From: Ardenticatenaceae bacterium
GTDB lineage: Bacteria; Chloroflexota; Anaerolineae; Promineifilales; Promineifilaceae
Direction: 5' to 3'
Assembly: GCA_020634495.1 (NCBI GenBank)
Contig: JACKBR010000033.1
Span: forward strand, 1 to 54,641
DNA length: 54,641 bases
Positions 1-54,641 of this stretch are shown here, one piece after another. A model generated the notes under the pieces. That model ran no database searches and was not told where the DNA came from. It saw nothing but the letters and a program-made list of their open reading frames with translations. Position 1 is the first letter of the stretch. The number at the start of each line of letters is the position of its first letter. A program made the position numbers and the translations under genes.

Positions 1-2568
1 AATCCCAAGCGCAGCAGCGTTATGGGCATCAAAGCCTATCCCAGCATCGGCGAAGTGCCAGAAAAAGTTGATTTGGCCATCATCGTTACGCCAGCGCGAA
101 CCGTGCCGGGCCTCATTCGGGAATGTGTGGAGGCCGGTGTAAAAGGAGCCATCGTTATTTCTGCCGGGTTCAAGGAAATTGGGCCAGAGGGTGTCAAGCT
201 GGAGCAAGAAATATTAACCGAGGCGCGTAAAGGGCAGATGCGCATCATTGGGCCTAACTGTTTGGGCGTCATGAACCCCATCAGTGGCCTAAACGCCACC
301 TTCGCCAGCTCGATGGCCCGACCGGGCACCGTGGGCTTCATCAGCCAGAGCGGGGCGCTGCTTACCTCCATTTTGGATTGGAGCTTCCGGGAAAATGTGG
401 GCTTCAGCTCCTTCGTTTCCATTGGCTCGATGCTGGATATTGATTGGGGCGATCTAATTTATTATTTGGGCGACGATCCGCGCACCAAGAGCATCGTCAT
501 CTACATGGAGTCCATTGGCAATGCCCGTTCTTTCCTTTCGGCGGCGCGAGATGTGGCGCTTACCAAGCCGATTATTGTCATTAAGCCAGGGCGCACCGAG
601 GCTGCGGCTCAGGCGGCGGCGTCGCACACCGGCTCCCTGACGGGCAGCGATGAGGTGTTGGCGGCAGCGTTCCGCCGTTCTGGCGTGCTGCGTGTGGATT
701 CGATTGACGATCTATTTAACATGGCCGAAGTTTTGGCCAAGCAGCCGCGCCCGCGTGGGCCGCGCCTCACCATTGTGACCAACGCGGGTGGCCCAGGCGT
801 TTTGGCCACCGACGCGCTCATCACCAATCGGGGCGAACTGACGCAGCTTTCGGAAAAGACGATGGCGGAACTGGATGAATTTTTGCCGCCGCATTGGAGC
901 CACAGCAATCCGGTTGATATTTTGGGTGATGCCGATGCCGAGCGATACGCCAAATCCATTCAGATTGCGGCCAATGATGAAAACAGTGATGGGCTGCTGG
1001 TGATTTTGACGCCCCAGGCCATGACCGACCCTACCCAGACGGCACAGGAGCTAAAAAAGCTATACGGCCGTCCCCCGCAATATCAATACGGTAAGCCCGT
1101 GCTGGCCAGTTGGATGGGCGGCGCAGACATTGCCAGCGGTGAGGCCATTCTAAACCAGGCCAACATTCCCACCTTTGCTTTTCCCGATACGGCCGCACGT
1201 GTTTTCCAATATATGTGGCGCTACCACAAACGGCTGCAAAGTTTGTACGAGACACCGTTCTTGCCTGAAGAAACGGAAGAAAGCACACAGAAAATTGGCG
1301 AGATTGCCCAAATGCTGGCCGACGTGCGCCAAAGCGGCCGTACCATCCTCACCGAGTATGAATCTAAGCGCGTGCTGGCTGCCTACGACATTCCCACAGT
1401 AGAAACGCGCCTGGCAAAAACGGCCGATGAAGCCGTGCAAATCGCCGCAGAAATCGGCTACCCAGTGGTGCTAAAACTCAACTCTGAAACCATCACCCAC
1501 AAAACAGATGTGGGCGGCGTGCGGCTAGACCTGGCCACAGAAAGCGAGGTGCGCCATGCTTTTATAACAATGGCCGCGTCTGTGAGTGAAATGTACAGCG
1601 CGGAGGACTTTTTAGGGGTGACCGTTCAGCCTATGCTTCGGCTGAACGACGGCTACGAGCTGATTGTTGGTGCCAGCCCCGACCCGCAGTTTGGCCCGGT
1701 GCTGCTCTTTGGCACGGGCGGCACGTTGGTAGAAGTGTTCAAAGATCGGTATCTGGGTCTGCCGCCGCTTACCACCACGCTGGCCCGCCGCATGATGGAG
1801 CGCACCAAAATTTACAAAGCGTTGCAAGGCGTGCGCGGTCGTGACCCGGTTGATCTGGCCGCTTTAGAATCGTTGTTGGTTCGTTTTGGTCAGTTGGTAG
1901 CAGATCAGCGCTGGATTAAGGAGATTGACATTAATCCGCTGTTTGCCTCTTCGGATGATTTAATTGCCCTGGATGCCCGCGTGGTGCTTTATGGGCCAGA
2001 GGTGACAGAAGATGAGCTGCCTGAATTGGCGATACGGCCGTATCCCGCCCAGTACATCAAAACCTTCACCACCGCCGACGACATTCCCGCCACCATTCGC
2101 CCCATCCGGCCAGAAGATGAGCCAATGATGGTGAAATTCCATGAGAATCTATCAGAACGCTCAGTTTACCTGCGCTATTTCCGCGCTTTCCAACTGGACC
2201 AGCGCGTCGAGCATGAACGGCTGACACGCATCTGCTTTGTAGATTACGACCGGGACATGGCGCTGGTCGTGACGACCAAAAACAAAAGAACAGATGAGGA
2301 TGAAATTATTGCCGCTGGCCGCCTAACCAAAGAGCGGGGGCAGGACGAAGCCGAATTTGCCATGCTAGTCAGTGATCGCTACCAGGGGCAGGGCATTGGC
2401 ACAGAAATGCTGGTGCATCTGCTGGAAATCGGTAAGCAAGAAGGTGTCAAGCGGGTGATCGCTTATCTGCTGTCAGAAAATCGGGGAATGCGAGCCATTT
2501 GCCTCAAGCTTGGTTTCCGCCTGGAGCGGGAAGCGGAATTGATTAAGGCGGTCATTGATCTGGATTAA
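1..2568 (+). CDS. ADP-forming acyl-CoA synthetase fused to GNAT acetyltransferase (5' truncated by window)
   Basis: The frame is open from base 1, so the gene begins before the window; the Met at 22 is internal, and by family comparison roughly 60-70 residues of the CoA-binding domain are missing. Order of domains, counted from that Met: end of the CoA-binding domain, succinyl-CoA-ligase-like domains (about 85-420) with the phospho-His motif SHTGSLTG near 203, an ATP-grasp domain (about 450-690, [21 protein letters not shown]), and a C-terminal GNAT domain (about 700-848) with the acetyl-CoA loop [11 protein letters not shown]. Proteins of this architecture are annotated as acetate-CoA ligase (ADP-forming) or as PatZ-type protein lysine acetyltransferases. 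The retained SHTG histidine argues that the ligase half may still be catalytic, unlike in PatZ. Cytoplasmic; monocistronic as far as visible. Confidence 0.9.
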
Positions 2569-2591
2569 GTTGGGTCATTGAGATTTCGTAG

Positions 2592-2622
2592 GGTAGGGGC
2601 AGACCCCCGTGTCTGCCCTACC
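2592..2622. repeat. Short palindromic repeat downstream of the synthetase
   Basis: Inverted repeat with arms GGTAGGGGCAGAC and GTCTGCCCTACC (one extra G in the left arm) and a very short loop. It lies 24 bases after the stop codon at 2568 and could act as a transcript-end hairpin, but there is no T-run, so I list it as a repeat. Confidence 0.6.
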
Positions 2623-2657
2623 ATACGGCGTCAACCCCTAAAATCCCGAATACCCAT

Positions 2658-2766
2658 TAAGAATCTATCCGAGAAAGCCACAGAGAAAAAAGCGAGTCAA
2701 GCGGCTTTGAGCCTAAACTCAAAAATCTCTGTGACCTCTGTGGCTAATATTCGGATAGGTATTAAG
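2658..2766. repeat. CTATCCGA element, copy 1 of 3
   Basis: About 108-bp element with outer inverted arms (CTATCCGA / TCGGATAG) and inner arms (GCCACAGAG / CTCTGTGGC). Copies 2 and 3 lie at 30593-30702 and 31445-31551. The remainder of 2569-2969 holds this element, the short palindrome at 2592 and a second repeat at 2791; I see no gene there. Confidence 0.85.
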
Positions 2767-2790
2767 TTTTATAAGAAGTTTGGATGTGTG

Positions 2791-2846
2791 TTGCCGCAGT
2801 TTCTTACTGCGCGTAGGCGGCGCGGAAAGAATCCGCGGCTACAACC
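2791..2846. repeat. CCGCAGTTTCTT repeat, copy 1 of 2
   Basis: Imperfect palindromic repeat beginning GCCGCAGTTTCTT and ending GGAAAGAATCCGCGGC. A close copy lies at 31383-31437. In both places it sits within about 35 bp of a CTATCCGA element, so the two may travel together. Confidence 0.75.
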
Positions 2847-2969
2847 AGCAATTCATTGTTGCTTGTACTTATAGTCTCGGTTTTTCTTGAAGATCGGGCC
2901 TCTAGAATTAGCCACCCTGTTTGCCCCATCGTTACCCAGCAAAAACCAATAAGCCAGTGAAAATGGGTA

Positions 2970-3030
2970 TTGACACCCATCAGGTTACTGCATACAATGA
3001 TAAATGACTGACTGGTCAGTTATTTATCAT
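2970..3030 (+). promoter_or_regulatory. tetR promoter with overlapping 34-bp operator
   Basis: TTGACA at 2970-2975 and TACAAT at 2993-2998 are separated by 17 bp. Directly over the expected start of transcription lies an inverted repeat, ATGATAAATGACTGAC then a 2-bp centre then GTCAGTTATTTATCAT (2997-3030), with 15 of 16 arm bases matching. This is the expected layout for an autorepressing TetR-family regulator. Confidence 0.8.
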
Positions 3031-3044
3031 TTTCAGAGGTGCAA

Positions 3045-3647
3045 ATGCCAAGACCAGATGTTTCTGAAGAACGAACGCAACAAATTCTCGCAGCGGCCGT
3101 GAATGCTTTTGTGCAGTTGGGAATGGCCAATACCCGCATGGATGATATTGCCCGCGAGGCAGGGCTGAGCAAAGGGACTATCTACCTCTATTTCAAAAGC
3201 AAAGAAGAATTAATCTTTGCCATTTTGGACGCTTTTCTATCGCGTGAACTGGCCTATGCCAATGAATTGTTGGCCGTTGATTTGCCAATTACGGAAAAGA
3301 TAAACAAGTTGGCTGACCTAATTGTGGCCGACATGGCTGAGATAAAGCCAATGACGCCGCTCTACATGGAATTTATTGCCCAGGCCGCACGGGATGAGTC
3401 GGTTAGAGAAATTTTGCAGAAGCCATTCCGTGAATTTTTGGACGTGTTTAGTGCGCTTGTTGAACAAGGCATCGCCACAGGGGAGTTAAAACCTTTGAAT
3501 GTGAAGGAAGTGGCATTGACGATGGCCACTTTGTTAGACGGTGCCATTTTTCTGTGGGTGTACGATCCTGAATTTGTAGATTTAGAGCAGCAAATGAAGG
3601 CCAGTTTGCAGTTGCTGTTAGGGGGATTAACAACCGGAGGAGAATAA
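3045..3647 (+). CDS. TetR/AcrR family transcriptional regulator
   Basis: 200-residue one-component regulator. The N-terminal helix-turn-helix is clear (MDDIAREAGLSKGTIYLYF, about residues 30-48) and the C-terminal half is the variable ligand-binding domain. I chose ATG 3045 over the in-frame GTG at 3039 because AGAGG lies just upstream of it. The next gene starts 1 bp after the stop, so the regulator heads the efflux operon and very likely represses it through the palindrome at 2997-3030. This matches the CecR/YbiH arrangement upstream of ybhGFSR in E. coli. The inducer is not visible from the sequence. Confidence 0.92.
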   Translation: MPRPDVSEERTQQILAAAVNAFVQLGMANTRMDDIAREAGLSKGTIYLYFKSKEELIFAILDAFLSRELAYANELLAVDLPITEKINKLADLIVADMAEIKPMTPLYMEFIAQAARDESVREILQKPFREFLDVFSALVEQGIATGELKPLNVKEVALTMATLLDGAIFLWVYDPEFVDLEQQMKASLQLLLGGLTTGGE

Positions 3648-3648
3648 G

Positions 3649-3918
3649 ATGGACATTGTGCTTTTGTTAGTTGGCATGATTGTTGTTGGTCTGGTGATGG
3701 GCTGGGTGGCTGGTCTTATCTGGCCGGAGAACAGGCCGATTGGTGTGCAGGGTGATTATGGAGTGGCGGTGGTTACGGCCGTTCTCGTTGGCCTGCTCGA
3801 TTGGTACGTGATTCCCGCAATGGGCTTTAGCCAGGGCCTGGTTTATCTGGGCCTGGCGCTTGAACCGGCCCTTGGCGCGTTGTTGGTCTTGTGGATCGTG
3901 CGCAAGGCGAAGCAGTAA
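3649..3918 (+). CDS. Small membrane protein of the efflux operon
   Basis: 89 residues with three predicted hydrophobic segments (about 3-25, 39-57, 62-84) and a basic C-terminal tail (RKAKQ). RBS GGAGGAG lies just before the tetR stop. The first helix with GWVAGLIWPENRP faintly resembles small GlsB/YeaQ-type membrane proteins, but I do not recognise it with confidence. Its position between the regulator and the first ATPase suggests a role linked to the transporter. Confidence 0.7.
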   Translation: MDIVLLLVGMIVVGLVMGWVAGLIWPENRPIGVQGDYGVAVVTAVLVGLLDWYVIPAMGFSQGLVYLGLALEPALGALLVLWIVRKAKQ

Positions 3919-3929
3919 GCTGCGCTGCC

Positions 3930-4862
3930 ATGAATGAACCCATCATCCACACTCAGGCCCTGACGCGCGACTTTGGCGACACCCATGCCGTTGATGCCTT
4001 GGACCTGGCCATCCAGCCCGGTACGCTGTTTGGCCTGGTGGGGCCAGACGGGGCGGGTAAAACGACCACCCTGCGCCTGCTGGCTGGCCTGCTAAAAGTG
4101 ACCAGCGGTTCGGCCACGGTGGCTGGCTACGATCTGGCCACCCAGGCAGAGGCCATCAAACCGCACATCGGCTACATGGCGCAGCAGTTTAGTTTGTACG
4201 GCCAGCTTTCTGTCTTGGAAAATCTGCAATTCTTCGCCGAAATTTATGAAGTGCCGCGTGCTGCTCTGGCTGAACGCACCGAGCGTTTGCTTACCTTTGC
4301 TGGACTGACAGAATTTACTGAACGGCGTGCGGCCCATCTTTCTGGTGGGATGCAAAAAAAGCTGGCTTTGGCCTGTACGCTTATTCACGAACCCCGGCTG
4401 CTGCTGCTGGACGAGCCGACCACGGGTGTGGACCCGATTTCGCGCCGCGAATTTTGGAACATTCTGACTGATTTGTACGCTGAGGGCATCACCATTGTGG
4501 TGAGCACGCCCTACATGGATGAAGCGGATCGCTGCTCGCAGGTGGGCTTGCTGTACGCTGGCCGGCTGGCAATGTGCGCCCCGCCAGCGCAGATTCGCGG
4601 CCAAATTCAGGGCGAGATGATTGCCCTGGTTCCGGCCCAGTGGCAGGCGGCGCGTGATCTCATTGAGCCGCTGCCGGGCGTGTTTGAGGTGCAAACGTAC
4701 GGCGAAGCGCTTCATATTTTGGTAGACAATGCGGCACAACGACTGCCGGAGGTTACGGCCGTTCTCACCCAGGCCAATATTCCGTACAGCGGCGCTCGCC
4801 CTGCACCCACCCGCATGGAAGAAGCGTTTATCTCGCTCATCCGGCAGATGGAGGCGGCGTAG
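3930..4862 (+). CDS. ABC-2 type exporter ATPase 1 (degenerate switch-loop histidine)
   Basis: 310-residue nucleotide-binding subunit. Walker A GPDGAGKTT, Q-loop MAQQFSLYG, signature LSGGMQKK and Walker B LLLLDEPTTGVD are intact. The switch region reads VVSTPYMDEA, so the usual His of TTHYMDEA is Pro. ATG 3930 is preferred because the conserved domain begins right there; the open frame extends upstream into the previous gene. It pairs with the second ATPase at 7198, and together they correspond to the two halves of E. coli YbhF, which is a fused double ATPase. Cytoplasmic face of a drug-type efflux pump. Confidence 0.9.
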   Translation: MNEPIIHTQALTRDFGDTHAVDALDLAIQPGTLFGLVGPDGAGKTTTLRLLAGLLKVTSGSATVAGYDLATQAEAIKPHIGYMAQQFSLYGQLSVLENLQFFAEIYEVPRAALAERTERLLTFAGLTEFTERRAAHLSGGMQKKLALACTLIHEPRLLLLDEPTTGVDPISRREFWNILTDLYAEGITIVVSTPYMDEADRCSQVGLLYAGRLAMCAPPAQIRGQIQGEMIALVPAQWQAARDLIEPLPGVFEVQTYGEALHILVDNAAQRLPEVTAVLTQANIPYSGARPAPTRMEEAFISLIRQMEAA

Positions 4863-4865
4863 ATC

Positions 4866-5999
4866 ATGTCATTTCGTCGTTTGGGAGCTATCGCTCGCAA
4901 GGAACTACACCACATCTGGCGCGATCGCTCTACGCTGGTTTTGGTCTTATTCACGCCCACCGCGCTGCTCTTTTTGATGGCCTATGCCCTGACGGTGGAG
5001 ATTCAGCATGTGCCGGTAGCTGTATTGGATTACGGCCGTTCCGCCACCTCGCGCACCTTTGTCCAGCACCTGACCGCTGGGGATGATCTGGATTTGTACG
5101 CCCAGGTAGATTCCCCCGATGAAATTGAAGCCATGCTCATGCGCGGCGAAATCAAAGCCGCATTGATTTTGCCGCCAGACTTTGATGAAGCGCTGCTTGC
5201 CTTGCGGGGGCTGCCGCTGCAAATCATCATCGACGGCACGGAGCCGGAAAGCGGCGGGTTTGCCGTGGCGCACATGGGGCAGCGGGCTGAACAGTTTGTG
5301 GGCCAGTTGCTGGCGGCAGACCTGCAAGCTGCGGGACTTTCTGCCGCCGCCTTGCAGCCAATCGACTTGCGCGTGCGCACCTGGTACAACCCCAGCCTCA
5401 AATCGCGCAACGATTTAATCCCTGGCCTGATTTCCATTGTGCTGGGCTTTCCGGCGCTGACGGTGGCCTTAACGCTGGCCCACGAGCGGGAGCATGGCAC
5501 GATGGAACAGCTCATGGCCACGCCGGTGGGCCGCAGCGAACTGCTGCTGGGCAAAATGGTGCCTTATGTGGTGGTGGGGCTGCTCAATGCCATCTTCATT
5601 CCGTTACTGGCTCTGCTTTGGTTTAAGGTGCCGTTTAACGGCAACTTCCTGCTGTTTTTTGGGCTGTCGGCCATCTTTCTTTTTGCCATTTTGGGGGTGG
5701 GGTTGGTGATTGGGGTTTTCATGCGCAGCCAGGCGGCGGCGCTGGCGCTCTCATTTTTGCTCATCTTTTTCCCTGGATTTTTTATGACGGGCATCTTTTT
5801 CCCCACGGTGGCCATGCCAGAAATTGTACGCCTGGAGGCGTTGGGGCTGCCCGGCACGCATTATGCCGTCATTACGCGGGGCATCTTTTTGCCTGGGGTG
5901 GGCCTGGAGGTGCTCTGGCCGTATGCGGTGATGTTGTTTGGTTTGGGCGTGGCTTTTGTGGGCGTCGCGGCGCTGTTTTTTAGGAAGAAATTGGCATGA
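4866..5999 (+). CDS. ABC-2 type permease 1 (YbhS-like)
   Basis: 377 residues. One N-terminal membrane helix (about 25-45) is followed by a large extracytoplasmic domain (about 50-175) and a block of membrane helices (about 180-370), the standard ABC-2 exporter fold. Conserved NPxLKSRNDLIPGL and the AHEREHGTMEQLMATPV coupling-helix region are visible. It starts 3 bp after ATPase 1 and its stop overlaps the next start by 4 bp (ATGA), so translation of the two permeases is coupled. Confidence 0.9.
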   Translation: MSFRRLGAIARKELHHIWRDRSTLVLVLFTPTALLFLMAYALTVEIQHVPVAVLDYGRSATSRTFVQHLTAGDDLDLYAQVDSPDEIEAMLMRGEIKAALILPPDFDEALLALRGLPLQIIIDGTEPESGGFAVAHMGQRAEQFVGQLLAADLQAAGLSAAALQPIDLRVRTWYNPSLKSRNDLIPGLISIVLGFPALTVALTLAHEREHGTMEQLMATPVGRSELLLGKMVPYVVVGLLNAIFIPLLALLWFKVPFNGNFLLFFGLSAIFLFAILGVGLVIGVFMRSQAAALALSFLLIFFPGFFMTGIFFPTVAMPEIVRLEALGLPGTHYAVITRGIFLPGVGLEVLWPYAVMLFGLGVAFVGVAALFFRKKLA

Positions 6000-7120
6000 T
6001 CACGCGCATTGCTAGTCTGGTTGTGAAGGAGTTTATCCACCTGCGGCGGGATTGGTGGCTGCCAGCTTTTATGCTCATTGGCGGCCTGATGGAGCTGCTG
6101 CTGATTGGTTGGGCCACGTCACGCCCCATCACCAACTTGCCTTTGATGGTGTGGGATCAGGATATGAGTGCGGCCAGCCGAACGGCCGTTACCGCCCTGG
6201 AAAACACGGGTACCTTTCAACTGGTGGAGCCAGCGACCAATCTGCAAACCATCACGGAGGCCATGGATCGGGGTGAGATTAATGCCGCCGTCATTATCCC
6301 CCCTGATTATTCCACCCAATTGGCGGATGTGAACGGAACGGCCGTGTTGCCCGTTATGCTCAATGGGGCAGAAAGCATTCCCGCGCGTGCTGCCCTGCAA
6401 GCCATCGAAGGGGTGACCAATGAACTGGGCACCGCCGTTGCCGTGCAGCGTCTGGGGCTGCCCACCGACAGCCTGACGGGCTTCGCACCCAGCCTGCGGG
6501 TTTGGTTCAACGAAAGCCTCAGCGAAGCGCTGTACACCGTGCCGGCCGAGCTGGGCTTGATGTTGGAATTTGTCGTGCTGCTCTTTGCCGCGCTGACGTT
6601 TACCCGTGAGCGCGAACTGGGCACGCTGGAACAATTGCTGGTCATGCCCTTTTCCTCATTGGAGATCATTATTGGCAAAGCCGTGCCGGTGGTCATCATC
6701 GGGTTTGTCAGTTTTAACATGATGCTGGCGATGGTGCATCTGGCCTTTGCCGTGCCGCTGCGCGGGTCGCTGCTGCTGCTGGAGCTGTTGGCCGCTGGCT
6801 ATTTGCTGGTGGAGTTGAGCAAAGGAATGGTGATTTCCGTGATTGCTCGCACCCAGCATCAGGCTTTTTTGCTGGTGCTCATGGTGGGCATGATCGATTT
6901 CATGTTTACGGGCTATGCTGCCCCGGTGGAGTCGATGCCCCAGGTGTTGCAGCTTTTGGCCAACGTGATTCCGGCGCATCACTGGCTGGATATTTTTCGC
7001 GGTATTTTGCTGAAAGGGGCAGGTTTAGCGGTTCTTTGGCCCAGTGTGGTTGCGTTAGCAATTTTGGGCGTGGTGATTGTGCCTGTTTCGCTGCGTTTTG
7101 TGCGGCGGGCGTTGGATTAG
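5996..7120 (+). CDS. ABC-2 type permease 2 (YbhR-like)
   Basis: 374 residues with the same plan as its neighbour: N-terminal helix, extracytoplasmic domain (about 45-175), then a multi-helix block. The motif TRERELGTLEQLLVMPF corresponds to the coupling region in permease 1. The two are paralogous and should form the heterodimeric pore. The TAG stop is immediately followed by a GGAGATT-type palindromic repeat. Confidence 0.9.
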   Translation: MITRIASLVVKEFIHLRRDWWLPAFMLIGGLMELLLIGWATSRPITNLPLMVWDQDMSAASRTAVTALENTGTFQLVEPATNLQTITEAMDRGEINAAVIIPPDYSTQLADVNGTAVLPVMLNGAESIPARAALQAIEGVTNELGTAVAVQRLGLPTDSLTGFAPSLRVWFNESLSEALYTVPAELGLMLEFVVLLFAALTFTRERELGTLEQLLVMPFSSLEIIIGKAVPVVIIGFVSFNMMLAMVHLAFAVPLRGSLLLLELLAAGYLLVELSKGMVISVIARTQHQAFLLVLMVGMIDFMFTGYAAPVESMPQVLQLLANVIPAHHWLDIFRGILLKGAGLAVLWPSVVALAILGVVIVPVSLRFVRRALD

Positions 7121-7190
7121 GGTGGAGATTGGAGACTGGAGATTAGGGATTGGAGATTGAATGCCATTAATCTCCGATCTCTAATCTCCT
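7121..7190. repeat. GGAGATT-family palindromic repeat
   Basis: Array of GGAGATT/GGAGACT heptads on the left arm and AATCTCC/GATCTCT heptads on the right arm, able to fold into a long hairpin. It begins on the base after the permease stop codon. Relatives lie at 36297-36337, 37306-37370, 43457-43510 and within moeA near 49710. Confidence 0.85.
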
Positions 7191-7197
7191 CATTAAA

Positions 7198-8145
7198 ATG
7201 ATGAACGCAAACACGACAGCAATTGTGGTAGAAGATTTGACCAAGCGGTTTGGGGCGTTTACGGCCGTTAACCAGATCAACTTTCAGGTCAATCGCGGCG
7301 AAATCTTTGGCTTTCTCGGCCCCAATGGTTCGGGCAAAACCACCACCATTCGCATGACGCTGGGCTTAATGCAGCCCACATCGGGCAGCATCAATGTGCT
7401 GAATGCCGATGTGAGTCGTCGTGCCAAAGAAATACGGCCGCAGGTGGGCTACATGTCGCAGCGATTCAGCCTGTACAACGATTTAACCGTTCAGCAAAAC
7501 CTGCAATTTTACGGCAAAGCGTATGGCTTAACCGGCGGCAAATTCAAAGAACGCATGGCGGCGGCGCTAAAAATGGCCGGGCTAGAGGGTCGAGAAGATG
7601 CCCTTACCCGCGAGCTGTCTGGCGGCTGGCGTCAGCGGCTGGCGCTCAGCGTGGCTATCATTCACCGGCCCATCCTTATTTTCCTGGATGAGCCAACCGC
7701 CGGGGTTGATCCCGTTTCTCGCCGCACCTTTTGGGATTTGCTTTATGGATTGGTGGCGGAAGGAATTACCGTTTTTGTGACCACGCATTACATGGATGAA
7801 GCGGAACATTGTCACCGGCTGGCCCTCATGCAGCGCGGTTCCCTCATCGCTTCGGGTTCACCTACAGAAATTAAGCAAGAGATGATGCGGGGCGAGGTTT
7901 TAGAAATTGCCACAACCGATGCCATCCAGGCGGCGCGGCTGCTGCGTGAAGCCAGTGAGGCCAACCGGCTGCCGCTGGAAGAAGTGGAATTGTATGGGGC
8001 GCTGGTGCATGTGGTTGCCCCGGAAATGGCCTCGCTGCAAAACCGGATCGCCGAGATATTGCGTGAGGCAGAGATTGAACCGCAGGCGATGACGGTGATT
8101 GAGCCGTCGCTGGAAGATGCTTTTATCGCCAGTATGAATTACTGA
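7198..8145 (+). CDS. ABC-2 type exporter ATPase 2
   Basis: 315 residues with all canonical motifs: Walker A GPNGSGKTTT, Q-loop MSQRFSLYND, signature LSGGWRQRLAL, Walker B ILIFLDEPTAGVD and the switch motif VTTHYMDEA with its histidine. It therefore carries the intact switch that ATPase 1 lacks. Start may be 7198 or the adjacent ATG at 7201. A 77-bp spacer made mostly of a palindromic repeat separates it from the permease, but orientation and function keep it in the efflux operon. Confidence 0.9.
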   Translation: MMNANTTAIVVEDLTKRFGAFTAVNQINFQVNRGEIFGFLGPNGSGKTTTIRMTLGLMQPTSGSINVLNADVSRRAKEIRPQVGYMSQRFSLYNDLTVQQNLQFYGKAYGLTGGKFKERMAAALKMAGLEGREDALTRELSGGWRQRLALSVAIIHRPILIFLDEPTAGVDPVSRRTFWDLLYGLVAEGITVFVTTHYMDEAEHCHRLALMQRGSLIASGSPTEIKQEMMRGEVLEIATTDAIQAARLLREASEANRLPLEEVELYGALVHVVAPEMASLQNRIAEILREAEIEPQAMTVIEPSLEDAFIASMNY

Positions 8146-8164
8146 TTGAAAAGCAGAATTGCTC

Positions 8165-8238
8165 AACCGCAGAGCACGCGGGAGGCGCAGAGGAAAGCAA
8201 ATAAGAAACCTCAGCCTTCTCTGCGACCGCTGCGATTA
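8165..8238. repeat. CCGCAGAG-type intergenic palindromic repeat
   Basis: Arms CCGCAGAG...GCGCAGAGG and CCTTCTCTGCGACCGCTGCG form an imperfect hairpin between ATPase 2 and the adaptor gene. The same word family recurs at 16220-16246, 16854-16905 and 54328-54360. Confidence 0.65.
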
Positions 8239-8276
8239 AAAAAATTAAGTCAGTCAATCAGCTATCAGAGGTAAAG

Positions 8277-9872
8277 ATGAAACCTAAAAGAACAACCCAA
8301 ATGGCAATCTTTGGTATTTTGCTTGTTTTCCTGTCGGCGTGCGACTCGTTGGCGACCAACGGTGACGATGGCGTTTTAGAGGCGTCGGGCATTATTGAGG
8401 CGGTGGAAGTGGCGGTGGCTCCAGAGGTGAACGGCCGTATCGCTGAAATATTCGTAGACAAAGGAGATGCGGTGGCTGTGGGCGATCCGCTCTTCCGCAT
8501 TGAGGATGATCTGACAGCCGCCCAACGCCAGCAGGCCGTGGCCGCCCTGGAAACGGCCCAGGCCAACGTGGCGCTGGCTCAGGCCGCAAAAGAAACGGCC
8601 GCTGCTGCTCTAGACCCGGCCCATACGGCCGTCACCGCCGCCCAGGCCAATATTGCAACGGCGCAAACGGCCGTCGCCGCCGCCCAGGCCGATCTGCAAA
8701 TGGCCCAGGCGGGTGTGGCCGGGGCAGAAACCACCTACCAGATGGCCGTAGCTGCGGCCCGCCAGGCAGCGCTGCCCGGTCGAGTGGCGGCCTGGAACCG
8801 GGATCAGCCGGATGAATTTGAGACGCCGCCCTGGTACTTCCAAAGCAGTGAAACGCTAACTGCTGCCGAAGCGGAAATCGCGGCGGCTGAAGCAAATTTG
8901 GCTTCTGAACAGGCCAATTACGCAGCGGTGATGGCCGAATCTCGCTTTGAAGATTTGCTGGCGGCCGAAGCGCGGCTGGCAGAGGCGCAGGCGGCCTTTT
9001 TGGTGGTCGATGAATTGCGCAGCCGGGCCATTGCCCAAAATGATGACGAGCCAATTGATGCTTACGTGCAGGCTTTGTTTGATACGGCCGTTGCCGAACT
9101 AGAAGCGGCGCAGCTCAGTTATAATCAGCTGCTGTCTGACCAGGCCGCGGCAGAAGCGCTGGAAGCCAGAGCGCGTTTGGCCGCTGCCCAGGAACGGTAC
9201 GAGATTGCCCTGGATCGCCACAATGCGCTGTTGGTTGGTGAAGATTCACTGCCGGTGCAGGCGGCTGCGGCGGCGCTGGCGCAGGCAAATGCGGCCGTGA
9301 GCGCCGCCACAGCAGGCGTGGCTTTGGCGGAATCAAACGTCACTCTGGCGGAAATTGGGGTGGCTCAGGCAGAAGCGGCCGTTGGCCAGATACAAGCCGC
9401 AATTGAGCAGGCCGATGTGGGTGTGCGGCAAGCAGAAACGGGGCTGGCCCAGGCCGAGGCAGCGCTGGCGTTGCTTGATCTGCAAATGGAGAAGTTGGTG
9501 GTGGATACGGCCGTTGCCGGAATCGTCCTGACGCGCAATGTTCAGCCAGGCGAGCTGATCCAGCCAGGCATGACCGCGTTAACCATTGGCCAGCTTGATG
9601 CCCTCACCGTCACCGTTTACATTCCCGAAAATCAGTACGGGCAGCTTGACCTTGGTGATGAGGCCACTGTGCTGGTTGATTCTTTTCCAGGTGAGAGATT
9701 TACGGCCGTAGTCACCCACATTGCCGACCAGGCCGAATTCACCCCGCGCAACGTACAGACCAGTGAGGAGCGCCAAACCACCGTTTACGCCGTCGAACTA
9801 GCCGTAACCGGCGCAGGAACCCAGCTAAAGCCAGGTATGCCCGCCGACGTCCGTTTTGCTCTGGGCGGTTAA
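8277..9872 (+). CDS. HlyD-family periplasmic adaptor lipoprotein (YbhG-like)
   Basis: 531 residues. N-terminal lipoprotein signal with lipobox LSAC (Cys22), a biotinyl-lipoyl half-motif (about 40-75), a very long Ala/Gln-rich coiled-coil hairpin (about 80-400, repeated AQANVALAQA-type segments), then the second lipoyl half and beta-barrel (about 410-531, TAVAGIVLTRNVQPGEL). It should bridge the ABC-2 permeases to the cell-surface side. The coiled coil is longer than in most HlyD proteins. Six ACGGCCGT copies fall inside the gene. RBS GAGG at 8269. Confidence 0.9.
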   Translation: MKPKRTTQMAIFGILLVFLSACDSLATNGDDGVLEASGIIEAVEVAVAPEVNGRIAEIFVDKGDAVAVGDPLFRIEDDLTAAQRQQAVAALETAQANVALAQAAKETAAAALDPAHTAVTAAQANIATAQTAVAAAQADLQMAQAGVAGAETTYQMAVAAARQAALPGRVAAWNRDQPDEFETPPWYFQSSETLTAAEAEIAAAEANLASEQANYAAVMAESRFEDLLAAEARLAEAQAAFLVVDELRSRAIAQNDDEPIDAYVQALFDTAVAELEAAQLSYNQLLSDQAAAEALEARARLAAAQERYEIALDRHNALLVGEDSLPVQAAAAALAQANAAVSAATAGVALAESNVTLAEIGVAQAEAAVGQIQAAIEQADVGVRQAETGLAQAEAALALLDLQMEKLVVDTAVAGIVLTRNVQPGELIQPGMTALTIGQLDALTVTVYIPENQYGQLDLGDEATVLVDSFPGERFTAVVTHIADQAEFTPRNVQTSEERQTTVYAVELAVTGAGTQLKPGMPADVRFALGG

Positions 9873-10147
9873 GCCACATACCTTTTTGCAGGCAAATGGT
9901 CACGGGAATGAAATACAATCCGTGTTCATCTGCCTGCACCTTCCCGCAAAAAATTGCTAAAATTGAATAATTGAAAAGCCCTCCCCATCTCCAATGAAAT
10001 ATTGACGAGATACATTTAATTCCCTACAATCTCCCAACTTCATAAAAACGCCTGATAAAGTAAGCAAACGTGGCAGCCAGCTTACAAATTTTTGTGATTA
10101 AGTTGTTCCCATAATATTTTTAAGTCAATTGAAGAAGGAGGAAGGTA
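9873..10147. other. Intergenic region upstream of the nucleoside transporter operon
   Basis: 275 bp without a gene. It holds the promoter described at 10002-10030 and, near 10134-10143, the purine-rich ribosome binding site GAAGGAGGAAGG. I looked for a purine-riboswitch fold and did not see its conserved loops. Confidence 0.6.
10002..10030 (+). promoter_or_regulatory. Promoter of the nucleoside ABC transporter operon
   Basis: TTGACG at 10002-10007, 17-bp spacer, TACAAT at 10025-10030. Same hexamers and spacing as upstream of the TetR gene and the XRE gene. It implies a 5' leader of about 110 nt before the ATG at 10148. Confidence 0.65.
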
Positions 10148-11461
10148 ATGTTCAACATATTCTTGTCGAAGAAGAATAACAGGATTCCCCGTGTGTTTTT
10201 GTTGCTATTGCTCATGGTCGCTGTCGTTTTGGCAACGACCCAGTGTTCGCCAGCCGAGGAAACTGAAGAGCCTGACCAGGCTGGCGAAACTTCGGACACG
10301 GCCGAAACTACTGATGAAGGCGCAGAAACCATCACCCTTGCTATTGAGCATTTTAGCGTGATTGAGGGAACAACCTGGTCTGGTGCCCACGACCGCGCTG
10401 GCGAGCGTTTGGCCGAGAAATACGATAATGTTGAGTATGTGTTCCGTGAAGAAGTTGGCCCCGATGTCGCCGTTCCCTATGCCGAAGAATTAATTGCTGA
10501 TGGCGCGAATATTGTCATTGGCAATGCCGAGTTTATGGGGTTGCCGCTGGAAGAAATCGCCGATAAATATCCTGATGTTTATTTTGGCTCCATTATTGCC
10601 AGTGACTTAACCACAAAGCAAAACTTCATCCGCCTCTTCCCCCGCCAATACCAGGCGCTGTATCTCGAAGGGCTTATTGCTGGCGCTCTGACAGAGACCG
10701 GCAATATTGGCATCGTCTCCGCCTTCCCCTCGGTGCAGGTGATTCGCCGTCAAAATGGCTTTATTCTGGGCGTCCAAGATGCGGCCGAACTGCTGGGTAA
10801 AGATATTAATATTTACGTTAAATACGCTGGTGACTGGTTCCTGCCGCCAGAAGAACGCGGCATTGCCGAAACCTTAATTAGCGAAAATAACGTAGACGTC
10901 ATCACCCAACAGACAGATTCCGGTTCACCGTTGGACGTGGCTCAAGAGCAGGGCATCTGGTTTGTGGGCAAGGACATGGATATTGTCGGTTTTTACGGCT
11001 GGTCAGATACAAACACGGTTGCTGTTTCCTTTGATACCCGCTGGGAAGTTCTGTACGAACAGATGATTAACGATTACATGGCGGGAGAGGAAAATCCAGA
11101 GACGGTTCTGTATTTGGGCATGGATCATTCAATCACCTTAGCTGATGGTTCGGTATTGCCCACAGTCGATATTATGAACGATGGTAAGGTTGGCATTGAC
11201 GCCATCAGCCCGGCGGCCCTGCCCTCGATTCCGCAAGAGATTTTGGATCTGGTTGAGCAGCGCCGCACTGAAATGATCAACGGCGAATGGGATCCCTTCA
11301 CGGCCCATGCGTTCATCAGCAACGGCACGGGGCTGGAGCTGGAAGGCTTGCCCATTCCCGCTGCTGGCGAAGAAGTGAAACCAGCCGGGGAAGAGCCCAC
11401 AGCAGAATGGCTGTTGTCCAAATTCAACTTTGATCTGCAAGGGGTTACCATTTTAGAGTAA
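10148..11461 (+). CDS. BMP-family ABC transporter substrate-binding lipoprotein
   Basis: 437 residues. Signal peptide with lipobox-like ATTQC (Cys about 34), an acidic Glu/Thr-rich linker (about 35-65), then a periplasmic-binding-protein fold of the Bmp/Med family (GNIGIVSAFPSVQVIRRQNGF, VDVITQQTDSGSPLDVAQEQG, GWSDTNTVAVSFDTRW). Family members bind purine nucleosides, and the adjacent ATPase and permeases make this a nucleoside-type importer. Strong RBS AAGGAGGAAGG. No ACGGCCGT copy lies in this gene, which sits in the longest motif-free stretch (9710-12568). Confidence 0.92.
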   Translation: MFNIFLSKKNNRIPRVFLLLLLMVAVVLATTQCSPAEETEEPDQAGETSDTAETTDEGAETITLAIEHFSVIEGTTWSGAHDRAGERLAEKYDNVEYVFREEVGPDVAVPYAEELIADGANIVIGNAEFMGLPLEEIADKYPDVYFGSIIASDLTTKQNFIRLFPRQYQALYLEGLIAGALTETGNIGIVSAFPSVQVIRRQNGFILGVQDAAELLGKDINIYVKYAGDWFLPPEERGIAETLISENNVDVITQQTDSGSPLDVAQEQGIWFVGKDMDIVGFYGWSDTNTVAVSFDTRWEVLYEQMINDYMAGEENPETVLYLGMDHSITLADGSVLPTVDIMNDGKVGIDAISPAALPSIPQEILDLVEQRRTEMINGEWDPFTAHAFISNGTGLELEGLPIPAAGEEVKPAGEEPTAEWLLSKFNFDLQGVTILE

Positions 11462-11526
11462 TGCTTTTTAGGATAGCTTCTGAGGAATAATATTCCGACA
11501 TGAAGCGCTTGTTTTTCCCACAATTA

Positions 11527-11560
11527 GATGAGGCTTCCGAGTGCCGGGAGCCTCATCTTT
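11527..11560 (+). terminator. Hairpin between binding protein and ATPase (attenuator-like)
   Basis: Arms GATGAGGCTTCC and GGGAGCCTCATC (one G-T pair) followed by TTT. Placement right after the highly expressed binding-protein gene and before the ATPase is typical for partial terminators that lower downstream expression. An in-frame ATG at 11528 lies inside the left arm, which is one reason I did not use it as the ATPase start. Confidence 0.65.
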
Positions 11561-11581
11561 GCAAAGATAGAAAGGCTCAAC

Positions 11582-13129
11582 GTGCTACTGCAACATATAA
11601 AACGCGGCGAAACGGTCTTGGAAGCGAAGGGAATTACAAAACGTTTTCCTGGCGTTGTTGCCAATGATCAGATTGATTTTGTTATTAAAGCAGGTGAAAT
11701 CCACGCGATTCTAGGGGAAAATGGGGCGGGGAAATCCACCTTGATGAAGATTCTCTTTGGCCAATACCAACCGGACGAAGGGGAAATTTATCTGGGTGGT
11801 CAGCAGGTAAAATTTAACTCCCCTCTTGATGCCATCGACCGGGGTATCGGCATGGTGCATCAGCATCGCAAGCTGGTTCCGGCGCACACGGTTATTGAAA
11901 ACATCATTTTGGGGCATCCGCGTGCGGGGAAAATCCTCGACTACAAGCGCACCACTCAGGAAATCCATGATCTTTGTGACAAATTTGGTTTTTCGCTTGA
12001 TGTTAAAGCCAAGGTGTGGCAGTTGTCTGAAGGCGAGAAGCAGATTGTGGAAATCCTAAAGGCGCTTTATCGTGGGGCCGAGTTGTTGATTATGGATGAG
12101 CCTACGGCCGCTTTAACCCCCATCGAAACGGAAAAATTACTCTCTTCAATTGAAGCAATGGCCAGGGATAATTTGGCAATTGTGCCTTTTATTACCCATA
12201 AATTGCCGATTGTGCTGCGCATTAGCGACCGGATTACGGTGCTGCGCCGGGGCAAAGTTGTTTCTTGCATTGAAACAGAACAGGCCACGGAAAAGAGCCT
12301 GGCAACAGAGCTGGTTGGCCGAGAGATAATCTTCAATGTTAAACGCAAAAAAGCAGAAGCGGGGGAAACGATTCTAAAGGTTGATGATCTTTCGGCGCAA
12401 AGTGACAAGGGCGTGCGGGCCTTGGATCGGGTGTCGTTTTCTATCCGGGCGGGGGAGATTTTTGGCGTGGCTGGCGTTTCTGGCAATGGGCAGCGTGAAT
12501 TGGTGGAGTGCCTGGCTGGGCTGCGCGAGATTGAGGCGGGCCGAATTGTGCTTGGTGAGAGTGATGTTACGGCCGTTTCTAGCTACACGCGCTGGAAATT
12601 GGGCATGGGCTATATTCCCGCTGACCGCAACCACCTTGGGTCGATTGCTGACTTTTCACTGGTGGAAAATACGGCGATGAATTATTACTTTGACGGAGAT
12701 TTTCAGCACCGAGGCACGCTGGATTACGATAAGATTCGCAGCCTGACGGAAGCGATCATTTCTGAATATGGTGTAAAAACGCCCAATTCTGAAGTGAAGG
12801 CGAAAAATTTGTCTGGGGGTAATTTGCAGAAGTTTATTCTGGCGCGTGTCCTTTCCCGCAGCCCCAGGCTGGTGATTGCCGACCTGCCCACGCAGGGGTT
12901 AGACATTGGGGCCATAGAGTTTGTGCGCAACAAATTGAATGAGGCCAAGTTTAATGATACGGCCGTGCTCCTCATTTCCGAAGACCTGGACGAGATTTTC
13001 TCTTTGAGCGATTGGATTGCCCCCATCTACGAAGGCCAATTCATGGGCATTATCCCCGCCGAAGAAGCCCACCGAGAAAGCGTGGGAGCCATGATGGCTG
13101 GCATCAGCATAAACGAGCGTGCATTATGA
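11582..13129 (+). CDS. Nucleoside-type ABC importer ATPase (two NBDs, RbsA/NupB type)
   Basis: Tandem ATPase of about 515 residues. NBD1 has Walker A GENGAGKSTLMK, signature LSEGEKQIVEI and Walker B LLIMDEPTAALTP. NBD2 has a degenerate Walker A (GVSGNGQRELVE, no Lys), signature LSGGNLQKFI and Walker B LVIADLPTQGLD (Leu replacing the catalytic Glu). This asymmetry is normal in the BmpA/NupABC and RbsA families. I prefer GTG 11582, spaced 6-7 bp from AAAGG, over ATG 11528 in the hairpin. It overlaps the next gene by 4 bp (ATGA). Confidence 0.88.
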   Translation: MLLQHIKRGETVLEAKGITKRFPGVVANDQIDFVIKAGEIHAILGENGAGKSTLMKILFGQYQPDEGEIYLGGQQVKFNSPLDAIDRGIGMVHQHRKLVPAHTVIENIILGHPRAGKILDYKRTTQEIHDLCDKFGFSLDVKAKVWQLSEGEKQIVEILKALYRGAELLIMDEPTAALTPIETEKLLSSIEAMARDNLAIVPFITHKLPIVLRISDRITVLRRGKVVSCIETEQATEKSLATELVGREIIFNVKRKKAEAGETILKVDDLSAQSDKGVRALDRVSFSIRAGEIFGVAGVSGNGQRELVECLAGLREIEAGRIVLGESDVTAVSSYTRWKLGMGYIPADRNHLGSIADFSLVENTAMNYYFDGDFQHRGTLDYDKIRSLTEAIISEYGVKTPNSEVKAKNLSGGNLQKFILARVLSRSPRLVIADLPTQGLDIGAIEFVRNKLNEAKFNDTAVLLISEDLDEIFSLSDWIAPIYEGQFMGIIPAEEAHRESVGAMMAGISINERAL

Positions 13130-14265
13130 AAATGGGCCAATATCAATTTAAATTGGTAAAAAGAAATGTGCTCACCCCCGGCCAGGCCGTTCTCAACGCC
13201 GTGTTGGCGATACTTTTTGCCTTGTTCTTGTTTGGCTTCATCTTTATATTTGCTGGCGAAAATCCCCTAAATGCCTACCAACAAATATTTTCCTACGCCT
13301 TTTTTAATGAATTTGGCCTGCCGCTGACGATAAGCCGCTTCATTTTTCTTCTGCTGTGTACCTACGCCTTTATCATTCCTTTTCGAGCGGGCTTGTGGAA
13401 TATTGGCATGACCGGGCAGCTTTATGTGGGCGCTTTAGCCGCCTACGCCATCTTTTTTGCCTTTGGGGTGAACAAATTTAATACCCCACATCCTTCCGCC
13501 ATCATTTTGCTGCCTCTGGTAATTGTGGGTGCGGCCGTTGGCGGAGCAGCAACTGGCGCGATTGCTGGCTACTTGAAAGGCAAATACGACACCAACGAGA
13601 TCGTGGTGACGATGATGCTGAACTTTATGGCCTATTGGCTCGTCTCTTTCATGATTAAAGATGGTGGCATCTTTATGAACGCTGGCGGGCGTGGGGAAAG
13701 TTTTGAACTGCCAGACGCGCTGCGTGCCCCCATTTTTTTTGATATACCAATCACGATATTTTTTGCTTTAGGCGCAGGCGTTTTTTTGTATTATCTTTTT
13801 GCCAAAATGCGGCTGGGTTTTGAAATTAAAGCGTATGGGCAGAATCCGTCTGCGGCGGCTTATGCTGGTATCAGCCGCTTTCGCGTGCCAATTCTGGTTT
13901 TTGTGTTGGGCGGCGTGCTGGCGGGGTTGGCTGGTTACCACTACTTCGGGGCCGTTCCCGGCGTGTATAAAATTGCCCGCAACTATGCCTTTTTTGGTGA
14001 CATGGCTTTTTATGGCATTATCTGCGGCTTAATTTCCCAAGGGAATCCGCTGGGGGCAATTCCGGTATCGTTTTTATTTGGTGGCTTGTCTGTAGGCGGC
14101 CGTTTTGTGCAGGGGGCTTTGGGCATGAGCTTTGGTTTGGATTATGCGCTGCTAGGCGTTTTGATGATTACGTTGGTTGCGTTTCAGTTTTTCTACCGCT
14201 ACAAAATTGTGGTGGTGAAAACCACCGAAAAAGCAGCAGTCTTGCCCAGCGTTATTGATGGCTAA
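13126..14265 (+). CDS. ABC importer permease 1 (nucleoside type)
   Basis: 379 residues, about nine to ten hydrophobic segments, BPD_transp_2 family (GLWNIGMTGQLYVGALAAY, KYDTNEIVVTMMLNF, GFEIKAYGQNPSAAAYAGI). The start ATG overlaps the ATPase stop as ATGA; the open frame upstream of it is only the ATPase gene in another frame. Forms the membrane pore with the permease at 14359. Confidence 0.92.
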   Translation: MKMGQYQFKLVKRNVLTPGQAVLNAVLAILFALFLFGFIFIFAGENPLNAYQQIFSYAFFNEFGLPLTISRFIFLLLCTYAFIIPFRAGLWNIGMTGQLYVGALAAYAIFFAFGVNKFNTPHPSAIILLPLVIVGAAVGGAATGAIAGYLKGKYDTNEIVVTMMLNFMAYWLVSFMIKDGGIFMNAGGRGESFELPDALRAPIFFDIPITIFFALGAGVFLYYLFAKMRLGFEIKAYGQNPSAAAYAGISRFRVPILVFVLGGVLAGLAGYHYFGAVPGVYKIARNYAFFGDMAFYGIICGLISQGNPLGAIPVSFLFGGLSVGGRFVQGALGMSFGLDYALLGVLMITLVAFQFFYRYKIVVVKTTEKAAVLPSVIDG

Positions 14266-14358
14266 ACGCCACAATGGAAAATTGTAACTCTGAAGCAACG
14301 CCTTGCCGATTTGAACGGGCCAAAGATTGTTGCTTCAGCATGAGTATGGAGAATGCCG

Positions 14359-15234
14359 ATGTGGGAGTTTTGGGTTAGAAGTCTAGATGCCTCTACCATT
14401 TTCTTGATTGCGGGACTGGGTGAGCTTTTTGGCCAGCGTTCGGGCATCCTGAATGTGGGTGTTGAAGGTGTGATGCTGTTTGGCGCTACCCTGGGTTTTA
14501 TCACTGCCCAGACAACTGGCAGTTTTTTGTTGGGATTTCTTGTAGGCATCGCCGTCGGTGGTTTGCTGGGATTTTTACACGGATTTTTCTCAATTACGTT
14601 GGGTGGTGACCAGGTGGTGAGTGGGATGGGCATCTGGATACTGGGCTTTGGTCTAACCACCTACCTGGGTTCTCCATTTACCGGCCCCCTGGGCATGGAT
14701 AGAATTCCCACGATTTTAGGGTTGTCGCCATTTTTTTACATCGGCATTCTTTTAACCGTCCTGATCTGGTTTGTTTTAACGCGAACAAGCCTGGGACTAA
14801 GAATTCGGTCTGTTGGAGAAAACCCCACGGTGGCCGAGGTTTCTGGCATTAGCGTTAGCAAAACCCGGTATCTTTGCACCATTGTTAGTGGTATGCTGAT
14901 GGGTTTTGCGGGAGCCATCTACGCGCTCGATTATAATCCTGTCTGGAGCTACAATTTTCTTCTGGGATGGGGGTTTATTGCCCTGGCGCTGGTTTTCTTT
15001 TCCATGTGGAATCCTTCGATATTGTTGGCGGGGTCGCTGTTGTTTGGCACCATGTGGCAGCTTTCGCTGAGTCCAGAAATGGTTTTGCCAGGTGTCTTAT
15101 CCCGGTATGTTTGGCGTATGATTCCTTTTGGCATTACCCTGGTTGTTTTGCTTTTTATGTCAACAAAGCGATTCAGAACGCGGTGGGGCGCGGCGAAACC
15201 AGAAGCTTTGGGGCAACCTTACTTAAAGGAATAG
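14359..15234 (+). CDS. ABC importer permease 2 (nucleoside type)
   Basis: 291 residues, multi-spanning, with the family landmarks GQRSGILNVGVEGVMLFGA and SLGLRIRSVGENPTVAEVSGI. ATG 14359 is preferred over ATG 14353 because GGAGA ends at 14352, too close to the first ATG. It completes a binding protein-ATPase-permease-permease importer. A terminator hairpin follows. Confidence 0.9.
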   Translation: MWEFWVRSLDASTIFLIAGLGELFGQRSGILNVGVEGVMLFGATLGFITAQTTGSFLLGFLVGIAVGGLLGFLHGFFSITLGGDQVVSGMGIWILGFGLTTYLGSPFTGPLGMDRIPTILGLSPFFYIGILLTVLIWFVLTRTSLGLRIRSVGENPTVAEVSGISVSKTRYLCTIVSGMLMGFAGAIYALDYNPVWSYNFLLGWGFIALALVFFSMWNPSILLAGSLLFGTMWQLSLSPEMVLPGVLSRYVWRMIPFGITLVVLLFMSTKRFRTRWGAAKPEALGQPYLKE

Positions 15235-15261
15235 CTGCCGGTTAATTTGGCATTTTTATTC

Positions 15262-15299
15262 AGGAGAGGGTTGGAAACGGCCGTCTCCTTTATTTTTTA
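15262..15299 (+). terminator. Rho-independent terminator of the importer operon
   Basis: Arms AGGAGA and TCTCCT followed by a T-rich run. The 16-nt loop region reads GGGTTGGAAACGGCCG and contains an ACGGCCGT copy. The hairpin at 29010 has almost the same loop. Confidence 0.75.
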
Positions 15300-15321
15300 T
15301 ACGCGGTTCATGAGGTTTTTT

Positions 15322-16176
15322 ATGTGTTTAAGCGATCAGATTGGGGAAATTTGTGATGGGTTTAACGGCCGTATCGGTCTTGCAGCCTACAATCTACAAA
15401 CAAATGAAACGGTGAGCTACCAGGGCGAAGACGTTTTTCCCACGGCCAGCGTGATCAAGCTGCCCGTGCTGCTGACGCTCATGCAGCAGGTGGAAGATGG
15501 CCAATACAGCCTGGAAAACCCCGTAATGCTGCGCCGCAGTGACCAGATTGGCGGCAGCGGCCTGCTGCAATATCTTTCGCCCGGCCTCACCATGTCTTTA
15601 CGCGATTGGGCGTTTCTCATGATGAACATTAGCGATAATTTGGCCACCAATGTGCTCATTGACCATGTGGGACTGGCCAACGTGCAGCGCTGGCTGCAAG
15701 AAAACGGCTACCCTGAAGTGAGCCTCCAGCGCAAGATCGATTTCAAATTGATAGACAAAGATCAAAATGAGCTGGGCACAGCCACGCCTGCGGCTTTAAC
15801 GCGGATGATAACGGCCGTTTTCCAACAAAAGCACCTGACACCCGCCGCCTGTACCGAGATGCTGCGCATGATGAACAAAGTGGGCTATGACCGCGTGGGG
15901 CGCTATCTGCCCTTTGCCCCCTATGGCAGCGAGGTGCCGGAGGAAGAAAAATTGCAGTTGGCGGGGAAAACGGGTTCATTAAAGGGGATGCGGGCGCAAA
16001 CGGCCGTTGTCTATCGTGGCCAACCAGAAGCCAACAACGGCTTTGCCCTCACCGTCATGAACGTGGGCAATCCAGAGCCAGAGCGCTGGCAGCCAGATGC
16101 CCCTGGCACGCTGGTCATTGGCAGGCTGGCAAAAGTTCTTTTTGAGGCGTGGCTGGGGGATGAAAGCTGTAATTGA
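15322..16176 (+). CDS. Class A beta-lactamase-fold serine hydrolase
   Basis: 284 residues from ATG 15322, which sits 6 bp after GAGG; the frame is open to 15247 but earlier starts lack a ribosome site. The catalytic set is complete: TASVIKLP (SxxK), MNISDNLATN (SDN) and AGKTGSLKG (KTG). There is no signal peptide, so unlike true beta-lactamases it would stay cytoplasmic; a peptidase or esterase role is possible. The TGA stop lies within the first bases of a palindromic repeat. Confidence 0.85.
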   Translation: MCLSDQIGEICDGFNGRIGLAAYNLQTNETVSYQGEDVFPTASVIKLPVLLTLMQQVEDGQYSLENPVMLRRSDQIGGSGLLQYLSPGLTMSLRDWAFLMMNISDNLATNVLIDHVGLANVQRWLQENGYPEVSLQRKIDFKLIDKDQNELGTATPAALTRMITAVFQQKHLTPAACTEMLRMMNKVGYDRVGRYLPFAPYGSEVPEEEKLQLAGKTGSLKGMRAQTAVVYRGQPEANNGFALTVMNVGNPEPERWQPDAPGTLVIGRLAKVLFEAWLGDESCN

Positions 16177-16246
16177 GTAACTAGCTGCAATTCACCAGTT
16201 ACTCAACTACCTGAATTTTCTCTGCGCTCTCCGCGCTCTCTGCGGT
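16171..16246. repeat. TTGAGTAA palindrome plus CTCTGCG repeat between convergent genes
   Basis: Perfect 10-bp inverted repeat TTGAGTAACT / AGTTACTCAA (16173-16206), which supplies the stop codon of the preceding gene, then a CTCTGCGCTCTCCGCG-type repeat (16220-16246). A related palindrome is at 33106-33149. Confidence 0.75.
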
Positions 16247-16265
16247 AAAAATTTTTTTGGAATGC

Positions 16266-16829
16266 TTACTCTTCGGCAAACCAGCCCAGCGCTTCTGCAT
16301 TGCCCAGGAAGCCAGAATCGATTTGCAGGCGGAAGTGGGCGCTGGTGGGGCAACCGCAGGCGGAACAGACGGCCAGGTCGGTCATCTCAGACGCTTCTAC
16401 CGGAATACCAAAGGCGACCATGTCGGCAACGGCCGTTTGCAGGTCTGGCGTTGGCGGCGATTCAGCACATTGTTCCCCCACAGCCTTCAAAATCCAAATG
16501 AGTGTGCCTGAGGCTTCTGGATAGGGATTAATGGCGGGCGGTACTGTTGGAACCGGGTAGCCTTCTGGAAAGGTGGTTGCAGGTGGCTGTGCGGGAGGGG
16601 GATAGCCGGAATCGGTTTCAATTTCTGGGGCTGTTTCTGGTACGATGGGTGGCGGCGTTAGCGTGGCTCTGGGAAACACATCAGGGTCTGCCTGCGGCGC
16701 TTCATTGAGTGCGCCGCCCTCTTCGCTGGATGGGTCCAGGGTGGGCGTTTCTTCATCAACGGTGGCCGTGCTGCAAGAAACGGCCGTTAGCCACAAAGCT
16801 ATTGTTACAAGCCATAAAAATCGTTTCAC
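16266..16829 (-). CDS. Hypothetical lipoprotein, Pro-rich
   Basis: 187 residues. Signal peptide with lipobox AVSC (Cys19), a Pro/Glu/Thr-rich disordered stretch (about 25-105), then a small conserved-looking C-terminal domain (about 105-187) with three cysteines in DLAVCSACGCPTSAHF. I do not recognise a family. The CxxCxC cluster may bind a metal or form disulfides; this is inference. Convergent with the serine hydrolase, divergent from the DsbA-like gene. Confidence 0.75.
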   Translation of the reverse strand: MKRFLWLVTIALWLTAVSCSTATVDEETPTLDPSSEEGGALNEAPQADPDVFPRATLTPPPIVPETAPEIETDSGYPPPAQPPATTFPEGYPVPTVPPAINPYPEASGTLIWILKAVGEQCAESPPTPDLQTAVADMVAFGIPVEASEMTDLAVCSACGCPTSAHFRLQIDSGFLGNAEALGWFAEE

Positions 16830-17178
16830 AATACACTCCTCTCAAAATAAATTAACCGCGGAGAACGCAGAGAAAAGACAAAACCTGCGTCATCTGCGGA
16901 TTTTTATTCATGGTGTTGAGCTTGCGCTCATGAAGTCTCCTGCATAAGCAACCTTTGCTTCATCGCCACTCATTTTAAGCGAATCAACAAAACATCTGGC
17001 GGTTGCTAATTTTTTGATAATAAAGCACTGAGACCAGGTTTCCATTGCTACGAGATTGTAACAAAATGCGCTATCATACGAAAAACGACAAAGTACTGGT
17101 TTTTGTTCCTGCCAGATCGGTTTATAAATGGGTCAGGAGATAGGCAAACCAGGTCATTCATTTGAGGAGAGTAACTTC
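16830..17178. other. Divergent intergenic region
   Basis: 349 bp between the minus-strand lipoprotein and the plus-strand DsbA-like gene. It contains a CCGCGGAG/CTGCGG-type repeat at about 16854-16905. No promoter stands out; GAGGAGAG just before 17179 is the ribosome site of the next gene. Confidence 0.5.
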
Positions 17179-18480
17179 ATGAAAAAAGCCATATGGCTGT
17201 TGCTGTTGGCCAGTTTGCTGGCCTGTGGCCCAAGCGCCACAGATACACAGCCTGCCGACACAGATGCTGAAGAAGAAACGGCCGTAACCAACGCAGAGAC
17301 GACCCAGGAAACGGCCGAAACTAACGACGAAGCGGCCAATCCGCCGCTGGTGCTGGCCCCACCCAATTTGGATAATTTCACCCCGGCGGCAACTGTAGAA
17401 GAAGCGGCCGTTGTTCGTGAGCAAGATTGGCGCAAAGGAACGGCCGAGCCAGCCGTCGTCATCATCGAGTATGGCGACTTTCAATGACCGGGCTGCGCGG
17501 GCCTTTCGCCCGTGCTGGAGCGTCTGGTAGACGCCTACCCGGAACAAGTACAGCTCGTTTATCGCCATTTCCCCTTGAACAGCATTCACGCCAATGCCCA
17601 AAAATCGGCCGAAGCCGCCGAAGCTGCGGGCGCACAAGGCGCATTTTGGGAGTATCACGACGCCCTGTTTGCCCGTCAGCAAGAATGGTCTAGCCTGGAC
17701 GCTGACGCCGCCCACGACTATTTTGTCGCTCTGGCCGATGAGCTGGGGTTGGATGGCGAGGCCCTTGGCGACGATTTGAACAACGATACCTTTGCCGATT
17801 ATGTTACGGCCGTAGAGGCCGAATCCATCGCCATTGGTTTAGGTGGCACACCCAGCGTCATTGTTGATGGCTTCTTGATCCCCAACGTGCCGTTTGAATT
17901 CGAAGTTTGGGACAATTACGTGCAGCAGCGAGTGGCCATCATTGAAGCCGAAGCGATCCTGGCCGACATTCAATACGACGCCCCACCCCCCATGACCATT
18001 GACGCGGAGGCCAGCTACACGGCAACCATTCTGCTAGAAAATGGCGAAGAAATAGTCATTGAGCTATTGCCAAAATCTGCGCCGGAAACAGTAAACAACT
18101 TCGTCTTTTTAGCCGAAGAAGGCTGGTTTGATGGCATCATGTTCCATCGCGTCATTCCCGGCTTTATGGCCCAGACCGGCGACCCCACCGGCTTAGGCAT
18201 TGGCGGGCCGGGATACACCATCAACGATGAGTTTGATCCAGAACTCTCGCATGATGGCCCTGGCGTGGTGTCGATGGCCAATAATTCCAATCCAAACACC
18301 GGCGGCAGCCAATTCTTTATTACAACTGGCCCTGCTACCCATTTGGATGGGCTGCACGCCATTTTTGGTCGGGTCATTGAAGGGATAGACGTGGTGGAAA
18401 ATCTTACTCCCCGCGATCCACAAGACCCCAATGCCCCCGACGGGGATCGCATTGTGACGATCACAATTGAGACTGAGTAG
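17179..18480 (+). CDS. Selenocysteine-containing DsbA-like oxidoreductase fused to cyclophilin PPIase, lipoprotein
   Basis: 433 codons when the in-frame TGA at 17485-17487 is read through. Lipobox LLAC (Cys16), acidic linker (to about 75), thioredoxin/DsbA domain (about 90-255), cyclophilin domain (about 275-433, FHRVIPGFMAQTGD, GGSQFFITTGP). The TGA falls in IIEYGDFQ-(TGA)-PGCAGLSP, where DsbA-family proteins have the first Cys of CxxC; the active site would be Sec103-Pro-Gly-Cys106. The frame stays open for 330 codons afterwards and contains the expected downstream DsbA features, including a Thr-Pro (GGTPSVIVDGF). A strong hairpin begins 7 nt after the TGA. Joining a disulfide oxidoreductase with a prolyl isomerase suggests an extracytoplasmic folding factor. 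Without Sec incorporation the product is a 102-residue stub. Confidence 0.85.
17485..17515 (+). promoter_or_regulatory. Candidate SECIS: UGA codon and downstream hairpin
   Basis: TGA at 17485, then arms GCGCGGGC (17495-17502) and GCCCGTGC (17508-17515), eight pairs including one G-U, around the loop CTTTC. The loop lies 15 nt after the UGA, close to the spacing of bacterial SECIS hairpins. The loop lacks the G seen in the E. coli type, so it is a weaker SECIS match than the element at 32387. Confidence 0.55.
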
Positions 18481-18499
18481 AGATTGCGTAGCAGGTAAT

Positions 18500-18556
18500 A
18501 TGTAAAAAGTGAAATGTGAAAAGTGAAAAGCATCTCTTTTTCACTTTTCACTATTT
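18500..18556. repeat. AGTGAAA-family palindromic repeat
   Basis: GTGAAAAGTGAAAAG on the left and CTTTTTCACTTTTCAC on the right fold into a hairpin in the gap between two lipoprotein genes. The same family lies at 24205-24296. Confidence 0.8.
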
Positions 18557-18587
18557 CCCTTTCAGATTTGTCCAAAAAGAGGAAAAG

Positions 18588-19301
18588 ATGAGGCACTCAC
18601 TTAAAAGTCTCGCAAGTTTTTTGCTCGTTTTACTGCTGCCAATGATCGCCTGCTCCATACCCGGTACCAACTCGGAGCCACCGCTTGTGACGCCCACCCC
18701 AGAAGGGGATTCCACCACGTTTTTGATTCCAGCCTACACCTATAGCCTGGAGCCAGGGGCCACCGTGCCTGGTTCGCAGCTAACCTACGTGGGCAAAACG
18801 GGCGATTTGCATGATGTCACCATTGATGGAGAATCAGCGCAGAAGCGGGTGGGAGATTCTTTCATTTGGAGCGGCGTTGTCGCGCCCAGCGTGTTTGCCA
18901 GCTACAATTTGCGGCTGGCCCCAGACTTTTTAGGCCCGCTGCCCGTCGCTGGCACCGTTGAAGTTACGGTGTTGAATCCGGCAGCCTCGCCGCTGGAAGC
19001 GATGCCAGATTGGCCCAACGCGGTTCGCTACAACAATGTGGTGTTGGCCCATAACGTGCCGGTTGGCTGGACAATTCCCGGCACAACGCTGGTGTACGAT
19101 GGCGTATCGACACAGGGCGAGGTTGATTCGGCCCGCCTGACGGGGCTTATGGGACATCCGCTGTTTGCTCTGGGTGATTCCATCACCTGGATTGGTAAGC
19201 TGCAAGAGAATGTGGCGATTCGCTATACGTTCCGCGTGGTGAGCTTTAGCGAGAACAGTCTTCAGCTGGGCGGCACGGCCGAATTGTTGGTAAATCGTTA
19301 G
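18588..19301 (+). CDS. Hypothetical lipoprotein with two similar beta domains
   Basis: 237 residues. ATG 18588 follows GAGGAAAAG and starts a signal peptide with lipobox IAC (Cys22). The mature part has two related halves: YSLEPGATVPGSQLTYVGKTGD (about 52) and HNVPVGWTIPGTTLVYDGVST (about 151) share a pattern, as do FIWSGVVAPSVFASYNLRL and ITWIGKLQENVAIRYTFRV. This suggests an internal duplication of a beta-sandwich unit. No family recognised. It lies 107 bp after the DsbA-cyclophilin gene in the same direction. Confidence 0.75.
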   Translation: MRHSLKSLASFLLVLLLPMIACSIPGTNSEPPLVTPTPEGDSTTFLIPAYTYSLEPGATVPGSQLTYVGKTGDLHDVTIDGESAQKRVGDSFIWSGVVAPSVFASYNLRLAPDFLGPLPVAGTVEVTVLNPAASPLEAMPDWPNAVRYNNVVLAHNVPVGWTIPGTTLVYDGVSTQGEVDSARLTGLMGHPLFALGDSITWIGKLQENVAIRYTFRVVSFSENSLQLGGTAELLVNR

Positions 19302-19380
19302 CTGGCCTCCCTCTGGTTTCGCTAATGGATGTCACCTGTGAATAAATCCGCGAGAGGTTCATTTTAAGGAGTTTGCAACG

Positions 19381-20895
19381 ATGCCTCAGCCCCATCCCAA
19401 ATTTGAACGGCCGTCTGACCCATTCGCCGCTCAAAATCAATTCCGCCAGCAAACCTACGTGCCGCAAGCCTGGCCCTCCTTTGCCGAAGCCAAAGCCCGA
19501 CTGCCACAGCCCATCTTGCCCGACCATGACGAGTGGGTGGGGCTGTATTGGCGTGCCTGGGAGCTGGCCTGGAACAATCTGCGCCAGCCGCAAGCACGGT
19601 CTGGCTTTGTGGCCAATTTTCTAGACGCTGGCACTGAAGCGTACCTGTTTATGTGGGACAGCGCCTTCACGAGCCAGTTTGGGCTGTACGGCCGTCGCGC
19701 CTTTAACTTCACTGGCAACCTGGACAATTTATACGCCAGGCAGCATGAAGACGGTTTTATCTGCCGCCAGATCGACCTGGCAACCGGGGAAGATTTTTTC
19801 TACCCATTTGATCCCAACGCAACCGGCCCCAACATTTTGGCCTGGGCTGAGTGGCGCAATTATCGGTTTACGGGGGATGACGGCCGTTTGGCCCAGGTAT
19901 TTGTCCCGCTGCTGGCTTACCATCGCTGGTGCCAGGCCAACCGCACCTGGCCAACTGGATTGTACTGGGCCACTGGCCACAGCAGCGGCCTAAGCAACCA
20001 GCCCCGTGTGCCCAACAGCAGCTTTCACCATCGTCACTGGACCTGGGTAGATGCCTCTATGCAAGCGGCGTTGAGCAGCTTTATTTTGGCTCAAATGGCT
20101 GCCTTGCTAAAAGAAGAAACGCTGTCTAATGCGCTGGAGGCTGAACACAGCCGCCTGGTTGAACACATTAACAAGCAGCTTTGGAATGATGCAGCCCATT
20201 TTTACCAGGATGTAGACCCAGACGGCCGTTTTAGCCAGGTGAAAACGATTGCGGCCTATTGGGCTTTGCTGGACGCTGGCCTGGTTCCTGAAAAACGGCT
20301 GGAACCTTTTGTGCAGGCCCTGCGTGAAAATTGGGCCTTTAAGCTGCCCCATCGCGTTCCCAGCCAGTCGGCCGACAGCGAAGGGTACAACTTTGAGACC
20401 GGCCACTACTGGCGCGGCGGCGTGTGGCCCTGCACCAACTTTATGGTGCTGCGCGGCTTGCGGCAGGTGGGGCAGCATGGTCTGGCCCATGAGATCGCCA
20501 TCAATCATCTGGTTAACGTGGCCAAGGTGTACCAGCGAACCGGCTCCTTTTGGGAAAATTATGCGCCAGAAACGGCCGCTCCCGGCGATCCGGCGGCGGA
20601 GAATGCGGTGGGCATGGCGGGGTTAAGTCCCATCTCTATTTTGCTGGAAGATGTCATTGGCCTGTCGGTGGATTGGCCGCAGCGGCGCGTTTTTTGGGAT
20701 CGGCGGTTGGTGTCTGAACGGCCGTACGGCGTGGAAAATTATCCCCTGGGGCCAGACGGCACGCTGAAGATGGTGGCCAATGCCACCCGACTGACGCTAA
20801 CCACAGACGTGCCCTTTACGCTGACGCTGCGCGATGCACACCAATCTTTACAAACGGCCGTTCCCAGCGGCACCACCGAAATCGACCTGGAATAA
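19381..20895 (+). CDS. GH63/MGH1-like (alpha/alpha)6-barrel glycoside hydrolase
   Basis: 504 residues, no signal peptide, RBS AAGGAG at 19366. Family features: MWDSAFTSQFGLYG near 86, LYWATGHSSGLSNQP near 200, TWVDASMQAA near 222 and GHYWRGGVWPCTNFM near 342. This pattern matches mannosylglycerate/glucosylglycerate hydrolase-like and trehalase-like enzymes. A cytoplasmic role in hydrolysing a compatible solute or small glycoside is plausible; the substrate cannot be fixed from the sequence. Six ACGGCCGT copies lie inside. Confidence 0.82.
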   Translation: MPQPHPKFERPSDPFAAQNQFRQQTYVPQAWPSFAEAKARLPQPILPDHDEWVGLYWRAWELAWNNLRQPQARSGFVANFLDAGTEAYLFMWDSAFTSQFGLYGRRAFNFTGNLDNLYARQHEDGFICRQIDLATGEDFFYPFDPNATGPNILAWAEWRNYRFTGDDGRLAQVFVPLLAYHRWCQANRTWPTGLYWATGHSSGLSNQPRVPNSSFHHRHWTWVDASMQAALSSFILAQMAALLKEETLSNALEAEHSRLVEHINKQLWNDAAHFYQDVDPDGRFSQVKTIAAYWALLDAGLVPEKRLEPFVQALRENWAFKLPHRVPSQSADSEGYNFETGHYWRGGVWPCTNFMVLRGLRQVGQHGLAHEIAINHLVNVAKVYQRTGSFWENYAPETAAPGDPAAENAVGMAGLSPISILLEDVIGLSVDWPQRRVFWDRRLVSERPYGVENYPLGPDGTLKMVANATRLTLTTDVPFTLTLRDAHQSLQTAVPSGTTEIDLE

Positions 20896-20920
20896 CCTGC
20901 AACTTGCCACCTGCAACTTG
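20895..20920. repeat. ACCTGCAACTTG direct repeat at the gene junction
   Basis: Two close copies of a CCTGCAACTTG word immediately after the TAA stop of the glycosidase. Short, of unknown role, but it follows the same habit of repeats beginning at stop codons. Confidence 0.45.
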
Positions 20921-20940
20921 CACACGCTCTCGCACAAGTT

Positions 20941-21702
20941 ATGCCACAGATAACAGTCGCTACCATCAATTTACGCAATCGCGCCGACCGCTGGCGGGAG
21001 CGCCGCCATTTGCTGGTGGCCCAGCTGCTAGACGTCACGCCCAATTTGATCAGCCTACAAGAGATTAGCTTTCCCATTGCCCAGGGGCGCTGGCTGCGTA
21101 ACCAAATTAATGCCCGGCTGCCTGAAGGGAAACGGCCGTATCGCCTCATTCAGGTGCGCAAGCAGCATCCCATCAACGGCTACCTGGAAGGCATTGGCGT
21201 GTTGAGCAACCTGCATGTTTTGTATGCAGACAGCCTTAATTTAGGCTACGGCGGGCGCGTGGCCTTGCGCGTCAATGTGGAATTGGCCAACCGGCAGCCA
21301 CTCGACTTTGTCGCCACCCACCTGCACCATGTTTCCGAAGACAAAGAAGCGCGGCAGGAGCAAGCCATGCAGCTAACCGGCTGGCTGGCCGACAGCCGCC
21401 CCGTCCCGGCCCAAATCGTGGCGGGCGATTTTAACGAGCTGCCCGCTGGCCCCGCCATCCAAATCATGAAGCAGCGCTTCCGCTCCGCCTACCAGCTGCG
21501 GCACGGTTCTGAGCCACTGGCCACCTTTCCCACCGCTCTGGTGCCGCTGGGCGATTGGTCTGGCTGCCTGGATTACATCTTCGTTTCTTCCGGCATCCGC
21601 CAGGTGCCTGAGGCTAAAATCTTTTGTGATGAGCACGCCCCGGATGACGACACGCTGTACCCGTCTGACCATGTGGGTTTGTTAGCAACTTTGGAAATTT
21701 GA
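20941..21702 (+). CDS. Endonuclease/exonuclease/phosphatase (EEP) family protein
   Basis: 253 residues with the EEP metal-dependent phosphoesterase signature: TINLRNR (N-terminal Asn), ISLQEI (metal Glu), FVATHLHH, VAGDFNELPA (catalytic Asp/Asn) and YPSDHVGL (terminal Asp-His). No signal peptide. Members cleave phosphodiesters in DNA, RNA, lipids or small molecules; the specific substrate is not evident. 81 bp before thrC. Confidence 0.85.
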   Translation: MPQITVATINLRNRADRWRERRHLLVAQLLDVTPNLISLQEISFPIAQGRWLRNQINARLPEGKRPYRLIQVRKQHPINGYLEGIGVLSNLHVLYADSLNLGYGGRVALRVNVELANRQPLDFVATHLHHVSEDKEARQEQAMQLTGWLADSRPVPAQIVAGDFNELPAGPAIQIMKQRFRSAYQLRHGSEPLATFPTALVPLGDWSGCLDYIFVSSGIRQVPEAKIFCDEHAPDDDTLYPSDHVGLLATLEI

Positions 21703-21707
21703 CAACA

Positions 21708-21763
21708 AACCTCCCGGAGGCTTTTCCAATGGTGACATTCAAGGAAGGAGCCTCCGGGAGGTT
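21708..21763. repeat. CCTCCGGGAGG inverted repeat in the thrC leader
   Basis: Perfect 15-bp arms AACCTCCCGGAGGCT (21708-21722) and AGCCTCCGGGAGGTT (21749-21763) with a 26-nt loop. A relative is at 53264-53299, so it is probably a dispersed palindrome and not a thrC-specific attenuator. Confidence 0.75.
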
Positions 21764-21782
21764 GCGAATCAGGAGAACCTCG

Positions 21783-23039
21783 ATGAAAAACGTCACTGGC
21801 CTGCGCTGTGTGATTTGCCAAAAAGTTTACCAACCGGATGAGGCGCTGTACGTCTGCCCCGATCATGGCAATGAGGGCATTTTGGATGTGGAGTACGATT
21901 ATGCCGCTATCCGGGCCGAGGTTGGCGATGTATTGCCCGATGCCAGCGGGGGCATGTTTGCTTATCGGCCGTTTTTGCCAGTCGCCGAAAATGTGCCCGC
22001 GCCGCCGCTGGTGGTGGGCGGCACACCGCTGCAAGCGGCACCTCGATTGGCCCAGGCAGCGGGCGTGGCGGAACTGTGGCTGAAGGATGACGGCCGTAAT
22101 CCCACCGGTTCTCTCAAAGACCGGGCCAGCGCCGTTGCCATCATGAAAGCCCAGGAGCTGGGGGCAGAAATTGTGACCACGGCCAGCACGGGCAACGCAG
22201 CGGCAGCCCTGGCCGGATTGGCCGCCAGCGTGGGCCAGAAAACCGTCATTTTTGTGCCCAAATCTGCGCCAGCCGCCAAAATTGCCCAACTGTTGGTTTA
22301 CGGTGCGACGGTGCTGCTGGTGGAAGGCACCTACGATGACGCTTTTGATTTGTGCCTGGAAGCGACGGAAACGTTTGGCTGGTACTGCCGCAACACGGGC
22401 TACAATCCGTACATGGCGGAGGGCAAAAAGACGGTCACGTTTGAGCTTTACGCGCAGCTTGCCCGGCAGCGTGCGGCGGAGGCACCGCCCATTACCCATT
22501 TGTTTGTTTCAGTGGGGGATGGCTGCATCATCAGCGGCGTGTACAAAGGGGTGCGGGATTTGCTGGCGGCGGGCTATTTGTCCCACGCGCCCAAAATCAT
22601 TGGCGTGCAGGCGGCGGGGTCGGCCTTTTTGCACGATGCCTGGGCCAATGGCGAAGACGTGCTGACCAAGCCGCCCATCGCGGCCAGCACGGTGGCGGAC
22701 AGCATCAGCGCCGGGCTGCCGCGTGACCGGATCAAGGCGATGACGGCCGTTCGCCAAAGCAACGGCGCATTCATCACCGTCACCGACGAGCAAATTTTGG
22801 CAGCCATTCCCGCCCTGGCGCAGGGCAGCGGTGTTTTTGCCGAGCCTGCGGCGGCGGCCACCTATGCTGGTTTCCTCAAAGCAGCACAAACTGGCTTGAT
22901 TGGCCCAGACGCCCGCGTGGCGCTCATTCTCACGGGCAACGGGTTGAAGGATGTCAATTCTGCGATGAAGTCGGTGGGGCAGGCAGTGACGATTCCGGCG
23001 AAGATTACGGCCGTTCAGGCCATCTTCAATCAATCATAA
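21783..23039 (+). CDS. thrC: Threonine synthase
   Basis: 418-residue PLP-dependent enzyme converting O-phosphohomoserine to threonine. An N-terminal zinc-ribbon-like segment (CVICQKVY...YVCPDHG) precedes the fold type II core with the PLP lysine in NPTGSLKDRAS (about 114-124), TASTGNAAAALA and the C-terminal ILTGNGLKDV. ATG 21783 follows AGGAGAAC; the open frame upstream overlaps the EEP gene and includes the palindrome, so it is not coding. A second, broken threonine synthase-like gene lies at 24281. Confidence 0.9.
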   Translation: MKNVTGLRCVICQKVYQPDEALYVCPDHGNEGILDVEYDYAAIRAEVGDVLPDASGGMFAYRPFLPVAENVPAPPLVVGGTPLQAAPRLAQAAGVAELWLKDDGRNPTGSLKDRASAVAIMKAQELGAEIVTTASTGNAAAALAGLAASVGQKTVIFVPKSAPAAKIAQLLVYGATVLLVEGTYDDAFDLCLEATETFGWYCRNTGYNPYMAEGKKTVTFELYAQLARQRAAEAPPITHLFVSVGDGCIISGVYKGVRDLLAAGYLSHAPKIIGVQAAGSAFLHDAWANGEDVLTKPPIAASTVADSISAGLPRDRIKAMTAVRQSNGAFITVTDEQILAAIPALAQGSGVFAEPAAAATYAGFLKAAQTGLIGPDARVALILTGNGLKDVNSAMKSVGQAVTIPAKITAVQAIFNQS

Positions 23040-23051
23040 ACTGGATTTATT

Positions 23052-23113
23052 GGGACGCAGATTAACGCTGATTTTTTTATCCGATCTGCGTAAATCTGCG
23101 TTTATCTGCGTCC
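23052..23113. repeat. ACGCAGAT-family palindromic repeat
   Basis: GGGACGCAGATTAACGCTGAT on the left and repeated ATCTGCGT words on the right, ending TCTGCGTCC, between the convergent thrC and LLM genes. A related GGACGCGGA element is at 46214-46279. Confidence 0.75.
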
Positions 23114-23126
23114 TAAATTCTGGTTT

Positions 23127-24191
23127 TTAACCGAGTGATGTTCCGTTACGACGGCCGATTTCCTCCCGAACCACCGGAGCCACCTTCGTCCCCAACAATT
23201 CAATCGCGTGCATCATCTTGTCGTGCGGCATCGTGCCCACGCCCAATTGCAGCGTGAATCGATCGTGGTTGAACATTTCGTGCTGGAACAAAATCTTTTC
23301 AATAATCTCATCCGGGCTGCCACAAAATTAGCCCCGCGCAACGTGCAAGAGGCGTCAAACTGCTGGCGGCTCATCGGTGGCCAGCCGCGCTCACGGCCGA
23401 TTTTGTTCATCACCTGGGCCATTGGCGGGAATGCTTCATCCCTGGCCTGCTGGGCGTTGTCGGCAATGAAGCCGTGGGAATTGATGCTCAGGCTCAATTT
23501 TGACCGGTCATGCTCCGCATGGGCTGCGGCCCGATTGTACAAATCGACCAGCGGCACAAACTGCTCTGGCAGGCCGCCAATGATGGCAATCGCCAGCGGC
23601 AGCCCCAATGTGGCCGCACGCACTACTGATTCTGGCGTGCCGCCAACTGCAATCCAGACGGGAAGCGGGTCTTGAATTGGCCGTGGGTAAACGCCCTGGC
23701 CTGTGAGCGGCGCACGGTGCTTGCCAGACCAATGCACCTCGACTTCTTCGCGAATTTTAGCAGCAGCTCTAGCTTTTCGGAAAAAAGCGTGTTGTAATCT
23801 CGCAAATCGTAGCCAAACAGGGGAAATGATTCGATAAACGACCCACGTCCAGCCATGATTTCGGCACGGCCGTTTGAGAGCAAATCCAGCGTGGCAAAAT
23901 CTTGAAACACGCGCACCGGATCATCTGAACTTAGCACGGTAACGGCCGTACTAAGACGAATATTTTTGGTGCGGGCAGCAGCGGCGGCCAAAATCACCAC
24001 CGGGGCAGAGGATATAAAATCGGGTCGATGGTGTTCACCCAGGCCAAACGAATCAGACCGACCTGATCGGCCAGCTCGATGGTTTCCAGCAAGTTTGCCA
24101 TCCGCCTGGCAGGCGCGATCAGTTTGCCGGTTGCCGGATCGGGCGTGAGTTCAACAAAGGAGATGCAGCCGATTTCGAATGGTTTGGTCAT
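23127..24191 (-). pseudogene. LLM-class flavin-dependent oxidoreductase with three frameshifts
   Basis: About 355 residues once three breaks are bridged. It begins [18 protein letters not shown] at 24191 and includes [42 protein letters not shown] and [19 protein letters not shown], the luciferase-like monooxygenase fold. Breaks: near 24045 (one G missing in CTG-GAT), near 23757 (one A missing in an A run) and near 23318 (one G missing in GTGGGC). All are one-base deletions in short homopolymers, so either consensus errors or early decay. Family members use FMN or F420; which applies here is not clear. Confidence 0.82.
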
Positions 24192-24204
24192 GGGGTTCCT
24201 TTTT

Positions 24205-24296
24205 AGTGAAAAGTAGGGTTTTAGTAAAAAGTGAAAAGTGAATAGTAAAAAGTAGATCCACACTTTTCACTTATCACTTTTTACTTTTCACTTGCC
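24205..24296. repeat. AGTGAAA-family palindromic repeat supplying a stop codon
   Basis: Tandem AGTGAAA/AGTAAAA words on one arm and TTTTCACT/TTTTTACT words on the other. Its edge provides the last codons and the TAA stop (24281-24283) of the threonine synthase-like gene (Ala-Ser-Glu-Lys-stop). Confidence 0.8.
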
Positions 24297-25616
24297 TCTA
24301 GTCTTTGGGCAATCGTGTCTCTCACCAATTCAACATCCGCAGGCAAATTCACCGGCGGGTTGGCATACTGGCTTTCGGCTTCGGGCAGGGTGCCTTCGTG
24401 GTATTTCACCTTAAACTGGGTGAATTTCAGGCCGTGGGCGGTGCTGATGACCACGGTGCGGTCATCTTTGTGGATGATGCCTTTGTCTATAATTTGAAGA
24501 GGGCGGCGAGGGCAACGGCCGTATGCGGACAGGTGTACATTCCGGTGCGATCTGCCGAGCAGCCGCATTGGCCAATTCATGCTCGGATGCCTGTTCCACG
24601 ATGCCGTTGGTTGCCTGGATCGCCTGTACCGCCTTCTCGTAGCTCACCGGGTCGCCAATGCGGATGGCCGATGCCTGCGTGTCCTGCGCTGCCAGAGAAA
24701 GCTTTCCTGGAAACCATTTTTGTAGCTCTGGTAAAACGGTTTGCTTTGGCCGCTTGCGCCGCCACCAGCCGGGGCATTTGTCGATGATGTCCAGTTCGTA
24801 GAGCAGCTTGAGCCCTTTGTACGTGGCGCTGATGTTGCCCAAATTGCCCACGGGCAAAATGATCCAGTCCGGCACTTCCCAATCAAACTGGCGCACAATT
24901 TCGATGCCCACTGTCTTTTGCCCCTCGATACGCAGGCTGTTCATCGAGTTGGCCAGGTAGATGCTGTTGTCTTTCGTCAGCTCTTTGACGATGCGCATAC
25001 AGCCGTCGAAATCGGTGTCCAGCGCCAGGACGTGCGCCCCGTTGGCGATGGGCTGGATGAGCTGGGCGGCGCTCACCTTGTTTTGCGGCAAAAAGACGAT
25101 GGCTGGGATGCCCGCCGCCGCTGCGTACGCCGCCAGCGCCGCGCTGGTGTCCCCGGTGCTGGCGCAGGCCACGGCCTTTACGGGATTGTTGGGCAGGGTC
25201 ATCATCTGCTTGACGACGCTGACAAGGACAGTCATGCCTAAATCTTTGAAGCTGCCAGTGTGGCTGTTGCCGCACAGCTTGATCCAGAGGTCAGACAGGC
25301 CAATTTGCTGCCCCAATCGCTCGGCCCAAAACAGGTTGGAATTACCTTCAAACATACTGACGACGTTGTCGTCGGCCAGGTCGGGGATGACCCATTCTTT
25401 CATGGCCCAGACGCCGCTGCCGTAGGGCCATTGGGTGCTGCCCGCGCGCTGGTCGAGCAAGGTTTGCCACTGCTCGGCGCTGCGCTGGCGCAGGGGTTCC
25501 AGCTCGTGGTGGACCTCCAGCAGGCCGCCGCAGGTGGGGCAGGTGTAGATGACATCGTAAATGGAGTAGCTGCCGGGGCAGCCCCGGAAACAGCGAAAAG
25601 TTGCTTGAGTATTCAT
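24281..25616 (-). pseudogene. Second threonine synthase-like PLP enzyme with two frameshifts
   Basis: About 445 residues after bridging two one-base deletions, near 24558 (a G missing in a GGG run, restoring [23 protein letters not shown]) and near 24490. N-terminus has a zinc-ribbon-like region (FRCFRGC...[16 protein letters not shown]), PLP site [12 protein letters not shown], and [20 protein letters not shown]. This class resembles the longer threonine synthases of archaea and Chloroflexi and is only distantly similar to the gene at 21783. If the breaks are sequencing errors, the strain has two threonine synthase-type enzymes. Confidence 0.8.
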
Positions 25617-25775
25617 GAGGGTGGATTTTACTTGGTTTAGCGAATTTTCTCCAAGATGTCGAGAGATGAAAAGTTGTTAAAATGCGAGTTCTAAACGAAG
25701 AACTTTTGTGCGTTATAATTGTTATGTTGATTAACTGCGTTTATTTGCCAACCATTACCAAAATTAGGAATTTAC

Positions 25776-26879
25776 ATGACTTTTCAGACATCGGGCTATG
25801 ATAAGCGGAAAAGAGCACAACTCCGAAGTTTAATGATCCAACACTTTGATATGCAAGATATTAAAGACTTATGTTTTGATCTAAGGATTGATTTTGAGAA
25901 TCTGGGTGCAGGGAGTAACAAAAACGAGAAAGTTCGGGCGTTGATCCTTTTCATGGAGAATCGCCTTGAGTTGAACCAACTTGTTGAAGTTACGAAGAGT
26001 GTTCGGCCACAAGTGGAGTGGCCAAGTTTCCCTGGATTGGAACCTGAAGATGTTTCATTTGAGAAAAATAAGGTAGATCTGGAGGTTTTAGAGGCTACAT
26101 TTGGGATTCAGACTGGTTTTACTGACTTAGATGGTGTTATCGGCGTTTTACATAATGGTTCATTAAATATTGTTGCAAGTAGGCCAGGTTTAGGCAAATC
26201 ATCTTTGGTAACCACGATCACAATGGTTGCGACGATGCGGTATGAGAAGCGGGTTGCGTTTTTCTCACTTCAAATGTCTAATAAACATTTGCAAAACAGA
26301 ATAATATCTTCCGAAGCAAGAATAGAATATCAACGACTCATCCGTCGAAATTTTCATGAGTTTGAATTGCCAATTTTTATGGAGGCGATTGGACGCTTGG
26401 CTGAATCACAACTCATAATAGTTGATGACGCTTTTCTCACACCGATGGCAATTCGGGATATGTGTCACAAGATTTATAATGATAAGGGCTTAGACTTAAT
26501 AGTAATTGATGGAATTGAACTTATTCAATCTCATACTCATTACCCAACTATTTTTGAGGAAAAGAATGAAATTGCTCGTTATTTAAAGAATTTAGCTCGC
26601 GAGCTGAACATACCAATTTTGCTTACCTCTCAAGTATCCGTCCAGGTGGAGGAGAGATTTGCAAGACAGCCTTTATTAAATGATTTGCCTGGTGATATTG
26701 GTCAATTTGCTGATACTGTTATCTTTATTAAAAGGGAAGAAGATTCCGTAGACAGGTCAATGATCGCTGAAATACAATTAGTAAAGCACAGAGATGGTCA
26801 CGAGGGATATATCAATTTGTATTGGGATACCAAGCTTATGACCTTCAAGAATCTTCAGCGACTTGAAGTAAACCTCTAA
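25776..26879 (+). CDS. EAD-like domain fused to a DnaB-type RecA-fold ATPase
   Basis: 367 residues. Residues about 1-75 look like an effector-associated (death-like) adaptor domain: LRSLMIQHFDMQDIKDLCFD, NKNEKVRALILFMENR, LNQLVEVTKSVRP. Residues about 100-367 match the DnaB C-terminal helicase domain: Walker A ASRPGLGKSSL, FFSLQMSNKHLQ, Walker B LIVIDGIEL, LARELNIPILLTSQVS and GQFADTVIFIKREED. The DnaB N-terminal collar domain is absent and the LRESG motif is altered to LPGDI. The gene is AT-rich, lacks the ACGGCCGT motif and uses codons unlike its neighbours, which suggests acquisition. EAD domains occur in bacterial conflict (defence) systems, so a sensor/effector ATPase is a reasonable guess. 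RBS TAGGAA. Confidence 0.75.
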   Translation: MTFQTSGYDKRKRAQLRSLMIQHFDMQDIKDLCFDLRIDFENLGAGSNKNEKVRALILFMENRLELNQLVEVTKSVRPQVEWPSFPGLEPEDVSFEKNKVDLEVLEATFGIQTGFTDLDGVIGVLHNGSLNIVASRPGLGKSSLVTTITMVATMRYEKRVAFFSLQMSNKHLQNRIISSEARIEYQRLIRRNFHEFELPIFMEAIGRLAESQLIIVDDAFLTPMAIRDMCHKIYNDKGLDLIVIDGIELIQSHTHYPTIFEEKNEIARYLKNLARELNIPILLTSQVSVQVEERFARQPLLNDLPGDIGQFADTVIFIKREEDSVDRSMIAEIQLVKHRDGHEGYINLYWDTKLMTFKNLQRLEVNL

Positions 26880-26948
26880 CATACCTTCCCCATAAAACGG
26901 CCGTTATTCACCAAAACTATTCTATTGCCTGAATTTTGAAATTATCTA

Positions 26949-27236
26949 TCAATCACAAAAAGGGAAGGGGACGAGTACGATTTTATTTTCAACTTCAAAT
27001 GGCTTGCCATCATCTATGGTGTAAATGTCTTCTGCCGCATCGTGCAGAAATTGAAACGCTGGATTTTTTGAGGCTGCTTTCAGCCATTCGTTTTCAGAGA
27101 TTTCTTCATCAGCCGTTGTTAGGACGATGACGCGCACACGTTTGGGGCCGGTAATGGGTAATTTACCGTCCAAATGGAGCTGGTTGTGCTCATCTATTGT
27201 TCCGGTCATTTCAACGGCCGTCATTTGTGTTTGCAT
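26949..27236 (-). CDS. Antitoxin-like protein run into a truncated PemK/MazF-type toxin start
   Basis: 95 residues. Residues 1-80 resemble antitoxins with a short beta N-terminus (GTIDEHNQLHLDGKLPITGPKRVRVIVL) and end ...IYTIDDGKPFEV, typical of the C-terminal end of toxin-binding antitoxins. The final residues, NKIVLVPFPFCD, look like the first strand of a PemK/MazF-family toxin (pattern DIVLVPFPFTD), then the frame stops. I infer a deletion that fused the antitoxin to the toxin start and removed the rest. Downstream (26881-26948) only an ACGGCCGT copy is visible. Confidence 0.55.
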   Translation of the reverse strand: MQTQMTAVEMTGTIDEHNQLHLDGKLPITGPKRVRVIVLTTADEEISENEWLKAASKNPAFQFLHDAAEDIYTIDDGKPFEVENKIVLVPFPFCD

Positions 27237-27331
27237 CTTTTTCTCTTAAAAAGTTACTTTTCTGTTTGTTGCCAGGGCATTATTGCATTAAACGGCCGTA
27301 TTCTAGCACAACCTTTTCCGCGAAACGGCCG

Positions 27332-27850
27332 TTATCCACCAGAACCACTGAGTCGGGCAATTTGTTGTCTCAACCGGATCGCTTCTTGTTCAAGTTCGCG
27401 AATTCGCTGCTGAAGCTGGTGGGTAATCGCTTCGCTGTGCTGTAATGCTTCTTCCAGTTCACGATAGCGCTGCCAATTAAGTCGCCAAACAACAAGTTGA
27501 GGTCGGTTTAGATGTAAGCGGCGAATGTGAAACCAGCCTTGTCGGGTTGAGCCTTCCAGCCGTCCGCTGGCTGTTAGTTTGAAATGTACTGCAGGATCAT
27601 CTTCGCCGGGGTGTAAGAGATACAAACTCTTGGGGTCATTTTCGTCGGGCCAATAGTTGCCCTTAAAACGATTGCAGTGAACACAGGCATAGACTAAGTT
27701 ACCCAGCTTGTCACTACCGCCTTTGGTAACGGGGCGATAATGGTCTATCTCTAGCTGACCACCAATGTCAGATTCAGATACGCCGCAATAGCCGCAGGAG
27801 AAGCCGAAAGCCTTGCGTATGGCCTGCCGATTAGTGGCGGTGATGCTCAT
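27332..27850 (-). CDS. HNH endonuclease with C-terminal coiled coil
   Basis: 172 residues. HNH domain in the first 65 residues with CGYCGVSE, LEIDHYRPVTKGGSDKLGNL and YACVHCNRFKG: two Cys pairs for structural zinc and the His-Asn-His core. The middle region (about 70-130) is of unknown type, and residues 130-172 form a Glu/Gln-rich coiled coil. Its start overlaps the upstream coiled-coil gene by 4 bp (ATGA), so the two are co-translated. It could be a free-standing nuclease or a small defence or homing-type enzyme. Confidence 0.85.
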   Translation of the reverse strand: MSITATNRQAIRKAFGFSCGYCGVSESDIGGQLEIDHYRPVTKGGSDKLGNLVYACVHCNRFKGNYWPDENDPKSLYLLHPGEDDPAVHFKLTASGRLEGSTRQGWFHIRRLHLNRPQLVVWRLNWQRYRELEEALQHSEAITHQLQQRIRELEQEAIRLRQQIARLSGSGG

Positions 27851-28209
27851 CCTGGTGTTAAGGTATCGCCAGTTAGGAGGGTATACCGCTCACGAATTTG
27901 TGCCTGGCGGTGGTCAAAATCGCGCAGCCATTGTTTGGATTCAGAAGTGAGTTGGTCTTGTTGATGCAGCAGTTGGGCCAGCTCTTCATTTTCGTACTGG
28001 CGCTGTTGCAGCCTGGCTTCCAACTCTGCGTTTGCCTGTTGGAGTTTGGCAATTGAAGGTAACAGGGCATCGTCTGCCGCTTGGGTTAGGGCGGCCATCA
28101 AGCTGTCCAGCTCTCGTTGTTCTAGTTGGGTCAATGATCCCATTGTTTCGCGCTGGCGTAGCTCATCAAATCGCGCTTGCTTTTCACTGGTCCAGTTCAT
28201 GGTTGTCAC
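27847..28209 (-). CDS. Coiled-coil protein upstream of HNH endonuclease
   Basis: 120 residues, mostly helical: an N-terminal segment (TSEKQARFDELRQRETMGS) and a heptad-patterned stretch rich in Leu, Gln and Glu (about 30-105). No catalytic motif. The 4-bp overlap with the HNH gene suggests a partner or regulator of the nuclease; no closer function can be given. Confidence 0.75.
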   Translation of the reverse strand: MTTMNWTSEKQARFDELRQRETMGSLTQLEQRELDSLMAALTQAADDALLPSIAKLQQANAELEARLQQRQYENEELAQLLHQQDQLTSESKQWLRDFDHRQAQIRERYTLLTGDTLTPG

Positions 28210-28296
28210 CTCTTGATATTTGCGGGGGCATTATAGCATTAAACGGCCGTATCCCCGCACCACCTTCTCAAAATTCACCAAAAATGCAAAATATAA

Positions 28297-28331
28297 TTGA
28301 CATTATGCAAACTATATTTTACAATGCTGCC
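28297..28331 (+). promoter_or_regulatory. XRE gene promoter, near-leaderless, with repeated operator word
   Basis: TTGACA at 28297-28302 and TACAAT at 28320-28325 with 17 bp between. Transcription would begin near the ATG at 28332, so the mRNA has little or no leader. The word ATGCAAAATATAAT (about 28284) recurs as ATGCAAACTATATT (about 28305), one about 21 bp after the other, on the same helix face; these are candidate operators for autoregulation. Confidence 0.65.
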
Positions 28332-28553
28332 ATGCGTGATATTCAGATTGGCAATAAGGTGAAGTTGGCCCGGATTGAAGCAGACCTGACCCAGCAAGAA
28401 CTGGCGGAGCGGGTGAGCGTGACCCGGCAGACGATTGGCCTTATTGAAAGCGACAGGTACAACCCGACAATCAAACTATGCCTGATGTTGGCTCAGGTTT
28501 TGGGCAAGCGTCTGGATGAACTGTTTTGGATTGCCGAGTTGGCGGAGGATTGA
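28332..28553 (+). CDS. Small XRE-family HTH regulator
   Basis: 73 residues, essentially a single helix-turn-helix domain (GNKVKLARIEADLTQQELAERVSVTRQTIGLIE), close to the YozG type. ATG 28332 is preferred to upstream in-frame Mets because the promoter ends at 28325. The following membrane-protein gene starts 1 bp after its stop, the usual pairing for this regulator type. Confidence 0.88.
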   Translation: MRDIQIGNKVKLARIEADLTQQELAERVSVTRQTIGLIESDRYNPTIKLCLMLAQVLGKRLDELFWIAELAED

Positions 28554-28554
28554 A

Positions 28555-28974
28555 ATGAATTTTGATGAACGTTCGCAGCAAGTAGCGGGGCAAAGCGCCA
28601 TGATTATGCTGGGCTTAACCCAAACGGCCCTGGGCGTCATTTTGCTGATTCGACTCTATGTTTTGGATCAACCTGATTCTGAACTACGGGATATTCAGTG
28701 GGTGCTGCTCGGTTCGATTGTGGGCTATTTTGTGCTCCGCTCCTTTTTGGGCGGCATCATGCCCGTGCCGACGATGAAGCAGGCGATTTTGGCTTACGTG
28801 GGTCTGGTGGTTTTTCTGTTTGTGGTGTTGAGCCTTTGGCTGGGCTTGCCGGATTTATCTGAATGGACGAACAATGTGCTGCCAGCCATTCTTGGGCCTG
28901 CCATCATCGTGGGGGGCTATTGGCTGATTGCGGCGTTGGGCAAGCGGCGGATCGAGCGGGAGATATTTGATTAA
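28555..28974 (+). CDS. Four-helix integral membrane protein paired with XRE regulator
   Basis: 139 residues with about four hydrophobic segments (14-34, 45-67, 77-98, 108-130), no catalytic motif. ATG 28555 is 1 bp after the regulator stop, with GGAGG upstream. XRE regulator plus small membrane protein operons are common in Gram-positives and Chloroflexota; function unknown. Confidence 0.75.
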   Translation: MNFDERSQQVAGQSAMIMLGLTQTALGVILLIRLYVLDQPDSELRDIQWVLLGSIVGYFVLRSFLGGIMPVPTMKQAILAYVGLVVFLFVVLSLWLGLPDLSEWTNNVLPAILGPAIIVGGYWLIAALGKRRIEREIFD

Positions 28975-29009
28975 TTTTTGCCACAGAGGACACAGAGAAA
29001 TGAGAGAAT

Positions 29010-29045
29010 GGGGAAGGGTTGAAAACGGCCGTTCCCCACTTTTTT
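29010..29045 (+). terminator. Terminator after the XRE/membrane protein operon
   Basis: Arms GGGGAA and TTCCCC followed by ACTTTTTTT. The loop reads GGGTTGAAAACGGCCG, nearly identical to the loop of the terminator at 15262, and includes an ACGGCCGT copy. Confidence 0.75.
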
Positions 29046-29070
29046 ATCACGGATGCCATAAATACAGTGT

Positions 29071-29177
29071 TTGTCATTCTGATCGCAGGGAAGAATCCCC
29101 TTGAAGACCATCCAGTAAACGTCATGCCCCCGAAGGATGAACTCCGTAGGGATGCTTCGTTTTACTCAGCATGACAA
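29071..29177. repeat. GTCATTCTGA/TCAGCATGAC bounded repeat
   Basis: About 107-bp segment bounded by inverted ends TTGTCATTCTGA and TCAGCATGACAA (11 of 12 matching) with internal GAAGAATCCC and GAAGGATGA words. It has no open frame of note and fills the gap before the convergent TorD-like gene. Confidence 0.6.
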
Positions 29178-29189
29178 GTTGCGTCGTTT

Positions 29190-30194
29190 CTATTCCGCAA
29201 TCGAGGATGCCATCAACTCCAAAACCATCTGCTCCGTGGCGGCGGCGCGGGCCTGCCAGGGCTGGATGAAGGGGGCGGTTTTGGGGTATTGGCTGATGAG
29301 TTCCTGGTAGCTGGTTTGCCATCTTTGGCAGGTTTCTTGCAGGGCAGTGAGAAGTAAAGGGAGGGCGTCGTACTGCACGGCCGTTCGTAACAAATTCAGC
29401 AGCATCATCTCCCGGCTGCCAAAACCACGCGGCAGGTCAAACTGGCGGCCTAGCTGCCCGATGTCGTCCCGGCTGAGATAAATGCCGCTAAAGGCAGGTA
29501 GCAGCAGGAAGTGGGCAATTTCCTTGAAGCCGGTTTTGTCATTGGCCAGAATATTTTGCATTGGAGGGAGAAAGGAGGGTAGAGGAGAAACGGCCGTTTC
29601 CCCAAAATGTTCCAACAATAATGCCTGGATTAGCCGGGCCAGTTCAGCAAATAACGAATTGGACTGGTTCTGGATGGCCAGCAGACAGGGCACACTCCAG
29701 CGCAGGACATGCGCCTGTAAAAATGCTCGCTGTGTAGATTGAAGCTGTTTGGCTTGCTGAGGTGAATCTGCCTCCCAGGCATCCGCTTCCTGGTTGGTAA
29801 GGAAGCCAAGAAAAGCCAACGCCTGGCCAAAATGGTCGGCTTCCGTTTCGGCTGGCGCAGAGCCAAAGCCATGCTGACGAAAAAATTGACCTACAACGGC
29901 CGTTCTTTCACCGCCCACCAGCCCATCGCTGCTCAAAAAGAAACTTTCATAAGCAAATACGTTGAACTGGAACAGCGCATGATGGCTGGCAGCGGCGGCG
30001 TCAGCGTTGAATGGCTTGGGCAGAACGGCCGTTAATTCCGGTATTTGTTGGACGTATGGTAGGGAAACGGCCGTAATCCCCTGCAAATAAAGCTGGCTAA
30101 ATAAACGGTAGCTGTAACTTCTAGCGCGCGCTTGTTGAGCTTGGCTTAAGCCTGACCCACTCAGTGTGGGGGAGCCGGGTTTGGAAGAAGGCAT
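29190..30194 (-). CDS. TorD/DmsD-family molybdoenzyme chaperone
   Basis: About 334 residues, all-helical. It shows the pattern of cytoplasmic maturation chaperones for molybdopterin enzymes (ETEADHFGQALAFLGFLTNQE, with FLQAHVLRWSVPCLL further on). ATG 30194 gives a 74-bp overlap with the upstream YeeE/YedE gene; no better start is visible downstream, so either the overlap is real or one gene has a shifted end. In context it most likely serves the molybdopterin oxidoreductase at 35481. Five ACGGCCGT copies. Confidence 0.75.
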   Translation of the reverse strand: MPSSKPGSPTLSGSGLSQAQQARARSYSYRLFSQLYLQGITAVSLPYVQQIPELTAVLPKPFNADAAAASHHALFQFNVFAYESFFLSSDGLVGGERTAVVGQFFRQHGFGSAPAETEADHFGQALAFLGFLTNQEADAWEADSPQQAKQLQSTQRAFLQAHVLRWSVPCLLAIQNQSNSLFAELARLIQALLLEHFGETAVSPLPSFLPPMQNILANDKTGFKEIAHFLLLPAFSGIYLSRDDIGQLGRQFDLPRGFGSREMMLLNLLRTAVQYDALPLLLTALQETCQRWQTSYQELISQYPKTAPFIQPWQARAAATEQMVLELMASSIAE

Positions 30195-30582
30195 ACAAAT
30201 ACATTCCTGTGAGTGCACCAAAAAAAGTGATGACCATTAAAAAGTTACCGGCACCAATATGGGCATAAATGGGGCCGGGGCAAGCGCCAGTGATCGCCCA
30301 GCCCATGCCAAAAATGGTGCCACCCACAACGTTTCCAGGGTGCAACGGCCGTTCCTTGATCACAATTGACTCCCCTTCCACCGTCCGCGCCTCCAGGCGA
30401 CGAATCAGAAAAACGGAAACCAGGCCAACACCAATTGCCGAACAAATGACCAGATACATGTAAGGCTCTTTGAATTGAAACATATCATTGATGCGGAACC
30501 AGGAAATTACCTGTGATTTAATCAACACAATCCCAAAATAAATGCCAACCAGCAGCGTCATCAGTTTGTTTTTAACAGTCAT
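30121..30582 (-). CDS. YeeE/YedE-family sulfur transporter subunit (second)
   Basis: 153 residues, four hydrophobic segments, with the family motif GMGWAITGACPGPIYAHIGAG carrying the conserved Cys of YeeE/YedE (TsuA-like) proteins that import thiosulfate or sulfur compounds. RBS AGGAG lies 6 bp before the ATG and directly abuts a CTATCCGA element. Works as a pair with the gene at 30698. Confidence 0.85.
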   Translation of the reverse strand: MTVKNKLMTLLVGIYFGIVLIKSQVISWFRINDMFQFKEPYMYLVICSAIGVGLVSVFLIRRLEARTVEGESIVIKERPLHPGNVVGGTIFGMGWAITGACPGPIYAHIGAGNFLMVITFFGALTGMYLYAFFQTRLPHTEWVRLKPSSTSAR

Positions 30583-30592
30583 GGCAAACTCC

Positions 30593-30702
30593 TAAGAATC
30601 TATCCGAAATAAGTCACAGAGGAAAAAGAGAATCTAGAGTCTTTGAACCTAACCTCAAAAACCTCTGTGTACTCTGTGGCTAATATTCAGATAGGCATTA
30701 AG
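30593..30702. repeat. CTATCCGA element, copy 2 of 3
   Basis: Fills the gap between the two YeeE/YedE genes. Its right end carries the TAA stop (30698-30700, minus strand) of the upstream gene, and its left end touches the AGGAG ribosome site of the downstream gene. Confidence 0.85.
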
Positions 30703-31189
30703 GTAAAAAGAGCGGCAAAATAAACCAGGTTGAAATCAACCCACCAACAAAAAAGAAAACTGTGGCCACCAGGCTAGAAAGATTCAGCGCCGAGATGCCC
30801 ATGATGGTGTGCCCGGAGGTACAGCCACCCGCATACCGCGTGCCAAAGCCAATCAAAATCCCGCCGATAAAAAGGCCAATGACCCCCAGCGGAGAGGCGT
30901 AAAATGCAGGCAAAAAGGCACCTGGCTCGCTAGAAAGTAAATAATTTCCCACAAAGCCGCCAATTAACACGCCAATGACAAAAACAATACTGCGCGTATG
31001 ATCGCGCCAGTTGTAATCCTTGCTTAAATAAGGCAATTTGGTATTGGGCATACAAGCAGCACCAATGTGGCGCAAACTGCTAGAAATGCCAAAATTTTTG
31101 CCGGTAAGCAACAGCAAAATGGGTACCGTAAGGCCGATGAGGGGACCAGAAACATACCAGGGCCACGGCTCTAAAAGCCATTCTAACAT
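30698..31189 (-). CDS. YeeE/YedE-family sulfur transporter subunit (first)
   Basis: 163 residues with about five hydrophobic segments and the signature [19 protein letters not shown] (conserved Cys). ATG 31189 follows AGGAGAGAAAG; the frame is open further upstream but that part overlaps a hairpin and repeats. Half-length YeeE proteins usually occur as two adjacent genes, as here. It lies directly downstream of the metallo-beta-lactamase/rhodanese gene, supporting a role in importing sulfur substrates. Confidence 0.85.
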
Positions 31190-31280
31190 CTTTCTCTCCT
31201 TGCTTATGTGGTTGTTGATCAGGCTTAGGTCATTACAAAACATCCGACATGCAGATGACTTCCATTTTTGCAATGCCAAA

Positions 31281-31319
31281 GGAGCAGGAAGAATCAGCCA
31301 GACTGCCTCTTCCTGCTCC
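31281..31319. terminator. Perfect 12-bp hairpin downstream of the MBL/rhodanese gene
   Basis: Arms GGAGCAGGAAGA and TCTTCCTGCTCC, loop of 15 nt, with only a short T-run on the minus strand. It probably ends or protects the transcript of the gene at 31550. Confidence 0.5.
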
Positions 31320-31382
31320 CCAAAACTATTTCTTCTCTTCTTGCCGCAAGCGCTAAGTACAAACAACAAAAAATTGATGATT

Positions 31383-31551
31383 GTAGCCGCAGTTTCTTGC
31401 TGCGTGCAGGTGGTGCGGAAAGAATCCGCGGCGGCGCACCCAACTTAGAATCTATCCGAAAAAGCCACAGAGGAAAAAGAGAATCTAGAGACTTTGAACC
31501 TAAACTCAAAAAACTCTGTGCACTCTGTGGCCAATATTCGGATAGGTATTT
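31383..31551. repeat. CCGCAGTTTCTT repeat copy 2 and CTATCCGA element copy 3
   Basis: Repeat B (31383-31437) followed by the third CTATCCGA element (31445-31551). The element's end supplies two bases of the TAA stop (31550-31552) of the MBL/rhodanese gene on the minus strand. Confidence 0.8.
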
Positions 31552-32977
31552 AGATATTGCAGACGTTTCCTTCGCCATCTAGCATGGGGAAACCCGCAGC
31601 TTCCCAGGCTTCCATGCCGCCAGTCACGTTGTACAAATGTTTGAAGCCTTTGCGCTTCATGATGCTAATGGCGGTGCTAGAGCGTTTGCCCGTGGCGCAG
31701 GTCACTGCGACGTGTTGTTCTTTTTGCAGGTTGAGGGTGTCTAGCTGGGCCGGGCTGGTGAGCTGGGGCACCATACGTGTAAAGGGCAAAAAATGGGCTT
31801 TTTCGATGTGTCCTTCGTCCCATTCTTCAGAATCGCGTACGTCTAGCACTTGCAGGCCGTTAACGGACAGTTTGTGATGCAAATCATGAACGTCCATTTG
31901 CTGAACGCATTCAGCATGGTTGCCTGCTTCCATCCAGGCATCAATACCGCCAACCAGGTAGCCTGCCACGCGGGTGTTCAGGGCGATGAAGGCCATTTTG
32001 TAGATTGCTTCCTGGGCTTCTTCATCATGGTCCATTAGCAGAATCAGGGGAGCATCATCGGGGGTCATCCAGCCAACGCGCTGTTCAAATTCGCTGCTAG
32101 AGAGCTGCACGTTGATGGAACCGGGGATGTGCCCTGCGCCGAATGTGGCTGAGGAACGGCCGTCCACTACCACAGCCCCATCCCCCATCATCTCTGTAAC
32201 CTGGCTGGCCGTCAGCGGTGTAGCTTTGGGAATCTGCTTGGTCAGCGGAATTTTACCTTGATTTGTCGCCACAATGTTCAGAATGTTGGCTGGTTTCAGC
32301 GGCTGATCATCCTGCATGTAGCGCACAAAGCGGTCTTTGTCTTTAATTTTTAGTGAATCATTGAAGCGTCGTTCATACCCAACCGTAGTGGCAACCTTGC
32401 CACTTGTCACGCGGCCTCAGGTAGACCCGGCAAGATGGCCGGGATACACCTCAACGTGGTCGGGCAAATTCAAAAAGCGGGGAATAGAGACATCAAACAA
32501 GACCGGCGCACCTTCGTCGCCAGCCTGAGCCAAGTCTGGGCGGGCCACGTCACCTACCATCACAAAATCGGCCGTTAAAATAAACCAGGGCTCGTCGCCG
32601 CGTGGAAAATCATAAACCAGCAAATTGATTTGCTCAGGACGGTGGCCGGGGACATGGACAATCTCCATGCCCACGCCGCCCATGCGAATCATGTCGCCAT
32701 GTTTCACGCGGGTGGCGTCATAAGTGATGTCTGCCAGCTCTGGCAAGATTAACTCGGCACCAGTTGCCTCTGCCAACCAGGTAGCTCCCGAAACATGGTC
32801 GGCATGGCTGTGCGAATCGATGACGTAGCGAATTTTTGACTTTTTCTCTTTGGCCATGTCGAGATAGGGCTGAATGTCCCACAGCGGATCAAAAACAGCG
32901 CATTCGCCTGTTTGTTGACAGCCAATCATGTAGGCGGCACACCCTGTCTCTTCACGGATTAAGGTTTCAAACCACAT
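31550..32977 (-). CDS. Selenocysteine-containing metallo-beta-lactamase/rhodanese protein (CstB-like persulfide dioxygenase/sulfurtransferase)
   Basis: 475 codons when the in-frame TGA at 32419-32417 is read as Sec187. N-terminal metallo-beta-lactamase domain with SHSHADH (His56, His58, Asp60, His61), His112, Asp143 and His181, then two rhodanese domains: a first without active Cys (about 265-360) and a second with TCATGKRSS (Cys427). The UGA lies in PGHLAGST-(TGA)-GRVTSGKVATTVGYERRFN; the family has PGHGAGSxCG there, so UGA replaces a conserved Cys six residues after the metal ligand His181. Both halves are in the same frame with no indel, and a SECIS-like hairpin follows the UGA. S. aureus CstB has this layout and oxidises persulfide to thiosulfate; that function is likely here too. 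Without read-through, a GTG at 32410 would give only the rhodanese part. Confidence 0.88.
32387..32419 (-). promoter_or_regulatory. SECIS element: UGA plus hairpin with AGGU loop
   Basis: On the minus strand, TGA (32419-32417), 12-nt spacer, arm AGTGGCA, loop AGGT, arm TGCCACT: seven perfect pairs. The loop begins 19 nt after UGA and contains G in its first two bases, meeting the usual bacterial SECIS rules. E. coli fdhF has an AGGUCU loop at a similar distance. The hairpin lies inside the coding sequence, as required for SelB-dependent decoding. Confidence 0.8.
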
Positions 32978-33105
32978 ATGATTTTTCCTCTTTCCTAATA
33001 ATTGTCAGTTCAGTGAAATGTATTATAGAAGTGGGTACCAGTGTATTGTTTTGATGCAAAATGCTGGTAAGGGCAATGTAATGATTTTGTAAGGATGTAT
33101 GGAGC

Positions 33106-33149
33106 GGTAATTGAGTAATTTTTACGACTTGCCCAATTACTCAATTACC
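33106..33149. repeat. GGTAATTGAG palindromic repeat
   Basis: Perfect 15-bp arms GGTAATTGAGTAATT and AATTACTCAATTACC, loop of 14 nt, 12 bp from the stop codon of the SQR-like gene. Related to 16171-16206. The rest of 32978-33105 holds no gene. Confidence 0.8.
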
Positions 33150-33160
33150 TGATTACCCTC

Positions 33161-34343
<1,183 letters not shown>

Positions 34344-34399
34344 GTGGGAATCTCCTTGGTTTCTTTCAAATTTCTGTTTTGGTTCAATTTGCGGAGTCC

Positions 34400-34438
34400 G
34401 CATCCTCAGATGCGGGTGGGTCGGGCATCTGAGGATGC
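34400..34438. repeat. GCATCCTCAGATGC inverted repeat
   Basis: Perfect 14-bp arms GCATCCTCAGATGC and GCATCTGAGGATGC in the gap between the DUF1641 and SQR-like genes. Could be a processing or partial termination hairpin within the operon. Confidence 0.7.
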
Positions 34439-34464
34439 CCTTCTCCTCCTGGAAGGGTGTCGAT

Positions 34465-35304
34465 CTATAAACTACGGCCGAATCGTTTACCAAAGTTCAG
34501 CAAAAAGCCGAGCGCGTTTTGGATGTCGGGGTCGTTCAGGCTGCGCAGCAGAGCAAACAGGCCAACTTGGGGCGCGGATCGCTTTTGGCGGCGACCATGG
34601 ATTGGGCCATGCTGCCGAGCGTGCGTACCGCGTCTGGGCTGAGCATCCCGGATTCGGCTTCCAGCAGCACCTCGAACATTTCGCCAAGCTGGGCCAAATT
34701 GGCAGGCTGGGTGGCTTTTTCGGCGATTTGCAGACCCATTTTCAGGCGTGATTCGAGGTCGAGGGTTACGGCCGTTTCATCCACCATATCCCCCACCATC
34801 GCCACCAAACCGGGAGCCTCGTTGGCAAACGCCAGCAGCTGATCGAGCTTGGCCACCATGTCGGGTGCGGTTAGCTTTTCGGCAACGGCCAGCCCGGCGC
34901 GCAGGCGCGCTTCAATGTCCACACCGCGTGAGCGGCGCTGCGCACCGTCTCGTCCACCATATCGCCAACCATCGCCGCCATGCCGGGAGCTTCGTCAGCC
35001 AGGGCCAGCAGGCGATCCAGCTTGTCCACCATCGCTGGGGCGGTGAGCTTTTCCGCCAGGGTGAGCGCGGTTTGCAGCCGCTGCTCCACATCCACGCCAC
35101 GGGCGGCGGTGCTGCGCACCGTCTCGTCCACCATGTCACCGACCATCGCGGCCATGCCCGGCCCTTGCTGGACCAGGTCGGCCAGCGTGTTCACCGTCTG
35201 TTCCAGCGACTCGATCCGGTCGAGCAGGCGGGTGAGCGCGGCCACCGTTTGCGAGTTCATTGAGCTTGGCCAAGGTCGCCGAACCATTGATTGGCAGTTT
35301 GCAT
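34465..35304 (-). pseudogene. DUF1641 protein with tandem internal repeats, frameshifted
   Basis: About 280 residues after bridging one-base deletions near 35262, 34915 and 34570. Start ATG 35304 has a near-perfect Shine-Dalgarno, AAGGAGGTGATT. The sequence contains three successive units of about 55 residues with the common core AEKLTAP-MV-KLD-LLA-A-EAPGM-AMVGDMVDET, then the DUF1641 signature DPDIQNALGFLLNFGKRFG at the C-terminus. DUF1641 proteins (for example B. subtilis YjgD/YrhD) sit beside formate dehydrogenase-like or SQR genes, as here between SQR-like and molybdopterin subunits. Probably an accessory or assembly factor. Confidence 0.75.
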
Positions 35305-35480
35305 AATCACCTCCTTCCAGGCGGAACCATGCCGGGTTCGCGCCGGAAATTAAGATTAATAAACAGTATTCAGTTCTTGCAGAATTTGGAATCTACTCGC
35401 GTCGAACGGTTTTCGGGCAGCTTGTATGCCTCTTTGATCGGTTTGAGCGGCCGTTTTAGCCAATACGCCGTCTCGTCCCA
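35305..35480. other. Gap between molybdopterin oxidoreductase and DUF1641 genes
   Basis: 176 bp, no gene seen. Contains a near-miss GCGGCCGT motif at about 35448 and, at its left edge, the strong ribosome site for the DUF1641 gene. Confidence 0.5.
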
Positions 35481-36265
35481 TCAGGGCTTGTATCCATGGC
35501 CCGACCGCGTCAAACCCTTCCACTCCTCATAAACTTCCATAGATTTTGTGGTATCAACCCAAACATCACCATGCTTGTCGTGCGGCTTCGCTTTGCTGAC
35601 GCTGGTTGCTTTTTGCAGCCAGCAGTGCGCCACTCAGCGGGTCTGGATGCACGCGTGGGTCAAATTCTGATGCACGCCCATCTTTCCACCAGATGCGGTC
35701 GGTGTCTGGATCAAACGTGCTCCAGGCCGCGCCGCCCTTGAGAATGTTCAGCTTGTGCTCGCTGCCATTTTTCCTCCAGCCGTGCCAGGGCAGACATGCC
35801 GGGGTTGACACCCATGTCCTCTTGCAGCCGCCAGCGCTAAATGATGGCTCATTGCCACGACGCCCGGCATGCCTCGGTGACCCACCTTATCGACAAGTAG
35901 CCAATCTCGGTTTCCACGCGGATGAGGTCGCCCGTGGCCACGCCAACCGCTGGGCATCGCTGGGATGCATCCAGACGGGATTTTGTGGCTGATTTCGTAT
36001 AACCATTTGGCGTTGGCGCTGCGCGTGTGGATGAGCGTAGGCGGAAGTTGGGCAGCAGCAGCATCTCGCCCTGGCTGCGGTCGATGTTGTCGGGATGGAC
36101 GTGGCTTTGAGCGGCGGGGATGGTATATCGCGCTCCGGCCAGCCCCAGTCGTGCATAGTGGCGCTGAAAAATTCCAGCTGCGGCTGGGGTGCCCAGCCGG
36201 TTTGGCCTTGCCATCGACAACAACGCCCACTGGGAGCCGTCTTTTTGGATGCGCGCATTTTCATC

Positions 36266-36337
36266 AATTGTGAATTTTGAATCGTGAATTGTGAATTGTG
36301 AATTAATCTCCAATCTCCGATCTCCAATCTCCAATTC
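36266..36337. repeat. GTGAATT/GGAGATT repeat inside the molybdopterin oxidoreductase
   Basis: Tandem TGTGAATT words joined to AATCTCC/GATCTCC heptads, the same families seen between genes. On the minus strand it encodes ELEIGDRRLEINSQF then TIHDSKFTIDEN without a stop, linking NPNYVPYEK to the downstream domain. Confidence 0.75.
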
Positions 36338-37305
36338 CTTTTCATACGGCACGTAGTTGGGGATTCACCTCAAAGACGCCGTATTTGCGCATGTAGGCCA
36401 GGGGTGAGGTTTCGGCAGCGGCGGCTTCGGGCAGGCCGGGCACGCTGTTCTCAAAAATCCACTGGTAATACTCGTCTACGTTGATGATCTCCCCCGGCCG
36501 GTACGGGCTTTCAAACCATTGGCGAATGCCCAGGCTGCCATCCGGGTCCATGCGCACCGACAGTTCAATCCACCACTCATTCTCCTCCCACACCTCGCCC
36601 GGATTGGCTTCCCAGGTGTATTTCACCTTTTGGCCGAGGCGTTCCAACGCCACCCGGCGCACCGGCTGCCGGAACGCAATCCACTGCCCGGCGTGCGTCT
36701 CCTGGCTCATCAGGTCATGCCGCTCGCCGGCGTGCCCCATGGGCAGGATGTAGTCGGCAAACCAGGCCGACTCATTCCAGGTGGGGGTCAGGGCCACGTG
36801 GCATTTAATCTGCTCTTCGTTGCGCAGCGATTTGAGCCACATAAAGCCGTCGGGATTGATCCACATCGGGTTGTAGACGCGGGTGAAGTAAACGTCGATG
36901 TCGCCGCGTCCTTCTTCCAGGAAATGGGGCAGCAGGAAGCTCATTTCGTAATGGGCAAAGTCCATTCGTGGGGCAGATGCAGCTCGTTCCAGGTGTCGCC
37001 AGCAGGCGGGCTGCTGAACGGCTGGGCACAAATTTGCTCCAGCTGTTGGCATTCACCCGCCGGGCGTGCCCACGCCCCTGTTAGCACATTCAGGAAGAAC
37101 AAACAGCGTGCCACTTGCCAACCACCGAGGTTCCCAATTGATGCGCTGCGCCAGGTGTGGGTGGCCTAAACGGCCGTCGCAATTCCCAACCAACCGCGCC
37201 GTCTCCACAATCCGCTCCACCGGCACCTGAGACTCCTCCGCTGCCCGCTCAAAGGTGAATTCAGCGTAAAGGGCTTTGAGTGCTTTGTCGAAATAATCAA
37301 AATCA

Positions 37306-37370
37306 GGAGACTGGAGATTGGAGATTTGAAGTTGCAACTCTAATTCCAATCTCTAATCTCCATCTCTAAT
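37306..37370. repeat. GGAGATT-family palindrome inside the molybdopterin oxidoreductase
   Basis: GGAGACTGGAGATTGGAGA on the left and AATCTCTAATCTCC-type words on the right. On the minus strand one frame encodes LELELQLQISNLQSPDF and joins conserved sequence on both sides (RRWVNWQET and YFDKALKALYAEF). A TAG is met in the other frame, so a compensating one-base change is needed. Confidence 0.7.
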
Positions 37371-38390
37371 TGCTTCTAAGTCTCCTGCCAGTTCACCCAG
37401 CGGCGCACAAAATCCCGGTCATACAGGTCATTCTGGATGAGGTGGTTGGCCATGGCCAGCAGCACGGTAGATTCGCTGCCGGGCCAGGTGGGCAGCCAGA
37501 CATCACTCATGCTGGCCGTGTTGCTCAGGCGCGGATCAAAGGTGATGATCTTGGCCCCGGCCATCTTGCCCTCGATAATGCGCTGGGCGTGGGGGTTGAA
37601 GTAGTGGCCCGTCTCCAGGTGGCTGGAGATGAGCAGGATGACGCGGGCGTTGGCATGGTCGGGGCTGGGCCGGTCGAAGCCGCCCCAGAACATGTAACCG
37701 GCCCGCGCCCCGGCCGAGCAGATGTTGGTGTGGCTGTTTGACCATCGACGCCCACGCCTGGATGGCGCGGTTGGTGTAATGGTCTTCGCCAGGACGGCCG
37801 ACATGGTACATGATGCCGTCTTTGCGCTTCAGGCGGCTCTCGCGCATTTTGGCGGAGATTTCGCTGACGGCTTCATCCCAGCTGATGCGCTTCCACTTGC
37901 CTTCGCCACGTGCACCGACGCGCTTGAGCAGGTAGAGGATGCGTTCGGGGTCGTAAATTTGGTTGTGGGTGGCGGGGCCTTTGGCGCAGTTGCGCACGGC
38001 TGCCGGGATGTTTGGGGTTGCCCTCAAACTTTTTGATTTCCAACGTGGTTTTATCGACGTAGGCGAGCAGGCCACAGGCGCTTTCGCAGTTGAAGCAGAC
38101 GGTGGGGACGAGCATGTAGCGGCGCGCTATTTTTTGCGGCCACGCTTTGCCATCATACTCAACCCAGTTGTCCCAATATTCGGTTGGGGGGTATTGGCTG
38201 AGACGGCCGTCTGGCTGTTTCACGGTCAGCATGTGCACGTCGGACGGGGGGACTTCGTTAAATTCCGGCAGGGCGGTTCCGGCGACGTTGGTAGGTTGGG
38301 TGGGTAACGGCCGTTTCCGTTCTGGCGGCGCACCGACCTTGAGCATGTTACTAAGAAAGTTAATTACTGAACGATTTTCATTCATTTATT

Positions 38391-38636
38391 TTACCGTAGC
38401 CCGTCTTGTAGCCTTTGCTGGTACTCATTCAGCAGGCGGGATATTTCTTCAAACTGTCGCGAGATGTCTTTCTGAAACTCTCGCTGCTGATCTTCTGAGA
38501 GCGGTATTTCTAATAAAAACAATTTCGAGTAGCCCAAACCATTGTTAGCAAACCCTCTCAAATCGCTAATCATGCTAAACATCACGTCTTCTGGATTAAA
38601 GTTTCCTTCGTGCTTTGCTGGTGGTTGGTCGCTCAT
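38391..38636 (-). CDS. Small hypothetical protein
   Basis: 81 residues: an N-terminal disordered part, a middle segment (NPEDVMFSMISDLRGFANNG) and a helical Gln/Glu-rich C-terminus (EDQQREFQKDISRQFEEISRLLNEYQQRLQ). It ends 5 bp before the molybdopterin subunit starts and lies downstream of the PIN gene in the same direction. No recognised family. Confidence 0.6.
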   Translation of the reverse strand: MSDQPPAKHEGNFNPEDVMFSMISDLRGFANNGLGYSKLFLLEIPLSEDQQREFQKDISRQFEEISRLLNEYQQRLQDGLR

Positions 38637-38676
38637 AGGCTATTCCATGTTTTCGCACACATTATGAAAAAGTATT

Positions 38677-39138
38677 TTATGCTTTTATCTGAACGTACTC
38701 CTCAGGTGTTAGGACTTGTAGCGCTGATTTTCCTTGAAAATGGCGCGCATTCCAGGTGACAAATTGAGCCGCATTTGGCGTGCGTTCAGCCAAATTCAGG
38801 ATCAGGGAATCCATAAAAGGCATTTGTACGGTGCGCATTTTTTGATACGGCCGTTCAAAAATCTCATTTTGAAAAGTCGGCGCTGCTGTCGTCAGTGATG
38901 GGTTCATAGGCCAAATAACACGTAGGTGGTAAGCATCAACCAGCCAGGTGCGCCACTCATCTAATCGGTCAGAGGACAAGTTGAATGATAACTTCCCCAA
39001 TAATTCAAGAACATTGTAAATTGTCGTAGCTGGTCGCTCTGTCTGAACCTGCTCTAAAAAGGCATTATTAGCCGCCTGTCGCGCATCCTGATGAAAGGCA
39101 AATGCCAGCCACAGCACATCCGTATCAATAAAAATCAT
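38677..39138 (-). CDS. PIN-domain RNase toxin (VapC type)
   Basis: 153 residues. Acidic PIN residues are visible in MIFIDTDVLWLAF (N-terminal Asp), VLELLGKL (Glu), PFMDSLILNLAE (Asp) and FVTWNARHF. Overlaps the antitoxin gene by 4 bp (ATGA). A metal-dependent RNase whose activity is held by the partner at 39135. The pair is embedded in the sulfur island between the Fe-S/NrfD gene and the molybdopterin gene. Confidence 0.85.
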   Translation of the reverse strand: MIFIDTDVLWLAFAFHQDARQAANNAFLEQVQTERPATTIYNVLELLGKLSFNLSSDRLDEWRTWLVDAYHLRVIWPMNPSLTTAAPTFQNEIFERPYQKMRTVQMPFMDSLILNLAERTPNAAQFVTWNARHFQGKSALQVLTPEEYVQIKA

Positions 39139-39446
39139 GAACGCCCTCGCAAGGAGCGCATCCCTTCCTCTAGCGACTCATCTGGTGTTGCTTTGTATTC
39201 CTGCCGCACCTTTTCGGCCAAAATTCGCCCTTTTTGCCGGGCTTCTGAACTCGTATCAGGGTAGGTTACATACAAACCTGATAATGAACGTTCTGCTTCC
39301 AAGAGCTCTTCATAACGCTTGTAGCCGATGATCACCACGCGTGGTTCACCATACCGTTCGATAACGACGTCACCTTCAATGAGTGCTTTGTCCATAATTC
39401 GGCCAAAATTTTGTTGAGCTTCACTTGATTTGATTTGCACAGTCAT
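39135..39446 (-). CDS. Phd/YefM-type antitoxin
   Basis: 103 residues. The N-terminal Phd-like DNA-binding part (QIKSSEAQQNFGRIMDKALIEGDVVIERYGEPRVVIIGYKRYEEL) is followed by a basic toxin-binding tail (ARQKGRILAEKVRQEYK). Upstream lies a perfect palindrome at 39473-39495, the probable operator for autorepression. Confidence 0.88.
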   Translation of the reverse strand: MTVQIKSSEAQQNFGRIMDKALIEGDVVIERYGEPRVVIIGYKRYEELLEAERSLSGLYVTYPDTSSEARQKGRILAEKVRQEYKATPDESLEEGMRSLRGRS

Positions 39447-39472
39447 TTCATCCTCTCTTCTCTAATTTAGAT

Positions 39473-39495
39473 AACTTATCTATTTTAGATAAGTT
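39473..39495 (-). promoter_or_regulatory. Toxin-antitoxin operator palindrome
   Basis: Perfect 10-bp arms AACTTATCTA and TAGATAAGTT around a 3-bp centre, 27 bp upstream of the antitoxin ATG. The AT-rich flanks repeat TTTAGATAA, giving a possible second half-site. Confidence 0.75.
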
Positions 39496-39528
39496 TAATG
39501 AATTGAACTGTGTGCGTCAATCCCTTGA

Positions 39529-41221
<1,693 letters not shown>

Positions 41222-41558
41222 AATACCTTGCCTGAGACGTGTTCAGAAACAATTGGTGTATTTAAGATTTTGGTGAAGGGTGGGCAATAAGTTGCAAGGT
41301 TAATTATGGGGATGATGTTATTAGCTGACAACTTGCCTGGTTTGTTTTTACTGGATTCTTGCGGCATCATTACCAAATCTTTACAAAACCCACAGAGTCC
41401 CCTTCTTGGCATAAGGAAAACAGGGGGTCTTGTTAACTTTAGCGCCAAATTATACCGTTTTTCACCCGTCCATTTGGATTTCATAGATGGGGAGTCGATT
41501 GAAAGTACCTTTTTGAAGTATTGTAAAAACCTTTTAAGGTTTGTTTTAGTCAAGACAA
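41222..41558. other. Divergent intergenic region between sulfur island and two-component system
   Basis: 337 bp, no credible gene. Promoters for both directions must lie here; AT-rich stretches occur near 41440-41470 and 41505-41535, but no hexamer pair is convincing. Confidence 0.5.
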
Positions 41559-42248
41559 ATGAACACAGCACATATTCTTGTTGTTGAAGATGAAATCAGT
41601 ATTCAGACAATTGTCCGCACCTATTTAGAGAGTGCCGATTACGCGGTTACTGTCGTGGATAATGGGCCAGAGGCATTGTCCCAGGCGAAGCTGCTTCAGC
41701 CTGATTTGGTGATTTTGGATTTGAATTTGCCGGGCATGGATGGCATGGAGGTGGCGGCGCGGCTGCGGGAAGAGTCAGCTGTTTACATTTTGATGCTTTC
41801 GGCCAGAGGTGAGGAAGCAGACCGGGTGGCCGGGCTGCGCATTGGCGCGGATGATTTTTTAACGAAGCCGTTTAGCCCGCGTGAGCTGGTGGCTCGCGTG
41901 GAGGCAGTTTTGCGGCGGAGAAGGGAAACGGCCGTTTCCACAACCATCTACACCTTCCAAAATCTCACCATCAACCCAGACAGCCACGAAGCCATTGCCG
42001 CCGGACGGCCGCTTGATCTCACCGCCACCGAATTCCAGGTGCTGCTGGAGCTGGCCAAAAATTCAGGCCGGGTGCTTACCCGCGATCAGCTTTTGGCCCT
42101 GGTTTGGGGCAGCGACTATTTCGGCAATGATCGGGTGGTGGATGTGTACGTGGGCCAGGTGCGCCGCAAGCTGCAAGAAGCCACCGGCCAGCTCCTCATC
42201 GAAACGGTGCGGGGGATTGGGTACAAATTTGTCGATCCGAAAAAATGA
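41559..42248 (+). CDS. OmpR-family response regulator
   Basis: 229 residues. Receiver domain with acidic pair VEDE near 9-12, phospho-acceptor Asp in LVILDLNLPG (about 52), and Lys in FLTKPFSP (about 101), then a winged-helix DNA-binding domain (about 130-225, LTATEFQVLLELAKNSGRV, RVVDVYVGQVRRKL). Partner kinase at 42338. Divergent from the sulfur island, so a role in controlling it is possible but not shown. Its TGA stop is the first triplet of a TGACAAGG repeat. Confidence 0.92.
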   Translation: MNTAHILVVEDEISIQTIVRTYLESADYAVTVVDNGPEALSQAKLLQPDLVILDLNLPGMDGMEVAARLREESAVYILMLSARGEEADRVAGLRIGADDFLTKPFSPRELVARVEAVLRRRRETAVSTTIYTFQNLTINPDSHEAIAAGRPLDLTATEFQVLLELAKNSGRVLTRDQLLALVWGSDYFGNDRVVDVYVGQVRRKLQEATGQLLIETVRGIGYKFVDPKK

Positions 42249-42328
42249 CAAGGTGACCTGGTGAAGGGGTGACAAGGTGACATATTTTTCACCTTGTCAC
42301 CTTGTCACCTGGTCACCCTGTCATCTTG
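42246..42328. repeat. TGACAAGG palindromic repeat between regulator and kinase
   Basis: Repeated TGACAAGGTGACC words on the left and CACCTTGTCACC words on the right, capable of a long hairpin. It begins with the response-regulator stop codon and fills the whole spacer to the kinase ribosome site (GAGGTGAA). Confidence 0.85.
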
Positions 42329-42337
42329 CGAGGTGAA

Positions 42338-43465
42338 ATGCCCTGGTATAAACGACTGCGCTGGCGTTTGATTGGCTCCCAATTTTTGGTAGCTTTGGTT
42401 GGGGTTAGCATCATGATGCTGGCCACGCGCATTATTATTTTGAACAGTGCGCCGGTGGTGATACGGCCGTTGCTAAAAACACTTCTAGACAACCCCGATT
42501 CCATTCTGCAAACCGAAGCCGATCTCATCATTGCTTTTCGTAATGCTGTCCTGTTTTCTGTGCTGTTTGCCGCTTTGGGGGCCATTGCCGCCGGGGTGTT
42601 TTCCTCTGTGTTGCTGTGGGGCACCATTATCAATCCGCTGCGGCAAGTGGCCGACAGCAGCCAGCGCATTGCCGACGGCCGTTTCGACGAGCGGGTTAAC
42701 GTGCCGCAAAGCAGCGGGGAAGCAATGGCTACGTTGGTCACCAGTTTTAACCAGATGACCGCCACCCTGGAAGAAGTTGAAGAACAGCGCGTCGCCCTGC
42801 TGGGCAACATTGCCCACGAACTTCGCACCCCGCTGTCTGGCCTGAAAGGGTACCTGGAAGGGGTGATGGATGGCCTGTTCCCGGCCAACGAGGAAACCTT
42901 TGCCTGGATGACGCAAGAAGTGGATAGATTGGGGCGTTTGGTAGACGACATCCAACATTTGTCGCGAATTGAATCGGGGCAATTTTCCCTGGATTTTCAG
43001 CCTGTCGATGCCAATCAACTGGCCCAGCGCGTGGTGTCACAGTTTCAGCCGCAGGCGCAAGGCAAACAGCTAAAATTGGGAGTGGTAACGGCAAATGGGT
43101 CGATTTGGGTGCAGGCAGATGCAGACCGGGCGGCTCAAATTTTGATCAACCTGGTGGGGAACGCCATCCGCTATACGCCAGAAGGTGGGCAGATTAAGGT
43201 GACGGTGCTGGCAGACGGCCGTTTTGCGGAATTTCGCGTGCAGGACGATGGCATTGGCATTCCTGAAGAGGCGCTGCCTTACTTGTTTGAACGGTTTTAC
43301 CGGGTAGATCAATCTCGTGCCCGGGCCAGCGGCGGCAGCGGCATCGGCCTGACGATTTCACGCCATTTGGTGTGGGCAATGGGTGGGGAGTTAACGGCCG
43401 TTTCCGCTGGCCCAGGCAAGGGCAGCTGTTTTACATTTACGCTGCCGTTGGTTAGGGAGATTTGA
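42338..43465 (+). CDS. Sensor histidine kinase
   Basis: 375 residues. Two N-terminal membrane helices (about 13-35 and 70-100) flank a short sensor loop, then HAMP (NPLRQVADSSQRIADGRFDERV), HisKA with the phospho-His in NIAHELRTPLSGL, and HATPase_c motifs (INLVGNAIRYTPEGG, VQDDGIGIPEEALPYLFERFYR, GGSGIGLTISRHLV). ATG 42338 is chosen for its RBS and because earlier in-frame starts lie in the repeat. Pairs with the response regulator at 41559. Confidence 0.92.
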   Translation: MPWYKRLRWRLIGSQFLVALVGVSIMMLATRIIILNSAPVVIRPLLKTLLDNPDSILQTEADLIIAFRNAVLFSVLFAALGAIAAGVFSSVLLWGTIINPLRQVADSSQRIADGRFDERVNVPQSSGEAMATLVTSFNQMTATLEEVEEQRVALLGNIAHELRTPLSGLKGYLEGVMDGLFPANEETFAWMTQEVDRLGRLVDDIQHLSRIESGQFSLDFQPVDANQLAQRVVSQFQPQAQGKQLKLGVVTANGSIWVQADADRAAQILINLVGNAIRYTPEGGQIKVTVLADGRFAEFRVQDDGIGIPEEALPYLFERFYRVDQSRARASGGSGIGLTISRHLVWAMGGELTAVSAGPGKGSCFTFTLPLVREI

Positions 43466-43510
43466 GATTAGAGATTGGAGACTGTTTAATCTCCAATCTC
43501 CAATCTCTAA
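43457..43510. repeat. GGAGATT-family palindrome between convergent genes
   Basis: Left arm GAGATTTGAGATTAGAGATTGG, right arm of AATCTCC/AATCTCT heptads. It includes the TGA stop of the kinase (43463-43465) and ends 2 bp from the stop of the minus-strand flavoprotein. Probably doubles as a bidirectional transcript end. Confidence 0.8.
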
Positions 43511-43511
43511 A

Positions 43512-44624
43512 TTACTGATATCTTTGCGCTTGCCATGATACAAAGGCAGCCGCAAAATCATTGGCCAGCAGGGTAGACGGGGCGTCCAGATACACTTCTG
43601 GTTTGGCCGCTGGTGGCAGCCCGCGCGGGTAGCGCATGGCGATTTTGCTAAACACGCCGCCGCCATGCCCAATATAACATTCTGGCTCTGGCGCGTGCGG
43701 CGGGGCTGGCTCGATGAGACCCAACCGGGCTAAAATGGCGTCTGCGGCCGTTTTGCCCTGAGCCACAGCCGCGCCAGCCGCACGAGGAAACGGCGTTTTG
43801 GCCGCATCCCCAATGACAAACAGATTTGGCTCATCGCTTTCAAACTGGGGTGAGACGTTCACCAGCGGCCCATCCCCAGGCAGATGGCGCAGCAAGGGAC
43901 TGCGCACGTGCGGTGGCACCACCAGGGCCAGATCAAACGGTTGGAAACGGCCGTCTCCACTCACGATCTTATTTTCACCACTCTTGCGCCAATCTGGCAG
44001 AAACCGGGTGTGAATTTGCACATTTAGTTCGGCACAAGACCGTTCCAGGTGTTCTGGAATGCCGCTGCCAATGTTGATTAACGGCCGTTCCTCCGGCGTG
44101 GTGATAAAAACCGCCACCTCTTTTTCTGCTTGCCGGTAATGGTCTGCCAGCTGCATTGCCAGGCTAAACGGGGCAGGTGGGCAGCGGTAAGGCAGTCCCG
44201 CCACAATCACGGCCAGCCTGCCAGACACCAGGCTGTTTATCGCCTCTGTGGCGGCTCCGGCGGTGCTGGGGCTCCAAAATGGGATGATGTTTGGCTGTTG
44301 GGGAACGGCCGTTGTGTCCAAAGCCAGTCCCGGAGCCGCAATGACAAAATCGGCCGTCATCGAGCTGCCATCCACCACAACGCCGCTGCCGCTGAGCTGT
44401 GTTGCTTCCCCGGCTTTTACCGTAATGCCTGCCAACTGAAGCGACTGCTGCCAGTCCGCGGGCTGTGTTTGTCCCAGCGCCGTGGCCAGCGTACCGGGTA
44501 AAAATTCGGCCGTGCCGTTGCGCTCAATCAAAACAATTTCTAATTTATTGTCGGCCTGCTTTTGCAGCTGGGTGGCGGCGGCATGGCCACCGGGGCCAGC
44601 GCCAATTACAATAATCCGGTTCAT
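43512..44624 (-). CDS. SQR-like NAD(P)/FAD-dependent oxidoreductase (intact)
   Basis: 370 residues, no breaks. FAD site IIVIGAGPGGHAAATQL at the N-terminus, a PYRCPPAPF segment near 163 typical of SQR/FCSD-like proteins, second site ...NLFVIGDAAKTPFPRAAGAAVAQGK, and a C-terminal ECYIGHGGGVFSKI. RBS AAGGAGAAAAACG. May act as sulfide:quinone oxidoreductase or a related quinone reductase; the cysteine set differs from the broken gene at 33161. Confidence 0.85.
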   Translation of the reverse strand: MNRIIVIGAGPGGHAAATQLQKQADNKLEIVLIERNGTAEFLPGTLATALGQTQPADWQQSLQLAGITVKAGEATQLSGSGVVVDGSSMTADFVIAAPGLALDTTAVPQQPNIIPFWSPSTAGAATEAINSLVSGRLAVIVAGLPYRCPPAPFSLAMQLADHYRQAEKEVAVFITTPEERPLINIGSGIPEHLERSCAELNVQIHTRFLPDWRKSGENKIVSGDGRFQPFDLALVVPPHVRSPLLRHLPGDGPLVNVSPQFESDEPNLFVIGDAAKTPFPRAAGAAVAQGKTAADAILARLGLIEPAPPHAPEPECYIGHGGGVFSKIAMRYPRGLPPAAKPEVYLDAPSTLLANDFAAAFVSWQAQRYQ

Positions 44625-44786
44625 CGTTTTTCTCCTTCATCTGTTCATAAAGATGGTAGCAAAAATGTTGAGTTAGGGGAAATTGGTTTCATTTATGGCT
44701 AAATTTTCGTTGGAAAGTACGGCCGTTTGAGATACCCTTGTTGCCGTGATCATGGAAGAATCAAATCCACACTGGAGCAAATTAAA

Positions 44787-45692
44787 ATGCTGAATTTTTT
44801 ACCGGCCCCCATCATTGGCGGACTGGTTTCAATTGCCATTTTTTTCAATACCCTGTTTTTGTGTTTACTCATTTATCTGGTAGCCATTGCTAAATTGCTT
44901 GTGCCGGTTCCCGCGTGGCGCGCCCAATGCACCAAAGCCGCCATTTGGCTGGCAGAAACCTGGATCAGTGGCAACAGCGCCTGGATGTGGCTCACCCAGC
45001 GCACCAAATGGCGTCTCTCCGGTGTAGAGGGCCTGCGCTACGATGATTGGTATTTGGTGGTTTGCAACCATCAATCCTGGGTCGATATTTTTGTTTTGCA
45101 GCACATTTTCAACAAACGCATTCCATTTTTAAAGTTTTTCCTCAAGCAAGAACTAATCTGGATACCGGTGATTGGCCTGGCCTGGTGGGCACTAGACTTT
45201 CCCTTTATGAAACGGTACTCCAAACAACAGTTAGCCCGCCGCCCTGAGCTGCGTGGCAAAGACCTGGAAACCACCCGTAAAGCGTGCGAAAAGTTCAAAG
45301 CAACGCCCGTTTCGGTGATGAATTTTTTGGAAGGGACGCGCATAACGCCTGCAAAGCATCAGAAGCAAGCCTCGCCTTACCAGCGTTTGCTAAAGCCCAA
45401 AGCTGGCGGCATTGGCTTTGTGTTGGGGGCGATGGGGGATCAAATTTCCAGCATGTTGGACGTCACCATTGTCTATCCGCAGGGTATACCCACCGCCTGG
45501 GACTTTTTTCGCGGCCAGGTGCGCGAGATTGAGGTGATTGTGCAAAAACGGCCGATTCCCGACGAATATCGCAACCAGGATTACCAAAACGATCCTGAAT
45601 TCCGCGAGGCGTTCCAGGCCTGGGTTCGTGACTTGTGGCAGCAAAAGGATGCGCTGCTGGGTGAGCAGCTGCCCGTCATGGAACCGATGTGA
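44787..45692 (+). CDS. 1-acyl-glycerol-3-phosphate acyltransferase-like (YihG/PlsC family)
   Basis: 301 residues. One or two N-terminal membrane helices, then the acyltransferase motifs VCNHQSWVD (HX4D) at about 90-98 and NFLEGTR at about 185-191. The length and the pattern WWALDFPFMKRYSK match YihG-type acyltransferases of the inner membrane. ATG 44787 is the best start; the extension upstream has no ribosome site. Acts in phospholipid acylation. Confidence 0.85.
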   Translation: MLNFLPAPIIGGLVSIAIFFNTLFLCLLIYLVAIAKLLVPVPAWRAQCTKAAIWLAETWISGNSAWMWLTQRTKWRLSGVEGLRYDDWYLVVCNHQSWVDIFVLQHIFNKRIPFLKFFLKQELIWIPVIGLAWWALDFPFMKRYSKQQLARRPELRGKDLETTRKACEKFKATPVSVMNFLEGTRITPAKHQKQASPYQRLLKPKAGGIGFVLGAMGDQISSMLDVTIVYPQGIPTAWDFFRGQVREIEVIVQKRPIPDEYRNQDYQNDPEFREAFQAWVRDLWQQKDALLGEQLPVMEPM

Positions 45693-45834
45693 CGGGTAAA
45701 CGCCGCAAGCATTTCGTTTCTAAAATCCCATTACACAATCCTTACATCTTTTTTACGTGGCTATTGCAATCGGTTGGTATGCTTCCAGCCATATTGTGAA
45801 AAAATTATCAAACCGTAAAAGTTGAGGTAAGATT

Positions 45835-46188
45835 GTGTTTAAATCGTTATTTGGCCAGGTAAGAGGGGGAACGGCCGTAAAAAACATCTCCCCCGCAGAA
45901 CTACAGCGACAATTAGACAGCAAACAGCCCGTACTGGTATTAGACGTACGCCAGCCAGAGGAATATGCCCGCGATGGGCACATTAAAGGGTCTCGGCTGA
46001 TGCCCTTGGGTTCCCTGCGGGCGCGGGCCGGTGAACTGCCGCTCGATACCCCCATCGTATGTGTTTGTCGCTCTGGGGCGCGCAGCTACACTGCCTGTGA
46101 GCAGCTCAGAATGCAAGGCTTTGAAGACGTCAGCAACATGGGCGGTGGCATGATTACCTGGAAGCGTTCTGGCTTTCCAACAAACTAA
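45835..46188 (+). CDS. Single-domain rhodanese
   Basis: 117 residues starting at GTG 45835 behind GAGGTAAG. Rhodanese fold with VLVLDVRQPEEYARDGHI and the active loop VCVCRSGARSY (Cys about 77). A small sulfur-carrier or sulfurtransferase, fitting the sulfur theme of the region. The short hydrophobic N-terminus is not a signal peptide. Confidence 0.88.
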   Translation: MFKSLFGQVRGGTAVKNISPAELQRQLDSKQPVLVLDVRQPEEYARDGHIKGSRLMPLGSLRARAGELPLDTPIVCVCRSGARSYTACEQLRMQGFEDVSNMGGGMITWKRSGFPTN

Positions 46189-46213
46189 GCCTCATCCTAA
46201 AAACCGCAAGTAA

Positions 46214-46279
46214 AGGACGCGGATGAATGCCGACGACGCTGATTTTTATCCGCGTTCTCCAGCATTTGTCCGCGTCCTA
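46214..46279. repeat. GGACGCGGA palindromic repeat
   Basis: AGGACGCGGA at 46214 and GTCCGCGTCCT at 46269 bound internal GACGCTGATTTTTATCCGCG words. Related to 23052-23113. Confidence 0.7.
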
Positions 46280-46320
46280 TTTTATTTTGGCACACGCCAT
46301 CTGTAGACAAAGAGAAAACG

Positions 46321-48087
46321 ATGACCAATTCCCACGAGCCATCCATTTTAAGCAAACCACAAGCAGCTAGCCTGCGAAGCATCTTGCCTGCCTGGCATTG
46401 GCTGCACCAATATCCTCGTGAACATTTGGTGGGCGACGTGTTGGCTGGCTTTATCGTGGCCGTGATGCTGGTGCCGCAGGGCATGGCGTATGCGCTGCTG
46501 GCTGGCTTGCCGCCCGAAGTGGGGCTGTATGCCAGCATCTTGCCCCTCATCATTTATGGTTTGCTGGGCAGCAGCCGCACGCTGGCGGTGGGGCCGGTGG
46601 CGATTGTGTCGCTGCTGGTGGCGACGGGCATCGCGCCGCTGGCTGAAGTGGGCAGCGGCCCGTATTTACAGTTGGCGCTGACTTTGGCCTTGTTGGTGGG
46701 CATCATTCAGGCGTTGATGGGTTTGGTTCGGCTGGGTTTTTTGGTGAACTTTTTAAGTCATCCCGTTCTGGCCGGGTTTACCAGCGCGGCGGCACTGGTC
46801 ATTGGTTTTAGCCAGCTTAAACATTTGTTGGGTCTTGCCATGCCCCGGTTAGAATTTTTTGAGCTGCTGCATTATGCCTTTACCCATTTGCCAGAAACCA
46901 ATTTTGTGACGCTGGCGCTGGGCGGCGGGGGTATTTTGATTTTGCTTTATTTTAAGGTTGGCCTGGGGAAGCTGCTCAAGCGGTGGGGGGTGCCATCGCA
47001 GTGGGTGCTGCCCATTACCAAGTCTGCCCCGCTGGTGATTGTGGTTTTAGGCACGGGCCTGACATGGGGCTTGCGGCTGGATCAGCAGGCGGGGGTGGCC
47101 ATTGTGGGAGATGTGCCTGCCGGTTTGCCGTTCTTAACGCTGCCTACGTTTAATCTGGAATTGTGGCGGCAGCTTTTGCCCACGGCGCTGGTGATTAGTT
47201 TTGTGGGCTACATGGAGAGCATTGCGGTGGCCAAGTCATTGGCCAGCAAGCGGCGGCAAAAGGTTTCGGCAAACCAGGAGCTGATGGCTTTGGGGGCCGC
47301 GAATCTTGGCGCTATGTTGACGGGGGGCTATCCGGTGACGGGCGGTTTTAGCCGGTCGGTGGTGAATTATGATGCGGGGGCGAACAGTGGTTTGGCTTCA
47401 ATTATTACGGCCGTTCTCATTGCGCTCACCGTTATTTTTTTGACCCCCATTTTTTACTTTTTGCCTCAGGCGATGCTGGCGGCAATTGTGATTGTGGCCG
47501 TGGCTGGGTTGGTGGATGTGAAGACGTTCCGGCATGTGTGGCGCTACAACAAAGCCGATGCTGCCTCTTATTTGGTCACTTTTGGGGCGGTGCTGATTTG
47601 GGGGGTAGAAAATGGCATTTTGCTGGGAGTTGGCCTGGCGATGCTGCTCTTTATTTGGCGCAGCAGCCGACCGCATGTGGCGGTGGTGGGGCGTTTGGCC
47701 AACAGCGAAATTTATCGCAACGTGCTGCGGTATCAGGTGCAGTGTTGGCCAGAGGTTGTGGCCGTGCGCATTGATGAGAGCCTTTATTTTGCCAACAGCA
47801 AGTTTTTAGAGGATACGGTGCTGGGCCTGGTGGCCGACCAGCCTGAGGTAAGCCATTTTGTGTTGATTGGTACGGCCGTAAATTTCATCGATGCCAGCGC
47901 CCTGGAAACGTTGGAGTCGCTGCTGCGCCAGCTAAAGGATGCGGGGGTGCAGCTGCATCTGGCGGCAATTAAGGGGCCGGTGCTGGATCGCCTGCGGGCA
48001 ATTGGTTTTGTGGAGCATCTGGGGGAGCAGTTTGTCCATCTAACCACCCACGACGCAATGCGGGCGATTGGCGTTGTTACAGATTAA
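46321..48087 (+). CDS. SulP-family sulfate/anion permease with STAS domain
   Basis: 588 residues. About 10-12 hydrophobic segments with the SulP signature VPQGMAYALLAGLPPEVGLYAS near 52-73, AKSLASKRRQKVSANQELMALG, and a C-terminal STAS domain (about 470-588, VAVRIDESLYFANSKFLEDTV, GTAVNFIDASALETLESL). It is likely to carry sulfate or bicarbonate; the neighbouring rhodanese and sulfur genes favour sulfate. Confidence 0.92.
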   Translation: MTNSHEPSILSKPQAASLRSILPAWHWLHQYPREHLVGDVLAGFIVAVMLVPQGMAYALLAGLPPEVGLYASILPLIIYGLLGSSRTLAVGPVAIVSLLVATGIAPLAEVGSGPYLQLALTLALLVGIIQALMGLVRLGFLVNFLSHPVLAGFTSAAALVIGFSQLKHLLGLAMPRLEFFELLHYAFTHLPETNFVTLALGGGGILILLYFKVGLGKLLKRWGVPSQWVLPITKSAPLVIVVLGTGLTWGLRLDQQAGVAIVGDVPAGLPFLTLPTFNLELWRQLLPTALVISFVGYMESIAVAKSLASKRRQKVSANQELMALGAANLGAMLTGGYPVTGGFSRSVVNYDAGANSGLASIITAVLIALTVIFLTPIFYFLPQAMLAAIVIVAVAGLVDVKTFRHVWRYNKADAASYLVTFGAVLIWGVENGILLGVGLAMLLFIWRSSRPHVAVVGRLANSEIYRNVLRYQVQCWPEVVAVRIDESLYFANSKFLEDTVLGLVADQPEVSHFVLIGTAVNFIDASALETLESLLRQLKDAGVQLHLAAIKGPVLDRLRAIGFVEHLGEQFVHLTTHDAMRAIGVVTD

Positions 48088-48157
48088 TTTGGGCCAAACT
48101 AGCTGCCGCAATTCTCTTTTAGGAGAAATTGACCCAATCCAGTAATGTTAAGCCACG

Positions 48158-49264
48158 ATGGAAAATCCATTTTTGCAACGGCCGTTTCCCGTCAGTCCCT
48201 CAATGAACCAGGTGCGCATCATCGACCTGCCAGGGCTGGCTGTGCCCGATTGGGTGCGGGGGAAAACTGGCTTGCAGTTGCTCTCTAGCTTTGCCCTACG
48301 TCAGCGGGTGGAAGCGCTGGCTACTCAGCTCCAACTCGACCCAGAAGATCCCCAATTGCTACAAAAATTTGATGATTGTCTGACGGCCGTTTCTCCACAA
48401 ATCCGCAGTTCAGCGACAAAGATTGCTCAGGATTACGGCCGTTCTCTGGCGTACTTATTGCTGACCCTCAAGCGGGGAGATGCCATGAACCAACGGGCAA
48501 GAGCCGATTGGCAGCCGGTGCATTGGGCTTTTTGGCAGCAAATCGAGACGGTTTGGCTGGGTGGCGGGCTGCTTTCTGGGAATTTGGGGCAAACGGCCGT
48601 TCCGCTGGCGCGTACGCTTATTCAACAAAGTGGCTTCCCAAATTACCAACTGCATCTGGCCCCAAATTGCCGCCATTTGCCGCTGCTGGGCATGGCCCGA
48701 ACCGCACCGCCTGGCACGAAGGCGATGCTGCTGTTTGATTTTGGCCAAACGGCCGTGAAGCGAGCCGTGGCTCTGTATGAAGGCAAGCAGATTACCCACC
48801 TTTTATTGCTGCCCAATGTTCCGGCGCGATGCGACGATGTGCTGCGACCCAGCCAGGATTTAGCCGACATTGCGCCGTTTGCCGATTGGCTGCTGGGTCT
48901 ATTGGCCACGACGTGGCGGGAAACGGCCGTTTCGCAGCCAAATCTTAGCCAAACGGTGGGTGTAAGCCTGGCCTGCTACTTGTTAGATGGCCAACCGCGC
49001 CCAGAGGATGTGGGATGTTACGGCCGTTTGCAGCATCTCACAGCGAATCTCAACCAGTTTGTCGCCCAGAAATTAAGCCAGAGGTTGGCCCAGCCCCTGG
49101 CGGTTCAACTGTGGCACGATGGCACGGCAGCTGCCCTGATCCAGGCTGGTGTTAGGCAAACGGCCGTGCTGACTTTGGGCACGGCTATTGGCGTTGGCTT
49201 TCCACCGGCAAATGATGCGGCATATGCCCCAAGTTCTTCTTTGATCATTCAAGCGACAGTTTGA
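48158..49264 (+). CDS. Actin-fold (ASKHA-like) protein, putative sugar kinase relative
   Basis: 368 residues, cytoplasmic. Phosphate-1-like LLFDFGQTAVKRAVALYEG near 189, a later WHDGTAAALIQAG near 327 and TLGTAIGVGFPP near 346 look like the ATPase core of hexokinase/ROK-type proteins, but the classical ROK cysteine motif is absent. Function unknown. Eight ACGGCCGT copies lie in this single gene, the highest local density in the window. It ends 13 bp before moeA, so the two are probably co-transcribed. Confidence 0.65.
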   Translation: MENPFLQRPFPVSPSMNQVRIIDLPGLAVPDWVRGKTGLQLLSSFALRQRVEALATQLQLDPEDPQLLQKFDDCLTAVSPQIRSSATKIAQDYGRSLAYLLLTLKRGDAMNQRARADWQPVHWAFWQQIETVWLGGGLLSGNLGQTAVPLARTLIQQSGFPNYQLHLAPNCRHLPLLGMARTAPPGTKAMLLFDFGQTAVKRAVALYEGKQITHLLLLPNVPARCDDVLRPSQDLADIAPFADWLLGLLATTWRETAVSQPNLSQTVGVSLACYLLDGQPRPEDVGCYGRLQHLTANLNQFVAQKLSQRLAQPLAVQLWHDGTAAALIQAGVRQTAVLTLGTAIGVGFPPANDAAYAPSSSLIIQATV

Positions 49265-49277
49265 TACACTTGGGCCC

Positions 49278-50594
49278 ATGCCTGAATTTTTTAATGTCTT
49301 ACCCCCAGATGAAGCCCGTGCGTTGCTGTTTGGTCATTTAACGGCCGTTCTTCCCCCAGAAACGGTTGCCACAGAAGCCGCCAATGGGCGCGTGCTGGCC
49401 ACCGCTAGCGCCGCACCCCATGCTTTGCCCCAATTCCGGCGCAGCACCATGGATGGTTACGCCGTGCGCGCCGCCGATACCTTTGGCGCATCAGAAAGCC
49501 TGCCCGCGTTTTTGCAGGTGGTGGGCGAGGTGCCGATGGGCCAGCCAGCCAGCGTCGAGCTGAGTGTTGGCCAGGCAGCTATCGTTCACACTGGCGGCAT
49601 GATTCCCGAAACGGCCGATGCGGTGGTGCAGATTGAGCAGACGCAGTTGGTGAGCGGTGGTCAGTTATCGGTAATCGGTAATCAGTTATCAGTGGCCAAT
49701 GAGCAGGCTCCACTCTCCAGTCTCCAATCTCCAGAGTTCCCCTTTGAAATTGAGGTGTTAAAGTCGGTGGCGGTGGGGCAAAATGTGCTGCAAGTGGGGG
49801 AGGATGTGCGGTTGGGGGCGGCGGTTTTGCCCGCCGGGCATATTTTACGGCCGCAGGACATCGGGGGCTTGCTGGCTTTGGGGATTACGGCCGTTTCCGT
49901 TGTGCAGCGTCCGCAGGTGGGCATTTTAGCCACGGGCGATGAGGTGATTGCCCCGCAAGCGATGGCTGGCCCCGGCCAAATTCGGGACATCAACAGCTAT
50001 ACCGTTGCTGGGCTGGTTGAACAAGCTGGCGGCGTGCCTGTTTTGGGTGGGATCATTCCCGATGATTATGTGGCGTTAGAAACGGCCGCTGCCAATCTGC
50101 TGGCCCAAACCGACATGCTGGTCATGTCGGCTGGCTCCTCCGTAAGCGTGCGCGACATGACCGTGCAGGTGATTGAAAGTTTAGGTGAGCCAGGCGTGCT
50201 GCTGCATGGTGTGGCCACGCGGCCCGGCAAACCCACCATTGTGGGCGTGGTGAACGGCAAGCCTGTGCTGGGTCTGCCCGGCAATCCAGTTTCGGCCATG
50301 GTGCAGTTCGACATGTTTGGCGTGCCAGCCATTTATCATCTACAAGGTGTAAAGCATATGCCGCGCCGGGGTTTGGTCTGGGCGCGGCTTGGCCAAAACA
50401 TCGCCAGCGAAAGTGGCCGGGAAGATTATGTGCCAGCTCGCCTGGAAGACAGCGCCACCGGGCTGCTGGCCATGCCCGTTTTTGGCAAGAGCAACCTGAT
50501 CTACACCCTGGTCAACGCCGATGGTCTCATCAAAGTGCCGCTGAACAAAGGCGGCTTGCTGGCTGGCGACTGGGTAGAAGTCCGTCTGTTTTAA
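49278..50594 (+). CDS. moeA: Molybdopterin molybdenumtransferase with a repeat-derived insertion
   Basis: 438 residues, longer than the usual 400-410. Domain landmarks: FRRSTMDGYAVRAAD, MIPETADAVVQIEQT, ILATGDEVIAP, RDINSYTVAGLVEQAGG, MLVMSAGSSVSVRDM, KPVLGLPGNPVSAMVQF. Inserts molybdate into molybdopterin-AMP, and so would supply the cofactor for the molybdopterin oxidoreductase of the sulfur island. Between VQIEQTQLV and EIEVLKSVAVGQNV there are about 28 extra residues encoded by a dispersed repeat. Confidence 0.9.
   Translation: MPEFFNVLPPDEARALLFGHLTAVLPPETVATEAANGRVLATASAAPHALPQFRRSTMDGYAVRAADTFGASESLPAFLQVVGEVPMGQPASVELSVGQAAIVHTGGMIPETADAVVQIEQTQLVSGGQLSVIGNQLSVANEQAPLSSLQSPEFPFEIEVLKSVAVGQNVLQVGEDVRLGAAVLPAGHILRPQDIGGLLALGITAVSVVQRPQVGILATGDEVIAPQAMAGPGQIRDINSYTVAGLVEQAGGVPVLGGIIPDDYVALETAAANLLAQTDMLVMSAGSSVSVRDMTVQVIESLGEPGVLLHGVATRPGKPTIVGVVNGKPVLGLPGNPVSAMVQFDMFGVPAIYHLQGVKHMPRRGLVWARLGQNIASESGREDYVPARLEDSATGLLAMPVFGKSNLIYTLVNADGLIKVPLNKGGLLAGDWVEVRLF
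49659..49733. repeat. Palindromic repeats inserted in frame in moeA
   Basis: GGTCAGTTATCGGTAATC followed by AATCAGTTATCAGT, then CTCTCCAGTCTCCAATCTCC of the GGAGATT family. Translated as GGQLSVIGNQLSVANEQ and APLSSLQSPEF. No stop is introduced and both flanks stay in frame. Confidence 0.8.
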
Positions 50595-50597
50595 GAA

Positions 50598-50633
50598 AAA
50601 CACCCTTGCTCAAAGTCACGAGCAAGGGTGTTT
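50598..50633. terminator. Bidirectional terminator between moeA and the Pro-Thr protein
   Basis: Perfect 14-bp arms AAACACCCTTGCTC and GAGCAAGGGTGTTT with an 8-nt loop, flanked by A- and T-rich bases on both sides, between convergent genes. Confidence 0.85.
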
Positions 50634-50682
50634 GGCTAATTCTGGCTGATGCTTAGCCAGATATTACTGAACAAATTTGCAA

Positions 50683-52014
50683 TTACGGTGCTGTTGCCGT
50701 GAGCAGAATGGGCAGACCCGTTACGACCTCGGCACATTTATCATGATTACTAACATTTGGCCCGGCGACAAAGACCAAAGAATCCCATTCTCCTTCTGAG
50801 CCAACACAGCTAACTTCATCACCAATTGTGATTTCCATTGCATCTACGGAAGCTGTCAGGCCGCCGTCAGCTGTCACAATGGCGCTGCCGGTGCCATCGT
50901 CCTGTCCGTTGTAGAAGACAGATTGCCCAAAGCTGGTGGGTTCTAGCAGCCCGGCTGAATTGAACTCTGTGCCAACCAGAATATTTAACGTTGCCGTATC
51001 GCCGACAGCAATTGAACCGACATCCCAGGTTAAGGATTCTTTGACCATACCATCAAACGGATCGGATACGGGCAAAATTGTGACGTTGCCAGGATCATCC
51101 GTTTCAAAGGGTTGAGCCTCGTTGCTGAAGGTATCCTCTAACGTAACGTTGGTCAATTCTGTGCCGCCACAATTTTCGATCTCGATGGTTACCAGGAAGT
51201 AGAAGAGATTTTCTACATCTCCGTTGTTTTCACCCTGAACGGCTACGGGAATGATGCCATCAGACAAGAACAGATCGTCTGAGGTGCGGAATGGGCCATC
51301 CAATGTCTTTGTAAGTTTGAGGCATGGCTCTGCCGGTACGGTGGGTGTCGGTGTTGGTGGCACAGGTGTGTTCGTTGGCGTGTTGGTGGGTGTGCTGGTA
51401 GGTGGCACCGGTGTTGATGTATTGGTGGGTGTGGGGACCTCGGGCGTATTGGTGGGTGTGGTGGAGGGGGGCGGTGTATTGGTTGGCGTTGGTGGCACCG
51501 GTGTATTCGTTGGCGTATTGGTGGGTGTGCTGGTTGGCGGTACAGGTGTGTTGGTTGGTGTGGGGACTACCGGTGTGTTGGTGGGTGTGCTGGTTGGGGT
51601 GGGCGGCGGTGTGTCACACGGTCCAAGGTCGCCTGTAGCTTTCATGTCGTTGGATTGTGCGCCAATGCGGATTGTTTCTGTGAGTGGGAACGGTATGCCA
51701 AGAGCCACATAATCCAGCGGAATCACGACGGTTTCATTGGCTTCTAGGGGGACGGTTATGATGAAATATTCTCCCATAACCACAATGCGTACAGCTTCCT
51801 CGCCTGGTTCATCTGAAAGGTTGACGACGGTTAACGTGCCACCTTCACAAGTTAGTTCCAGGCTTAGTTGGGTAATGATCTGGTTTCCTGAAGGTCGGGT
51901 AGCATCATAATTCCCATTGGCGCTGGCAAAATTGACCTGCCAGAAGCTAAGGACGGCGATTGCTAAAAACCCGGTGAGGACAAGCAATAATGTTGGTTTT
52001 GGTTTGTTTTGCAT
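50683..52014 (-). CDS. Secreted protein with Pro-Thr linker and DUF11-like domain
   Basis: 443 residues. Signal peptide or N-terminal anchor (LLLVLTGFLAIAVLSFW), a first beta domain (about 35-130), a low-complexity linker of PTNTPVPPTPTNTP-type repeats (about 135-235), and a C-terminal domain resembling DUF11/conserved repeat domains (LTNVTLEDTFSNEAQPF, ITIGDEVSC). Linkers of this kind are common in Chloroflexota surface proteins. The repeat tract is prone to slippage. No enzymatic motif. Confidence 0.82.
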   Translation of the reverse strand: MQNKPKPTLLLVLTGFLAIAVLSFWQVNFASANGNYDATRPSGNQIITQLSLELTCEGGTLTVVNLSDEPGEEAVRIVVMGEYFIITVPLEANETVVIPLDYVALGIPFPLTETIRIGAQSNDMKATGDLGPCDTPPPTPTSTPTNTPVVPTPTNTPVPPTSTPTNTPTNTPVPPTPTNTPPPSTTPTNTPEVPTPTNTSTPVPPTSTPTNTPTNTPVPPTPTPTVPAEPCLKLTKTLDGPFRTSDDLFLSDGIIPVAVQGENNGDVENLFYFLVTIEIENCGGTELTNVTLEDTFSNEAQPFETDDPGNVTILPVSDPFDGMVKESLTWDVGSIAVGDTATLNILVGTEFNSAGLLEPTSFGQSVFYNGQDDGTGSAIVTADGGLTASVDAMEITIGDEVSCVGSEGEWDSLVFVAGPNVSNHDKCAEVVTGLPILLTATAP

Positions 52015-52294
52015 TGAGGGTCTCCATTCTCTTTGTTTTATGACGAGTTTAACCAGGCTGCATGTGAGGTTCTTCAGTCTCCAAACTCAGGCAAGGACAG
52101 TCCTCCTTTCCTTGTCTTCACTGCGAGCAGCAAGCGTGAAGAGACAAGGACTCGCGAAGCGGATGTGTCATAGCAACTACTCTCCCAAGTATTTGCTCAT
52201 GCGGAACTTGTATGATTAGTGACTTCAGGAAATGGCGTAAGTATTGTATCCTTGAACGGCCGTTTAGGTCAATCTGTGCCAGAAAATTTTAAAC
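52015..52294. other. Intergenic region with palindrome
   Basis: 280 bp, no gene. Contains a hairpin with arms TCCTTGTCTTCAC (52109-52121) and GTGAAGAGACAAGGA (52136-52150), one bulge, and an ACGGCCGT at 52255. Confidence 0.6.
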
Positions 52295-53251
52295 TTAAGT
52301 TGTGTTGTTTTGCTTTTGGCTGCGCTGTATGGTGCCAATTAAATAGACTGGCGCGCCAAGTATGCCGGAGATGCGTTCAATGGCGAACACAAGCAAGGTG
52401 AGGGCAATTGCTTGTTCGCTGTTGAGTCCGGCGCTGGCAAAGAGCAGGGGGGCCAGTCCTTCGCGGATGCCCAGGCCGCCAATGGAGGGGAGCAGAATGG
52501 CCAGGGAGAGGAAGGGAATGACGAGGAAGTAGTGGCTGAAAGGGACGCTGTAGCCCAGCGCCATGCCTGCGGCGGCAAACCAGCCGATCTGCATCAGGTT
52601 AAAGATGATGGAGATGCCCATTGCCTGCCAAACGGCCGTCCAGCCACAAGCCTGCACCGCTAAAATAACTCCATCCACTTTTTGCCAGATGGGTTGGGCA
52701 AACTTTGGCAGGAACCTGCCCACTTTGCGCACCAGCCGCCCTTCCAGCACGACAAAACCGCCGATGAGACCGATGAGGCAAACGGCCGTTGTTTGCCAGA
52801 GCAGATTCGAGGGGAAATTGTCTGGCCGGAACGGCAGCGCCGCCAGGCCAATCATAAATAACGCGAGCAGCCCGGTGGCCCGATCCACCAAAACCGTGCC
52901 TGCGGCCGTTTTGGCGGGCACATCCTGGGCGGCTTCCACAGCGCGAACCACGTCGCCGCTAAAGCCAGAGGGCAGCACAGAGTTGAAGAAGTTGGCTGCA
53001 AAATAAAGCGAAACCAACCGACCAAAGCGAATGGGTGAGCCGATACCGTGCAGCAGCAGCAGCCAACGGTAAGCCCGCACCACCAAACTGCTGTTGACCA
53101 GGAAGAATCCCAGCAATACCCAGGCCAGGTTGGCTTGCAGCAGCCGCTGGCCGATGTCGGCAAAATCAACCTGGCGGGATACGTACACCAGGGCCAGGAG
53201 CGTGATGCTAATTTTGAAAATGGTGCTGAGATGTTTACGAATAAATTTCAT
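52295..53251 (-). CDS. Flippase-like/LPG synthase-TM domain membrane protein (UPF0104)
   Basis: 318 residues, about eight membrane helices. Features of the YbhN/AglD group: NSSLVVRAYRWLLLLHGIG, FFNSVLPSGFSGDVVRA, LLPSIGGLGIREGLAPLLF. Such proteins flip or anchor lipid-linked substrates, or form the membrane half of lysyl-PG synthases; only the membrane half is present here. Next to surface-protein and glycosyltransferase genes, so an envelope role is likely. Confidence 0.85.
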   Translation of the reverse strand: MKFIRKHLSTIFKISITLLALVYVSRQVDFADIGQRLLQANLAWVLLGFFLVNSSLVVRAYRWLLLLHGIGSPIRFGRLVSLYFAANFFNSVLPSGFSGDVVRAVEAAQDVPAKTAAGTVLVDRATGLLALFMIGLAALPFRPDNFPSNLLWQTTAVCLIGLIGGFVVLEGRLVRKVGRFLPKFAQPIWQKVDGVILAVQACGWTAVWQAMGISIIFNLMQIGWFAAAGMALGYSVPFSHYFLVIPFLSLAILLPSIGGLGIREGLAPLLFASAGLNSEQAIALTLLVFAIERISGILGAPVYLIGTIQRSQKQNNTT

Positions 53252-53263
53252 GTGAAGAAGGCG

Positions 53264-53299
53264 ACCTCCCCCAGGTTCCGCAAAAACCTGCGGGAGGTT
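53264..53299. repeat. ACCTCCC/GGGAGGT inverted repeat
   Basis: Arms ACCTCCCCCAGGTT and AACCTGCGGGAGGT (13 of 14 pairs) just upstream of the flippase-like gene. Related to the palindrome at 21708. Confidence 0.7.
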
Positions 53300-53312
53300 G
53301 GGTTGGCGTGGA

Positions 53313-54308
53313 TTAAAGTGGCTGTGGGCGTGGCACCTTAACTTTGGGGTAGGTGATGGCTGCGGTACGCGGCCCGGCGGCTTCTGCCTGGGCGGCGGCT
53401 GGTAGGGGAATTTCTAGGCGCTGGCCCACAAAAAGCTGGGCATTTGGCTGGTTGTTGTACACCTGAATGGCGCGCCAGCGCATTGAGTCGTTGTAGTAGC
53501 GGCGGGCCATGCCGCTGTAGGTGTTGCCATGCACCACGGTGTGAATTTCTACCTGTTTGCCCCAATCGCCGACGTGGTTTAGCCAGTGAACGGCCGTTTC
53601 CCCATCCTCTAAATCAGGGGCAGCTTTGCCCTCGTAAGCTGCCAGTGAGAGAATGCGCCGCCGCAGTTCGCCATCCACCGCCAGGGCAGCCAGCGCATCG
53701 GCAGCCGCTTTCTCCTCTGCCGGAGGCTCCACCTCTTCCACTGGCACCTCGCCCACAAACGGGTAGCTGTAGTCGGGAATGAGGCAGCCGAAGTTTTCAT
53801 TTTCTGTGTAGTGGAACCCGCCCCAACCGTCCAGGAATTGTTTGTTGCTAAAACGGAAAAATTCGCCTCTGGAGCGCTGTGCCCACAGGCCAAACAGTGG
53901 ATCGTGGACAAAGACATGATTTTCATCGTAGCCGGTGACCACCAAAAAGTGGCCGTATTCAAATTGGTTGCCCGTCAGCTTGATCCAGGGCTTGTATTTG
54001 ACCAGGGCAATGAAGGCATGGCCATTGTCGATGTTTTTACGCAGCGCTTGCAGCGCCTGATTGCTGTTGGCGTATTTTTCGTAGGTGAGGGTGAGCTGCC
54101 CTGCGCCCCAGGCGGCATTTTTCAGATCGGGGATGTAGGTGAATTTGGGGCGGACGCCAATGTAGCTGTAGAGTTCGTCGGGGGTGATGGCTACGCGCTT
54201 GCCGTTGAGCAGCATGGCGACGCTGGTTGGGCCACAGTCGCCGGAATGGTCTTTGGCATCTTTATCCCATTGGGAACGGTATGGTATTTGCAGTTTTTTT
54301 TCAGTCAT
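53313..54308 (-). CDS. C39-like peptidase with C-terminal LysM domain
   Basis: 331 residues. Papain-like C39 domain with the catalytic Cys in SGDCGPTSVAML (about 22-33), His in YGHFLVVTGYD (about 118) and Asp in VFVHDPLFG. A central Glu/Ala-rich linker follows, then a LysM carbohydrate-binding domain (HTVVHGNTYSGMARRYYND ... NNQPNAQLFVGQRLEIP). No classical signal peptide at the ATG. Probably acts on or near peptidoglycan; export route unclear. Confidence 0.85.
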   Translation of the reverse strand: MTEKKLQIPYRSQWDKDAKDHSGDCGPTSVAMLLNGKRVAITPDELYSYIGVRPKFTYIPDLKNAAWGAGQLTLTYEKYANSNQALQALRKNIDNGHAFIALVKYKPWIKLTGNQFEYGHFLVVTGYDENHVFVHDPLFGLWAQRSRGEFFRFSNKQFLDGWGGFHYTENENFGCLIPDYSYPFVGEVPVEEVEPPAEEKAAADALAALAVDGELRRRILSLAAYEGKAAPDLEDGETAVHWLNHVGDWGKQVEIHTVVHGNTYSGMARRYYNDSMRWRAIQVYNNQPNAQLFVGQRLEIPLPAAAQAEAAGPRTAAITYPKVKVPRPQPL

Positions 54309-54327
54309 CGTTACTCCTTAAAAAGAA

Positions 54328-54360
54328 TTAACCGCAGAGAGCGCAGAGGGCGCTGAGAAA
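54328..54360. repeat. CCGCAGAGAGCGCAGAGG intergenic repeat
   Basis: AATTAACCGCAGAGAGCGC word of the same family as 8165 and 16854, just upstream of the C39 peptidase gene. Confidence 0.55.
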
Positions 54361-54471
54361 AATCTGTTCAAGCTGTGAAACTTGCTGATATTTATTCACC
54401 CTGTTGAGGTGAACGGCCGTCATTTTATCTGCTTTGTGGAAGGGTTGCCATTGCTGGGAAGTTGAGATTCG

Positions 54472-54501
54472 TTGTCAGTTTGGCGGGCTGGCACTTATAA
54501 T
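54472..54501 (+). promoter_or_regulatory. Promoter of the glycosyltransferase gene
   Basis: TTGTCA at 54472-54477 and TATAAT at 54496-54501 with an 18-bp spacer. The ATG at 54511 is only 9 bp beyond the -10 box, so the transcript would be almost leaderless, as for the XRE gene. Confidence 0.6.
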
Positions 54502-54510
54502 CAGCTTTCT

Positions 54511-54641
54511 ATGGCAATTTTGCAGAAAAAGTGGGGGCGTTTGGGTTTGGTGACGCTGGCTGTCTGGCTGTTTTTCTTTTTGGCCCTGGACAGCATGGTA
54601 AACGACAGCCCGACGATGGATGAACAAAATCATCTGGCACG
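54511..54641 (+). CDS. Glycosyltransferase family 39-like membrane protein (3' end outside window)
   Basis: Only the first 43 residues are present. A basic start, one hydrophobic helix (about 12-28), then SMVNDSPTMDEQNHLA, which matches the luminal Asp-Glu...His motif after the first helix of GT-C fold PMT/ArnT-type glycosyltransferases. The assignment rests on this short motif alone. Confidence 0.55.
   Translation, partial: MAILQKKWGRLGLVTLAVWLFFFLALDSMVNDSPTMDEQNHLA

Follow-up and report, generated by a model that had tools for sequence, protein, structure and literature searches.

Predicted UGA-encoded selenocysteine in a CstB-type persulfide dioxygenase/sulfurtransferase

The window analyzed here (the whole stretch of DNA, 54,641 nucleotides) contains on the minus strand, at positions 31550–32977, a gene that very probably encodes a genuine selenoprotein, namely a CstB-type persulfide dioxygenase/sulfurtransferase in which the UGA of codon 187 would be translated as selenocysteine (Sec) by means of SelB, tRNA-Sec and the hairpin that follows it. 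The initial annotation had proposed a UGA-encoded Sec in a CstB-like MBL-rhodanese protein, and this proposal is supported by the exchange of TGA and Cys codons at one column, by a conserved, covarying hairpin and by the Sec genes of relatives.

The gene comprises 475 codons, from the ATG at 32977 to the TAA ending at 31550, and encodes an MBL persulfide-dioxygenase-like domain, a degenerate rhodanese and a rhodanese domain. Its only internal stop is the TGA at 32417–32419 (minus strand), which confirms that two same-frame MBL-rhodanese segments are separated by nothing but this codon. The TGA is codon 187, predicted to specify Sec in the context YPGHLAGST-U-GRVTSGK, and it occupies the column of Cys in CstB-type relatives; Pfam finds Lactamase_B before it and two Rhodanese stretches after it. 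If the TGA is taken as a stop, the gene falls into an N-terminal ORF of 186 aa (32417–32977, minus strand) with the MBL domain and the ligand residues H56, H58, D60, H61, H112, D137 and H181, and a C-terminal ORF of 286 aa (31550–32410, minus strand), which is what a gene caller would see, with a GTG start at codon 190. Since the UGA looks like a stop, gene callers truncate the gene, and the selenium enzyme seems to have gone unlisted. The TGA had been said to replace the Cys of the motif PGHGAGSxCG; it does stand at the Cys column of the family, but this form of the motif belongs to many distant relatives, and the Sec clade and its nearest Cys proteins have PGH(L/V)AGST(U/C)GR. The distance of six residues between Sec187 and a metal ligand was borne out, the ligand residue being His181.

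Homologous loci were collected in several searches. The first scan, with one genome per species, returned 18 loci: L001–L005 (69–92% identity; MAGs of Anaerolineae, Chloroflexota or Chloroflexi) carry TGA as codon 187 without any further stop, and L006, L008 and L009 (32–36% identity) have TGC at this column. In the second search, of 56 genomes from the order of G001, 15 genomes had a match of 57–92% identity covering codon 187, all with TGA; fourteen loci fetched at 38% identity or less have TGC or TGT. The third search sampled 396 genomes from the class, with matches at E 1e-100 or better and the best four candidates per genome scored (a further search was done likewise at E 1e-95). It found the TGA form in at least 13 genomes, including L081–L084 (75, 70, 62 and 48% identity), and two matches of 41–42% identity without the stop. 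Taken together, TGA was present at codon 187 in all 19 other genomes with a match of at least 48% identity covering the codon (48–92%), and all 34 more distant loci have a Cys codon, TGC or TGT. The close relatives therefore agree with the TGA of the window instead of carrying TGC or TGT, and the column holds TGA or Cys without exception in 53 sequences (19 with TGA, including the window, and 34 with Cys). The Cys set omits L009 (TGC), L104 and the second matches in G046, G015 and G044 (33–34% identity); L087 and L105 overlap the genes of L051 and L084. Besides its TGA gene, genome G007 has a second C-terminal half of 55% identity, the locus L080, which lies at the edge of a contig and stops short of column 187. 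No further internal stop was found in the TGA-form genes apart from that of L063, where codon 466, close to the end, is also TGA.

A protein search gave 6056 matches, of which the best 120 were examined. Ninety-four of them span residue 187 (40–53% identity), 92 with Cys and two with an alignment gap at this position; the other 26 are fragments beginning after residue 187 (61–85% identity). Among the matches listed, the Sec clade is represented by C-terminal pieces only and the nearest Cys proteins have 49–53% identity, so that in protein databases the enzyme of this environmental clade appears as C-terminal fragments. Such fragments, together with the frames open on both sides of the TGA and the GTG located 6 nt after it in the window, would also be expected if the TGA were a true stop and an MBL half and a rhodanese half were made separately by termination and re-initiation. 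We consider this split gene very improbable: codon 190 is GTG in only three of the 20 Sec sequences (GTC, GTT or GCC in the others), the fragment matches have seven different start points along the query, from 190 to 221, and immediately behind the TGA, G188 and R189 are retained in 20/20 Sec sequences, G188 also in all 34 Cys loci. It also leaves unexplained why the codon is TGA and not TAA or TAG in all 20 sequences, why it stands exactly at the Cys column, and why it is followed by a constrained hairpin.

That hairpin, a predicted bacterial SECIS at 32387–32404 (minus strand), has the sequence AGTGGCA-AGGT-TGCCACT, with arms at 32404–32398 and 32393–32387 and the four-base loop at 32397–32394. 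The 7-bp hairpin with an AGGU loop 12 nt after the TGA was thereby confirmed at 32404–32387. Bacterial SECIS elements are hairpins situated just after the UGA with a G in the apical loop, and both features are found here; the loop is AGGT, AGGC or AGTT and starts 19 nt after the UGA. The six inner pairs form in all 20 Sec sequences and the outermost pair fails in seven; overall, 95% of 140 pair cells form, compared with 26–67% when the partner strand is slid by 1–3 columns. Two pairs have changes on both sides, both contributed by L084 alone; in L082, one of these two pairs is A-U. These changes also alter the protein (G193A in L084, G193D in L082), which indicates that the RNA is held as the protein drifts. 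The folding energy alone is unremarkable, with a z-score of -0.73 for the 47 nt of the window and of +0.35 to -2.73 for five relatives, and Rfam at gathering thresholds gave no matches within the window.

Synonymous sites were compared in 19 of the 20 Sec sequences (the partial L065 was dropped) and in the 34 Cys loci. The mean synonymous identity of the Sec sequences is 0.452 over 446 codons, and codons 193–196 are the only four of the 446 without any synonymous change (identity 1.0). The mean of 0.979 for codons 192–196 is the highest among 348 five-codon windows and was reached in none of 200,000 random five-codon draws. The Cys loci show no such block, with values of 0.25–0.62 at the same codons. 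The presence of TGA in 19/19 genomes and the synonymous constraint at codons 192–196 together indicate more than chance. In the most distant TGA form (L084:1501–2874, 48% identity) the hairpin keeps its shape and differs in sequence; the Cys locus L085 has a 5' arm similar to that of L084 and lacks the 3' arm, possibly reflecting an independent Cys/Sec switch.

The search for selA, selB and tRNA-Sec suggested in the initial annotation was run on the genomes of relatives, and the machinery is present in most of those with the TGA form. Among the 19 such genomes, selA was found in 16, selB in 14 and tRNA-Sec, counted at E 1e-9 or better, in 14. The selA count includes genes in pieces or partial in G031, G402 and G159, of which that of G159 is below the curated cut-off. 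Eleven genomes have all three and 17 at least one, and in G025 and G054 none of the three was found at the thresholds used. All six TGA-form genomes tested have selD over the cut-off. For the genomes behind L001–L008, selA is over the cut-off in 8/8, selB and selD each in 7/8 and tRNA-Sec over the gathering score in 7/8, the exception being G006, where the gene has TGC, for selB and selD, and G008, also with TGC, for tRNA-Sec. Fifteen comparison genomes in which only the Cys form was found contain selA (14), selB (15) and tRNA-Sec (13) as well, and thus the presence of the machinery does not tell Sec from Cys forms; judging from these genes, Sec is widely used in the lineage. The organism of the window presumably decodes Sec like its relatives; ARAGORN predicted no tRNAs within the window. 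The selD loci L043–L049 are those of G001–G005, G007 and G008. Six of these genes (G001–G003, G005, G007 and G008) have one in-frame TGA themselves, and in G004 selD is in two pieces, with the TGA in the N-terminal one, as expected for a Sec-containing selenophosphate synthetase.

An open frame alone would fit equally well with UGA being decoded as another amino acid, for instance Cys or Trp, owing to a code change or a suppressor tRNA. This is extremely improbable, given that TGA terminates 14 of the 36 long non-overlapping ORFs of the window, the N-terminal half itself among the 14, and so is an ordinary stop elsewhere in the window; moreover, most TGA-form relatives have Sec genes, and Sec, unlike a code change, predicts a local hairpin under constraint.

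A tree was built from 16 of the 20 Sec sequences (without L052, L062, L063 and L065) and 32 of the 94 listed protein matches that span residue 187. In it, 15 of the Sec proteins form one group (support 84/91, not starred) next to Cys proteins of 49–53% identity; L084, whose hairpin differs in sequence, stands separately on a long branch. The Sec and Cys labels need at least two changes on this tree, and hence Sec is not essential to the family. Both two gains of Sec and one old gain with losses are possible histories.

The protein of the window is 90–92% identical to those of two relatives. Its AlphaFold model (one chain, an alignment of 48 rows) has pLDDT 90.2 and pTM 0.87, with residues 188–192, just after Sec187, modelled at pLDDT below 50. 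The best PDB matches of the model in Foldseek are 3tp9 (TM 0.84) and the chains of 3r2u (0.62–0.63). The architecture is that of CstB-type proteins, an MBL domain and two rhodanese domains, one of them with an active Cys, and the metal-ligand residues of this type are present: H56, H58, D60, H112, D137 and H181 are retained in 19/19 Sec sequences and H61 in 18/19. The rhodanese residues C427, G430 and R432 are likewise retained in 19/19. Twenty-four NCBIfam models match the protein, none of them reaching its cut-off.

The gene lies among genes of sulfur and molybdoenzyme metabolism. Downstream, also on the minus strand, are a YeeE/YedE-type sulfur transporter half (Sulf_transp, 30698–31369), a second such half (Sulf_transp, 30121–30582; homologous to L005:12050–12511) and a TorD/nitrate reductase delta-like molybdoenzyme chaperone (29190–30221). 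Further genes of the minus strand are the catalytic subunit of a molybdopterin oxidoreductase (35412–38385), here in several frames, and an Fe-S and NrfD electron-transfer subunit (39529–41221), here in two frames. A pyridine-nucleotide-type FAD gene at 33.2–34.5 kb, between the molybdoenzyme and the Sec gene, is by our reading sulfide:quinone oxidoreductase-like. The locus L005 has the Fe-S/NrfD subunit, the molybdopterin catalytic subunit, the Sec gene, the two YeeE/YedE halves and the TorD-like chaperone; the best NCBIfam match of its molybdopterin subunit is PhsA (198 of 694 bits, below the cut-off). In 17 of 20 Sec loci, the searched flanks (for most loci, about 1.5 kb or less) contain at least one of a molybdoenzyme, a YeeE/YedE and a TorD gene; those of L057, L064 and L084 contain none of the three. 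Two of nine Cys loci searched (L094 and L096) have a molybdoenzyme upstream. Elsewhere in the window, the region 43512–48087 holds further sulfur genes, for an FCSD-like flavoprotein, a single-domain rhodanese and a SulP-type sulfate permease, and at 25776–26879 there is a DnaB-type helicase domain protein that also has the effector-associated domain EAD7; an HNH endonuclease ORF (27332–27850) is close by.

Between 33161 and 41221, the FAD oxidoreductase, molybdopterin and Fe-S/NrfD genes lie scattered across several frames. In L005 the molybdopterin and Fe-S/NrfD genes are intact, the latter as one ORF of 578 aa; the molybdopterin subunit, of about 1000 aa, is intact in L001, L003 and L004 too. 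The breaks in the window therefore point to indel errors in the assembly or to decay. The in-frame TGA could in principle have the same origin, the codon really being TGC or TGT or the gene being a decaying pseudogene. The probability of this is practically negligible: the same TGA is found in 19 other assemblies, where the frame is otherwise open, which contradicts such an error for the clade, and the identity of 90–92% to two relatives and the retained ligand residues also speak against it.

In the selenoprotein that we propose, Sec187 would take the place of the loop cysteine of HxAGSxCG, six residues after the ligand residue His181. The Cys427 rhodanese domain, Sec187 or both would accept sulfane sulfur from thiosulfate or small persulfides, the resulting persulfide or selenenyl-persulfide would be offered to the iron site of the MBL domain, and O2 would oxidize it to sulfite. 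Thiosulfate would reach the enzyme through the adjoining YeeE/YedE pair; the molybdenum enzyme would oxidize the sulfite or trade electrons with the quinone pool in some other way. This scheme presumes that the MBL site binds iron, that persulfides are oxidized there and that Sec187 carries sulfane sulfur; the genes together would make up a cassette for importing thiosulfate and handing sulfite or electrons over to a quinone-linked molybdoenzyme.

The catalytic part of this scheme is tentative. The persulfide dioxygenase-rhodanese BpPRF, the one such protein compared by alignment besides 3tp9 and 3r2u, has a gap at the Sec loop, so that at least one persulfide dioxygenase does without this loop; in addition, the rhodanese domain of the Sec protein retains its own C427. 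For these reasons the proposed role of Sec187 as the catalytic persulfide carrier stays an inference. That it is a protein-bound selenenyl-persulfide carrier feeding the non-haem iron site, in a glutathione-independent persulfide oxidation, seems to us possible and rather unlikely. A non-catalytic Sec187 in the same selenoprotein, serving as a protective or structural redox site (a selenenylsulfide) or as a sensor, with the oxidation carried out through iron and Cys427, is a serious possibility that falls somewhat short of probable. It agrees with the gap in BpPRF, with the low model confidence of the loop after Sec187 and with cysteines of AcPDO, which are read as a likely disulfide and a glutathionylation site, protective and far from iron, in the part of PMC6060420 available to us. 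Against it, TGA or Cys in 53/53 sequences is strong conservation for an accessory site. The Sec/Cys exchange found in nature offers a direct handle on the role of the conserved loop cysteine of CstB-type proteins, as Sec, Cys and Ser forms can be compared.

The inventory in Table 1 of PMC13188914 (2026) lists 119 prokaryotic selenoprotein families or subfamilies, and in that table no MBL protein or dioxygenase appears among them. No such family is named in the accessible parts of PMC12013277 (including part of its Table 3), PMC2398784 and PMC9312934, and the full-text literature matches listed, a scope with preprints and most subscription papers outside it, contain no report of a Sec persulfide dioxygenase or Sec MBL-rhodanese. 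The earlier statement that no Sec form of this enzyme was known thus agrees with the literature searched. The sequences make a well-supported case for a new selenoprotein family, the predicted Sec form of a known enzyme type, which would add to the 2026 inventory (as given in its Table 1) a family in the MBL fold with persulfide oxidation as its probable chemistry. The novelty looks to lie in this fold and chemistry, and the decoding mechanism looks standard.

Several known systems share parts of this design. Blh (NF040641, bifunctional sulfur transferase/dioxygenase) also combines a sulfurtransferase and an MBL dioxygenase in one protein, but its profile scores 55.1 of the 625 bits of the cut-off and matches in the MBL part only (residues 9–244 against profile positions 150–406). 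The rhodanese-like selenoprotein forms 1–5, NF041203 and TsoB (NF045694) are likewise selenoproteins with rhodanese-like domains (PMC13188914, Table 1). In contrast to these, the Sec described here belongs to the MBL domain (context HLAGST-U-GRV), and Cys427 is retained in the rhodanese domain; the Sec motifs of forms 1–5 (UxxS, UxxG, CxU and UxxxxU) do not occur at U187 (STUGRV), and the scores for NF041203 (39.9 of 115 bits) and NF045694 (32.4 of 805 bits) are far below the cut-offs.

ETHE1 and BpPRF have the MBL fold in common with the Sec protein (4chl, 4ysb and 5ve3–5ve5 were matched); BpPRF has one rhodanese domain and ETHE1 has none. In hETHE1, C247 lies well after the last ligand. Because of this position and the gap in BpPRF, a correspondence of Sec187 to C224/C247 was set aside. 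These two cysteines are described as essential in ETHE1-type enzymes in the part of PMC6060420 available to us.

The closest solved structures, by sequence as well, are 3tp9 from Alicyclobacillus (phmmer E 9.1e-72) and 3r2u from S. aureus (E 3.5e-53), the latter being presumably CstB itself. In the phmmer alignment, Sec187 stands opposite residue 225 of the 3r2u chain; should the offset of 24 come from an expression tag, this residue would be Cys201 of CstB. The 'C201' of PMC10433728 was considered as this CstB residue and rejected, as it belongs to human SQR. CstB converts two persulfides to thiosulfate, according to the available text of PMC9774590. Both structures have the architecture and predicted fold of the Sec protein, with 29–31% identity in the structural alignment, and share with it the HGAGSxCG loop and a C-terminal rhodanese with Cys. 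The neighbors of the Sec gene, a molybdoenzyme, YeeE/YedE and a TorD-like chaperone, are unlike those of CstB-type proteins, and where these proteins carry the loop Cys, the protein described here has TGA and, as predicted, Sec.
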